A DNA stretch of 49,530 bases, from assembly GCA_004294095.1 (NCBI GenBank), contig RDZR01000043.1, forward strand, positions 1 through 49,530. The letters run 5' to 3'. Under the pieces are notes generated by a model. That model did not search any database. It was not told where the DNA came from and worked only from the letters and a program-made list of their open reading frames with translations. This DNA is from Verrucomicrobiota bacterium. Lineage in GTDB: Bacteria; Verrucomicrobiota; Verrucomicrobiia; Verrucomicrobiales; Akkermansiaceae. Position numbers and translations under genes: made by a program. This document shows positions 1 through 49,530 of the stretch, in pieces. Position 1 is the first letter of the stretch; each line of letters starts with the position of its first letter.

Positions 1-1
1 A

Positions 2-574
2 TCCTCCAGCAGTTACGCCTTCAAATACCGCAACTACAACCCCGAGATCGCAAGATGGACCTCGGAAGATCCCAGCGGCTTTCCCGATGGGGCGAATGGC
101 AGTGCTTATGCACCGGTTCTAACTTCGAGTTTTGATTTCATGGGACTATGGCGGGTGATACTTTTCAATACGAGCAATGCTAACCAAAATATCCCGGCCC
201 ATAGCGGCGGCGTTTTAAATAGTATTGATGGTAGAGGCACTCTTAGTGCGACTAATACAAACTTTTTTGCGAGCTCAAATATGTTAGGACAAGCATCAGA
301 TCTCTTTGGCAGTGCCTTCGCATCGATTCCAGGAAGTCTATCGTGCACTTCTGACGGCAAAATAATCGTCTCTACAATGCCCATAGATACAGATCAATCT
401 TACTTCACAAATGCTTACGTCACTTCGAGTATAACTTTCAGTGGCGAGCAGCTAGCTACTGTATCTTTTGAGTGGGGTGGTAGCATCAGTGCAACTATCG
501 TAGGGGGAATTTCAATCCCTAGATCTAAAATCGATAAGAGCTTTATTTCACCAACCTATAAATGCATAGAATAA
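2..574 (+). CDS. Rhs/YD-repeat protein, C-terminal end with variable tip (5' end outside window)
   Basis: The frame is open from the window edge to a TAA at 572-574, so only the last 190 residues are present. It opens with the end of the Rhs core: YRNYNPEIARW, then TSEDPSGFPDG, the conserved stretch in which the core shell closes before the polymorphic C-terminal tip. The usual NxYAYV/DPxGL ending is altered here (GSAYAPV, then FDFMGLW). The remaining ~145 residues are AT-rich in codon use, Ser/Thr/Gly-rich and probably beta-structured; I do not recognise a toxin family. Rhs proteins are large secreted or surface proteins that often deliver C-terminal toxins, and an immunity gene usually follows directly. 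Here a two-helix membrane ORF starts 2 bases after the stop. The Rhs assignment is firm; the toxin role is inference. Confidence 0.8.
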   Translation, partial: SSSSYAFKYRNYNPEIARWTSEDPSGFPDGANGSAYAPVLTSSFDFMGLWRVILFNTSNANQNIPAHSGGVLNSIDGRGTLSATNTNFFASSNMLGQASDLFGSAFASIPGSLSCTSDGKIIVSTMPIDTDQSYFTNAYVTSSITFSGEQLATVSFEWGGSISATIVGGISIPRSKIDKSFISPTYKCIE

Positions 575-575
575 T

Positions 576-752
576 ATGATCATACTTGCTATTACACTAC
601 TAGCGTTTTCAATTTTAGCCGTAGGTTACGCGGCTTATCCAAAGTCTAAACTCATACGAACAAGCCTACTGTTGTTTATAATTATAGTTGTTTTGTCAAC
701 GACTTTTGGCTTTTTCTCAAAGGATTTAACTAGTAAATTATTATTTCCGTAG
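576..752 (+). CDS. Small two-helix membrane protein, candidate immunity partner of the Rhs tip
   Basis: This 58-codon ORF starts at ATG 576, two bases after the rhs stop codon, and ends at TAG 750-752. The product is almost entirely hydrophobic, with one predicted transmembrane helix at about residues 2-20 (MIILAITLLAFSILAVGYAA) and a second at about 31-47, separated by a short basic loop (KSKLIR). No family is recognised. The tight coupling to an rhs tip, the small size and the AT-rich composition match the layout expected of an immunity gene against a membrane- or periplasm-acting tip, but function is inferred from position only. Confidence 0.5.
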   Translation: MIILAITLLAFSILAVGYAAYPKSKLIRTSLLLFIIIVVLSTTFGFFSKDLTSKLLFP

Positions 753-859
753 ATTTCGTATTTCGGAAATTCTCCATACGTGACTAGTATGGCCAATAAT
801 CATTAAGATTTTTTCTTCTAACGCAATTGAATCATGATGAAACAGGAAATAAAAAATAA

Positions 860-1153
860 GAATCTCGCGAATATTATAAATTTCGTATCAATTCAACATC
901 AGGGGAAGTATCGATGACTGGATTAAGTCAAAACTCGGGTGTAGACCAAGGTTTCACTATTGGTGAAGCCACTTCCGGCTATATGATTGGATATGAAGAT
1001 GGGACTAATGTCACGCAAGGTAAAATTGCATATAACCACGGATATACTAGTAAGGGCCATGGAAATGTTGGGTTTTACGGATTTGGATTGTCTGTCGAAG
1101 TTACAATAGTAACGTCCAATGGGATCTACCGCAAAGTTACAGCTTTGCATTAA
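860..1153 (+). CDS. Orphan Rhs-tip-like ORF (79 residues from the ATG at 914)
   Basis: The frame is open from 860 (after a stop at 857-859) to TAA 1151-1153, with the only ATG at 914. The product is Gly/Ser/Thr-rich with alternating hydrophobic residues (GFGLSVEVTIVTSNG near the end), similar in style to the C-terminal tip encoded at 140-574, but without any Rhs core. It is AT-rich like the rest of this end of the window. The readable frame upstream of the ATG suggests a tip that lost its core by recombination. I do not recognise a family; it could also be a chance ORF. Confidence 0.35.
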   Translation, partial: ESREYYKFRINSTSGEVSMTGLSQNSGVDQGFTIGEATSGYMIGYEDGTNVTQGKIAYNHGYTSKGHGNVGFYGFGLSVEVTIVTSNGIYRKVTALH

Positions 1154-1203
1154 ATAAAGAAAGATATGAATAAATCAAATATGTTAGAAAAAAGATCATA
1201 ATT

Positions 1204-1302
1204 ATGACTATTCAATTTTTAACCTTTACGGTATCCTTGCTTAGCCTTTTTTTAACTATATTTTTACTTATTTATTTAATTTTAAAATTAAATAAAAAAT
1301 AG
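1204..1302 (+). CDS. 32-residue single-helix membrane peptide
   Basis: ATG 1204 to TAG 1300-1302. The peptide is one hydrophobic helix, rich in Leu/Ile/Phe with a Lys-rich C-terminus (LKLNKK). It lies 50 bases after the orphan tip ORF at 860-1153, repeating the tip-then-membrane-peptide order seen at 2-752. It is very short and AT-rich, so a chance ORF is possible. Its role, if any, would be immunity-like by position. Confidence 0.3.
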   Translation: MTIQFLTFTVSLLSLFLTIFLLIYLILKLNKK

Positions 1303-1451
1303 TGCATAAAGTTATATATTTTGGTTTAATGCGGGGCGAAATCAGACCCTACCAAGACAATAGTTTAGTTAGCTCGATGATTCTAATTCTCACTCGCCTT
1401 CTCTGTTCTGTTGCGCAATGGCGTGCGGAGAAGGCATCTAATATATGCAGC

Positions 1452-1660
1452 AGCTCCGCCAGCCAAGAACCCGCGTTCTTCACCGGCAAGCCCTACCTCG
1501 AATCTTCTAGCGGCTACGCCTACAAAATACTGCAACTACAACCCCGACTGGAGATATGGAAGCTACTGTGACTTTAAATGCAACAATTGGTGGAAAATTT
1601 GGGCCATTTACGGGCGGACCTACACATACGAGTTCGCGTTTGATAAAACAAGGTGACTGA
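1452..1660 (+). pseudogene. Frameshifted, internally deleted second copy of the Rhs core end and tail
   Basis: In one frame the DNA encodes EPAFFTGKPYLESSSGYAYK, a typical pre-terminal Rhs core segment. A one-base insertion then moves YNPDW into the next frame. A third frame, from ATG 1556 to TGA 1658-1660, gives a 34-residue glycine-rich tail (ATIGGKFGPFTGGP) like an Rhs tip end. At DNA level 1532-1545 is identical to 30-43 at the left edge, both inside the YRNYNPE motif, so the two cores are homologous. The block between YNPDW and the tail (the DPSGFPDG part) is missing. This is a degraded displaced rhs end, common downstream of active rhs genes. The Rhs origin is well supported; the exact boundaries are not. 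Confidence 0.6.
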
Positions 1661-1803
1661 TAAAATGCTGGCGCATTATTCTAACAGATTACCGCGATTT
1701 GATCGTTTTTATTTCCATAGGGATCGTAGGATTTGGGTGTGACTATGATGTGAGGCCGAATGGAAGGTTTCATGTGGGGGTGGGTTTTGAGGTAGGTTTT
1801 TAA
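1657..1803 (+). pseudogene. Hydrophobic ORF fragment without ATG, downstream of the rhs remnant
   Basis: This open frame begins at the stop of the preceding tail and ends at TAA 1801-1803. It contains a hydrophobic stretch (LIVFISIGIVGFG) followed by CDYDVRPNGRFHVGVGFEVG. There is no ATG in frame; TTG 1699 is possible. It is the third case here of a hydrophobic ORF directly after an Rhs tip-like tail. No family is recognised. A copy of the CTAACAG heptamer lies at 1681. Confidence 0.2.
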
Positions 1804-1866
1804 AAAATCCAACTTGCCGCTTGGATTGGGACTACTTAGCGTTTGGGAAATTTTTAAATAAAGCTT

Positions 1867-2760
1867 ATGCAATGGAAAGGACGCCGAAAGAGCGAGCAAG
1901 TTGAGGATGCGAGAGGCCAGCGCGGCCCTATGTTTGGCGGTGCGGGCGGTGGTGGTGGCGGAATTGGGATGCTGATTACCATTGGGCGCATGTTTGGCTT
2001 TAAGGGAATTTTAGCGGCATTGGTGTTAGGCGTGGTGCTGTGGAAAGTGGGCATCATCGATATGAATTTTCTGTTAGGAGGCGGTGCGCCATCGAGCCAA
2101 TCGGCACCGGTGCAGAGCAGTGCCGAGGAGGATGAACAAATCGATTTTGCACGGGTGGTTTTAGCAGATACGGAAGACGTGTGGACTGCTGAATTTTCCC
2201 GTAACGGGATGCGCTACGAATTGCCAGCGATGAAAGTCTATCGGGACCGCGTTCAAACCGCATGCGGTGCTGGGCAAGCGAGCATGGGGCCATTTTATTG
2301 TCCGGGAGATAAAACGGTCTATTTGGATTTGAGCTTTTACAGCGAATTGGCCGAGACGTTTCAAGCGCCCGGAGATTTTGCACAAGCCTATGTGATCGCA
2401 CATGAAGTCGGCCATCATGTGCAAAATCTGTTAGGAACATCTGCCAAGGTGCAATCCATGCGAGGAAGGCCAGATTACAATCAATACTCAGTGCGCCTCG
2501 AATTGCAGGCGGATTATTACGCGGGCGTCTGGGCACATCACACGCAAAAATACCTCGATCACGGCGATGTGGAAGAGGCGATGAGAGCGGCAAATGCCAT
2601 CGGCGATGATGCGATTCAAAAGAAATCACAGGGACGAGTGGTGCCTCATGCATTCACGCACGGCACCTCAGAACAACGCATGCGATGGTTTTCCAAAGGC
2701 CTCAAAAGTGGGAAAATCGAGGAGGGCGATACCTTCGCGATGGCCTACGATGAATTGTAG
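1867..2760 (+). CDS. Neutral zinc metallopeptidase, YpfJ family
   Basis: 297 residues. After a basic N-terminus and a glycine run (about 24-34) comes one membrane helix at about 47-70, then a periplasmic domain with HEVGHH at residues 179-184, the HExxH zinc site of the YpfJ/neutral zinc metallopeptidase family (PF04228). Also typical are the cysteine pair around TACG...FYCPGD (133 and 145) and the region FYSELAETFQAPGDFAQAYVIA before the active site. The distal ELQADYYAGVWAHH provides the third ligand region. Length and order match E. coli YpfJ (about 290 residues). The natural substrate of the family is not known. The ATG at 1867 is the first in frame. The gene is not obviously co-transcribed with prfC, which begins 72 bases later. 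Confidence 0.9.
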   Translation: MQWKGRRKSEQVEDARGQRGPMFGGAGGGGGGIGMLITIGRMFGFKGILAALVLGVVLWKVGIIDMNFLLGGGAPSSQSAPVQSSAEEDEQIDFARVVLADTEDVWTAEFSRNGMRYELPAMKVYRDRVQTACGAGQASMGPFYCPGDKTVYLDLSFYSELAETFQAPGDFAQAYVIAHEVGHHVQNLLGTSAKVQSMRGRPDYNQYSVRLELQADYYAGVWAHHTQKYLDHGDVEEAMRAANAIGDDAIQKKSQGRVVPHAFTHGTSEQRMRWFSKGLKSGKIEEGDTFAMAYDEL

Positions 2761-2832
2761 TCTGAGAAAATTTCTACCCGAGCACCGCGCTTGCTTCAGC
2801 GGCTTGGAGCGGATACGCCTGTGCTCCGCCGC

Positions 2833-4473
2833 ATGTCATTCACGTCATTTTCACATCCCTCGCCCGAGTTGCAACGCGAAGTCCAACGACGCCGTTCTTT
2901 CGCGATCATTTCTCACCCGGATGCGGGCAAGACGACTCTAACAGAAAAATTTCTCCTCTACGGCGGCGCGTTGAATCTAGCAGGTAGTGTGACTGCACGG
3001 AAGAACCAACGCTCCACCACTTCCGACTGGATGGATTTGGAAAAACAACGCGGCATTTCGGTAAGCTCCACGGTGCTGCAATTTGAATACCGCGATGCGA
3101 TTGTGAACATTCTGGACACGCCCGGGCACAAAGATTTTTCCGAGGACACCTATCGAGTTCTCACCGCAGTGGATGCCGCGGTGATGGTCATCGATGCCGG
3201 TAAAGGCATTGAAAGCCAAACCCGCAAACTCTTCGAAGTGTGCCGGCGGCGGGGGGTGCCGATTTTTACATTCATGAATAAAATGGACCGTCCTGCGCGG
3301 CCACCTATGGATCTGTTAGACGAGTTGGAGTCCGTTCTGGGCATCCATGCGTTTCCGGTGAATTGGCCGCTTGGCGATGGTCCACGCTTCCGTGGCGTGT
3401 ATGATCGCGAGCACCGGCAAGTGCACCTGTTTGAGCGCACCGTGCATGGTGCGTATCGTGCGCCAGTGAGCGTGCAGGGCATCGGCGATGAGAGCGTGAA
3501 ACAGGCGATGGATGAAATTTCCTACGCACAAGTATGCGACGAGCTTGAGCTGTTAGAAGGCGCGGGGGCGGACTTTAATTTAGAGCAAGTGCTCGCCGGA
3601 GAATTGACGCCCGTTTTTTTCGGCAGCGCGGCGAATAACTTCGGCGTTCAACTTTTGTTAGATCGGTTTCTTGAATTGGCACCACCACCGTTAGCGCGAG
3701 AAAGTGCCAAGGGCATGATTCATCCGGCGGCGGCAGAATTTTCCGCATTCGTGTTTAAAATCCAGGCCAACATGAATCCGAAACATCGCGATCGGGTGGC
3801 CTTCATGCGCATCGTTTCAGGAAAATTTGAGCGCGATATGGATGTGATCCACGGCCGCACGGGCGATAAAATACGCTTGTCCAACTCGCAGCGGCTTTTT
3901 GCCAGAGAGCGGGAAACGGTGGATGACGCGTATGCCGGCGATGTCGTCGGGCTGGTGGGAAACTACGATTTGCTGATCGGCGATACGCTCGCATCGATGG
4001 CTGGCGTGCAATTTGATGAGATTCCGCGGTTTTCTCCAGAATGCTTTTCCTTCCTCCACAACAATAGCACCGCAAAGTATAAGCGATTCCGCGATGGTCT
4101 CCAGCAATTACTGAAGGAAGGCGTGGCGAGTGAATTTATTCTGTTAGATTCTAGCGGCCAGCAAGTCCCGCTGTTAGGCGCGGTGGGGCCGCTGCAATTT
4201 GAAGTGCTGCAATATCGGCTTGAAAGCGAATACGCGGCGGAAACGCGGCTCGAGTCCGCATCATGGTCCTTGGCCCGCTGGCTGCGGCCGAAAGATGGCG
4301 ATGCGATGGCCGAAATCGCGCGGCCTAGTCTTTCCTTGGGGGTGGCATTGGCCCGCGATAGCAACGGCTGGCTGGTGGCACTGATTCCAAGCGAATGGGC
4401 GCTCAAGACGTTTGCGGATAAAAATGAAGATTGGATCATCTCCGAGCAGCCATTTGCCCCGCCTACGGTCTAA
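2833..4473 (+). CDS. prfC: Peptide chain release factor 3 (GTPase)
   Basis: 546 residues from ATG 2833; an upstream in-frame ATG (2791) would add 14 residues unlike the family, whose members start close to SPxLxxEVxxRRxFAIISHPD. RF3 is a translational GTPase that recycles RF1/RF2 from the ribosome after peptide release. Visible motifs: P-loop SHPDAGKTT (about residues 27-35), switch I region with SDWMDLEKQRGIS, G3 DTPGH, and G4 NKMDRPARPP. The RF3-typical NWPLGDG follows, and domains II/III run through FSPECFSFL and QLLKEGVASEF to GPLQFEVLQYRLESEY. Length equals that of E. coli PrfC (529) within the normal range. The gene carries several CTGTTAG heptamers (3313, 3550, 4141, 4171; reverse form at 2938). 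Confidence 0.95.
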   Translation: MSFTSFSHPSPELQREVQRRRSFAIISHPDAGKTTLTEKFLLYGGALNLAGSVTARKNQRSTTSDWMDLEKQRGISVSSTVLQFEYRDAIVNILDTPGHKDFSEDTYRVLTAVDAAVMVIDAGKGIESQTRKLFEVCRRRGVPIFTFMNKMDRPARPPMDLLDELESVLGIHAFPVNWPLGDGPRFRGVYDREHRQVHLFERTVHGAYRAPVSVQGIGDESVKQAMDEISYAQVCDELELLEGAGADFNLEQVLAGELTPVFFGSAANNFGVQLLLDRFLELAPPPLARESAKGMIHPAAAEFSAFVFKIQANMNPKHRDRVAFMRIVSGKFERDMDVIHGRTGDKIRLSNSQRLFARERETVDDAYAGDVVGLVGNYDLLIGDTLASMAGVQFDEIPRFSPECFSFLHNNSTAKYKRFRDGLQQLLKEGVASEFILLDSSGQQVPLLGAVGPLQFEVLQYRLESEYAAETRLESASWSLARWLRPKDGDAMAEIARPSLSLGVALARDSNGWLVALIPSEWALKTFADKNEDWIISEQPFAPPTV

Positions 4474-4555
4474 AGCCGAGAGCGGGTAAAATCAGCCTAA
4501 CAGCGCGTTTTGTCGGTTGCACGGCTGGCATGAAGTGGCACAGTCATGTTCATTC

Positions 4556-5542
4556 ATGATGACCACTGAAGAACTGCAACAAAAAATCGAGGAAACCAGT
4601 CTATGGATCCAGCATGTCAAAACCGAAATGGGGCGCGTATTGGTGGGCCAAGATTCGCTGGTAGATCGCTTATTGATCGGCCTTTTGTGCAATGGTCACA
4701 TCCTGCTCGAAGGCGTGCCTGGATTGGCGAAGACTCTCGCGGTGAAAGCACTCTCAGGCTCACTTTCCGCGTCGTTTGCGCGCTTTCAATTCACGCCGGA
4801 TTTGCTCCCAGCTGATTTGATCGGCACCATGATCTATCACCCGCACGACGCACAATTTGAGCCGAAGCTCGGGCCGATTTTTAACAACCTGATCTTGGCA
4901 GATGAAATCAATCGTGCACCGGCCAAGGTGCAATCTGCCTTGTTAGAAGCGATGCAAGAACGCCAAGTGACATTGGGCGATCGCTCGTATCCCCTGCCCC
5001 AGCCATTTTTAGTGCTAGCGACGCAAAATCCGATCGATCAGGAAGGAACCTATCAATTGCCAGAAGCTCAGCTCGATCGATTTTTACTCAAAGTGACCGT
5101 TGGCTACCCGACGAAGGATGAGGAATTGATGATTTTAGACCGCATGGCCACATCTGCGCCCACTTATCAGACGCGGCACGTCGCCAGTCCACAACAGGTG
5201 GCGGCCTCGCGAGAGTGGGTGAACCAAATTTACATCGATCCTGCGATTCGTAAATACATCGTGCAAATCATCCACTCCACCCGCTTTCCGGTGACGATTG
5301 ATGCGCCGCTGAAAAACTGGATGCGCGCAGGGGCATCGCCGCGGGGCACGATCAATCTGGCGCTGGCCGCTCGCGCGCGCGCTTACATGATGGGCCGCGC
5401 ATTCGTCACCCCGCAGGATGTGAAAGATCTGGCGTTGGATGTGCTTCGCCACCGGATATTGCTCAGCTACGAAGCTGAGGCTGAAGAAATCACGTCTGAT
5501 AGCATCCTCACGCGGATTTTACAAAAAGTGCCAGTGCCCTAA
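4556..5542 (+). CDS. moxR: MoxR-family AAA+ ATPase
   Basis: 328 residues from ATG 4556 (a second ATG follows at 4559; an upstream ATG at 4517 gives a non-conserved extension). MoxR ATPases act with von Willebrand A proteins as chaperone-like remodelling systems. Walker A is GVPGLAKT at about 53-60, Walker B LILADEINR at about 112-120, followed by the MoxR-typical SALLEAMQERQVTLG, sensor-1 ATQNP and the GTYQLPEAQLDRF block. The gene heads the bat operon: the DUF58 gene starts 17 bases downstream. Its TAA stop is embedded in a copy of the CTAACAG heptamer (5539-5545), and another copy (4497-4503) lies just upstream of the gene. Confidence 0.93.
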   Translation: MMTTEELQQKIEETSLWIQHVKTEMGRVLVGQDSLVDRLLIGLLCNGHILLEGVPGLAKTLAVKALSGSLSASFARFQFTPDLLPADLIGTMIYHPHDAQFEPKLGPIFNNLILADEINRAPAKVQSALLEAMQERQVTLGDRSYPLPQPFLVLATQNPIDQEGTYQLPEAQLDRFLLKVTVGYPTKDEELMILDRMATSAPTYQTRHVASPQQVAASREWVNQIYIDPAIRKYIVQIIHSTRFPVTIDAPLKNWMRAGASPRGTINLALAARARAYMMGRAFVTPQDVKDLALDVLRHRILLSYEAEAEEITSDSILTRILQKVPVP

Positions 5543-5559
5543 CAGAACTGAATCATCCG

Positions 5560-6453
5560 ATGCTCAGCGAGGAACAAATCGAAGAAATCATGCAGCGCGT
5601 GCGCAGGCTCGAGCTCAAGGCTCGGCGCTTGGTGCGGGAGTCATTTTCTGGCGAATATCTTTCCTCATTCCGTGGGCAAGGATTGGATTTTGATGATTTT
5701 CGCGAATACCAACATGGCGATGAAGTGCGCTTTATCGATTGGAATGTCACCGCTCGGATGAATGCGCCGTATGTGAGAAAATTCCGCGAAGAGCGAGAGC
5801 TATCCGTGGTCCTCGCAGTGGATGTCTCCGGCTCGATCGACTACGGCAGCCAGCATTTTAGCAAACGTGAAATCTGTGCCGAAGCGGCCGCAGTGCTCGG
5901 ATTTAGCGCGCTGCAAAATGGCGATAAAGTCGGCTTGCTACTCTTCGCCAATGAGCCACTGCTCATGATTCCACCGGAAAAAGGCACCCGTCATTTGCTG
6001 CGCATGATTCGCGAAATTTTAGCCGCAAAACCAACTGGGCGCGGCACGGCCATCGATACCGCATGTGATCACTTGGTCTCTGGCTTGAGGCGCAAATCAG
6101 TCGTCATTTTCCTCTCCGATTTCATGAGTGATTCACTCGATAAACCTCTTGGCAAACTCGCGCGAAAGCATGAGACGATTGCGCTAAGAGTGTTAGATCC
6201 GTTAGAAAAAAAATTACCCAACGCAGGTAAAGTTATCCTAACAGATCCTGAAACGGGATTCGAATCATGGGTCAATACCAGCAACTCAAATCTGCGCCAA
6301 GGGTATGAAAAATTGACGCGTCGCCACCGTGAAGGCATCGCACAAATTTTCAAAAAACACGCCATTGATTACGCGGATTTATCCACCCGAGGCGATACTC
6401 TTAATGCGCTTCATCGTTTGCTTAAAAAACGCAGCCGTAAGCGCACCCGATGA
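5560..6453 (+). CDS. DUF58 / VWA-like protein of the MoxR-Bat cluster
   Basis: 297 residues. The N-terminal half carries the DUF58 signature (PF01882): SFSGEYLSSFRGQGLDFDDF, YQHGDEVRFIDWNVTARM and VRKFREERE. A VWA-like fold follows, with the metal-site motif AVDVSGSID at about 86-94 and LSDFMSD further on. There is no membrane helix, so the protein is probably cytoplasmic. DUF58 proteins are regular partners of MoxR ATPases. The start lies 17 bases after moxR, and its stop overlaps the next start as ATGA (6450-6453), indicating translational coupling. Confidence 0.88.
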   Translation: MLSEEQIEEIMQRVRRLELKARRLVRESFSGEYLSSFRGQGLDFDDFREYQHGDEVRFIDWNVTARMNAPYVRKFREERELSVVLAVDVSGSIDYGSQHFSKREICAEAAAVLGFSALQNGDKVGLLLFANEPLLMIPPEKGTRHLLRMIREILAAKPTGRGTAIDTACDHLVSGLRRKSVVIFLSDFMSDSLDKPLGKLARKHETIALRVLDPLEKKLPNAGKVILTDPETGFESWVNTSNSNLRQGYEKLTRRHREGIAQIFKKHAIDYADLSTRGDTLNALHRLLKKRSRKRTR

Positions 6454-6959
6454 AATCAGAAGAACTCAACTTCGCATTGTTAGAGCCGGAAAGCGTGCAC
6501 AAAAAATTGCCCGAGCACTCGCTCGATGGCGCGACGATCGTCATCGCGGTGCTGATCCTAGCCATCGCCATAGCGGCAATTTTATTCTGGAAAAATCGCA
6601 AGCGTGCGATCGACCCACACGCGGAGCAAAAGCGAGCCTTCAAGCAGGCCAGCGAAGCACTCAATCGCCTAACAGAAATGGACACTCGCGCATCGGCCCT
6701 CTCGGCCTCACACATTTTGCGAGAATATTTAGAGCAATCAGAAAGAGATTCTGCCCTATTTGAAACGCATGAGGAATTCAGCCTCCGTGCCGATGCGTTG
6801 GGACATCTTGGCGAGCAGACGCGCACTCATCTCTACAACTATTTCGCAAAACTTTCCCGCTGCAAATACGCAAGCGATCTCCCACCCATGCAACCATCTG
6901 CCATCATTCATGAGGGGATCGAATTGCTCAATAGTCTAAACCGCGAACACCTCGCATGA
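6450..6959 (+). CDS. Small membrane protein of the bat operon (DUF4381-like)
   Basis: 169 residues with one membrane helix at about 28-46 (GATIVIAVLILAIAIAAILF) followed by a basic stop-transfer (WKNRKR) and a mainly helical cytoplasmic domain. The position between the DUF58 gene and the first VWA membrane protein, and the topology, match DUF4381-type proteins found in MoxR/Bat clusters; that family assignment is from position and shape, not from a diagnostic motif. It is coupled to both neighbours by ATGA overlaps (6450-6453 and 6956-6959). Confidence 0.65.
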   Translation: MKSEELNFALLEPESVHKKLPEHSLDGATIVIAVLILAIAIAAILFWKNRKRAIDPHAEQKRAFKQASEALNRLTEMDTRASALSASHILREYLEQSERDSALFETHEEFSLRADALGHLGEQTRTHLYNYFAKLSRCKYASDLPPMQPSAIIHEGIELLNSLNREHLA

Positions 6960-7978
6960 TTGATTTTTTCCAACGCTTTCAATTTGCCCAACCAGCATGG
7001 CTACTACTGCTCTTGCTGTGCTTGCCGCTATTGTGGCTCAGGCGTGGAAGAGGCGCAGATGCCGCGGTGACTTTTCCCAATCTATCCGTCCTGATCAGTT
7101 TGGGGAAACCTGTTAGGAAAACTGCTTGGGGCTTGGCGGTGCCACTCGCATGGCTCGCGCTGGTGACCTGCATCGTCACCTTAGCGCGTCCCGTTTTACG
7201 CAATGAATATCAAAACCACACCGCCAGCGGCATCGATATCGTAATCGCCCTCGACGTCTCTCTCTCGATGAATATTGATGATTTTGTCGATCAAGGTCGG
7301 CAAGCCAAACGCATCGATGTTGCCAAAACCGTCGTCGATGAATTCATTAGCGGCAGGCCCGAAGACCGCATCGGCTTGGTTGCTTTTTCCGGAAGGCCGC
7401 GAGATTGCAGCCCGATTACGTTAGATCACGAATGGCTGCGAGCTGCCTTGCGAGAAGTGAGGCTCAACAAGGTCGAGGAAAACTTAGGCACCGTCAAAGA
7501 GCAAGGCACGGCCATAGGCTCGGCCATCGCCGCAGCCAGTAGCCGATTGCAATCGCGCGATGCGAAAAGCCGGGTGGTTGTGCTCATTACTGATGGCGCG
7601 AGTAATTCGGGGAAAATTTCCCCACTAGAAGCCGCTGAAAATGCGAAAGTGTTAGGCATTAAAATTTACACCGTCGCCATCGGCACGATCGAAGGCCGCG
7701 TCGATCCTAGCATCCAGCGCTTTCCCTATCAGGAATTTGATCTGCCGACGCTTCAAAAAATAGCATCTCTAACAGGTGCTGAACATTACTGGGCGCAAAA
7801 TTTAAAAGACCTGAAAACGACGTTTAACACAATTGATCGGTTAGAAAAAACCGAGGCAAAAAGTTACACCTTCACTGAAGACATCGAACTCTACGGCCCA
7901 TTTCTCGGCCTTGCGATTATCTTAACCATTCTAGCAGGATTGGCAATTTGCCTCTCACCCGAACCACAGCCGATATGA
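6956..7978 (+). CDS. batA: BatA-type VWA membrane protein
   Basis: 340 residues. Two N-terminal membrane helices (about 14-28 and 55-80) precede a von Willebrand A domain with a complete metal-ion site: DVSLS at about residues 100-104, the following SGRPRDCSPITLDHEW loop, and ITDGASNSG. A third helix closes the protein at about 311-332. This is the topology of Bacteroides/Leptospira BatA and BatB proteins, which are inner-membrane proteins with a VWA domain linked to stress or oxygen tolerance. Start and stop both overlap neighbouring genes as ATGA. Confidence 0.85.
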   Translation: MIDFFQRFQFAQPAWLLLLLLCLPLLWLRRGRGADAAVTFPNLSVLISLGKPVRKTAWGLAVPLAWLALVTCIVTLARPVLRNEYQNHTASGIDIVIALDVSLSMNIDDFVDQGRQAKRIDVAKTVVDEFISGRPEDRIGLVAFSGRPRDCSPITLDHEWLRAALREVRLNKVEENLGTVKEQGTAIGSAIAAASSRLQSRDAKSRVVVLITDGASNSGKISPLEAAENAKVLGIKIYTVAIGTIEGRVDPSIQRFPYQEFDLPTLQKIASLTGAEHYWAQNLKDLKTTFNTIDRLEKTEAKSYTFTEDIELYGPFLGLAIILTILAGLAICLSPEPQPI

Positions 7979-9912
7979 CACTGCAGTCTCCATATTGGTT
8001 ATTGATGTTACTCATCATTCCGCTACTAGGCCTCTCGTGGATCTTGATTCCGCAGATGAGGAGAAGCCGTTGGCATTCTTTTACCTCGCCACGTCTTTCA
8101 CACCATTTGCTCAAAACCGGGAATCTTTTCACCCGCCGCATCAGCGCGATCTTGTTGCTGATCGCGCTGATTTTCATGATCGCCGGATTGGCTCGTCCAC
8201 AAATCAAGCAAGGCCTAGGTGAGGAAACCAGCACTGGTAAAAATGTCTTATTCGCGCTCGATCTCTCGCGCAGCATGCGGGTGAACGATGTGAAACCAGA
8301 CCGCCTATCGAAGGCCAAAGTATTGCTCTATGAATTGATGGATTCGATGCCTAACGAACGGGTCGGCCTGATCGGTTTTGGCGGCGATGCCTATTCATAC
8401 GCTCCGCTCACTATCGATCACGCCGCAGTGCGCGAAGTTATTGAGCAAATCGATGAGCAATGGATGCCACAGGGTGGAACGAATCTCGCTAACGCGGTTG
8501 AACTAGGCATCGAAACACTGAAAAAAACCGGTCAAAAAACCAACGCACTGGTCATCTTAAGCGATGGTGAAAAACACGAAGGCGAGATGAATTCCATCAT
8601 CAATGCCGCAGCCCATGCCGGAATTTACATCGTCACCATCGGCATTGGCACCGAAGATGGAGGATTCGTGCCAGATCCAAATTCTGCTGGTTTACCCATG
8701 CTCAGTGCCAACGGAAAAGAAGTCATCAGCCGCCTGATGCCTCAATTTTTAATTCAACTCGCGACTGAAACCAACGGCCGCTACATCGCTGCAAATCGCA
8801 CGATCAATATCCCAGAAGTGGTTCAATCAATCGTTCAAGATTTGGATAATTATCAAATTAAAGGGCGCAGCAAGGAAATCGCGACTGAGTTTTTTCAGTG
8901 GCTTGTCCTGCCCGCAATTATCGTGCTGTTTGCATCCATCATCTTTGCCACGCGCTGGCGCGGAATTGGCGCAACGGCTCTGCTGTTAGTGACGCTGCAC
9001 TCAAGCCCCACCGCATCCGCGAATCAAGCAGCAGAGGCATTAAAATTGTTAGACTCAAAGAATTATTCAGGCTCGCTAGAGATGTATCGTCGATTGGCAA
9101 ATGACTCGATGTTGCCAGAGCGGCGGGCTACATTTCGCCTTGGCGAAGGACTCTCTGCCTATCGAGCTGAGCAATTCAAAGATGCACGAAACGCCTTCAG
9201 CAGGGCGCTCACCGCAAAATCCTCAGAGACCCGAGCTGCCGCTCACCTCGGCGTAGCGAATACTTTATTTCAAATGGGTTGGATTATTCTAACAGAAAAA
9301 AGCTACCCTCAAGCCAGCGATGAATTACCGGATAGCAATCGTTTCGATACGATCGTTCGCGAGCGGCTTTCGACCCTGCGGATGAGTGAATTATCCGCAG
9401 ATGGCAACCCGCAAGGACTTGGAGTCCTGCGCGGCCTCGTCACCGATTGGGCGGATGCCGTCAGGCATTACGATTCATCATTGGCCATCGGGCGGGATAA
9501 GGAAGAAGCCAGCTCGAATCGTGAATTAACGATGAGGTATTTGCTTCGCCTTAAAGAATTGTTAGAAGAAGAACAAGAGACAATGCAGCAGGCGATGCAG
9601 CAAGCGATGCCAGGACAAGGCCCGCCCAGAGAAGGCGATGGGGGCGGAGAAGGTGATGAGGAAAATCCTGGCAAAGGAAAATCTAACAAAGAAAAGCAAG
9701 GAGACGGAGATGGCGATCAACGTGAAGACAAACGAGGTGGCGATCGTTCCAAAAAAGAAGATCCAGAGCCAAACGATTCTAAAAAAGGACAGTCCACCGG
9801 CGAAACACCCGAAGAACGCGCAGGCCGCATCTTGAAAGAAAATTCTGATTTGGAAAAAGGCCCTCTTACTTCCGGAAAAGGAGAACTCTCAGGCCCCGAA
9901 AAAGATTGGTAA
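7975..9912 (+). CDS. BatB-BatC fusion: VWA membrane protein with TPR and charged tail
   Basis: 645 residues from ATG 7975, chosen over an upstream in-frame start (7948) because it gives a 4-base ATGA overlap with batA. Domains: helices at about 5-22 and 50-75; VWA domain at about 85-280 with DLSRS, GGTNLA and LSDGEKHEGE; a helix pair near 305-345; then TPR-like repeats (about 350-460) as in BatC. A very hydrophilic Gly/Glu/Lys/Asp tail makes up the last ~115 residues (GDGGGEGDEENPGKG and similar). In Bacteroides and Leptospira BatB and BatC are usually separate proteins; here they are one polypeptide. The low-complexity tail is probably disordered. Confidence 0.85.
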   Translation: MTLQSPYWLLMLLIIPLLGLSWILIPQMRRSRWHSFTSPRLSHHLLKTGNLFTRRISAILLLIALIFMIAGLARPQIKQGLGEETSTGKNVLFALDLSRSMRVNDVKPDRLSKAKVLLYELMDSMPNERVGLIGFGGDAYSYAPLTIDHAAVREVIEQIDEQWMPQGGTNLANAVELGIETLKKTGQKTNALVILSDGEKHEGEMNSIINAAAHAGIYIVTIGIGTEDGGFVPDPNSAGLPMLSANGKEVISRLMPQFLIQLATETNGRYIAANRTINIPEVVQSIVQDLDNYQIKGRSKEIATEFFQWLVLPAIIVLFASIIFATRWRGIGATALLLVTLHSSPTASANQAAEALKLLDSKNYSGSLEMYRRLANDSMLPERRATFRLGEGLSAYRAEQFKDARNAFSRALTAKSSETRAAAHLGVANTLFQMGWIILTEKSYPQASDELPDSNRFDTIVRERLSTLRMSELSADGNPQGLGVLRGLVTDWADAVRHYDSSLAIGRDKEEASSNRELTMRYLLRLKELLEEEQETMQQAMQQAMPGQGPPREGDGGGEGDEENPGKGKSNKEKQGDGDGDQREDKRGGDRSKKEDPEPNDSKKGQSTGETPEERAGRILKENSDLEKGPLTSGKGELSGPEKDW

Positions 9913-9917
9913 CAACG

Positions 9918-12356
9918 ATGAATCACACTTCCTACACATCCAAAATCCTACGTAGCATTCTCGCTGTTTGGTTGGTTCAATCAGCTTTTCTAACAGCTCA
10001 AACTACGAGCCGCATGTCTTCCACATTTTTAGTCAGGGGAGAGCAAACGTTGTTAGAAATTTCCGTCTTGGGCGGGCATCCAGATTCCGAGCCAATCATC
10101 TCAAAACTTGAAAACGTTTTGATTTTAGAGACAGGCCGTGGCCCACGCATCCAAATGACATCCGGCAGAATTCCAGAAACAATTTTTGAATATCAGGTCA
10201 GCAGTTATGTGGAAGGCAACTACACCTTGCCACCGGTGGAGATGACGATCAATGGCATGGTCACGCTCACCCAACCGCTCGATTTCAAAGTGATCAATCC
10301 CGATGAGTTGGTATGGGACGAAGTGGAATCCAATGGCATGAAGATTTTATACGCCAGTTCTTTTTTCATGATGAATCCATCGCCATATCATGGTGAGACG
10401 ACGCAGACTGAAATCAAACTTTACGTGCCGCGTGAGTTATTCGTCGAAGACTGGGGCATTCCTGAATTCACCCGAAATGGCGTCGCTGCGTGGCGCTTTC
10501 AGCCGTTTGGTTTGGACCGGAATACGGTGAATCTGTTAGGCAGGCCCTTCGTATCCGTGGCTTACCCAAGCACGATGAATGCGATCCGCTCAGGGCAGGT
10601 ATCCATCGGCCCAGCACGCGTCCGCTTAACCACAGCTCAAGTCATCTCCGATCCTTTTCCTGAGCGGGTTCATCAAGAAGTATTTGTCAACGTTCCGAAG
10701 CTCGAATTTGAGGCGAAAACCTTGCCGGAGGACGCACCCGAGAGCTTTGAAAACGCGGTGGGAAATTTTCGCATCTCCGTTAGTTCCGAGAATACCGAAG
10801 TGACGGAAGGCGATCCTCTATCAGTTAGTATTTTTGTCACTGGAAGCGGTAATTTAGACACGCTCAATCCTCCGCGCATGACGAATAGTGATGGCTGGAA
10901 AATTTACGATATTTCCAGAAACCAACGTGGGGATGAGCGCCGCGAATTATCTGGCACAACGGTTTTTCAGCAATTCATCAGGCCGCTAGAATTGAAGTCC
11001 GAGATTCCGCCCTTTGAGTTGGCCTTCTTCGATCCGAAAAGTGAAACCTATCAGATTGTGAAATCGGCGGCAATTCCACTTCGCATGCTGCCACAAAAGG
11101 CGATGGCCGGAGGAGCTCAAATGATCGTTCCGGCCTTGGGCATGCCAATTGAGCGCATGACGGATATTCTTTCACTCCTTCCACAAAGCACTCTTACCGC
11201 GAATCCATCCGCATTTTCCTATTACTGGCTGATTCATCTGTTAGGCGGACTTGTCACCATTGGCCTGTTAGTAAAACTTTTCTATCAGAAAATAACATCC
11301 CGCTTGCGTCCTGATCCACTCAAGCAGTCGATACGAAGGGCGTTGAACGAAATCGAAAAGCATGGCCCAACCACACAATCCGAATTTTTAAAAAAGGTCG
11401 GCAGCTTTATCGAAAAATTTTTCCCCACGTCCAAAGATGAAGAAATCACGGCATTGATCCGAGAGCGCGATGCCACCTGCTTTCGTCATGATGATGAAAG
11501 CCAACCGATGGATCCTGCCAAATTTCGAGAGATCATGCGGATTTTGAAAAAATCCTGCTTGGGGCTCGTGATCCTGCTCGGAATTGGAATTTCATCGTCG
11601 GCCGATGGCAAGACGCTCGCCGATCAGGCGCGAGATGCTTACGAAAGCTCATCATACGAACAGGCGATTTCAATCTGGTTGAGTGCCGGCCACCCAGCTG
11701 AGCTGACATCTGGAACACTTTTTAACATCGGCAATGCCGCCTACCGCGCTGGCTCACCGGGCTATGCAGCACTCTACTATCGCCGAGCACTGGCACGTGA
11801 ACCGGGCCATGCGGAGTCATTGCAAAATCTGCGCTTCATCGAGCGCAAATTCGGATCCATCACGATCAAGCTCTCAGAATTTCACTATGCATTGACTTAT
11901 TTTTCGCGCAATACATGGCTCAATCTCACCGCCATTTTTGCTTGGAGCACGCTCATTGCGTGGCTTGCTTTTTTGGTGATTTCGCGAAATTCACGCTGGC
12001 GGCTGCTTGCGCTTACCACACTTTTCATTTTCCCTTGGCTCATCGCCTGTGCATTCCTCGGATGGTGGCATTTCCCGGCAGAGCCGAAATTTGCGGCCAT
12101 CGATAAGCAAGCAGTCGTCATCCACGAAGATGTGGTGATTCATGCGGATGCGTCCCGCACATCGCCCGAAGTCATCGATGCACCACCCGGCTCACTTTGC
12201 GAAATCATCCGCATTTCTGGGCACTGGGCGTATATCGGCTTGGCCAGCGATACGCGTGGCTGGGTCCCGCTCGAAGCCATCGAATTGATTCAAGCACCAA
12301 GCCCGTGGCGCGTGCCTAAATTTAGCAAACCGGAAAGCACTCCAAAAACCACTTAA
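9918..12356 (+). CDS. BatD-BatE fusion: BatD domain, TPR region and SH3-like domain
   Basis: 812 residues from ATG 9918, which gives a signal peptide ([20 protein letters not shown]); an in-frame ATG at 9906 overlaps the previous gene. The large N-terminal part (about 30-430) is the beta-rich BatD domain (oxygen-tolerance protein family), ending in a membrane helix at about 435-455. A second hydrophobic segment near 545-560 ([16 protein letters not shown]) looks like an internal signal sequence, as if a separate batE had been joined in frame. It is followed by TPRs ([32 protein letters not shown]), two helices at about 668-712 and a C-terminal bacterial SH3 domain (about 735-795). This is the last gene of the operon that starts at moxR. 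Confidence 0.85.
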
Positions 12357-12406
12357 GCCTAAAATCGAGTGGTTGCCAAATAGGTGAAATCATCCAGTCT
12401 TTCGCG

Positions 12407-13240
12407 GTGAACATCTCAAAAGCCGTCGTTACCGCCGCAGGAAAAAATCAACGCACTCTGCCGTTGCAAACATTGGTGGATCGGGATGGGGTGCAAAAAT
12501 CCGCGCTATCGATTCTAGCAGAAGAAATTAGCAGCGCGGGCATCGATCAAATCGCCGTCGTCATTTCCCCGGGGGACCGCGCCAGCTACGAGCAAGCAGC
12601 TGGCGAGCACGGCCGAAAGATGCAATTTATCGAACAAACCGAGCCGCTTGGTTACGGGCACGCCGTGCACTGCGCTGCGAGCTTTACCGGCGATGATCCA
12701 TTTCTGTTAATGGTCGGGGATCATCTTTATCTGAGCACCACCGATCAATCATGCGCGGCGCAGTTGATCGCCACAGCAACTGCGGAAAATTGCTCCGTCT
12801 CTGCGGTGCAAGCCACCCATGAAAGCAAACTCCGGAATTACGGCGCAGTGGGCGGGCACCGACTCGCCGGTTCTGAAAATCTATATCAGATAGAATCTGT
12901 TAGAGAAAAGCCATCTCCTACCGAAGCCGAGCAATCACTCGTCGTTCCGGGCCTTCGCGCCGGCAATTACCTGTGCTTTTTCGGCCTGCATGTGCTCACC
13001 CCATCGGTGATGGAAATTCTTGCCAAGCAACTTTCCCACGGCCGCGCTGATCTCTCCGCGGCACTGGCACTGCTCAGTCGAAGCGAACGCTACCTCGCTC
13101 ATGAACTGCATGGCCGCCGCCACGACATCGGCCTGCAATACGGGCTCCTTACTGCTCAGCTTGCATTGGGCCTTGCCGGCAAAGATCGCGATGAGGTTCT
13201 CACTCACATCATCGAGTTACTTGCCCAATCCCACGCTTGA
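12407..13240 (+). CDS. GalU-like sugar-1-phosphate nucleotidyltransferase
   Basis: 277 residues starting with GTG 12407. The fold is that of the nucleotidyltransferase/GalU family, which makes UDP-sugars from UTP and a sugar-1-phosphate: [19 protein letters not shown] at the N-terminus, [14 protein letters not shown] (the LGxGHAV substrate loop), the metal-binding MVGDHLY (about 102-108), then YGAVGG and EKPSP. The nucleotide loop is [10 protein letters not shown] where GalU has GxGTRxLP, so glycines normally contacting the nucleotide are changed. The next gene, a kinase/UDPGP fusion, follows at once (13264), so both probably serve one sugar-nucleotide route. Substrate not predictable from sequence. 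Confidence 0.75.
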
Positions 13241-13263
13241 ACCCATTTCCCAGAAATCAGACG

Positions 13264-16200
13264 ATGGCTTCTTTGCTCTCACTCATCACCTCATCACTCG
13301 ATGAAATTCGCAATCAGTCACTCGATCAGCCATGCGCAGAGCTTAGCTTAGAAAAACTGTTAGACGAATGCACTCAGTTAGATCAATTCCGCCGCGAAGC
13401 AGAAAATCTCTATCAGCGGGTGCGTGCGTTGCTCTTCCTCTACAGCATCCACCGCTACCACATTCCCAAACTTCTCGCGCAGAGCGAACCTGGAACCATC
13501 CCCTACCATGGTTATCAACATTTTCTGAATCGCCGCTTTGAAGAAGCCATCGATGTCTTTCTCAAATGCCAATTGCAGGATGGCCCGAGCGATGGCATCT
13601 CCAGTGCGCTCGCCAGCACCTACCAACGGCTCGCGTTTCAAACACTCGCAGATCAAGTCAAACGCAGTGTGCGCTGCGTTCGCGGCAACCAATGGATGTT
13701 CCGCATGGGGCACCCTGCCGATCATCCGTTAGAAATTCGCTCCCAGCTATTAACGTTAGACCCGACTCACGCCGTCTATCCGATCTTGCGCGAGCGCACG
13801 CCGGTGCGGATGGATCTTACCCACTGCGGCTGGAGCGATATTTTTTTCCTCGGCATGGATTATCCTGAGGGAGCGAAAGTGCTGAACGTCTCAATCGACC
13901 TCGCCATTCATGGAAAAAATGATCAACCGATGCCGCCAGTGGAAGCGTGCTTGCGCGTGATTGATCAACCCGTGCTGCGACTTACCAGTGTGGACCTCGA
14001 ATGCTCAGCAGACATCACTTCGCTCAATGAAGTTTTTGATTTTGCCAAAGACCACCTCGGCCTGCTCAAAGCCGCCATCATCGCCAGCGGCATCGTCCCA
14101 CCCGGCATCGAAGGATCCGGCCAAAAATTAAGCGATCTGTTAGAAAAAGTGCTTGGGCCCAATCGAGGCTTGGAACTCGTCAGCAACGTCAACAACATCC
14201 CGAAAGGATCGCGCCTCGCCGTTTCGACCAATCTGTTAGCCGCGCTAATCAGTGCTTGCATGCGAGCCACTGGCCAGACCCAATCACTGACGGGGCCTCT
14301 GTTAGAAAATGAACGCCGCCTCGTTCTCGCCCGTGCTCTGTTAGGCGAGTGGATTGGCGGCTCGGGCGGCGGCTGGCAAGACTCCGGCGGCGTCTGGCCG
14401 GGAATCAAAATGATCACTGGCGCGATCGCAGAAAATGGTGACTCGGAATTCGGCATCAGCCGTGGGCGCTTGATGCCTAAGCACCACATTCTCAGCACCG
14501 ATGATGTTCCTGCCGCAGCTCGTGAAGCATTGCAGGCATCGCTCGTTTTGGTCCACGGCGGCATGGCCCAAAATGTAGGACCGATCCTCGAAATGGTGAC
14601 GGAAAAATACCTGCTGCGTTCCACCTCCGCGTGGCAAGCACGGCTTGAGACGCATGAGGTGTTAGATGATATTTTGAAAGCCCTACAGACAGGAGACATC
14701 AAAGCCCTCGGCGCGGCAACCACCCGCAATTTCATGGGCCCGATTCAAACGATCATTCCGTGGGCGAGCAATCTCTACACTGAGACTATTCTATCAGAAA
14801 TTCGCCAAGAAATGGGTGAAGATTTTTGGGGATTCTGGATGCTTGGCGGAATGTCTGGCGGCGGCATGGGATTTATCTTCGCACCTCATCGGAAGGCCGA
14901 AGCGCAACAAAAACTGTTAGGCATCATGCTGCGGGCAAAATCCGCGCTTTGTTCATCGCTGCCATTTGCGATGGATCCGGTGGTGTATGATTTTTCGATC
15001 AATGAGAACGGCACCACTGCCGAGCTGGAATCCGGAAATGCGGCGATGATGCCTCTTGGCTATTACTCATTCATCATACCGAATTTGCTCAGCAAGGGAC
15101 GCAGCTCACTGCCACCACGGCAGCTTGCGGAATTAAATCACTTTGCCACAGCTTGCCGCACACAACCGAAAATGGCTGGCATGAAAGAGCGTTTGTTCGA
15201 TGCCATTTTTCCAGACTCCTCTGGGAATCATCACGCCGGCGAATCGCTAGATGATCTTCTAACAGCCAACGGTTTTGATCGCACGATGCATGAACAAATC
15301 GGCGATGATTTGAAAGCAGGACGCATCGGTCTCGCGCAAAATCGTCTGGCCGCGAATTCGCAGATCGAAGATGTGTTAGAATCGGATGTGTTAGATGGAG
15401 AAAATGCGATGCAAGATCGAGCCGCCATCGCACGAGGCGAACGTGCTCTGGCAGACGGTAGCGTCGCCGTAGTCACACTCGCAGCCGGAGCAGGCACTCG
15501 CTGGACTCAAGGAGCGGGCGTGGTCAAAGCACTGAATCCATTCTGCCGCATCGCAGGGAAATACCGCTCGTTTATTGAAGTGCATCTTGCCAAGAGCCGC
15601 CGCACATCGCGCCTTGCAGGCCACGAAATGCCTCATGTGTTTACCACCAGCCATTTTTCACATCAAGCGACGCAGCAGTTTCTGGATCACTATCAGAATT
15701 TCTCCTACACTGGCCCGCTAGCGTTATCTCCCGGAAAATCGATCGGGCTGCGAATGGTGCCCACGCAGCGGGATATGAGGTTTGCGTGGGAAGAAATGGC
15801 GCAACAGGTGCTCGATGTGCAGCAGCAAAAAGTGCGTGATAGCGTGCGTTCTGCTTGGCTCGGCTGGGCGGAAATGACGGGTGAGGCGAGCGATTACACG
15901 GATAATTTAGCCCACCAGTGCATTCATCCAGTCGGTCATTGGTATGAAGTTCCTAACATGCTGCAAAACGGTGTGCTTGCTAAGTTGTTAGATCATCAAC
16001 CGCAATTGCAAACTCTCGTGCTTCATAACATCGATACGGTGGGCATGCATGTGGATCCCGGACTGTTAGGCTGCCATTTGGGTTCTGGCGCAGCACTCAC
16101 TTTTGAAATGATCACACGCCGCTTGGACGATCGTGGCGGCGGGCTCGCACGCGTAAATGGGCGCGTGCAGCTTATCGAGGGCTTAGCTCTCCCGCGCGAG

Positions 16201-16587
16201 GAAGATGAATTTCATTTAACCTACTATAACTCTAATACTTGCTGGATCCAAATCGACGCGCTGTTAGATTCTTTTGGCTTAGGCCGGGCAGATTTAAGAA
16301 ACTTGCAAAAAGTGCAGCAAGCGATCCGCCGGATTGCGGCAATCATGCCCACTTACATCACCCTCAAGGATGTGAAAAAGCGCTGGGGCCGCGGGCAAGA
16401 AGATGTCTATCCAGTTTGCCAATTTGAAAAACTCTGGGTGGATATGAGCCAGCTCAGCACGCTCAATTGCCAGTTCATGAAAGTGCCTCGCCAGCGTGGC
16501 CAGCAACTCAAAGATCCAGCACAGCTTGACGGCTGGCTGCGAGATGGATCGGCCAGCCATTTGGAATCGCTTGGTGATTGGAGCTAA
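13264..16587 (+). CDS. Fused GHMP sugar kinase (fucokinase-like) and UDPGP-type nucleotidyltransferase
   Basis: 1107 residues from ATG 13264; a TTG at 13237 overlapping the previous stop is possible and adds nine residues. The first ~650 residues resemble L-fucokinase-type GHMP kinases: THCGWSDIFFLG near 187, VLNVSIDLAIHG, the glycine-loop region PKGSRLAVSTNL (about 313) and GGSGGGWQDSGGVWPG (about 365). The last ~380 residues belong to the UTP-glucose-1-phosphate uridylyltransferase (UDPGP) family: LAAGAGTRW (about 739), LHNIDTVGMHVDP (about 919), GGGLARVNGRVQLIEG and YYNSNTCWIQID (about 986). The protein would phosphorylate a free sugar and then activate it. Bacteroides FKP and plant FKGP have the opposite order (pyrophosphorylase first). 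The kinase ATP loop is degenerate compared with GLGSS. Confidence 0.8.
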   Translation: MASLLSLITSSLDEIRNQSLDQPCAELSLEKLLDECTQLDQFRREAENLYQRVRALLFLYSIHRYHIPKLLAQSEPGTIPYHGYQHFLNRRFEEAIDVFLKCQLQDGPSDGISSALASTYQRLAFQTLADQVKRSVRCVRGNQWMFRMGHPADHPLEIRSQLLTLDPTHAVYPILRERTPVRMDLTHCGWSDIFFLGMDYPEGAKVLNVSIDLAIHGKNDQPMPPVEACLRVIDQPVLRLTSVDLECSADITSLNEVFDFAKDHLGLLKAAIIASGIVPPGIEGSGQKLSDLLEKVLGPNRGLELVSNVNNIPKGSRLAVSTNLLAALISACMRATGQTQSLTGPLLENERRLVLARALLGEWIGGSGGGWQDSGGVWPGIKMITGAIAENGDSEFGISRGRLMPKHHILSTDDVPAAAREALQASLVLVHGGMAQNVGPILEMVTEKYLLRSTSAWQARLETHEVLDDILKALQTGDIKALGAATTRNFMGPIQTIIPWASNLYTETILSEIRQEMGEDFWGFWMLGGMSGGGMGFIFAPHRKAEAQQKLLGIMLRAKSALCSSLPFAMDPVVYDFSINENGTTAELESGNAAMMPLGYYSFIIPNLLSKGRSSLPPRQLAELNHFATACRTQPKMAGMKERLFDAIFPDSSGNHHAGESLDDLLTANGFDRTMHEQIGDDLKAGRIGLAQNRLAANSQIEDVLESDVLDGENAMQDRAAIARGERALADGSVAVVTLAAGAGTRWTQGAGVVKALNPFCRIAGKYRSFIEVHLAKSRRTSRLAGHEMPHVFTTSHFSHQATQQFLDHYQNFSYTGPLALSPGKSIGLRMVPTQRDMRFAWEEMAQQVLDVQQQKVRDSVRSAWLGWAEMTGEASDYTDNLAHQCIHPVGHWYEVPNMLQNGVLAKLLDHQPQLQTLVLHNIDTVGMHVDPGLLGCHLGSGAALTFEMITRRLDDRGGGLARVNGRVQLIEGLALPREEDEFHLTYYNSNTCWIQIDALLDSFGLGRADLRNLQKVQQAIRRIAAIMPTYITLKDVKKRWGRGQEDVYPVCQFEKLWVDMSQLSTLNCQFMKVPRQRGQQLKDPAQLDGWLRDGSASHLESLGDWS

Positions 16588-16675
16588 ATTCCAAGCTAAT
16601 CCCCTCTCAATTTTTCCGACTCAAAACCATTTTTCTTTTGCGGCAAGGACCACCAAGGCGACATATCTCTCGAGC

Positions 16676-18313
16676 ATGAAAATCGGTCTCGCACAAATCA
16701 ATCCAGTGGTGGGCGACTTCCCAGGCAACGCTAAACGACTGCTCGCCGCGTATCGTGAGTGTTTGGAAGCGGGCGCGGATTTGGTGGTGAGCCCAGAGCT
16801 ATCATTAGTTGGCTACCCGCCGAGAGATTTGGTTTTCAAATCACAATTTGTGCCGAAGTGCTTGCAGGCGCTCGATTATCTAGCAGAAGAAATTAAAGAA
16901 GTGCCGCTGCTAGTCGGGTATGTGGATCACCACCACCCGAACCATCCGGGAAAGCCATTTCGCAATGCGGCGGCGTGGCTAGAAAATGGGAATATATGCC
17001 ACCGCATTTGGAAAACGTTGCTGCCGACATATGATGTGTTTGATGAGCGGAGGTATTTTGAACCGAGCGAATCGTGCGCACCGATCCACTGGCGTGGCAC
17101 CCGCATAGGCGTGACGATTTGCGAAGATATTTGGACGGAAAGCTATCTTCAGCGCCCGTTTTATGATCGTGATCCGATCAAGGAGCTGACCGCGCAGGGA
17201 GTCGATTTATTGATCAATTTAAGTGCTTCACCTTATCATCTGGGCAAGCCGCAAATGCGCCAAGCAATGTTAGGCGGAGTCGCACGAATGGCCAAGGTGC
17301 CAGTGATTTATTGCAACACAGTGGGCGCAAATGATCAGCTTATTTTCGATGGGCACTCACTGGTGTGCGATGCCATGGGCAATGTGCAATGCCAGTTGCC
17401 GGGCTTTGAAACATGCTGTGCCGTGATCGAGCCTAACAGCCAGCCCTGCTCTCAGAGTGCACCACTGTTAGACGATGCCGAGGAACTTTACAAAGCACTC
17501 GTCATTGGCTTGCGCGACTACGTGCACAAGTGCGGATTCAGCAGCGTGTGTCTTGGCTTGAGCGGTGGCATCGATTCCGCACTGACGGCCACACTTGCCG
17601 CCGCCGCGCTTGGGCCGGAGCACGTTTATGGCCTGACCATGCCGAGCCCCTATTCTTCGCGCGGCAGCGTGGATGATTCATTCGCTCTGGCAAAAAATTT
17701 AGGCATTCATTGCCAAGAAGTGCCGATCCGCGATGTTTATGAATCATTCAAACAAACGCTCGCGCCACTTTTTGCCGGCAAAGCAGCTGATGTGACGGAA
17801 GAGAACATCCAAGCACGCATCCGTGGCGTGTTACTGATGGCGTATTCGAATAAGGACAACCACCTGCTTCTAACAACTGGCAATAAAAGCGAACTCGCCG
17901 TCGGCTATTGCACAATCTATGGCGATATGTGCGGCGGCCTTGCGGTGATTTCTGATTTACCAAAAATGCGAGTCTATCAGATTAGCCGCTGGATCAACCG
18001 CGAGCGGGAAATCATTCCATGGCCCACCATCGAAAAACCGCCAAGCGCCGAGTTGCGGCCCGATCAAAAAGACCAAGACACCTTACCAGAATATCCGGTG
18101 TTGGATGCGATACTTGAATTGTATGTCGAGCATCAACTCAGCTCGGATGAAATCATTGGCCGCGGCTATGATGAAACGACCGTGCGCTGGATCCAACGGC
18201 GAGTGGATCTCAATGAGTGGAAGCGCCACCAAGCCGCGCCGGGACTGAGAGTCACGTCCAAGGCATTTGGCATTGGCAGACGCATGCCAATCGTGCAGCA
18301 ATTTATCGGTTGA
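16676..18313 (+). CDS. nadE: Glutamine-dependent NAD+ synthetase
   Basis: 545 residues from ATG 16676; the longer reading frame from 16496 lies inside the previous gene. The enzyme amidates nicotinic acid adenine dinucleotide with ammonia from glutamine, the last step of NAD synthesis. The N-terminal nitrilase-type glutaminase starts MKIGLAQINPVVGD and has the Glu-Lys-Cys triad at E41 (SPELSLVGYP), K113 (WKTLLPTYDVFDE) and C149 (VTICEDIW). The C-terminal synthetase has the PP-loop SGGIDS at 296-301 and TTGNKSELAVGYCT with YGDMCGG. The length is normal for the two-domain bacterial form. Confidence 0.95.
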   Translation: MKIGLAQINPVVGDFPGNAKRLLAAYRECLEAGADLVVSPELSLVGYPPRDLVFKSQFVPKCLQALDYLAEEIKEVPLLVGYVDHHHPNHPGKPFRNAAAWLENGNICHRIWKTLLPTYDVFDERRYFEPSESCAPIHWRGTRIGVTICEDIWTESYLQRPFYDRDPIKELTAQGVDLLINLSASPYHLGKPQMRQAMLGGVARMAKVPVIYCNTVGANDQLIFDGHSLVCDAMGNVQCQLPGFETCCAVIEPNSQPCSQSAPLLDDAEELYKALVIGLRDYVHKCGFSSVCLGLSGGIDSALTATLAAAALGPEHVYGLTMPSPYSSRGSVDDSFALAKNLGIHCQEVPIRDVYESFKQTLAPLFAGKAADVTEENIQARIRGVLLMAYSNKDNHLLLTTGNKSELAVGYCTIYGDMCGGLAVISDLPKMRVYQISRWINREREIIPWPTIEKPPSAELRPDQKDQDTLPEYPVLDAILELYVEHQLSSDEIIGRGYDETTVRWIQRRVDLNEWKRHQAAPGLRVTSKAFGIGRRMPIVQQFIG

Positions 18314-18361
18314 GTGTTGATTGACTCAGCCCCCGCATTGCTATCCATTCCCATCATTCAC

Positions 18362-20329
18362 ATGACGCACGATGATGCCCGCACCATTCTTGGACTGAAT
18401 CCTGATGAGGATCCGGCGCTGCATCTTGCCGAGCTGCAAAAAGCACGCCAGAGCATTGCGGAACTCGTCAGCACCACCAAGGATGAAAAGCTCTCGGCTC
18501 GCTTTCAAAAAGGGTTAGAGGAGTTTGATCAAGCACTTGCCACACTTTTTGATCCAAGCGAGCCGTCCAAGCAGGCGGGAAAAAATCAGGAAACTATTGA
18601 AGCCTCATCTCCAGAGAACCTAGCAGAAAAAGACGCGCAAGTTGACAAGAAGCGTGGCAAAAAATCGATATGGATATGGGCGGCTGTCATTTTAACGGCT
18701 GTCGCTGGCTTGCTGTTCTATTACGAGCAAGATCAGCGCGAAGAAAAGCTGACAAGCCGCATTGTTTTGTTAGAAAATCAAGGCTTCGAGTTGATTGAAA
18801 ATCGCCGCTGGCCGGAGGCAACCGCCGCATTTGAAGAAATTGAAAAACTACGCCCGGGAACGAGCATCGCCAAGCAAGGACGATTGAATATCCAAGCAGG
18901 TATTGCCGAAGAGCAAACGCAATTTATTGGATATTGGTCGGGACAAGCGATTGCCGAGCTTGAGGCAAACCGCCTCAAGGAAGCGATGCTCGCTGTTGAT
19001 GAAGTTTTAAAGAAGTATCCGGATCACGGCGAGGCTCTCGCGATAAAAACTCGCATCACCCAAGCGCGGCAGCAATTGACGCAAGCGGAAAATCTAGCAG
19101 AAGCAAATAAATTGTTAGATCAACGCCAATGGCAGCAAGCGATCGATGTGGCCAATATTTTACTTCAATCTAACGAAAAACACCCGGAGGCACTCGCGAT
19201 AATCGAGCGGGCCAAAGCTGCGCAACAGCAAGAAGCGGATAACCGAATCAAAGCGAGTGAGTTATTAGCCAAGGCCAAGCAAGCGGATCAGGGAGTATTC
19301 GACCCTCAAGTGTTTGCATGGTTGCAAGAAGCCAATTCGTTAGATCCAGAAAGTAAGGAAATTTCTGGTTTGTTAGAAAAGCTGGCATCTTACACGCGCA
19401 CGCTCCGCGTTCCGGAGGATTTCCCAAGCGCAGAGGCAGCACTCAGCAACGCACGCGATCGTGACCGGATCATTCTCGGGGCTGGCACCTGGCAAGGACC
19501 GCTGGTGGTGAACGCCGCAGTCGATTTGCAAGGTGCTGGCCCGACCCAAACGATCGTGCAATGCGAGCCGACGATTGGCAGCGCAATTTCAATCGGCCCC
19601 AAGGCGATCGGAGCACGCATCAGCGGCATCACCTTCCGCCACACGGCATTCGCAGTGGGTGAAAATCGATTCTCGACGGCGATTGTTAGAGGTGGGCGTG
19701 TTGATTTTGTCGATTGCCGTTTTCAAGAAGCCAGCGGCCATGGCTTGGTGGTCATCGAAGGCGGAAAGGTCATGGCCTCTCGTTGTCGATTTTCAGGAAA
19801 TGGTTGGAACGGAGCGTCGGGCATCGGCGCAGGAAGTTTGTTAGAAATCCACGATTCGGAGATGATCAGCAATTTCGAACACGGAGTGGAAACATGGCAA
19901 GGCGCCGAGGCGATCGTGATCAATAGTCGTTGTGCAGAAAATAGCCGCAATGGAATCCATTTGGACAACGGCAAGGCCAACGCACGAATCGAAGGGAACC
20001 ACCTCGAATCGAACCGTGAGTTTGGCATGGTCGTTGGTAGTTTGGGCTCGGGCACCATTCAAAGTAACAAGGCGAGCAAGAATATGTTAGGCGGGTTTGT
20101 GATCAAGGCCGCTTCACTTGCATTGGAATTTCATGCCAACGAAGCAAGCAATAATAGCGGGCCTGGATTGGTGCTTGAAAAAGGCGTCAATGCTAAGAGT
20201 TTCTTAGACAATCGCATGCTTGGCAATGCCAGCGAACAAACTCTCCACGACGTGGAATTTGACGCGGTGCAAGCGGTGGAAGTCGATGAGGAAGTGCCAC
20301 CCGCAGCGATCATCATTGAAGAACCCTAA
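18362..20329 (+). CDS. Membrane-anchored helical-repeat and right-handed beta-helix protein
   Basis: 655 residues from ATG 18362; a GTG at 18314, directly after nadE, would add 16 residues. The N-terminal ~60 residues (DDARTILGLNPDEDP...) look like a short helical, J-domain-like module without an HPD motif. A Lys-rich linker leads to one membrane helix at about 101-121 (IWIWAAVILTAVAGLLF). TPR-like or coiled helices follow to about 340 (WPEATAAFEEIEKL, WQQAIDVANILLQ). The C-terminal ~290 residues form a parallel beta-helix (PbH1/NosD-like): FPSAEAALSNARDRDRIILG, then repeated turns such as GHGLVVIEGGKVMASRCRFSGN. Beta-helices of this kind often bind or cleave polysaccharides, but no catalytic site is visible. 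Function unknown. Confidence 0.7.
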   Translation: MTHDDARTILGLNPDEDPALHLAELQKARQSIAELVSTTKDEKLSARFQKGLEEFDQALATLFDPSEPSKQAGKNQETIEASSPENLAEKDAQVDKKRGKKSIWIWAAVILTAVAGLLFYYEQDQREEKLTSRIVLLENQGFELIENRRWPEATAAFEEIEKLRPGTSIAKQGRLNIQAGIAEEQTQFIGYWSGQAIAELEANRLKEAMLAVDEVLKKYPDHGEALAIKTRITQARQQLTQAENLAEANKLLDQRQWQQAIDVANILLQSNEKHPEALAIIERAKAAQQQEADNRIKASELLAKAKQADQGVFDPQVFAWLQEANSLDPESKEISGLLEKLASYTRTLRVPEDFPSAEAALSNARDRDRIILGAGTWQGPLVVNAAVDLQGAGPTQTIVQCEPTIGSAISIGPKAIGARISGITFRHTAFAVGENRFSTAIVRGGRVDFVDCRFQEASGHGLVVIEGGKVMASRCRFSGNGWNGASGIGAGSLLEIHDSEMISNFEHGVETWQGAEAIVINSRCAENSRNGIHLDNGKANARIEGNHLESNREFGMVVGSLGSGTIQSNKASKNMLGGFVIKAASLALEFHANEASNNSGPGLVLEKGVNAKSFLDNRMLGNASEQTLHDVEFDAVQAVEVDEEVPPAAIIIEEP

Positions 20330-20537
20330 GGCTAAAGAAAATCTCAGGTAGGGAACTTTGCACGAAGGTCCATTCTCACTTGACCTAAGCAGCGCAAAGT
20401 CTGACTTTTGCCTTTTGGAGCGAATCAATAACAAAAATCCGCGATTTTTTGCGAATCACGGCTGAAATATTGCCATCTAACCATATGATCATCCGATCAA
20501 AAACAGCTTTCTATCTTCTTCATTTTTAACTTGTTAC

Positions 20538-21560
20538 ATGTTCAAAAAACTTTTCGGAAATTTTTTTTCCAATGACATTGGTATCGATTTAGGCACTGCC
20601 AACACATTGATCAACGTGAAAGATCACGGCATTGTGCTGAGGGAGCCATCCGTCGTCGCCGTGAAATCTGGCACCAATGAGGTGCTCGCGGTGGGCGATG
20701 ATGCCAAGCGCATGCTCGGCCGCACGCCAGGCAATATCATCGCGATTCGCCCGCTTAAAGACGGCGTCATCGCAGATTTTGAGATCACGGAAGCGATGCT
20801 CCGCCATTTCATCCGCAAGGTCAATAAAGGCCGCCGCTCGAATCCGCGGGTCTTGATTGCCATCCCATCGGGCATCACCGAAGTCGAGCGCCGTGCAGTT
20901 AAAGAATCTGCCGAGCAGGCAGGCGCGCGCGAAGTCTATTTGATCGAGGAGCCGATGGCTGCGGCAATTGGCGTAGGCTTGCCGGTGCAAGAAGCCTCGG
21001 GAAATATGATTGTGGATATCGGCGGCGGCACGACGGAAGTGGCACTGATCTCGCTCTCCGGCATCGTCTATGCGCGCAGCGTGCGCACCGCAGGCGATGA
21101 GTTGGATGAGGCGATTAGCCAATACATGAAGCGCGCCTACAATTTAATGATTGGTGAGCGCACCTCAGAAGATATTAAAATTCGGCTAGGCTCGGCTGCG
21201 CCTTTACCAAAAGAACTCACGATGGAAGTTAAGGGCCGCGATTTGGTCGCTGGGCTTCCAAAAACAATTACCATCACCTCGCAAGAAATTCGCGAGGCCA
21301 TGGCGGATCCACTCAGCACGATTGTTGACGCGGTCCGCACCACTCTCGAACGCTGCCCGCCGGAACTGGCTGCCGATCTCGTCGATCGCGGCATTGTGCT
21401 GGCTGGAGGAGGCGCCTTGCTGAAAGGCTTGGATCGTCTGCTGCGTGAGGAAACTGGGCTGCCGGTCCACATCGCTGAGGATCCCCTCAGTGCAGTGGCC
21501 GAAGGCACGGGCAAAGCACTTCAAGAACTCGCGCTACTCAAGCGAGTGACTAACTCATAG
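20538..21560 (+). CDS. mreB: Rod shape-determining protein MreB (actin homologue)
   Basis: 340 residues. MreB polymerises on the inner membrane face and guides lateral wall synthesis. Visible motifs: phosphate-1 DLGTANTLI, then [19 protein letters not shown]; phosphate-2 [15 protein letters not shown]; adenosine site [14 protein letters not shown]; and the conserved [18 protein letters not shown]. The start at 20538 is preceded by 208 bases without a gene. It is the first gene of an mreB-mreC-mreD-mrdA-rng cluster. The gene contains no CTGTTAG heptamer, unlike most of its neighbours. Confidence 0.97.
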
Positions 21561-21588
21561 GTGATTCGTTGCCTTGGCACTTTTTGCC

Positions 21589-22395
21589 ATGAAGCCGCTC
21601 AATCTGATTGCTCTGTTGCTTTTTCTCGCGGGTGCCGTTTGGGTGCTTACGTTGAGTGAGCGCAGTGTGCGCGAGATTCAAGCGACCTACTTCTCAGCGA
21701 TGTCTCAATTTCTCAAATCCGGCTCTAAGTTGGAGACCCACGCGCGGGATTTCGTGAAAGAAACGACTCACTCCAAGGCGTTAGAAGCCGAGTTGGAAAC
21801 CATCCGCGGAGAAATTGGTAGGCTGCGTATTATCGAATCTCGATTTAAGGATCTTGAAGCAGAAAACGCTCAAATGCGCAGCGCGCTGGATTTTAAAACG
21901 ACGACCAAGTTTGACATCGTCGCCGCGCGGGTGATTCGGCGGCATCCGACGACGTGGTGGCAAACTGTGGACATCGATGCGGGCGAAGAACACGGCATCG
22001 GCACCCAATTATCGGTTTTATCCAATGAAGGCTTAGTGGGCAAAATCGATCGCCCGGATCGAGGCCGCTCGTCAGTGATTCTTCTCACGGATGAAAAATG
22101 CCAAGTCTCTGCACGAGTCGAAGGAACGCCGGAAGTTGGAATCCTCAGTGGCCAACGTGGGCGCTATGATGGCACTCCACTTTTGCGGCTCAAATTTTTA
22201 TCAATCAATGCCAATCTGCAAAAAGGCCAACGCGTATTCACCACCGGACGCGGCGGACTTTTTCAGCCTAACATTTTACTTGGAACCATTGAATCGCTCG
22301 AGAAAGGCGCATTGGATTCCGAAGCTCTCGTCCGTCCGTCGGTCAACTTCGAGGATCTTGATACGGTTTTTGTCGTGCTTTCAGCGACTGATTAA
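21589..22395 (+). CDS. mreC: Rod shape-determining protein MreC
   Basis: 268 residues from ATG 21589 (a TTG start at 21574 would add five residues). It has a short cytoplasmic N-terminus, one membrane helix (about 5-22, LIALLLFLAGAVWVLTL) and a coiled coil (about 35-95). Two beta-barrel domains follow, with VIRRHPTTWWQTVDIDAGEEHGI, VGKIDRPDRGRSSVILLTDEKC and GRGGLFQPNILLGTIESL, all typical of MreC. It links MreB to periplasmic wall synthases such as PBP2. It starts 28 bases after mreB. Confidence 0.93.
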   Translation: MKPLNLIALLLFLAGAVWVLTLSERSVREIQATYFSAMSQFLKSGSKLETHARDFVKETTHSKALEAELETIRGEIGRLRIIESRFKDLEAENAQMRSALDFKTTTKFDIVAARVIRRHPTTWWQTVDIDAGEEHGIGTQLSVLSNEGLVGKIDRPDRGRSSVILLTDEKCQVSARVEGTPEVGILSGQRGRYDGTPLLRLKFLSINANLQKGQRVFTTGRGGLFQPNILLGTIESLEKGALDSEALVRPSVNFEDLDTVFVVLSATD

Positions 22396-22401
22396 CTGCC
22401 C

Positions 22402-22986
22402 TTGATCCGCTACTCCGTCATGACCTTGTTTTTGCTGTTAGCCGCGTTTGTGGTGCAGCAATTTTTGCCTGCGTTTACAGGATTCCACCATTCGAGAATT
22501 CTGTTAGTGCAGTTGGTATTTTTATGCTGCGCGGTGACGGTGAATCAGCCGACGATGCTGCTGTTAGCTTTTGTGGGAGGATTATTATGGGATGCGCACT
22601 CGGCACTCGGTCCATCGAGTGGAGATCCGGCAGTGTATGTGCAAGCTGTCGAGTCCCTGCGCTTTGGATATTCGGTGGTTTTATTTGCGATGGTGGGATT
22701 TCTCATGCAAGGGATTCAGCCGTTATTTCAACGCGGAAAGTGGATTTTTTCCGCAATTCTAACAGGCATCGCGGTATGGCTCTATCTAGCAGCTGAATAC
22801 GCATTTATCAATTTCGTGCGGGGTGATTTTGTATTCAATCAAGCGACGTTTTTTTTTTTTTTTTTCATCGCATTGTTCACCATGCTTTTGTCTCCATTGA
22901 TTTTTTGGGGGCTGTATTGGATCGCAAAAAGTTGTGGCCACACGATTTACCCGGAGGCCAGCCGCCGCAAGAAGCGCACGCAATAA
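22402..22986 (+). CDS. mreD: Rod shape-determining protein MreD
   Basis: 194 residues with a TTG start at 22402, six bases after mreC. The protein is an integral membrane protein with about five to six hydrophobic segments, as expected for MreD (usually 160-190 residues), the membrane partner in the MreBCD elongasome. Primary sequence is poorly conserved in this family, so the call rests on position between mreC and PBP2 plus topology. A run of 17 T (22849-22865) encodes six consecutive Phe (about residues 150-155) inside a late membrane helix; one slipped base would destroy the last ~40 residues. Confidence 0.85.
   Translation: MIRYSVMTLFLLLAAFVVQQFLPAFTGFHHSRILLVQLVFLCCAVTVNQPTMLLLAFVGGLLWDAHSALGPSSGDPAVYVQAVESLRFGYSVVLFAMVGFLMQGIQPLFQRGKWIFSAILTGIAVWLYLAAEYAFINFVRGDFVFNQATFFFFFFIALFTMLLSPLIFWGLYWIAKSCGHTIYPEASRRKKRTQ
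22849..22865 (+). repeat. Homopolymer of 17 T inside mreD
   Basis: Seventeen consecutive T residues lie within the mreD reading frame, encoding Phe-Phe-Phe-Phe-Phe-Phe together with the following C. Tracts this long are unusual in a medium-GC coding region and are prone to slippage in replication, transcription or sequencing. Confidence 0.95.
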
Positions 22987-22992
22987 TTTCTC

Positions 22993-25209
22993 ATGGAACC
23001 AAGCTATCGCCTCAGACTCTATCTGCTCACCACCATGGTGGTGATGGGCTTTGGAGTTTTATTGACGCGCCTGCATGAATTCCAAATTGAGCGCCGCGAC
23101 GAATTCCTGCAATTGGTGCCCGGAAATCGCACGGAAACGGTGCGTGAGCCTGGTATCCGAGGCGAAATCGTCGATCGCAATGGCATCACACTCGCGCGAA
23201 ATAACCGCCAGTATGAAGTGACATTCAATCTCGATGAAATTCGTCTTGCCTACCTCCAGCAACGTGAACCGCCACCGAAAATCCAGCGCCTGAAAAACGT
23301 CGCTGGCATGACGCGCAAATCATCTGAAAAAGACATCGTCGCGATGGTGCAAGCGACGACTTTGAGCGTGCTTGCACAGCCAGAGCTCAATTTATTTCGC
23401 AAATACAGCACACGAGATATGCGGACTCACTTCCTCACGCACGGCGGGCTGGTGCCGTTTAGTTATAGCAGAGACCTGACCTACGAAGAGTTTGCAAGAT
23501 TTGCCGAGCACAATCTCGACTTGCCCGGCGTGTATGTGAATTTACGCCCGCAGCGAGAATACCCCTACGGCGCACTCGCATGCCACGTCATTGGCTATCT
23601 CAAGCAATGGGAAAAAGGCGATGTGAGCGAACGCGATACTCGAAAGTTTGACCACTATATTGGTGATGAAAAAGGCATCGCCGGCGTCGAAGCAACGATG
23701 GACGATATCCTGCGCGGGCCGGAAGGGGAAAAATCGATCATCAAGGATGAAAAAGGGCGCACCGTGAGGATGTCTTCCTACACCAAACCTAGCATTGGAG
23801 CGCGCGTGCAACTCACCCTCGATGCCCGCGCTCAATATTTGTTAGAAAACACTCTCCGCCTAGCCGGCCGCGCTGCCGGTGTGGTGATGGATGTCAACAC
23901 CGGCGAGGTGCTGGCGATGGCCTCGGTGCCGAATTATGATCCCAACCATTTTATCCCCAGCATCTCGAAAGAAAATTTTGATGCCTACAATAAAAACGCG
24001 ATCGTGGCGCCGTTTTTAAATCGCAACATCGCAGCCTTCACGCCCGGCTCGACGATGAAAATTCCCACCGCGATTGCCGGTGCGTTGGAAGGCATGGCAT
24101 CGCGCTCGTTTAGTTGCGACGGATACGTCACCTACGGCAACAAGCAGGTTGGTTGCTGGATCTGGAATCAGAAAAAAGGCCGCCATGGCTCACTCAATTT
24201 GGAGCGGGCGATCCAACAATCCTGCAATCCATATTTCAACAAACTCGCCAACACCATCGGCTGGAGAGCCATGGTCAATGGTTGCCAATTGGTCGGCTTT
24301 GGCAAAAAAACCAACATCCAACTCCCCAACGAATCCCCCGGAATTCTTCCCGGAAGCCGCACATGGCGCTCCAATAATCCATCCGCATCCATGACTCCGG
24401 CGCTCACGGCTTTCCTCTCGATCGGCCAAGGTGATACGATGGTCACTCCGCTGCAAATGTGTGCCATGACGGCCGCTATCGCCAATGGTGGCAACTATTT
24501 TCAACCCCGCATCGTGAAGTCTGCCGTCACGAGCGATGGCAAATTTTTGATCGAAGACAAACCGAAGTTGGAAGTCGATTTAATCGAGGCAGGAGTGAAA
24601 AAAAATGACATGGAACGCATCCGCAAAGGCATGTGGATGGCCGTCAATCAAGCGGGCGGCACCGCTGGAAGTTTGAAATTACCCGGAATTGAAGCCGCCG
24701 CCAAAACCGGCACTGCACAGACGGTGGATAACGGGAAAAAATCTAACAATTCGTGGATGATCAGTTTCGCGCCTTATGAAAATCCAAAATACGCGATGTG
24801 CATTTTAGTGCAAAACGCCGGCTCCGGCGGTGGTGTTTGCGGGCCACTTACGAATTTAGTTTACCGCGGGTTATTTGCTCAAGACCGTGGCGTGCGCTTG
24901 CCATTGCAGGCTCTAACAGAAGTTAAGGGCAATACCAATCGCATCGAAAAAAGCATCGATATTTCTCCAGAAATGATTGCTGCCGTTGAGGCGGGTGATA
25001 CATCGCCGATCGACCCAGCGCAGTTGACGATCGACTCTCCCAGCACGAGCGATGCCGTTCTCGGCGAGACGGGAAATGAGATCGGAGCGGATCTCCCCGC
25101 CGCAAGCAGCACGCCCGTAGCGCCGGAAATGCCGCGCCCAACTTTCACCCCAGAAATTGACGAAGAAGGCTCCGTGGCACCAACGCCCGTGGCACCTTCA
25201 CCACGTTAA
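22993..25209 (+). CDS. mrdA: Penicillin-binding protein 2 (elongation-specific transpeptidase)
   Basis: 738 residues. PBP2 cross-links peptidoglycan during cell elongation. One membrane helix lies at about 8-26, the dimerisation domain begins with REPGIRGEIVDRNGITLARN, and the transpeptidase domain has its three motifs in order: S353-T-M-K356 (TPGSTMK), S410-C-N412 and K571-T-G573 (AKTGTAQ). The extra C-terminal ~80 residues are Pro/Ser/Glu-rich (PVAPEMPRPTFTPE, APTPVAPSPR) and likely disordered. It starts six bases after mreD, consistent with one transcript. No rodA follows, so the SEDS partner must lie elsewhere. Confidence 0.94.
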   Translation: MEPSYRLRLYLLTTMVVMGFGVLLTRLHEFQIERRDEFLQLVPGNRTETVREPGIRGEIVDRNGITLARNNRQYEVTFNLDEIRLAYLQQREPPPKIQRLKNVAGMTRKSSEKDIVAMVQATTLSVLAQPELNLFRKYSTRDMRTHFLTHGGLVPFSYSRDLTYEEFARFAEHNLDLPGVYVNLRPQREYPYGALACHVIGYLKQWEKGDVSERDTRKFDHYIGDEKGIAGVEATMDDILRGPEGEKSIIKDEKGRTVRMSSYTKPSIGARVQLTLDARAQYLLENTLRLAGRAAGVVMDVNTGEVLAMASVPNYDPNHFIPSISKENFDAYNKNAIVAPFLNRNIAAFTPGSTMKIPTAIAGALEGMASRSFSCDGYVTYGNKQVGCWIWNQKKGRHGSLNLERAIQQSCNPYFNKLANTIGWRAMVNGCQLVGFGKKTNIQLPNESPGILPGSRTWRSNNPSASMTPALTAFLSIGQGDTMVTPLQMCAMTAAIANGGNYFQPRIVKSAVTSDGKFLIEDKPKLEVDLIEAGVKKNDMERIRKGMWMAVNQAGGTAGSLKLPGIEAAAKTGTAQTVDNGKKSNNSWMISFAPYENPKYAMCILVQNAGSGGGVCGPLTNLVYRGLFAQDRGVRLPLQALTEVKGNTNRIEKSIDISPEMIAAVEAGDTSPIDPAQLTIDSPSTSDAVLGETGNEIGADLPAASSTPVAPEMPRPTFTPEIDEEGSVAPTPVAPSPR

Positions 25210-25270
25210 AATTTTTACCCATGATTCATACTCAAATTCACCATCACTTTAATTGAAAAAAATCACCAAC

Positions 25271-26860
25271 ATGATCCAACACATCAAACGCCTGTTAGGA
25301 ATTGGCAAGCCCGACCCTAGCATTGGCAACACCATCGTCATCAACCACGAAAGACTCGAACGCCGAGTCGCTCTGTTAGAATCTGGAACACTCGAAGAAT
25401 ACACCGTCGAGCGCGAAGGAGATCAAAACATCGTCGGCGGTATTTTTAAGGGTAAAGTCCGCAACATCGAAAGCGGGCTCAAAGCCATGTTCGTCGATAT
25501 CGGCCTCGATAAAAATGCGTTCTTGCACTTTTGGGATGCCATTCCCGCCGCGCTCGATGCTGGGCTAGAAGAGATCGAGCGCGAAGGCCGCCAGAAGAAA
25601 AAAGTCAGCAAAATTACCTCGAAGGATATTCCTAACATCTATCCGATCGGTTCGGAGATTGTCATTCAAGTATCCAAGGGACCGATCGGCACCAAGGGGC
25701 CGCGTGTGACGACGAATATTTCCCTCGCCGGGCGCTATTTGGTCCTCATGCCATTCACCGAACAATTCGGTATTTCTCGCAAAATTGATGACCCACAAGA
25801 GCGCACCCGCCTGCGCAAAATTGTGCAAAAACTATCAGTGCCAGATGGCATGGGCGTGATCATGCGCACCGTGGCGCAAGGCACCCGCGCGCGCCACTTC
25901 GTGCGCGACCTCGCAATGCTGTTAGAACAATGGGATGAAATCGAACAACGCCGTGCGAACAACCCGGCCCCTGCTTGCATTTTCCAAGAACCGGGGCTCA
26001 TCGAACGCACCGCTCGCGATTTCCTAACAGATGAAGTCGATCAAATCATTTGTGATGACGAAGCGACCACGGAGACGATCCGCCAGATTGCTGGAAAAAT
26101 TTCCCGCAGAGCCAAACGGCGGGTGCATTTCATGCCTCCGGCAGGCGAATCGATTTTTGAAAAAATCGGCATTCAAAAGCAAATCGATGAGGCATTTTCG
26201 CGGCAAGTTTGGTTACCCTGCGGCGGCTACATCGTGATTGATGAGACCGAGGCATTGATCGCGGTGGACGTGAACACCGGCCGCAATCGCGGATCGAAAG
26301 ACGTCGATAAAATGATTCTGGAAACCAACATCGAAGCGGCAACCGAAGTCGCCCGCCAACTGCGCTTGCGCAACATCGGCGGGCTCGTCGTCATCGACTT
26401 GATCGATATGCGCCACCGCAAAGACCAGCAGACGGTTTACAAAGCGATCAAAGACCGACTCAAGCGCGATAAAGCAAAGACCCAAGTGCTGCAAATTTCT
26501 CAGATTGGCCTGATGGAAATGACTCGCCAGCGGCTCAATGAATCACTGCGGGACTCGATGTATGAGCCATGCCCGTATTGTCAGGGCCGCGGACGCGTCA
26601 AGACGCCGATGACCATGTCGGTTGAAATTCAACGCCGCTTGCACGCGGTGATCCAACGTCAGCGCGGCAATCCAGGCGATCTCATCGTGGTGGTGAATAG
26701 CGACGTGTTGAATCGTTTCAAAACCGAGGATTCTCAGTTGTTACTTGAGTTGGAGCGCTCACACAGCGGCCGCTTAATTTTCCGATCGGATCCAACGCTC
26801 AATCGCGAACGTTTTGCCATCATTGACGCGGCGAGTGAAAAAACCATCGATCAAGGATAA
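25271..26860 (+). CDS. rng: Ribonuclease E/G family endoribonuclease
   Basis: 529 residues from ATG 25271 (TTG 25253 would add six). RNase E/G cleaves single-stranded RNA 5' of stable structures in rRNA maturation and mRNA decay. An S1 RNA-binding domain sits at about 35-130 (GGIFKGKVRNIESGLKAMFV, IQVSKGPIGTKGPRVTTNIS). The catalytic core has the metal-binding Asp pair in AVDVNTGRNRG (about 332) and VVIDLIDMRH (about 375). The zinc-link CPYCQGRGRV is at about 434. There is no long C-terminal degradosome scaffold, so it is G-like in architecture. It follows mrdA as rng follows mreBCD in proteobacteria. Confidence 0.93.
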   Translation: MIQHIKRLLGIGKPDPSIGNTIVINHERLERRVALLESGTLEEYTVEREGDQNIVGGIFKGKVRNIESGLKAMFVDIGLDKNAFLHFWDAIPAALDAGLEEIEREGRQKKKVSKITSKDIPNIYPIGSEIVIQVSKGPIGTKGPRVTTNISLAGRYLVLMPFTEQFGISRKIDDPQERTRLRKIVQKLSVPDGMGVIMRTVAQGTRARHFVRDLAMLLEQWDEIEQRRANNPAPACIFQEPGLIERTARDFLTDEVDQIICDDEATTETIRQIAGKISRRAKRRVHFMPPAGESIFEKIGIQKQIDEAFSRQVWLPCGGYIVIDETEALIAVDVNTGRNRGSKDVDKMILETNIEAATEVARQLRLRNIGGLVVIDLIDMRHRKDQQTVYKAIKDRLKRDKAKTQVLQISQIGLMEMTRQRLNESLRDSMYEPCPYCQGRGRVKTPMTMSVEIQRRLHAVIQRQRGNPGDLIVVVNSDVLNRFKTEDSQLLLELERSHSGRLIFRSDPTLNRERFAIIDAASEKTIDQG

Positions 26861-26940
26861 AACCTAACGTCCATCGCCACAGACTTATTCCGTTGCATTC
26901 TTAATCCTGCGACTCTACCTTTTCTCAACAACTTACGATT

Positions 26941-27153
26941 ATGGGACCTTTTGGAACACAAGAAATGATCGTCATTTTGATCATTGTATTATTGCTCTTC
27001 GGTGCAAAAAAGCTGCCAGAATTGGCGCGCGGCATCGGAAAAAGCATGGGCGAATTCAAAAAGGCGAAGGACGAGTTTGAGCACGAGATCACTCGCGTTG
27101 AAACAGAAACACGCGTTAAAGAGGCGCCCGGCAAAGAATCGAAAGATTCATAA
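26941..27153 (+). CDS. tatA: Twin-arginine translocase subunit TatA/TatE
   Basis: 70 residues. TatA multimers form the export pore of the Tat system for folded proteins. The product has a short periplasmic N-terminus (MGPFGTQEM), one membrane helix (about 9-22, IVILIIVLLLFGA), the hinge FGAKKLPELARGIGKSM and an amphipathic helix continuing as a charged tail. Size and order are exactly those of the family. No tatC is present in the window. A strong factor-independent terminator lies 38 bases downstream. Confidence 0.95.
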   Translation: MGPFGTQEMIVILIIVLLLFGAKKLPELARGIGKSMGEFKKAKDEFEHEITRVETETRVKEAPGKESKDS

Positions 27154-27191
27154 ACATGCTGCGCAGTTTTTGCAGCATCACTTTACATCGC

Positions 27192-27220
27192 AAAGCTCCA
27201 ATTTCGATTGGAGCTTTTTT
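27192..27220 (+). terminator. Rho-independent terminator after tatA
   Basis: AAAGCTCCAAT (27192-27202) and ATTGGAGCTTT (27207-27217) form a perfect 11-bp stem with a TTCG loop, and the sequence continues as T to 27220. Its position just after tatA argues that the next gene does not start at the ATG directly behind tatA (27156) but downstream of the hairpin. Confidence 0.9.
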
Positions 27221-27224
27221 CTGC

Positions 27225-28238
27225 ATGATAGGCATCGGCCTATTTTTAGCCGCCACGATCAGCTGTGAACGATCAAATTCTTCGACTGCCACCAGCGATC
27301 TGTTAGGTAGCCAGCCACCCATCCAACCAGAGCAGAATGCAGAAGATCTTGATGATCCCCTGCCCGCCGCGGAAGGCAACCAAATGCGCAAACACGAAGG
27401 CAGCGCGCCCACCAAAACCGGCTTCCGGTTTATCAATTACAACGTCAAAAACTGGTTGCTCATGGAGCGATATGCGGATGGGAAAACAACCCAAAATGCA
27501 CCCAAGCCGGATGCCGAAAAAATAGCCGCCATCCATCTTCTTTCGCGTCACCATCCCGATGTGTTAGGGCTATGCGAAATTGGGCAGCCCGATGATTTAA
27601 AAGAAATTCAAACTCGCCTTAAACAAGAAGGGATCGATTTGCCATTCAGCCATTTCACCCAAGGCGGCGATGAAAATCGAAGGCTTGGACTGCTCTCGCG
27701 CTTTCCGATCACTGGCTCAGCCGTGCCGAAAGTCGCATCCTATCAGCTCGATGGTAAATCCCATCCAATCAATCGCGGCATCCTCGATGTGACTCTCACC
27801 GCGCGCGGCAAAGAGTATCGTTTGCTGGGAGTCCATCTAAAGTCCAAACGCGCAAGTGACCAAGGGGACCAAGAAGCCATCCGCTTTGAAGAATCGAAAT
27901 TATTGCGCAAACACATCGAGACAATTTTTGACCAAACACCGGCTGCTCGCCTCATCGTCTATGGCGATTTCAATGACACGCGCAGCTCGCGACCGATGAA
28001 AAAAATCCTGAGCAGTTACGGCAAGCCACGCTATCTAACACCCATCCCAGCGCGCGACCGCAGCGGCGAATTTTGGACACATCACTGGGCTTTGCACGAT
28101 GTTTATTCACGCATCGATTTTGTGCTCGTGAGTGAAGCTCTCAAGAGTGAAGTGCGCTACGATCGATCACGCATCCTTGATGATGCTGATTGGATCCATG
28201 CGTCTGACCATCGTCCGGTCATGGTTATTTTTCGTTAG
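27225..28238 (+). CDS. Lipoprotein of the endonuclease/exonuclease/phosphatase family
   Basis: 337 residues from ATG 27225. The in-frame ATG at 27156 lies upstream of the tatA terminator, while 27225 gives a clean lipoprotein signal (MIGIGLFLAATISC, lipobox ending in Cys14). The catalytic EEP fold (DNase I/exonuclease III-like) is shown by FINYNVKNW, the metal Glu in LGLCEIGQPDD (about 115), VYGDFNDTRSS (about 247) and the terminal SDHRPV (about 327). Such enzymes hydrolyse phosphodiester or phosphomonoester bonds; as a predicted periplasmic or surface lipoprotein it could act on extracellular nucleic acid or phospholipid headgroups. The substrate is not determined by the sequence. Confidence 0.8.
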   Translation: MIGIGLFLAATISCERSNSSTATSDLLGSQPPIQPEQNAEDLDDPLPAAEGNQMRKHEGSAPTKTGFRFINYNVKNWLLMERYADGKTTQNAPKPDAEKIAAIHLLSRHHPDVLGLCEIGQPDDLKEIQTRLKQEGIDLPFSHFTQGGDENRRLGLLSRFPITGSAVPKVASYQLDGKSHPINRGILDVTLTARGKEYRLLGVHLKSKRASDQGDQEAIRFEESKLLRKHIETIFDQTPAARLIVYGDFNDTRSSRPMKKILSSYGKPRYLTPIPARDRSGEFWTHHWALHDVYSRIDFVLVSEALKSEVRYDRSRILDDADWIHASDHRPVMVIFR

Positions 28239-28272
28239 AAAATTAATCCGCCGCTTGATCATCGGCAGGCGT

Positions 28273-28695
28273 TTAAAAATCCTCCTCTTTCGTCCCGAAG
28301 ATCGCTTTCGGATCCACGTTATCTGCCACGGCCACCAGCAGCCATTGACGATCGACGTTCAAGCGCACCGTCGCCAAATATTTATGTGACCATTCCTCGG
28401 GAGAAATCATGGAAAGTAAATTCCGTCGGTTGATTTCATACAAATAATAAGTCTGCCCAACGATGGGCTCGAACTGAATGTCCGCCTCATAAACGAGCTT
28501 GTTCCAATTAAAATGATCGATCGTTTGAATGTAGAGTTCGCGAATTTCTTTGAGCTTTTGCTGCAGCTCCCTTTCAACTTCGGAAATGCCGCGGGTTTTG
28601 AAAGAAGTGAGATCATTCGGGATGATCGGCGGACTCAACGTTGAGACTGGATAAGGCAAAAATGCGCGGCTGGTGGGTGCTTGTAGTTCGGTCAT
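28273..28695 (-). CDS. DUF2452 family protein
   Basis: 140 residues on the minus strand, convergent with the lipoprotein gene. A central helical stretch (EVERELQQKLKEIRELY) precedes FNWNKLVYEADIQFEPIVGQ, then TYYLYE and LLSMISPEEW. The YYLY/xxIISPxEW pattern is what I know from DUF2452, the family that also contains human C1orf50; this identification is from memory of the pattern. No signal peptide or membrane helix is seen. The function of the family is unknown. Confidence 0.65.
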   Translation of the reverse strand: MTELQAPTSRAFLPYPVSTLSPPIIPNDLTSFKTRGISEVERELQQKLKEIRELYIQTIDHFNWNKLVYEADIQFEPIVGQTYYLYEINRRNLLSMISPEEWSHKYLATVRLNVDRQWLLVAVADNVDPKAIFGTKEEDF

Positions 28696-28900
28696 GGTTA
28701 TTTTGCACGGATGAAAATAGGCGTTAGCCGAGACTTCTCTCGCCTCGAATAGGCCATAATCAACTGATTATTTGCCGCAGACTGGTAACAAATGAGCGGC
28801 CATCGGAGATTCTCATAAAAAATCCGTGCGGGCATTGATAAAATCCGCATATTTGTGCGCACCTGAAAAGTTGGCTTTTCGTCTTTTCCTATCCACCACC

Positions 28901-31051
28901 ATGCCCGCAGGATCCATCACGCTTTTGAATGCGACGAGAATACCAAGCACAGGCTGTTTGGTGATTCCTTCACGTTTCCATCCAGAATTGCTCGCCGAAA
29001 TGGAACGTATGTTCACCGGCCGAAAAATCACGTGGCTCATTGAGGAAAAAACATCATTTGATGCGTCCACTCAATCCCTGCTCGAAAAATCATCGTCAGG
29101 CGCGATGTTCTCAGCCCACGATGCCAATCCTGCCGCGGCGGGCAAAGAACTCAGCGCCGCGATCCAAAATGGCAACGTGCTGATCTATGTGCCTGCGAAA
29201 ATTGCGATTCGCAAAGCGTCGGCATGCCACATTCCAAGCCCTCATCTCAAAGTGCTGTGCGCGTTTGCTTTGCCGATCTTGCCGATAGCCATCGATCTGC
29301 CGCGCGAGTCTCACTTGAGGATCGAAAAATCAAGCGCATTACCCATCGCGACGTATTCGATCGCCCACCTCATCCCCGCGAGTGAATCATCTCCAGCTGC
29401 CTACCATGAAAAATTGTTAGAAGCCTATGAAGAAGCATACAGCGAGCGAAAATTTCTCCGCTCCTCGCTGGCCATCGCTCTGCTCCAAGGGCTCAAACTC
29501 CACGGGCGCAGCAACCGCATTTTAGATGGATCCGATGATGTGGAGCTCCCCTACGATCGAGTCCTCGCTGCGGCAATCGCACTCTCACGCTACTTGCGCG
29601 AAGAAACGGATAAGCCACGAGTCGCCATCGTCTTGCCGCCGGGCAAAGGTGGTCTCATTGCGAATCTAGCAGTTATTTTTGCCGGAAAAATTCCCGTCAA
29701 TCTCAACTTCACCGCCGGCCATGAGGCGATTCGCTCGTGCATCCGGCAAGCCGATGTCGATCGCTTCATCACCGCAGATCCATTTGTGCGGAAAATTTCC
29801 TCATTCCCTTGGCCGCCGAATCGCGACCTCATTTTGATCGAGCGCGTTTTACCGACCTTGAAAAAGGACATGATCAAATGGGCCATCATCAGCAAATTTC
29901 TGCCGGCGACTTGGTTGGCAAAACTGTTAGGTGCAGACAAAAAACGTGATCATGATGAAGCCATTCTTCTCTTCACATCCGGCTCATCCGGCGAGCCCAA
30001 AGGAGTCGCCCTCTCGCATCGCAATGTGTTAGCCAACGTCTGCCAATTTGGCACTCGCTTGGATTTAAAAAGACCCGCCTCGATCTTGGGCTGCTTGCCG
30101 TTGTTTCACTCCTTTGGCTGCACTGTGACATTGTGGTTCCCAATCATCGAGGGCATCGATCTTGTGACTTACCCAAGTCCGTTAGAAACCAAACGTCTAG
30201 CAGAATTGATCGCGATTCATCAAGTGCACGTCTTGTTGGCCACGCCCACCTTTTTGCGCGGCTACATGAAGCGCATCGATCCTACACAACTTTCCTCACT
30301 CAAACTCGTCGTCACCGGTGCTGAAAAATTACCCGCCAATCTCACCAGTGCGTTTGAAGAAAAATTTGGGATTATCCCGCAGCAAGGATATGGCCTAACA
30401 GAAACATCACCGGCGACCAATGTCAATTTACCGGACCCCATCGTGAGCAAGGGCGAGCCGATGATTCCTTGTTCCAGAGTTGGGTCCGTGGGCCAAATGT
30501 TGCCTGGCATTGCCATCCGCATCACAGATCCAGTGACAGATGCGGCGGTGCCTGTGAATCAACAAGGCTTGATTTGGTTGAAGGGCGCGAATGTTTTTCA
30601 AGGCTACTTACATCAACCTCAAAAAACCGCAGAGGTGCTGACCAAAGATGGCTGGTTCCGCACCGGTGATGTCGGCCGCCTTGATGAAGATGGCTTCCTT
30701 TACATCGAGGGGCGTCTATCGAGATTTTCTAAAATCGCAGGCGAAATGGTGCCGCACGAATCTGTCGAAGCGGCCATCAATAAAGTGCTCGGCCTCGATC
30801 AAGAGTCCGAGCGTTGCATCGCAGTCGTCGGCGTGCCAGATGAACAAAAAGGTGAAGCGATTTTACTTTTATCCACCGTCGCCGGACCGGCGTTGGAGCA
30901 AGAGTGCATCGACTTGCGCTACAAGTTGTTAGATGAAGGTTGCTCCGCATTGTGGTGCCCACGAGCCATCATTCCCGTCGCTGAAATTCCAGTGCTCGCC
31001 TCTGGTAAATTAGACATCAAAGGCTGCGAATCACTTGCCAAACGTGGTTAG
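28901..31051 (+). CDS. Aas-like acyl-ACP/acyl-CoA synthetase with degenerate N-terminal acyltransferase region
   Basis: 716 residues from ATG 28901 (an upstream ATG, 28826, adds 25 residues of doubtful value). The C-terminal ~500 residues are an AMP-forming acyl-activating enzyme: P-loop LLFTSGSSGEPKGVALSH (about 355), GYGLTETSP (about 496), GWFRTGDVG (about 584) and the catalytic Lys in ASGKLDIKG (about 700). The N-terminal ~180 residues align in layout with the PlsC acyltransferase part of Aas (NATRIPSTGCLVIPSRFHP, then VLIYVPAKIAIRK where the glycerolipid-binding motif is expected). The HX4D catalytic motif is not intact. It probably activates fatty acids for membrane lipid repair or remodelling. 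Confidence 0.8.
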   Translation: MPAGSITLLNATRIPSTGCLVIPSRFHPELLAEMERMFTGRKITWLIEEKTSFDASTQSLLEKSSSGAMFSAHDANPAAAGKELSAAIQNGNVLIYVPAKIAIRKASACHIPSPHLKVLCAFALPILPIAIDLPRESHLRIEKSSALPIATYSIAHLIPASESSPAAYHEKLLEAYEEAYSERKFLRSSLAIALLQGLKLHGRSNRILDGSDDVELPYDRVLAAAIALSRYLREETDKPRVAIVLPPGKGGLIANLAVIFAGKIPVNLNFTAGHEAIRSCIRQADVDRFITADPFVRKISSFPWPPNRDLILIERVLPTLKKDMIKWAIISKFLPATWLAKLLGADKKRDHDEAILLFTSGSSGEPKGVALSHRNVLANVCQFGTRLDLKRPASILGCLPLFHSFGCTVTLWFPIIEGIDLVTYPSPLETKRLAELIAIHQVHVLLATPTFLRGYMKRIDPTQLSSLKLVVTGAEKLPANLTSAFEEKFGIIPQQGYGLTETSPATNVNLPDPIVSKGEPMIPCSRVGSVGQMLPGIAIRITDPVTDAAVPVNQQGLIWLKGANVFQGYLHQPQKTAEVLTKDGWFRTGDVGRLDEDGFLYIEGRLSRFSKIAGEMVPHESVEAAINKVLGLDQESERCIAVVGVPDEQKGEAILLLSTVAGPALEQECIDLRYKLLDEGCSALWCPRAIIPVAEIPVLASGKLDIKGCESLAKRG

Positions 31052-31080
31052 AAACGACATCTCTCGCCGCTGATTTTTTT

Positions 31081-31890
31081 ATGACCAATCGTATTGATGC
31101 CACCTTTGAGCGCCTGCGCGCAAATTCCGAAAAAGCCTTCATCGCCTACGTCGCGGCCGGAGATCCAAATTTTCAACAATCCCTCGATATTTGCCGAGCA
31201 CTCGCGGATGCGGGCGTGGACATCATCGAGCTGGGCCTGCCATTTTCAGATCCCTTGGCCGATGGCATCGTCAATCAAATGGCCGCAGAACGCGCTCTCA
31301 AATCTGGCATGACCACGTCGCGTGTTTTAGACTTGATCCGCGCCTTTCGAGAAACGCACCAAACGCCGATTGTTCTCTTTACCTATCTCAATCCCATTTT
31401 CACTTACGGCTACGAGGTCTTCCAAAACGAGGCCGCGGCAGCAGGCGCGGATGGCATTCTCTTGTTAGATTTACCGCCGGATGAAGCTTCACTCAATGCA
31501 GGTTTTTCTAACCAAAAATTACTCAAGCAAATTCGCTTGATCGCGCCCACCACGCCGCCTGCGCGCATCCGCATGCTGGCCCAGTCTGCGGAAGGATTTA
31601 TCTACGCACTTTCTAGGACGGGAGTCACTGGAGCCCATGGTGGGCCTGCCGCAAATGTGGCGCAATTGGTCGCATCGATTCAAGAGCACAGCAGCGTTCC
31701 GGTGTGCGTTGGCTTCGGCATTTCAAATCCAGAACAAGCGGCGCTGGTTGCTCAATCTGCGGATGGCGTGATCGTCGGCTCCGCCTTGGTCAAGCAAATC
31801 GAGCTGAATCTTGAAAATCCAACAGCTGCGGTCATCGATTTTGTGAAACCTCTGATAGATGCCACCAAATCTAACAGAATTGGTGCGTAA
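31081..31890 (+). CDS. trpA: Tryptophan synthase alpha chain
   Basis: 269 residues. TrpA releases indole from indole-3-glycerol phosphate and passes it to TrpB. The motif IIELGLPFSDPLADGIVNQ carries the catalytic Glu and Asp; GILLLDLPPDEA, IAPTTPPARI, GFIYALSRTGVTGA and VGFGISNPEQA mark the TIM-barrel phosphate-binding loops. Length matches the family (about 268). trpB is not adjacent, so the trp genes are dispersed. The gene ends one base before the end of the convergent ACT-domain gene, and a CTAACAG heptamer (31871-31877) lies in its last codons. Confidence 0.96.
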   Translation: MTNRIDATFERLRANSEKAFIAYVAAGDPNFQQSLDICRALADAGVDIIELGLPFSDPLADGIVNQMAAERALKSGMTTSRVLDLIRAFRETHQTPIVLFTYLNPIFTYGYEVFQNEAAAAGADGILLLDLPPDEASLNAGFSNQKLLKQIRLIAPTTPPARIRMLAQSAEGFIYALSRTGVTGAHGGPAANVAQLVASIQEHSSVPVCVGFGISNPEQAALVAQSADGVIVGSALVKQIELNLENPTAAVIDFVKPLIDATKSNRIGA

Positions 31891-31891
31891 T

Positions 31892-32374
31892 CTAACGGCT
31901 AAGGTCTTCTTGATAGATCAGCTTGAAGCCGCTTTGGTGGAGGATGGAAGTTGCGAATTCATAGTCTTCCACATGCATGGCCAGCATCGATTGTCCTTCC
32001 GGGCTTGGCAGCAAGGCATACGCGAAATCGATATTCGTTTCCGCAACCATCAACGAATCCAACGTCTGCAGCAGACCGGGCCCAGATTCCCGCATCGCAA
32101 TCACCACCAATTCACAAACAGTATGCGGAATGCCTTTTTCGATAAATAAACGATACGTCGCATCGGCATCGGAGACGACCATGCGTGCGATCGTCGCATC
32201 GCGAGAATCTTGAACGCTGAGGCCAATGACCTCGATCAAAGATGCCCGCATCAGTTTAACCAAAGCTGCTAGAGCGCCTACTCGGTTGGGTAAAAGAATC
32301 GAAAATTGGCGCACCGGTTCGCCGTGCTCGACGGCGGCTGAATGTTGCATGGAAGGTGAAGTTGAATCGCTCAT
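31892..32374 (-). CDS. ACT-domain protein
   Basis: 160 residues on the minus strand. Two ACT-like betaalphabeta-beta-alpha-beta units can be traced: FSILLPNRVGALAALVKLMRASLIEVIGLS, then VVIAMRESGPGLLQTLDSLMVAETNIDFAY. ACT domains bind amino acids and regulate metabolic enzymes; here no catalytic domain is attached, so it may be a small-molecule sensor. Convergent with trpA, but that does not by itself imply a tryptophan role. Confidence 0.75.
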   Translation of the reverse strand: MSDSTSPSMQHSAAVEHGEPVRQFSILLPNRVGALAALVKLMRASLIEVIGLSVQDSRDATIARMVVSDADATYRLFIEKGIPHTVCELVVIAMRESGPGLLQTLDSLMVAETNIDFAYALLPSPEGQSMLAMHVEDYEFATSILHQSGFKLIYQEDLSR

Positions 32375-32377
32375 CGT

Positions 32378-33925
32378 TTATCCGCGTGGTCCTCGAAGTG
32401 GCAGAGTTTGCACTGCCCCAGTGGCAGTTTCTTCAATAATCAATTGATTGGGCCGCACGTCGGTCACGCTGTATTCAGTGCCATCTTCGGAGCGGAATTT
32501 CTGGCCTGGAGCGGCAACGTAGCGCCGTCCCGTCGCCGCGTCTTCAACGAGGGCAACTGGGTCATGAGAATCGATCGTATTGCCACTGGTCCACTCGCGT
32601 TGCTCGCCCGTGACAGAATCTTGCACTTCCATCACTGCGACTTCAACGGGCGCACCATCGGTCAATTTGCTATCTTCCATGCGGCGATAGACTCGCAGCA
32701 CTTGCAAGCGCGAGCCGGGAATATTTTGCCCAACTTGGGGTGCTTGCGCCTCTTGCTCTCGGCCTTTGATCGCAACTTTTAACGAACGATCCTCACCCTC
32801 TTTTAAGACCAAAGGCAATTCACGCTGGTGATACGCTCTCATCACCAAGGGCGGCATCTCAACTTGATCAGCGTTCGCCGCAGATTTCGCCCGTGGCTCT
32901 GCCGGTGCCGAAACCTTACGACTCAATACTTGCCCCTCAAGCGGCAGTGAGGCTTCTGCTAGATCTTCATCAGGCTCGATAGCATCTGTTAGATCTTTTT
33001 CGGAAGCGGAAGCGGCAGTCTGCTCTGCGGCATTTTCAACCAATTCGGCAACGCCTGCAGCACCGGATTTTACCAGTGCGCGCTCGACGGAAAAATTCAA
33101 TGCACGTCCAATATCCTCGGTGGATTCGAGTGCCAATTCCTCGGCCGTCGGCGGACGTCCCATGCTGGCCGCCAGCTCGCGATGGCCGGCAGCCGCCGCA
33201 AAATCAGCCGCCGTTCTTCCAAGCGGGTCTGTCGTGTGACGACTGGCACCAATATCTAACAAAAGTGCAACCGCCTCGCTGTGGCCATTTTCTGCAGCGA
33301 CCATCAGCGGCGTCCGGCCATCATCTAACTTGGCATAAACAGATGCGCCAAAGTTAGTGAGCGAATCAATCACATCTGCCCGGCCAATCATCGCTGCTAA
33401 CAGAAGTGCATCATCCATTTGATCGCGATGGTATGGTGCTAAAATTTCCACCGAGCCGGGTCTGCCTTCGCGCACTGCCGTCATCAGCGGAATGTATCCT
33501 TCGGCATCTTTCAAATTTGGATCGGCACCTTGCTTGAGCAACCAATCGACCATTGCCGTCTGATCTGCGGCGACGGCTCGGTGCAGCGGCGTCGCTTGGT
33601 TTGCGCCGAGAACGTTCACAGACATGCCACGATCTAACAGAAATTTCGCGCTATTCTCAGCACCATGCGTTGCAGCTTCATGCAAGGCGCTATCGCCCGC
33701 AGCGTTTCGAGTATCAAAGGCGAAGCCAGCCTCGACGAATTTGGCCATGGATACCTTATCGTTCTCGCGACTCGCCCGGAACCAGCCTTCTTCATTCATG
33801 GCATAGCCAGCGGTGCCCAAATCCTTTTCCGCCGCTTCTGTTTTTTTGCGACAGGATGTGGATGTGCCGATGATCCATGCCAAGCATACGCATGTTCCGA
33901 GCAGTGCGCCGTGTTTCATATGCAC
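32378..33925 (-). CDS. Ankyrin-repeat lipoprotein
   Basis: 515 residues, minus strand, ending 3 bases before the ACT-domain gene start, so the two could be co-transcribed. The N-terminus is a lipoprotein signal (LLGTCVCLAWIIGTSTSC, Cys about 25). About six ankyrin repeats follow at residues 45-260: AGDSALHEAATHGAENSAKF, ANQATPLHRAVAADQTAMVD, AEGYIPLMTAVREGRPGSVE, DGRTPLMVAAENGHSEAVAL. The rest is a Glu/Ala-rich linker and a beta-rich C-terminal domain ending VQTLPLRGPRG. Ankyrin repeats bind proteins; the partner is unknown. Several CTAACAG/CTGTTAG copies fall in this gene. Confidence 0.8.
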   Translation of the reverse strand: MHMKHGALLGTCVCLAWIIGTSTSCRKKTEAAEKDLGTAGYAMNEEGWFRASRENDKVSMAKFVEAGFAFDTRNAAGDSALHEAATHGAENSAKFLLDRGMSVNVLGANQATPLHRAVAADQTAMVDWLLKQGADPNLKDAEGYIPLMTAVREGRPGSVEILAPYHRDQMDDALLLAAMIGRADVIDSLTNFGASVYAKLDDGRTPLMVAAENGHSEAVALLLDIGASRHTTDPLGRTAADFAAAAGHRELAASMGRPPTAEELALESTEDIGRALNFSVERALVKSGAAGVAELVENAAEQTAASASEKDLTDAIEPDEDLAEASLPLEGQVLSRKVSAPAEPRAKSAANADQVEMPPLVMRAYHQRELPLVLKEGEDRSLKVAIKGREQEAQAPQVGQNIPGSRLQVLRVYRRMEDSKLTDGAPVEVAVMEVQDSVTGEQREWTSGNTIDSHDPVALVEDAATGRRYVAAPGQKFRSEDGTEYSVTDVRPNQLIIEETATGAVQTLPLRGPRG

Positions 33926-33971
33926 AATGTAATTAACTTTTCCTAACTATTCAACTCATAAGACGAGCCGA

Positions 33972-36308
33972 TCATTCTACAGGAATCGCCCGCATTGGAA
34001 ATTCTACGTCGGTGCCCTCTTCCTCCACCGGAATCGCACGCAGCACATGCTCATCAGTAAGCTGAGGCACGTCTTCTGGCAATCCCGCCTCAGACTCATC
34101 GACGGCGATCGCCCGCGCCGGATGAATCGGGCACAGATCATTTTCTTCAAGCGCAATGTCTTTGGGAACTTGATCTATGTAGGCGGTGCCAGCTTCACGG
34201 CAGCCAGATGTGGCACGCTTTCCAGAAAGCCGGCAAAGTTCAATTTCTGTTAGAGCGACCTTGGAATTAAGTTTGCCAGATTTGTAGCCAAGGCGATCGG
34301 CCGTTTTCATAATGTCCACCCAAACAGGAAGTGAGACGGTGCCACCGTAGGCTCCCTGATAGATTTTTTTCGGAGTATCAAGCCCCACCCAAACGCTGCA
34401 GGTGAGAGTGGACGTGTAACCGGCAAACCACGCATCTTTGAAATCGTTGGTCGTTCCCGTTTTTCCGGCACAAGGTTTATCAAAGCCTAAGCGCCCGATC
34501 GATGATGCCGTGCCACGAGTGGCCACCTCTTTCAAAATCCGCGAGACCGACCATGCGGAGCCACTTTTGGCAGCTTGGAAAGGCAGTGGCGGCGTGCTGT
34601 AAAGCACATTGCCATCGCGGTCTTTAATTTCGGAAATCAGATAGGGACGGTAACGCACTCCTTCGTTAGGAAAAATGGTGTAAGCGGTTGCCACCTCCCA
34701 CGGGGATGCTTCCCATGAGCCGAGAAAAGACGATGGATTATCGGGAATCTCGCCCATGAAACCAGCCATCAAGGCGACTTCTTTGGTCTGATCCAATCCA
34801 GCATAATTTCCAACTCGCACGGACATCGTATTGCGCGAACGAATCAAGCCGACGGATACCGGCTGCATGCCCAAAAATTTGCCATCGGAATTTTGCGGGC
34901 GCCAGCGCCCACCGCCTTTGATTTCTCCGGGTTGGATCGGACCATCGCTGATGATGGTCTCTGGTCGCAGGCCTTCATCAAAAGCTGTTAGATAAACGAA
35001 TGGCTTAAAAATCGAACCCAACTGCCGCCGCGCTTGATTGGCGCGATGGAAGCGTGACTCATCTGCATCGCGGCCGCCAACGAGGGTGATCACCGCGCCG
35101 GTGCGATTTTCGATGACCACGGCGGCGCCTTGCAGATATTCTGGCTCACCGCGCGATTCGGCCGGCTTTGCATTCCATCCGGCGCGCGTTTGATGCGGGT
35201 AGCCGGAGCGCGATTCAATTTTCCGGATTCTTTCATCCAGTGATTGCTCGGCTTTGCTTTGCAATCGAGAGTCGATGGTGCTGATGATTTCCAAGCCGCC
35301 GAGTTCGATATTTTCCTTTTCTAAAATCACCTCTAAATCGCGGCGGATTGCATCCACCGCATAGGATTCGTGAAAATCACGGCGCGAGATCGGCCTCACC
35401 AAAATCGCCTCTTTTTTGGCATCATCTGCATCGCGGCGAGTGATCGCCTTGGCCACGACCATGCGCTCGAGCGTGGTGTTGCGCTCGCGAGTGGCGGCAT
35501 CTAACGAACGGAATGGGTTGAATGAATCTGGCCCACGAACAATGCCAGCCAGCAGGGCACTTTGTGAGAGAGATAGCTCTGAGGGATGCTTTTCAAAATA
35601 AATCCGCGACGCTTCTCCCACGCCTTTGATCTGTCTGCCCCAGTTAATTTGGTTGATGTAGGCTTCGAGAATTTCGTCCTTGTCCAGCTTGGATTCGATG
35701 CGGAAAGCGATCGCCACTTCTAACATTTTTCGATCTAACTGACGTGGCAGATCCCCACGACGCTCGCCTCGTTTGAGCTGAAATATATCGGACGAGAGCT
35801 GTTGCGTGATGGTGGATGCTCCTTCGCGTTTGCCTGATAGATTTTTCAAAAATGCACGCACGATTCCTATCGGATCCACCGCTCCGTGACGATAAAATCG
35901 CTCATCTTCGCGGGCGATGATTGCTTTGCGAAATGACTCAGCGACTTGGTGCAATGGAACGATGGAGCGCTTTTCTCCATGGATTCTTCCGATTTCCTCG
36001 CCGAGACGATCACGTATCACCGAACGCTCCGGCATCGCATGAATTTTTGTGAGATCATACTGACTCGCACGGTAGCCATAAATCACCGCGAGGCAGGCGA
36101 ACAAATAAAGTCCCGCAACCATTGGGTAACCGAATAATCTCGCGAAAAATTTGATTGGTTGGCCGAGCGGACGCGTGAGGATGGTAAATAAGTAAAATGG
36201 CCAAAACAGGAGCAATGAGATCCAGTTTGGAGATCTAACAGATGATGCTTGCTTCAGATCTCGGCGGTAGCGGTTTTCTTTTGTGGGGTTGCTTTTGCTC
36301 ATCGGCAA
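33972..36308 (-). CDS. Class A penicillin-binding protein (transglycosylase/transpeptidase)
   Basis: 778 residues, minus strand (MPMSKSN; a start at the second Met is equally possible). A cytoplasmic basic N-terminus and a membrane helix (about 60-78) are followed by a GT51 transglycosylase domain with EDERFYRHGAVD (from residue 134), GASTITQQLS and RKMLEVAIAFRIE. The transpeptidase has S432-I-F-K435, S491-R-N493 and K616-T-G618. It polymerises and cross-links peptidoglycan. The C-terminal ~50 residues carry three spaced copies of a short RAI-P/A-V-E/D motif. The divergent htrA-like gene starts 87 bases away. Confidence 0.93.
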   Translation of the reverse strand: MPMSKSNPTKENRYRRDLKQASSVRSPNWISLLLFWPFYLFTILTRPLGQPIKFFARLFGYPMVAGLYLFACLAVIYGYRASQYDLTKIHAMPERSVIRDRLGEEIGRIHGEKRSIVPLHQVAESFRKAIIAREDERFYRHGAVDPIGIVRAFLKNLSGKREGASTITQQLSSDIFQLKRGERRGDLPRQLDRKMLEVAIAFRIESKLDKDEILEAYINQINWGRQIKGVGEASRIYFEKHPSELSLSQSALLAGIVRGPDSFNPFRSLDAATRERNTTLERMVVAKAITRRDADDAKKEAILVRPISRRDFHESYAVDAIRRDLEVILEKENIELGGLEIISTIDSRLQSKAEQSLDERIRKIESRSGYPHQTRAGWNAKPAESRGEPEYLQGAAVVIENRTGAVITLVGGRDADESRFHRANQARRQLGSIFKPFVYLTAFDEGLRPETIISDGPIQPGEIKGGGRWRPQNSDGKFLGMQPVSVGLIRSRNTMSVRVGNYAGLDQTKEVALMAGFMGEIPDNPSSFLGSWEASPWEVATAYTIFPNEGVRYRPYLISEIKDRDGNVLYSTPPLPFQAAKSGSAWSVSRILKEVATRGTASSIGRLGFDKPCAGKTGTTNDFKDAWFAGYTSTLTCSVWVGLDTPKKIYQGAYGGTVSLPVWVDIMKTADRLGYKSGKLNSKVALTEIELCRLSGKRATSGCREAGTAYIDQVPKDIALEENDLCPIHPARAIAVDESEAGLPEDVPQLTDEHVLRAIPVEEEGTDVEFPMRAIPVE

Positions 36309-36395
36309 GAGCAGTATAGTCGAGTTATACGAACGACTCCAATGCGATTATTTTGAGACAAAAGATGCCGGAATGATCGTTTTACCAGCAGCACG

Positions 36396-37394
36396 ATGAT
36401 TCCTAAAACCATAAAAACTCCGGCTTTGATTTTGACCGCAGTGGCAATTCAATGCGCCGCTTTGAGTGCTCAAGCGCCGATTGGTGGCATCGACGATTTG
36501 GCCGAGCTTGAAGCGAGTGTCTTGAAAGTTTCCCAACAAGTATTGCCAGCGACGGTGGCGTTGGTTTCGGAATCGATCGGTTCATCTGGATCCGGAGTCA
36601 TCATCTCGGCCGATGGCCTGATTCTAACTGCGGCGCACGTGATTCAAGGTGCTGAGGAAATCAGCGTCGTTTTCCCGGATGGAGAGCAAGTTCAGGGAAA
36701 AGTGTTAGGAGCCAATTATTCGAAGGACATCGGCATGGTGCGCATCATCGATGAAGGCAAGTGGCCGTTTGTGAATCTCGGAAAATCTCGAAATTTGGAT
36801 GCTGGCGAATGGGTCATCGCGCTCGGCCACTCGACGGGCTACGATGCCGCACGCACGCCGCCGGTGCGCTTCGGACGCATCGTCTCCAAAGGTCCTGGCA
36901 ATTTTTTAACGTCTGACTGCACTCTCATTGGTGGCGATTCCGGAGGGCCACTTTTTGATCTGGATGGAAATCTGGTGGGCATCCATTCATCGATTGGCAA
37001 TTCACTTTCTAACAACAATCATGCTGGCATCGATGGCTTCCGCGAAGATTGGGATCGCATGCTGCAGGGCGAGGCTTGGGGTGAACTGCAAATGAACCCA
37101 TTGGCCAATCCGGACATGCCAGTCATCGGCATTGGCCCCAGCCCCTCGCGCGGGCTCGCAGGCGTGCTGATCGGATCGGTTGCTCCAAACTCGCCAGCGG
37201 CCAAAACTGGCTTGCGCATTGGTGATCGCATCGTTGGCATCGATGGTGCGAAGGTCCGAAATTTCCAAGAACTCACCGTGATGGTTGCCAAAAAAAATGC
37301 CGGTGAGCGCATTCAACTCCAAGTGACCAATGAGCGTGGCAATCGTGAGCTTGATCTCACTTTGGCCCGCCGTGGGGATCTCTTTGCAAACTAA
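36396..37394 (+). CDS. HtrA/DegP-type serine protease with one PDZ domain
   Basis: 332 residues with an N-terminal signal peptide (PALILTAVAIQCAALSAQA). The trypsin-like domain has a complete triad: H81 in LTAAHV, D111 in YSKDIGMVRI and S182 in GGDSGGPL. A single PDZ domain occupies about 230-325 (LIGSVAPNSPAAKTGLRIGD). It is a periplasmic quality-control protease of family S1C. A second S1C-like gene follows 15 bases downstream and probably forms an operon with it. Confidence 0.92.
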   Translation: MIPKTIKTPALILTAVAIQCAALSAQAPIGGIDDLAELEASVLKVSQQVLPATVALVSESIGSSGSGVIISADGLILTAAHVIQGAEEISVVFPDGEQVQGKVLGANYSKDIGMVRIIDEGKWPFVNLGKSRNLDAGEWVIALGHSTGYDAARTPPVRFGRIVSKGPGNFLTSDCTLIGGDSGGPLFDLDGNLVGIHSSIGNSLSNNNHAGIDGFREDWDRMLQGEAWGELQMNPLANPDMPVIGIGPSPSRGLAGVLIGSVAPNSPAAKTGLRIGDRIVGIDGAKVRNFQELTVMVAKKNAGERIQLQVTNERGNRELDLTLARRGDLFAN

Positions 37395-37409
37395 CTTTAG
37401 AAATTTTTG

Positions 37410-38624
37410 ATGAAACTCCGCCTTGCCCTGATTTTTCTAACAGCCATTTCATCTGCTCTGCTTCACGCTGAAGAAGAGATTCCATTGATCCGGCCCGACG
37501 AACAACGGACGATCGATCTCCAACAGTTAGAGATTCAAAAAGCTCTCACGCCCGTTCTAACAGATTCAGCAAAATCCACCGTGCGCATCTGGGCCGGTAG
37601 AAAGCGCATCGCCTACGGCACGGTCATTGCTGATGGCGATCACATCCTGAGCAAGTGGAGTGAAGTCGCCACGGCCGAGGGCACTTTGCGCATTCAAGTG
37701 GGTGACGGCGCGCTGATGCCCGCCACGGTCACCGGTGTTTATCGTGACGAAGATCTCGCACTGTTAGAATTTGAAGGCAATCCCCTCACCCCCGTAAAAT
37801 GGCAAGAATCGCCGCTGGAGTTGGGAGCATTTCTTGCCGCGCCGCAGCCAAATGGACGAGTGGCGGCGTTTGGCATCGTGAGTGTGTTAGAACGCAATCT
37901 TCGCGAGACAAATCAGGCATTTATCGGCATTGGTGCCGCGCGCGCGTTTGCTGGGCCCGGTGTGAAAATCCAGACCATCAAAGAAAAATCACCCGCAGCA
38001 GAAGCTGGGCTGAAGATCGGCGATGTGATTCTCGAATTAAATAACCGTAAAATTTCTGGGCTGTTAGAACTGAAAAACGCACTCACCAACGTCACCCCCG
38101 GACAACAAATCAAGCTCAAAGCATTGATCGCCGGCCAAGAAAAAGACATCCAAGTGGAAGTGGCAGAACGGCCAGAAACCCCAGATTTTTCCAACGCCCG
38201 CCTACAACAAATGGAGCGCATGGGCGGAGCGATTAGTCAGGTAAGAAGCGATTTTTCAAACGTGATCCAATCGGACATGCGGCCATCACCGAATCAAATT
38301 GGTGGGCCAGTGACCAATCTCAAAGGCGAGGTGGTCGGCATCACGATGGCTCGTGCGGACCGCACGCGCTCGTTCATCATGCCGGCCTCGGCGGTGATTG
38401 ATTTGTTAGAAACAAAACCGCTTGAGCCAGCATTGGCGATGCAAGAGGCAACGCTGGAAAATCAACAACGCGTGCAAGCCAGCCGCCGCCCGATGGTGCC
38501 ACAAGCGCGCCCCACACAGACTACGGAAGAACGCATGATGAGCCACTTGAGAGAAATGCAAGAGCTCATGGAGCACATGGAAAAGGAATTGGAATCCTTG
38601 GATTACGGCGCAGAGGAACGCTGA
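37410..38624 (+). CDS. Protease-dead HtrA-like protein with PDZ domain
   Basis: 404 residues from ATG 37410, with a signal peptide (LRLALIFLTAISSALLHA). It aligns along its length with the upstream HtrA-type protease, but the triad is broken: the LTAAHV motif is replaced by HILSKWSEV (no His, about residues 79-86) and the Ser motif GDSGGP by NQIGGP (Ile297 at the Ser position); the Asp region DEDLALLE remains. A PDZ domain lies at about 170-255 (KSPAAEAGLKIGDVILELNN), inserted before the segment carrying the former Ser motif, so the order differs from the upstream protein. The C-terminus is a Met/Glu-rich helix. It is probably a regulatory or adaptor subunit of its neighbour. Confidence 0.8.
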   Translation: MKLRLALIFLTAISSALLHAEEEIPLIRPDEQRTIDLQQLEIQKALTPVLTDSAKSTVRIWAGRKRIAYGTVIADGDHILSKWSEVATAEGTLRIQVGDGALMPATVTGVYRDEDLALLEFEGNPLTPVKWQESPLELGAFLAAPQPNGRVAAFGIVSVLERNLRETNQAFIGIGAARAFAGPGVKIQTIKEKSPAAEAGLKIGDVILELNNRKISGLLELKNALTNVTPGQQIKLKALIAGQEKDIQVEVAERPETPDFSNARLQQMERMGGAISQVRSDFSNVIQSDMRPSPNQIGGPVTNLKGEVVGITMARADRTRSFIMPASAVIDLLETKPLEPALAMQEATLENQQRVQASRRPMVPQARPTQTTEERMMSHLREMQELMEHMEKELESLDYGAEER

Positions 38625-38653
38625 GATTGAAAGGCCATCAGCACCGGTGGAAA

Positions 38654-39394
38654 TTATCGTTGCCGGTCGTAAATTTTCCTAAATGCCGTGTCCGGTTCTT
38701 CGCGAATCATGATGCGTGCGAAAATCCCCATCGCCAATCCAGCGAAAAATCCGCCCAAGTGCGCGCCATATGCCACGCCACCGGTCTCGCCCACCGAGCT
38801 GAGCGTGCCAAAGCCGCTGAAAATTTGCATCACCACCCACAGCCCGAGCACCCACAGCGCAGGAATTTGCACAATGCGGAACAAAAATATCGCCATCACC
38901 TGATTGCGTGGGAAGAGCACGAGATAGGCCCCGAGAATTCCGGAAATGGCACCCGAAGCGCCAAGATTCGGGATCACACTTTGTGTATTGAGCATGATTT
39001 GACATAGACTTCCGACCAAGCCACTCAACAGATAAAACGCGAGGAATCGCACGTGCCCGAAGCGATGCTCCACATTATCGCCGAAGATCCAAAGATAGAG
39101 CATATTTCCACCAAGATGGGCCCACCCTCCGTGCATGAACATCGAAAATAACAGCGTCAGATAAATCGGCACCGGCCCCGATGTATGGCCCATCTGCATC
39201 GCTTGTTGAGTGGATTGGGAATCGATCAAATCCACGCCGTGGGTCATTTCATACGGCACCATGCTGTAGCCCATCGTGAACGCCGGATTGGCTAACTGAT
39301 AGAGAAACATCATGATATTTGCGGCCATCAATCCGTGCGTGACCCATGCAGGACGAATCAGCATCCGGTCATCATCAGACAGCGGGAAAATCAT
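38654..39394 (-). CDS. Rhomboid-family intramembrane serine protease
   Basis: 246 residues, minus strand, with six predicted membrane helices. Rhomboids cleave membrane proteins inside the bilayer. The motifs are present: MHGGWAHLGGNMLYLWIFGD in the L1/TM2 region, the catalytic Ser in NLGASGAISGILGAY (GxSG) and the catalytic His in YGAHLGGFFAGL. An MxxxG...R-type second loop is seen in the same order as in GlpG-like enzymes. The C-terminus (DTAFRKIYDRQR) is short and cytoplasmic. The gene is convergent with the HtrA-like pair. Confidence 0.9.
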   Translation of the reverse strand: MIFPLSDDDRMLIRPAWVTHGLMAANIMMFLYQLANPAFTMGYSMVPYEMTHGVDLIDSQSTQQAMQMGHTSGPVPIYLTLLFSMFMHGGWAHLGGNMLYLWIFGDNVEHRFGHVRFLAFYLLSGLVGSLCQIMLNTQSVIPNLGASGAISGILGAYLVLFPRNQVMAIFLFRIVQIPALWVLGLWVVMQIFSGFGTLSSVGETGGVAYGAHLGGFFAGLAMGIFARIMIREEPDTAFRKIYDRQR

Positions 39395-39499
39395 GTCCTT
39401 ATCAGAACGTGTGCGCCGCGAGAGTCAAGCATGGCGGAGGAGCAATCATGTTAGACGAAAAAGAATCGACCTCGCGGCGATGCTTTCGATAATCCCGCC

Positions 39500-39931
39500 A
39501 TGACGCGCCGTGATGATTTAAAGAACCTTTCGATGTTAGGCCAGACCCAACATGCGCTGCCAGCAAGCCCAGCGGAGGCGACGCTTGAAGTTTTCCCCAA
39601 CCAACGCGCTGGACGGCATTATTTCATCACGCTCAATTGCCCAGAATTTTCCTCACTCTGCCCGGTGACAGGCCAGCCGGATACCGCGCGGATTTTGATT
39701 CGCTACGTGCCGCATGAACTATGCGTGGAGACGAAGAGTTTGAAATTTTACTTGGCATCGTTTCGTAATTTGCCGGCGTTTAATGAAGAAATTGTGAATC
39801 AGATTTTAGATGATTTAGTCGCCATCATGAAGCCCAAAGAAATCATGGTGAGGGGGGAATTTTCTCCCCGAGGCGGCATCCAACTCACAGCCGAGGCGCG
39901 CTTTCCAGAAACGCATGAAGCACCGCGATGA
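39500..39931 (+). CDS. queF: NADPH-dependent 7-cyano-7-deazaguanine reductase (unimodular QueF)
   Basis: 143 residues. QueF reduces the nitrile of preQ0 to the amine preQ1, the base inserted into tRNA on the way to queuosine. The catalytic Cys lies in CPEFSSLCPVTGQPD, and the NADPH/QueF motif is ELCVETKSLKFYLASFRN. Length matches the short (YkvM) subfamily. Its TGA overlaps the start of queC as ATGA (39928-39931), so the two are translationally coupled. Confidence 0.94.
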   Translation: MTRRDDLKNLSMLGQTQHALPASPAEATLEVFPNQRAGRHYFITLNCPEFSSLCPVTGQPDTARILIRYVPHELCVETKSLKFYLASFRNLPAFNEEIVNQILDDLVAIMKPKEIMVRGEFSPRGGIQLTAEARFPETHEAPR

Positions 39932-40614
39932 AAGTGTGCGTCTTGTTGAGTGGCGGCATGGATTCCGTGGTAGCGCTGCATGATGCGCACGCTCAGCACG
40001 ATGTGGTTTGCTGCCTGTCTTTTCACTACGGCTCAAAGCATAACGACCGCGAAATCCAGTTTGCCGAGTATCAGTCAAATCTGTTAGGCATCAGGCATGA
40101 GACGATTTTTTTCGATTTCATGGCCAAGCATTTTGCGTCCGATCTTTTGAAATCCGGTGGCGAGATTCCGGATGGCCACTACGCAGAGGCTTCGATGAAG
40201 AAGACGGTGGTGCCATTTCGCAATGGCATCATGTTGGCCATCGCGGCGGGCTTTGCGGAGAGTCAAGGCGTCGAGGGCTTAGTAATTGCAGCCCACTCGG
40301 GAGATCACGCAATTTATCCAGACTGCCGCGAGCCATTCATGCAAGCAATGGCCGCTGCCATGCGCGAGGGCACCTACGCGGGCATCGAGTTGATCCGGCC
40401 ATTTATTTCCATGGATAAGGCGATGATTGCCAAGCGAGGGGCCGAGCTGGGCGTGGATTTTTCCATGACGTGGTCCTGCTACAAAGGCCAACAACTCCAC
40501 TGCGGCGTATGCGGCACTTGCGTGGAGCGACGCGAGGCGTTTATTCTCGCTGGCCTGCCGGATCCAACGCTGTATGAGCAAACTCCCGCCCTGCCGCTCA
40601 GCCCGCTGGCTTAA
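39928..40614 (+). CDS. queC: 7-cyano-7-deazaguanine synthase
   Basis: 228 residues. QueC converts 7-carboxy-7-deazaguanine to preQ0 with ATP and ammonia. The PP-loop is LLSGGMDSVVAL at the N-terminus; HSGDHAIYPDCR is the substrate-loop region; and the zinc-site cysteines lie in CYKGQQLHCGVCGTCVERRE (about 184-203). Length is typical. It lies between queF and queD. Confidence 0.95.
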   Translation: MKVCVLLSGGMDSVVALHDAHAQHDVVCCLSFHYGSKHNDREIQFAEYQSNLLGIRHETIFFDFMAKHFASDLLKSGGEIPDGHYAEASMKKTVVPFRNGIMLAIAAGFAESQGVEGLVIAAHSGDHAIYPDCREPFMQAMAAAMREGTYAGIELIRPFISMDKAMIAKRGAELGVDFSMTWSCYKGQQLHCGVCGTCVERREAFILAGLPDPTLYEQTPALPLSPLA

Positions 40615-40638
40615 TCATCTTTTTTCTCGCACAGCGCC

Positions 40639-41100
40639 ATGCCTTACCGAATTTGCAAATCACTCGAAATTGAAAATGGTCACATGCTTAGCAAGCATCC
40701 GGATAAGTGCCAATTTCCTCACGGCCATTCGCGCAAAGTCGAATTCGTGATCGAGGCGAATACCTTGGATTCTAACGAAATGGTTTGCGATTTTAAATTG
40801 ATCAAAGAACTCATCGGCCATTGGTTAGAGAGTTACGATCACGCTCTTTGCATGAATACGGCTGACCCGGCCTATGCCGATTTTAAGGCACGCTTTGGGG
40901 ACCGCATCATCGGTTTTGAAAATCAAGATCCGACAACCGAATTGATGGCAAAAACCATCTTTGATTTTACCGCGGCAGTGCTCAAAAATGCGTCTATGCA
41001 GAACGGCACTACCTACCCGCTGCGCGAAAATGTCAGACTCGTGCGAGTGCGCGTCTGGGAAACAAGTTCTTCGTGGGCGGAATATGAAGCTTCAATCTAA
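40639..41100 (+). CDS. queD: 6-carboxy-5,6,7,8-tetrahydropterin synthase
   Basis: 153 residues. QueD makes 6-carboxytetrahydropterin from dihydroneopterin triphosphate, the first committed queuosine step. The zinc histidines are visible in NGHMLSKH and FPHGHSRKVEF, the catalytic Cys in HPDKCQFPHGH, and the pterin-binding Glu near RVRVWETSSSWAEY. It is a little longer than E. coli QueD (121) through loop insertions. It sits between queC and folE2, whose product supplies its substrate. Confidence 0.92.
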   Translation: MPYRICKSLEIENGHMLSKHPDKCQFPHGHSRKVEFVIEANTLDSNEMVCDFKLIKELIGHWLESYDHALCMNTADPAYADFKARFGDRIIGFENQDPTTELMAKTIFDFTAAVLKNASMQNGTTYPLRENVRLVRVRVWETSSSWAEYEASI

Positions 41101-41104
41101 CCCC

Positions 41105-41917
41105 ATGGCCTCTTCCTCATCATTGCCCGATATCCAAGCTACCGGAGATTCGCGTGGCATTGCGATCAACCAAGTCGGTGTCTCAGATCTGCGCTATCCC
41201 ATCCAAGTGTTAGATCGTTACAGCCAGCCATTCACCACCGTGGCGAAAATCTCGATGTCGGTGCATTTACCCCATCATTTCAAAGGCACGCACATGAGCC
41301 GGTTTCTCGAAGTGCTAAGCACTCACGAAGGCGAAGTCACCATGCGCACGCTGCCGCAGATTTTACGCGATCTCAAGCAACGCCTGGATGCCGAAGAAGC
41401 CCACATCGAAGTCGCATTCACTTACTTTATCAACAAGCAAGCACCCGTCTCTGGAGCCGCGGCAAAAGTCGGCTTTGATGTTATTTTCCACGGCATCTCA
41501 CGCGCGACATGCGATGACTTCACTCTCAGTGTGAAAGTGCCGGTGACGACGCTATGCCCATGCAGCAAGGAAATTAGCGACTACGGTGCGCACAACCAAC
41601 GCGGCTACATCACCCTCGAAGTGCGCCCCAAGGCCAAGGATGGAAGTTGGGAAATGATTCTGATAGAAGATCTCATTTCCATCGCCGAGCAATCCGGCTC
41701 CGCCCCAGTGTATGCTCTCTTAAAACGAACCGACGAGCGCTTCGTCACGATGCAGGCCTATAATCATCCAGTCTTCGTCGAAGACGTGGTTAGAAATGCG
41801 GCAGCTTTACTTCAAGCGGATGCGCGTGTGGCTTCCTTCAAAGTCAGCGCCGTCAATCACGAGAGCATTCACGATCATAACGCCTTCGCCACAGTCATCG
41901 GCGGCGATGATACATGA
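41105..41917 (+). CDS. folE2: GTP cyclohydrolase I type IB
   Basis: 270 residues from ATG 41105, four bases after queD; upstream in-frame ATGs lie inside queD. FolE2 converts GTP to dihydroneopterin triphosphate using a metal other than zinc in many species. Family blocks: DIQATGDSRGIAINQVGVSDLRYPI, FKGTHMSRFLEVL, the metal-site Cys in TTLCPCSKEISDYGAHNQRG, and VNHESIHDHNAFA near the C-terminus. The position indicates it feeds QueD. Its stop overlaps aat as ATGA (41914-41917). Confidence 0.95.
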   Translation: MASSSSLPDIQATGDSRGIAINQVGVSDLRYPIQVLDRYSQPFTTVAKISMSVHLPHHFKGTHMSRFLEVLSTHEGEVTMRTLPQILRDLKQRLDAEEAHIEVAFTYFINKQAPVSGAAAKVGFDVIFHGISRATCDDFTLSVKVPVTTLCPCSKEISDYGAHNQRGYITLEVRPKAKDGSWEMILIEDLISIAEQSGSAPVYALLKRTDERFVTMQAYNHPVFVEDVVRNAAALLQADARVASFKVSAVNHESIHDHNAFATVIGGDDT

Positions 41918-42480
41918 TGCACGTCATTCCTCCTCACATTCTGTTAGGGGCCTACGCTCAGGGAATCTTCCCCATGGCTCACGAAGGAGAAATCCGCTGG
42001 TTCGAGCCGACCATGCGAGGACTCATTCCTCTCGATGATCGCTTTCACATTTCTAACAGTCTTAAGCGCACCATCGCTAAAAAAATCTATCAGATAAAAT
42101 ACAACACCGCATTCACTGAGGTCATGCTTGCTTGCGCTGAGCGCGAATCGACATGGATCGATCAAAACATCATCGAGAGCTACACCTCGCTCTATCAGTT
42201 AGGCCACGCGATGTCTTTTGAATCCTGGGATCATGATGGCTTGCAAGGCGGGCTCTACGGCGTCTCGCTGGGCCGCGTATTCTTTGGCGAAAGCATGTTT
42301 TCACGACAAACAGATGCTTCAAAAGTTGCCCTCGTCGGCCTCGTCGATTTTTTAAGAAATCACAACTACGTGCTGTTAGATACTCAATGGCTCACTCCTC
42401 ACCTTGCCCAATTCGGCGGATACGAAGTGCCTAGAAAAACGTATCTTCGCCTACTAAAAGACGCTTTGATGGATGCGTGA
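41914..42480 (+). CDS. aat: Leucyl/phenylalanyl-tRNA-protein transferase
   Basis: 188 residues. Aat adds Leu or Phe from charged tRNA to N-terminal Arg/Lys, marking proteins for ClpS/ClpAP. Family motifs: GAYAQGIFPMAHEGEIRWFEP, then RESTWIDQNIIESYTSLYQL, GLQGGLYGVSLGRVFFGESMF and LLDTQWLTPHLAQFGG. It is shorter than E. coli Aat (234) at the N-terminus, which is usual outside proteobacteria. The 4-base overlap with folE2 couples it to the que cluster. No gene follows for 407 bases. Confidence 0.94.
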   Translation: MMHVIPPHILLGAYAQGIFPMAHEGEIRWFEPTMRGLIPLDDRFHISNSLKRTIAKKIYQIKYNTAFTEVMLACAERESTWIDQNIIESYTSLYQLGHAMSFESWDHDGLQGGLYGVSLGRVFFGESMFSRQTDASKVALVGLVDFLRNHNYVLLDTQWLTPHLAQFGGYEVPRKTYLRLLKDALMDA

Positions 42481-42887
42481 CGAATTTTTCTAACAAAAAG
42501 AAAAAGATGTCTATTGTTGTCCAATGCAATACATGGCGACGATAAATATTGCATCGGTCATAATTCTCTGTCGGTAAACAAGCACAGTCTTTTTGAACAA
42601 ATCGAGATTCGAGACTTCACGAAAAAAGGTTTCGTCAAATTAAAAAATATTTTACTTAAATCGTTTATTATTAGCGTTTTGTAAATTTAAAATTGCATTT
42701 AATTGATTAGGAATGATTTTACCTCTTGACCAAAAGCTGAAATCTAAGAGTGTGAAAGAAGTTAAATCCTGAAATTAATTTTTATTTAGTCGCGGATCGA
42801 ATAGACAAAATTGTCTAACGCCTTCGACTCGATAAGATGTCAAAAACTCTTTGGCGCATTTAGGTTTTAACAAAACCCACAAAACCC
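42481..42887. other. 407-base AT-rich intergenic region upstream of the propeller gene
   Basis: No convincing ORF. A CTAACAA near-copy of the heptamer lies just after aat. The 3' part (from about 42721) is shared with the region before the second propeller gene (48712-48883). It holds an inverted repeat at 42802-42817 and the conserved CTCTTTGGCG and AACCCACAAAACCCATG before the start codon. I could not place a clear -10 box. Confidence 0.7.
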
Positions 42888-43010
42888 ATGACATCACCAA
42901 GCAACCCGTTTGCGCTCAAGTTGGGCGCCATCGTAGATACACTCGGGCGATACACTCGCCTTACCATGCTAGCCGCTGCTTGCGGATTAGCTTCCACTCA
43001 AACCAACGCG
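42721..43010 (+). repeat. Duplicated upstream/leader/signal-peptide segment, copy 1
   Basis: Matches the segment at 48712-49004 with gaps: AATAGACAAAATTGT, CAAAAACTCTTTGGCG, CCACAAAACCCATGACATCA and CAACCCGTTTGCGCTCAA occur in both in the same order, as does TTGACC near the left edge. The conservation continues through the signal-peptide codons. It shows that the two propeller genes arose by duplication including their control region. Confidence 0.85.
42802..42817. promoter_or_regulatory. Inverted repeat upstream of the propeller gene
   Basis: TAGACAA-AA-TTGTCTA, a perfect 7-bp inverted repeat with a 2-base centre, about 70 bases before the start codon. The paralogue has the same element at 48795-48810 with one mismatch. 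The position and symmetry suit a dimeric regulator site; the binding protein is unknown. Confidence 0.5.
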
Positions 43011-46000
43011 CAAATCACCAGCGAGCAAGTCATCTCCGGTGACAACGGCGGTTGGTCTGTAGCCTGGGCTCAAGCCAACAACGGCCGCCTCTACCACCTC
43101 GGCGATCTCTACGGCATTTATCGTAGTGATGACCGCGGCCAATCGTGGACGCAGCCTCTCCGGGGCTTTCAATCCGATGAAGAATGGATTGGCTACGGCG
43201 TCGCTGTGGTGCCCACCAATGCCAATAAAGTTTACTATTATGGTGGCGAGCGTGTCTGCCGTTCCCTCGACGGCGGCGAAACTTGGCCGATCTACACCAC
43301 AATCAGTCGCGAAGGCCTAGAGCGCCGACGCGGAGCAGTTCAACTCGCAATCAAACCAGGCACCGAGGACGAAATCTGGGCCATTGGCCGCGTGAATGCC
43401 ACCGATAAGGTGACTCTCATTCGTTCCACTAACGGCGGCTCCTCTTTCGCACCCGTCGGAGGCTCCACCTTTAACAGCGATAACCGCTTAGCGCACTCCA
43501 TTCACTTTCGCCCTACCAACCCAAATCACGTTTGGGTGGGCACCTCAAATGGAGTCTATGCGAGCACCGATGGCGGCTCGAACTGGACTCTAGTTGCTGG
43601 CACCTCAGGCCGAAATATTTCTGCCATCGGATTGAGTAAAGTCCCCGGCAACAACATCGCCATCATTGCGACTCCGAATTGGGTCCGGGCGATTAACGCT
43701 ACCGACTGGAACAACGTTTCCACCTACTTCATTTCTTTCGCGACCGATGACAATCCTGGTAAAGGCTCAAACGGCCATTTGCTCGCTTTGCGAAACGGTA
43801 ATTTCCTGCTCTCGGATAACACTCGGAATCTTTTCCTCATCGGGCCCACCGGTAACCTTATCACCCTTCTGAGCTCGACGCGGAACAACACCAGCCCCGC
43901 TCAAACTCCCGCCTGGGCCGATATGCCCACGGAGATCGCAAAAGGCGACAACTGGATGCGCGAGGATATCTGGCAGGATGTCTCCCAAGATAACACCATC
44001 TACTCCGATGGTGGGGCTGGCCCTTCCATCTCGACCGATCTCGGCCAGACTTGGACTTTCATCTGCAAGGGTGTCCGCGGCGTGGTTACAAACAAACCCG
44101 TCTTGATCGAGGGCAATACGTCTCTAGCTCTCTTCCCCTGCAACGATAAAGGGGTTCTTGTGCACAACGGCGGCGGTAATAGCGACACGCTCGCCACCGT
44201 GGCCAAAAAGGACATTAACTATGGTAACCTCTACGTAATGCACCAGGTCATGCCTGTGGGCAACGGTCAAACAATCTACGGCGTCGGAGGTAAGCAAGGC
44301 GACTTTAGCGTTGCTCCGGTCATGATCAAGAGCACCAACAGTGGTGCTAACTGGACCCAGTTACCCGCTGCGGGCCTCCCTTCTACCAGCGCGATGCGCC
44401 CAGGCAATCTGATCGCCGCCGGCACCGTCGATTTGAACAATCCGAATGACATTCTCGTGCTCATGGGTGCAGACACAGGCACCATCCACCGCTCCACCGA
44501 CGGCGGCCAGACCTTCGGCCCCGCCCTCGGTGGGATCCGCTCGTTCAGCAGTGCGCAGGAAAATTTCAAATCCGCTTTCTTGGAACGCGATGGGGTCAAT
44601 GCTAACAAGCGTTATTGTATCATTAGAGATGATTTTGGCGATGCAACACCCGATGATTTCGGTTTCTATACCTCGGATGATAAAGGTGCGAATTGGACCA
44701 GCCGTAGCCGCCCGTTTGGCGCTGTTGAAGGCTTCTCAGTGGATCCGAAAACGGAGGGGCGTATCTGGCAAGGCACAAACTTTAATCTCCACACCTCGAT
44801 CGACGGCGGAGTGAACTGGATACAGGTCGATAATTTCCAAGGTGTCAGCTCCATCGATGCCTTCAACGGCCGAGTGCTTGTTTACGCGCGCCGCAACAAT
44901 GCACCAACTTGGGATCTTTGGTTTTCACCCGATAACGGCACTAACTGGCAACAGCTCACCAACGCCACCTGGAGATTCCCCAGCACGCGTAATCCTGACC
45001 GCGTTACCCGTTGGAAATTTGCTCTAGATCCTAACAATCCTAACCGCTTCTGGTGCGGCGGACTATCCGGCGCGGTCTATACGTTTAATGCCACCGGCTC
45101 TTCGCCCACCCCTCCTGCCATCACCACGAATCCGTCGAACACCACTGTAACAACTGGAAGCAGCGCAAGCTTCAGCGTCGGTGCCAGCGGCAACCCCGCT
45201 CCTACCTTCCAGTGGCAGCGCGCCGCCAACGGCAGCTCGACATTCAACAACCTGTCAAACGGAGGATCATATTCCGGCGTTACCAGCAGCAGCCTCACGG
45301 TGTCCAACACCACCACCACGATGAGCGGGGATCGCTTCCGCGCAGTGGCCACCAATAGTCAGGGCACCGCTACCAGCTCGGCAGCGACGCTAACTGTCAA
45401 CTCCGCGCCCGTGCCTGTCATTACCAGCTCTTTGACAAGAAGCGGCAACGTCGGCACCGCGCTAAGCTACACCATCACGGCAAGCAACAGCCCGACCAGC
45501 TACAATGCGAGCAGCCTTCCAAACGGCTTGAGCGTAAACACCGCGACGGGTGTGATCAGCGGCACCCCCACCACAGCGGGCACCTTCAATACCACCATCA
45601 GCGCTACCAATGGCAGCGGACCAGGATCGTCCACTTTAGTCTTCACTATTGCAGCCGCCCTTCCTCCAGCTCCGGTCATTAACAGTGCCCTAACTCAAAG
45701 TGGGCAAGTGGCTACCTCGCTCAGTTACACCATTACCGCAACTAACAGCCCCACGAGCTATAACGCCACCAACCTGCCCGCAGGCCTCAGCGTGAATACC
45801 TCTACCGGCGTGATCAGCGGCACTCCCACCGCTGCAGGCACTGTGAACACCAGCGTCAGCGCTACCAACAGCGGTGGCACCGGCTCGTCCACACTGGTCT
45901 TCACCATCGCACCCGATCCTGCCGCCCCAGCGAAGTTGACCGGCACGATTATCGGCACCACCGGTTCGTGGGAAAATAGCGGCAACACCCGCGACAAAGC

Positions 46001-48392
46001 CTTCGATGGAGACACCAACTCGTTCTTCGACGGTCCTTCGGGCAACGGTAACTGGGTCGGCCTCGACCTAGGCACCGCGCAAGTGATCAACCAAGTGCGC
46101 TACTTCCCTCGCAACGGTCTCGGCGAGCGCATGAACGGCGGTATCTTCCAAGGCTCCAGCTCCGCTGATTTTAGCAGCGGCGTCGTCAACCTCCATACCA
46201 TCACCACCAACGCACCAAACTCGTTCACCGCCGTGGCCATCACCAATGGCTCGAGCTTCCGTTACGTCCGCTATCTGTCACCGAACGGCAGCAATGGCAA
46301 CGTGGCCGAGTTGGAATTCTACCGTCCCGGCAACGGCGGCGGCGGTGGCCCCTCAGCACCCGTGATCACCAGCTCGCTCACCGCGACGGCCACGCAGAAC
46401 AGCTCGTTCAGCTACTCGATTGTCGCGACCAATAGCCCCACCAGCTATAACGCCACCAGCCTACCCGCAGGCCTCAGCGTGAATACCTCCACTGGCGTCA
46501 TCAGTGGCACTCCGACGGGAACCGGCACCAGCAACATCAGCATCAGTGCCACCAACGGCGGCGGCACCGATACCGAAACCCTCGTCCTCAACGTCAACGC
46601 TGCAGCGGGTATTACTCTCGCAAATGCGCTGGATAACTCCAACCTTACATGGAGTGTCGGCGGCACCGCCGGCTGGACAGGTCAAACCGCAGTCACATTC
46701 GATGGAGTCGATGCGGCCAAGAGTGCTACTATCGACCATAATCAGGAATCTTGGTTCGAGACTACGGTAACAGGCCCAGGCACGTTGACCTTCCGCTGGA
46801 GGATTTCTTCCGAGGCAGCTTACGACTTCTTGCGCTTTACCATCAACGGGGGCGAGCAAGCCTCTGCAGAAGCGATCTCCGGCGAAGTAAATTGGACACT
46901 CAAAACAGTGTTTGTTCCATCCGGTTCGCAAACCCTGCGTTGGCGCTACGTGAAAGACGGAGCCGATATTGCTGGAGCCGATGCTGCATGGGTCGATCAA
47001 GTGACATACGCCACCTCAAGTGCGACACCTCCCTCGATCACTAGCTCGCTCACCGCAACGGCCACGCAGAACAGCTCGTTCAGCTACTCGATTGTCGCAA
47101 CCAACAGCCCTACGAGCTATAACGCCACCAGCCTGCCCGCAGGCCTCAGCGTCAATACCTCCACCGGTGTGATCAGCGGCACCCCGACTGCCGCAGGAAC
47201 GAGCAATGTCAGCATCAGCGCCACCAACGGCGGCGGCACCGATACCGAATCCCTCGCGCTCACCGTCAACGCCGCAAGCGGTGGATCTGGTGTGAACCGC
47301 GCAACCGGAGGTTCAGCGACTTCCAATAACACTGATTCACCGAACAATGAAGCTGTGGCCCAAGTTTTTGACAGCAATGTCAATACCAAGTGGTTGACCT
47401 TCTCCAATGCAGGCTGGATCCGCTATGCCTTCGGCAGCGGTGCGAGTTGGACCATCACCTCTTACGCAGTCACCAGCGCGAACGACGCACCGGAACGCGA
47501 TCCAAGGAATTGGACACTGCAGGGAAGCAACAATGGCAATGACTGGACCACGGTTGACACCCGCTCCAACGAGACCTTCTCGGCTCGCCTCCAACGGCGG
47601 GTGTTCACCGTCGCTAGTCCCGGCACCTTCAGTTCCTATCGACTGAATGTCTCCGCCAACCAGAGCGGCAGCATCCTGCAACTCGCTGAACTGGAGCTTT
47701 ACTCTGGCTCCGGCAGCACGGTCACCGCTCCCGCGATCACCAGCGCGCTCACCGCGACGGCCACGCAGAACAGCTCGTTCAGCTACACCATCACGGCATC
47801 GAATAGCCCCACGAGCTATAACGCCACCAGCCTGCCCGCTGGCCTCAGCGTAAATACCTCCACCGGCGTGATTAGCGGCACTCCGACGAGTAGCGGCACG
47901 AGCAATGTCGGCATCAGTGCCACCAATTCCGGCGGCAGCGGCTCGGCTACTGTGGTGCTCACCGTCAACGCGGCTTCCGGCGGCGGTTCACCCGTGAAAC
48001 TCACCGGCACCACCATCGGCACCACCGGTTCGTGGACTAACGGCGGCAACACCCGCGACCGCGCGGTGGACGGCAGCACCTCCACGTTCTTCGATGGCCC
48101 CTCGGCCAACGGCATCTGGGTCGGTCTCGACCTAGGCACCGCCAACCAAATCGTGCAAGTGCGCTACTTCCCACGTCAAGACTGGGCTGGCCGCATGGTC
48201 GGAGGCGTGTTCCAGGGCTCCAACACCGCTGACTTCAGCAGCGGCGTCACCACCCTGCACACCATCTCAGCGACACCATCCATGTCGTTCACCACCGTGA
48301 CCATCACCAACGGCACGGCCTTCCGCTACGTCCGCTACCTGTCGCCCAACGACGGCTACGGCAACGTCGCCGAGGTGGAGTTCTATCGTTAA
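42888..48392 (+). CDS. Secreted Asp-box (BNR) beta-propeller protein with Ig-like, putative-Ig and discoidin modules
   Basis: 1834 residues. A signal peptide (about 1-43, ending NAQITSEQ) is followed by a ~690-residue propeller region of the sortilin/BNR type with about ten Asp-box motifs (S-x-D-x-G-x-x-W/F), such as SLDGGETW, STNGGSSF, STDGGSNW, STDLGQTW, STNSGANW, STDGGQTF and SIDGGVNW. Then come an Ig-like domain (about 742-838) and five putative-Ig (He_PIG) modules at about 840, 927, 1155, 1383 and 1613. Two F5/8-type discoidin-like modules are alike (about 1015-1153 and 1704-1834) and a third is different (about 1470-1612); a jelly-roll-like module lies at about 1241-1382. Asp-box propellers include sialidases and xyloglucanases; no catalytic residues can be named. 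The architecture suggests binding or degradation of extracellular polysaccharide. No LPXTG or PEP-CTERM sorting signal is seen. Confidence 0.85.
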   Translation: MTSPSNPFALKLGAIVDTLGRYTRLTMLAAACGLASTQTNAQITSEQVISGDNGGWSVAWAQANNGRLYHLGDLYGIYRSDDRGQSWTQPLRGFQSDEEWIGYGVAVVPTNANKVYYYGGERVCRSLDGGETWPIYTTISREGLERRRGAVQLAIKPGTEDEIWAIGRVNATDKVTLIRSTNGGSSFAPVGGSTFNSDNRLAHSIHFRPTNPNHVWVGTSNGVYASTDGGSNWTLVAGTSGRNISAIGLSKVPGNNIAIIATPNWVRAINATDWNNVSTYFISFATDDNPGKGSNGHLLALRNGNFLLSDNTRNLFLIGPTGNLITLLSSTRNNTSPAQTPAWADMPTEIAKGDNWMREDIWQDVSQDNTIYSDGGAGPSISTDLGQTWTFICKGVRGVVTNKPVLIEGNTSLALFPCNDKGVLVHNGGGNSDTLATVAKKDINYGNLYVMHQVMPVGNGQTIYGVGGKQGDFSVAPVMIKSTNSGANWTQLPAAGLPSTSAMRPGNLIAAGTVDLNNPNDILVLMGADTGTIHRSTDGGQTFGPALGGIRSFSSAQENFKSAFLERDGVNANKRYCIIRDDFGDATPDDFGFYTSDDKGANWTSRSRPFGAVEGFSVDPKTEGRIWQGTNFNLHTSIDGGVNWIQVDNFQGVSSIDAFNGRVLVYARRNNAPTWDLWFSPDNGTNWQQLTNATWRFPSTRNPDRVTRWKFALDPNNPNRFWCGGLSGAVYTFNATGSSPTPPAITTNPSNTTVTTGSSASFSVGASGNPAPTFQWQRAANGSSTFNNLSNGGSYSGVTSSSLTVSNTTTTMSGDRFRAVATNSQGTATSSAATLTVNSAPVPVITSSLTRSGNVGTALSYTITASNSPTSYNASSLPNGLSVNTATGVISGTPTTAGTFNTTISATNGSGPGSSTLVFTIAAALPPAPVINSALTQSGQVATSLSYTITATNSPTSYNATNLPAGLSVNTSTGVISGTPTAAGTVNTSVSATNSGGTGSSTLVFTIAPDPAAPAKLTGTIIGTTGSWENSGNTRDKAFDGDTNSFFDGPSGNGNWVGLDLGTAQVINQVRYFPRNGLGERMNGGIFQGSSSADFSSGVVNLHTITTNAPNSFTAVAITNGSSFRYVRYLSPNGSNGNVAELEFYRPGNGGGGGPSAPVITSSLTATATQNSSFSYSIVATNSPTSYNATSLPAGLSVNTSTGVISGTPTGTGTSNISISATNGGGTDTETLVLNVNAAAGITLANALDNSNLTWSVGGTAGWTGQTAVTFDGVDAAKSATIDHNQESWFETTVTGPGTLTFRWRISSEAAYDFLRFTINGGEQASAEAISGEVNWTLKTVFVPSGSQTLRWRYVKDGADIAGADAAWVDQVTYATSSATPPSITSSLTATATQNSSFSYSIVATNSPTSYNATSLPAGLSVNTSTGVISGTPTAAGTSNVSISATNGGGTDTESLALTVNAASGGSGVNRATGGSATSNNTDSPNNEAVAQVFDSNVNTKWLTFSNAGWIRYAFGSGASWTITSYAVTSANDAPERDPRNWTLQGSNNGNDWTTVDTRSNETFSARLQRRVFTVASPGTFSSYRLNVSANQSGSILQLAELELYSGSGSTVTAPAITSALTATATQNSSFSYTITASNSPTSYNATSLPAGLSVNTSTGVISGTPTSSGTSNVGISATNSGGSGSATVVLTVNAASGGGSPVKLTGTTIGTTGSWTNGGNTRDRAVDGSTSTFFDGPSANGIWVGLDLGTANQIVQVRYFPRQDWAGRMVGGVFQGSNTADFSSGVTTLHTISATPSMSFTTVTITNGTAFRYVRYLSPNDGYGNVAEVEFYR
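45409..47997 (+). repeat. Five near-identical putative-Ig repeat units within the propeller gene
   Basis: Units of about 255-270 bases begin near 45409, 45667, 46351, 47035 and 47725. Units share SPTSYNATSLPAGLSVNTST and GVISGTPT almost unchanged, and the later three also share TATATQNSSFSY at DNA level. Conservation this high between neighbouring modules points to recent duplication or gene conversion. Confidence 0.85.
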
Positions 48393-48405
48393 GCACCGAC
48401 TAGAT

Positions 48406-48432
48406 GGCCGACCTCGCTCCGCAAGGTCGGCC
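48406..48432 (+). terminator. First hairpin after the propeller gene
   Basis: GGCCGACCT (48406-48414) and AGGTCGGCC (48424-48432) form a perfect 9-bp stem 13 bases after the stop codon. There is no T-run, so it may act together with the next hairpin. Confidence 0.5.
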
Positions 48433-48458
48433 TGATCGTCCACTTCGCCTACCACTCA

Positions 48459-48486
48459 GGCCCGCCCCGAAAGAGGCGGGCCTTTT
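48459..48486 (+). terminator. Rho-independent terminator of the propeller gene
   Basis: GGCCCGCC (48459-48466) pairs with GGCGGGCC (48475-48482) and is followed by TTTT, a GC-rich stem with a short T-run. Confidence 0.8.
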
Positions 48487-48651
48487 CGTGGACTGCGCAC
48501 GGGCTCTGAGTCGCAAAGACCTTCGCCACGGTGATGCCAATGCGGGCAAGCAGTGGCTCACCATCGATGACATCAGGCTGACGCACGTCAGTCCGTAAGC
48601 TCCCAAAAAACCATGGGATGGCCCAGTGCCCTCCCAAAATCTGATTAGACA

Positions 48652-48678
48652 GGCATCTTCGGGTGCCCCGTTTTTTTT
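48652..48678 (+). terminator. Terminator-like hairpin with TTCG loop and T-run
   Basis: GGCATC and GGTGCC (one G-T pair) flank a TTCG tetraloop (48658-48661), followed shortly by eight T (48671-48678). No gene ends just upstream on the plus strand, so it may be a backup terminator or the end of an unseen short transcript. Confidence 0.65.
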
Positions 48679-48711
48679 CGTCAACGTAAAAATTTGTTTG
48701 CTTGAAATTAT

Positions 48712-49004
48712 TTTATCGCTTGACCGAAAACGCGAATCAACAAGTCTGAAGGAAGTTTAAATCCTAGATAAAGTTTTATTCGGCCCCGGTGTAATAGACA
48801 AAATTGTTTACCACCTTCGGCTGAATGCGCCGCCAAAAACTCTTTGGCGATTTGAGGTTTTAAACAAAAAACCCACAAAACCCATGACATCACACAGCAA
48901 CCCGTTTGCGCTCAAATTGGGCGCAAACCTAGATACCCTCGGGCGTATTACTCGCCTTACCATGTTAGCCGCTGTTTGCGGATTAGCGGCCACCCACGCC
49001 AATG
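48712..49004 (+). repeat. Duplicated upstream/leader/signal-peptide segment, copy 2
   Basis: Second copy of the segment at 42721-43010; same order of conserved blocks up to and including the signal peptide (SNPFALKLGA, RLTMLAA). Confidence 0.85.
48795..48810. promoter_or_regulatory. Inverted repeat upstream of the second propeller gene
   Basis: TAGACAA-AA-TTGTTTA: same element as at 42802-42817 with one changed base in the right arm. It sits about 73 bases before the ATG, nearly the same distance as in copy 1. Confidence 0.45.
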
Positions 49005-49530
49005 CTCAAATCACTGGTCAACAAGTCATCTCCGGCGATACCGGCGGGTGGACTGTCGCGTGGGCGCAGGCCAACGATGGGCGCCTCTATCATGGCGGCG
49101 ACCTCTTCGGCCTCTTTCGCAGCGATGATCGCGGCGAAACTTGGTTCCAAACCTTCAATGGCTTTGAAAGCAATGAAGATATGGAAACGTTTGGCATTGC
49201 CGTAGTTCCTACCAACTCGAACAAAGTCTATTACTATGGTGGCGAGCACATCATGCGTTCGCTCGATGGCGGCCTGACCTTTCCCATTTACACCACCATC
49301 AGTCGCGCCAACCTTTATCCTGAAAATCAAAACGAAAAACGGGATCGCGGCTCCTACTCGATCGCACTAAAACCCGGCTTCGAAGATGAAGTGTGGGTAG
49401 TCGGGCGCCGATCAGCCTCCGAAAAAGTCACCCTCATTCGTTCAATAAACGGAGGGGAAACGTTTAGCGATGTTGGAGGCTCAATTTTCAATAGCGATTT
49501 CCGCCGAGCCATCACCATTAACTTCCGCCC
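48884..49530 (+). CDS. Paralogous secreted Asp-box propeller protein, N-terminal part (runs off the window)
   Basis: ATG 48884 opens a frame that continues to the window end without a stop (215 codons visible). It is closely similar to the start of the 1834-residue protein: MTSHSNPFALKLGA, signal cleavage near ANAQIT, QQVISGDTGGW, AVVPTNSNKVYYYGGE. Asp-box motifs SDDRGETW, SLDGGLTF and SINGGETF are present. It is a tandem paralogue with its own copy of the upstream region. Confidence 0.9.
   Translation, partial: MTSHSNPFALKLGANLDTLGRITRLTMLAAVCGLAATHANAQITGQQVISGDTGGWTVAWAQANDGRLYHGGDLFGLFRSDDRGETWFQTFNGFESNEDMETFGIAVVPTNSNKVYYYGGEHIMRSLDGGLTFPIYTTISRANLYPENQNEKRDRGSYSIALKPGFEDEVWVVGRRSASEKVTLIRSINGGETFSDVGGSIFNSDFRRAITINFR

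Follow-up and report, generated by a model that had tools for sequence, protein, structure and literature searches.

The window analysed here, that is, all 49,530 bases of contig C97 from a 3.0-Mb genome (G000) that is 97% complete, probably begins in the last gene still intact in an array of exported mini-Rhs toxin genes, organised as tip/immunity pairs, in an Akkermansiaceae species. The system appears to be a new variant of the Rhs polymorphic toxins, in which a glutamate at the very end of most tips is the surprising part. The seven named loci with the same N-domain come from Akkermansiaceae or Akkermansia assemblies (Verrucomicrobiota), and the relatives concerned belong, by their kinship labels, to the window's own genus.

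Modules at the start of the window

The contig starts inside its first gene, and the sequence 5' of base 1 is absent from the assembly. The initial annotation had interpreted the first 1.8 kb as three successive modules, each an Rhs-type tip followed by a small membrane ORF, that accumulated behind one rhs gene in an AT-rich stretch. All the ORFs are present where it placed them, and the composition was read correctly, the G+C content falling to 0.34-0.38 over positions 251-1500 compared with 0.51-0.56 over 1751-4750. Of the threefold repetition, the first module stands as an intact pair, the second is doubtful and the third is dead, so that the region looks like one pair of exported-toxin-like and membrane-immunity-like genes beside the debris of others. 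The features are as follows.

2-97, plus strand: end of the mini-Rhs N-domain and of the Rhs core (..YAFKYRNYNPEIARWTSEDPSGFPDGAN); matches model positions 66-97 of the A1 profile (E 4.3e-16)
98-574, plus strand: tip 1, presumed toxin, 158 aa, ending in YKCIE before the stop; relative in genome G072
576-752, plus strand: candidate immunity protein, 58 aa, two transmembrane segments; one base after the stop of tip 1
860-1153, plus strand: open run, possible orphan tip fragment, uncertain; start codon only at 914
1204-1302, plus strand: 32-aa hydrophobic ORF, uncertain; over an AT palindrome at 1268-1299
1410-1559, plus strand: N-domain remnant from a mini-Rhs gene that is dead (QWRAEKA..FFTGKPYLESSSGYAYK..); matches positions 34-84 of the A1 profile (E 6.2e-11)
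1546-1624, plus strand: C-terminal remnant of a C50-type tip; 87% DNA identity to C50:65823-65901
1661-1804, no strand assigned: copy of a dispersed repeat, outside the array; 81-91% identity to seven other places in the genome

In Rhs proteins, the end of the core carries two D..G motifs ahead of the tip. The first gene of the window, which is cut by the contig end, matches the core-end model TIGR03696 with E of about 4e-7, at 30.4 bits just under the cut-off of 32.5; a 1233-aa Rhs protein of the phylum likewise stays just under this cut-off (28.8 bits). The signal peptide and the spacer of this gene, if any, would lie beyond the contig start. Tip 1 has only one clear relative (L058 rc 7974-8825, in G072), with which it shares 27% identity overall (phmmer E 2.6e-8). 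Up to E 1, Pfam offers no match to it, and it is absent from the phage collection searched, and a tip-1 profile run over 387 genomes of the phylum, G072 not necessarily included, matched the window alone. The AlphaFold predictions for tip 1 are too poor for a fold search (mean pLDDT 30 for the sequence alone and 41 with five sequences).

The best Pfam match of the candidate immunity protein is DUF1404 (E 0.009), below the cut-off of that family. Behind the relative of tip 1 in G072 there is likewise a two-transmembrane ORF, of 54 aa, which overlaps it by 4 bases. The likeness between these two small ORFs is not significant, being equalled in 956 of 5000 class-preserving shuffles, and phmmer gives no match; they agree in kind and place only, and homology is not provable. 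At 97% DNA identity, the core end of module 1 also terminates contig C50 of this genome, where it is joined to a different tip (ending in SVSIE) and where an ORF of 132 aa, which has two hydrophobic segments according to our own rule, lies 55 bases behind. The two contigs, then, begin at the same core end and continue into unlike tips, each with a membrane ORF next to it (after one base in the window and 55 bases in C50). That the same stretch ends two contigs is the expected behaviour of an assembler at a repeat.

The second module did not bear out the earlier reading of 860-1153 as an Rhs tip: this run carries no Rhs core and no start codon ahead of 914, and its length is near chance expectation, 97 open codons being reached in 26 of 1000 Markov shuffles of positions 753-1400. 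A search across 118 related genomes returned the run itself and two weak matches, with no supported relative, and the best match among 10,258 open segments of local loci has E 0.41. Both weak matches look like chance and were rejected, the one in G027 because it contains internal stops and its neighbours look unrelated, and the one in G080 because it sits inside an unrelated membrane protein. The best relative of the 32-aa ORF at 1204-1302 in the same 10,258 local segments has E 0.35. Module 2 is borderline against chance and cannot be called a gene.

The third module (1302-1803) includes a stretch, 1410-1559, that matches mini-Rhs N-domains with phmmer E values down to 1.2e-11; a hydrophobic stretch just 5' of it, at about 1377-1415, may be a leftover signal peptide. 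The core end at about 1509-1547 is joined by an internal deletion to the end of a C50-type tip, such that the tail at 1556-1660 corresponds to the final portion of the C50 tip (protein E 1.7e-10), in a frame different from that of the N-part. With its middle gone and its two parts out of frame, module 3 is a dead gene. The ORF at 1657-1803, previously proposed as its immunity gene, sits in the dispersed repeat and is therefore not an immunity gene. Besides the window, this repeat occupies seven places in the genome (on contigs C15, C23, C32, C44, C57, C77 and C100), and it was for that reason rejected as a part of the array. Its copies are often found near contig ends, and several keep the same short reading-frame tail on the minus strand; perhaps, the repeat is the end of a mobile element. 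Elsewhere in the window, positions 42888-48392 encode a protein of 1834 aa whose domains are Sortilin/Vps10-like, Ig, He_PIG and F5/8 type C.

Mini-Rhs genes in relatives and the question of a parent

The complete form of such genes is found in G072, where contig C31 carries six mini-Rhs genes within 9.3 kb, each consisting of a signal peptide (MKTKLTFALVASLTSTAFA-EF.. or near) and a conserved spacer (PEFKNEKQLAEWRAE..FYTGKPY), followed by the core end and by a tip that differs from gene to gene. The presumed cleavage site after MKTKLTFALVASLTSTAFA was placed by the A-x-A rule for signal peptide cleavage sites. The proteins comprise about 230-285 aa, namely, the signal peptide, about 75 conserved residues and the exchangeable tip; a toxin carrier apparently stripped to about 100 residues is an unexpected feature. 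Among the 290 genomes searched, there are 12 mini-Rhs genes in four species of the genus (one in G025, two each in G035 and G044, and seven in G072); nine of the 290 genomes match the N-domain at E 1e-6, and in the five besides these four species, one of the five being G000, the match lacks the N-terminal part. A further three mini-Rhs genes, with a different signal peptide and spacer, are present in G332, a member of another family. Identity of the N-domains to the first row of the alignment is 61-92% in 10 of the 11 other rows and 52% in one. All four mini-Rhs proteins scanned match TIGR03696 above its cut-off (E 1.7e-9 to 7.3e-15). No YD/RHS repeat (PF05593, TIGR01643) was detected in these four or in the ten scanned against Pfam, and the same ten give no Pfam match to DUF1020 or MafB-N up to E 0.1.

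A classical orphan rhs-CT/immunity array would consist of silent cassettes that were displaced from one upstream full-length rhs gene and are not translated alone, and orphan modules of this kind are known for rhs and cdi, as described in the available part of Poole et al. 2011 (PMC3150448). The phylum does have arrays of this type: in loci L102 and L103, modules adjoin Rhs genes of 1233 and 1410 aa. In G072, moreover, the stretch between the fourth and fifth mini-Rhs genes (L058 rc 7182-7808) reads like the segment of a YD-type Rhs just ahead of the core; the array accordingly has a history with such a gene, which speaks slightly for displaced tips, and this piece may tell how the mini-Rhs array arose. 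We nevertheless consider displacement unlikely for the window, given that self-contained genes, each with its own signal peptide, carry this core end in the genus. The displacement behind one rhs gene that the initial annotation envisaged is doubtful in view of this organisation of the G072 array and of the different core type of the Rhs gene on contig C113 of the window's own genome; what survives of it is that, as the YD-type piece indicates, a parent may once have been present in the G072 array.

A PF05593 search of the window's own genome located Rhs genes on contigs C12, C56 and C113. The C113 gene, which runs off the contig end, was considered as the missing 5' part of module 1 and rejected: homologs of its last 200 residues continue into a core of another type, DPI..GG..LY.F, in all six loci read (eight loci were returned, the self locus and L203 not being among the six). 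No full-length gene with a PDGAN core was found in this genome as assembled, which also counts against the displacement of silent cassettes, and among the matches listed for the tip protein and the N-domain profile, the PDGAN core occurs in it only on C97 and C50. Possibly, the parent Rhs gene was lost or collapsed in the assembly. The Rhs genes on C12 (L030) and C113 (L032) are large, have signal-peptide-like starts and both run off their contigs; one of the two, open over 2191 aa, is SpvB/FG-GAP-like by eye.

Tips, partner genes and the terminal glutamate

Across the phylum, the N-domain profile matches at least 80 of 387 genomes at E 1e-3. Among the profile matches listed, nine and then 60 further stretches were sampled in addition to the earlier loci, yielding 142 Rhs-core ORFs, of which 135 were kept (tips no shorter than 60 aa, core end almost complete) and seven dropped. 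A PDG-type core is carried by 86 ORFs, 82 recognised by the motif and four assigned by hand, with the motif split by an insertion or changed. The tips of these 86 fall into 56 clusters at E 1e-3, that is, a constant N-part, evident from the N-domain alignment, is combined with unrelated C-terminal tips.

The genes next to the tips follow the tips to a considerable extent: they are homologous in 14 of 40 pairs with homologous tips, pairs that are not independent because clusters are shared, but in only 8 of the 3200 pairs whose tips are unrelated. In the other 26 of the 40 pairs, that of the window included, the next genes show no detectable homology. The toxin-tip/immunity cassettes predicted by the initial annotation are supported, at the level of the family, by this co-inheritance, which points to such pairs; conservation of the next gene beside homologous tips holds for the family, and at tip 1 of the window the agreement is in kind and place only. 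Most tips match no toxin family and tip 1 is predicted, with low confidence (AlphaFold, five-sequence run), to be beta-rich, as might be expected of structural or adhesive, non-toxic ends with chance or unrelated small ORFs behind them, but we regard this as improbable because one N-domain carries a great diversity of tips and these are inherited together with their next genes, as is seen in toxin/immunity pairs, and structural ends would need no specific partners.

By a crude hydrophobicity rule, 63 of the 70 next ORFs of 73 Glu-ending PDG-type modules (L142 was left out by hand) are export-like, with a strongly hydrophobic start. The same applies to 32 of 46 next genes of the remaining Rhs, a set that includes the PDG-type L087 under an early motif rule, so that export-like next genes are common in the Rhs of the phylum at large. 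It is on these export-like partners that the presumption of the envelope as the target is based. At E 0.01, a Pfam scan of 73 tips gives 11 families with one member each, some of which will be chance, among them the Tlde1 domain, DUF4347, DUF6765 and M91 effector; the resemblance of one tip to the Tlde1 L,D-transpeptidase domain (E 1.5e-4) is below the curated cut-off. NCBIfam gave two marginal matches. For most of the 73 tips, neither Pfam nor NCBIfam has a matching model, and most appear to be undescribed. In two Verrucomicrobiota families, homologous tips (L097 2039-3193 and L101 rc 826-1833) are each followed by a homologous protein that has an export-like start and reads like ankyrin repeats; these are candidates for a conserved toxin/immunity pair.

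The last residue is Glu in 74 of 87 Rhs ORFs with a PDG-type core and in 3 of 48 with other cores (Fisher p 2e-20, a value that overstates independence because the ORFs are related). Among background ORFs of at least 150 aa in the same stretches, 12 of 221 end in Glu. These counts employ a motif widened for split or changed forms; with the strict core motif, the numbers are 70 of 82 for the PDG-type and 7 of 53 for the others, four of these seven carrying the core motif split or changed. By clusters, 49 of 56 contain a Glu-ending member and 46 hold Glu-ending members exclusively. None of five other-core Rhs from two other groups (four from a Protochlamydia plasmid and one from Asticcacaulis) ends in Glu.

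The exceptions number 13, and in six of them Glu is the penultimate residue. A penultimate Glu, followed by K, H, Y or Q, is seen at L039, L042, L049, L052, L055, L069 and L180, the last of which (PDG-type, ending in Glu-Lys) stands outside the counts; these proteins look as though one residue gets trimmed. Three further exceptions have a GRF..DPSGYP[DN]GPN core; L142, with a similar core, ends in Glu and was counted. L063, whose 11 cluster mates all have a Glu end, may be truncated, and L087, L096 and L120 fit no explanation.

Several observations indicate that the residue rather than the DNA is conserved: the terminal codon is GAA in 52 cases and GAG in 22, compared with 424:200 inside the tips; all three stops are used in the 77 Glu-ending ORFs (TAA 38, TGA 21 and TAG 18); and, in the flanks of the Glu codon and the stop, no other base is strongly conserved. 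An overlapping start codon (GAATGA) was rejected as the general cause, with all three stops in use and the flanks little conserved, and so was a sampling artefact of the profile, given that A1 spans the N-domain only and does not reach the C-terminus. Pupylation, as the reader of the terminal Glu, was rejected for the 12 carrier genomes searched, none of which has a match to the Pup ligase PF03136.

A Glu end is present in 27 of 30 short, 32 of 40 middle and 15 of 16 long ORFs, and is therefore independent of the long YD shell; it is found in 10 of the 12 mini-Rhs of the genus and in all three of G332. The conserved last Glu suggests that the C-terminus of the tip is read by something. Tentatively, we propose that the C-terminal Glu, or less often Glu plus one residue, is a general recognition mark of one class of Verrucomicrobiota Rhs toxins, and that the free C-terminus is recognised by a partner accompanying the PDG[WA]N core; with the same reserve, this partner might be a shared export, processing or docking component that serves whatever tip is attached. 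An export or processing partner of this core type seems the likeliest form, and a lock between the tip end and the core end the next. Since the mini-Rhs without a shell keep the Glu, the reader is probably located outside the Rhs cocoon, as a delivery component. If these proposals are right, the fixed terminal Glu offers a handle on how such toxins exit the Gram-negative cell, and the core motif together with the last residue makes a simple rule for finding intact tips and tip ends.

Proposed mode of action and known systems

In the exported mini-Rhs array that we favour, each gene would specify three parts: a signal peptide for Sec, some 75 conserved residues that close with the Rhs core end and have no YD-repeat shell, and one exchangeable toxin tip. 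The next gene would encode the matching immunity protein, exported or membrane-bound. The toxin would pass the inner membrane via Sec, reach neighbouring cells by some further route and act on their envelope; the producer would escape harm through the position of the partner, on the outer face of the producer's own inner membrane. Cassettes would be gained and lost when genes recombine in the 5' part that they have in common, which would also explain the break of the assembly at this point. If this reading is right, Verrucomicrobiota, the phylum of Akkermansia, hold many mostly unnamed, probably envelope-directed toxin/immunity pairs, some of which ride on a minimal exported carrier.

SitA/SitI of Myxococcus are small exported polymorphic lipoprotein toxins with cassette partners; by contrast, the N-domains of the mini-Rhs of the genus show, from their sequences, a cleavage site of the A-x-A type and not a lipobox. 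The parts of the open-access literature available to our search describe no mini-Rhs of this kind and no conserved terminal glutamate. As far as the available parts of the two papers extend (PMC3150448, PMC3482391), the mini-Rhs resemble the orphan rhs-CT/rhsI modules of Rhs in the core end, the exchangeable C-terminal tips, the adjacent partner gene and the arrays of extra cassettes. They differ in the lack of the YD-repeat shell, the carrier being a signal peptide with about 75 residues, and in cassettes that have their own signal peptides, export-like partners and, mostly, Glu as the last residue. The available part of Zhang et al. 2012 (PMC3482391) lists toxins that depend on Sec and have RHS repeats, lineage-specific N-domains like that of MafB, and one immunity protein that is a lipoprotein.

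The closest architecture, judging by the available part of the report on MafB/MafI of Neisseria (PMC4287609), is that of this system, which shares with the mini-Rhs the signal peptide, the short lineage-specific N-domain, the variable C-terminal toxin, the adjoining immunity gene and the extra cassettes. Unlike in MafB, the N-domain of the mini-Rhs is a remnant of the Rhs core rather than DUF1020, and Glu is terminal; and whereas the maf cassettes, as described there, do not have the full N-part, the mini-Rhs copies that we read retain the signal peptide and the N-domain.
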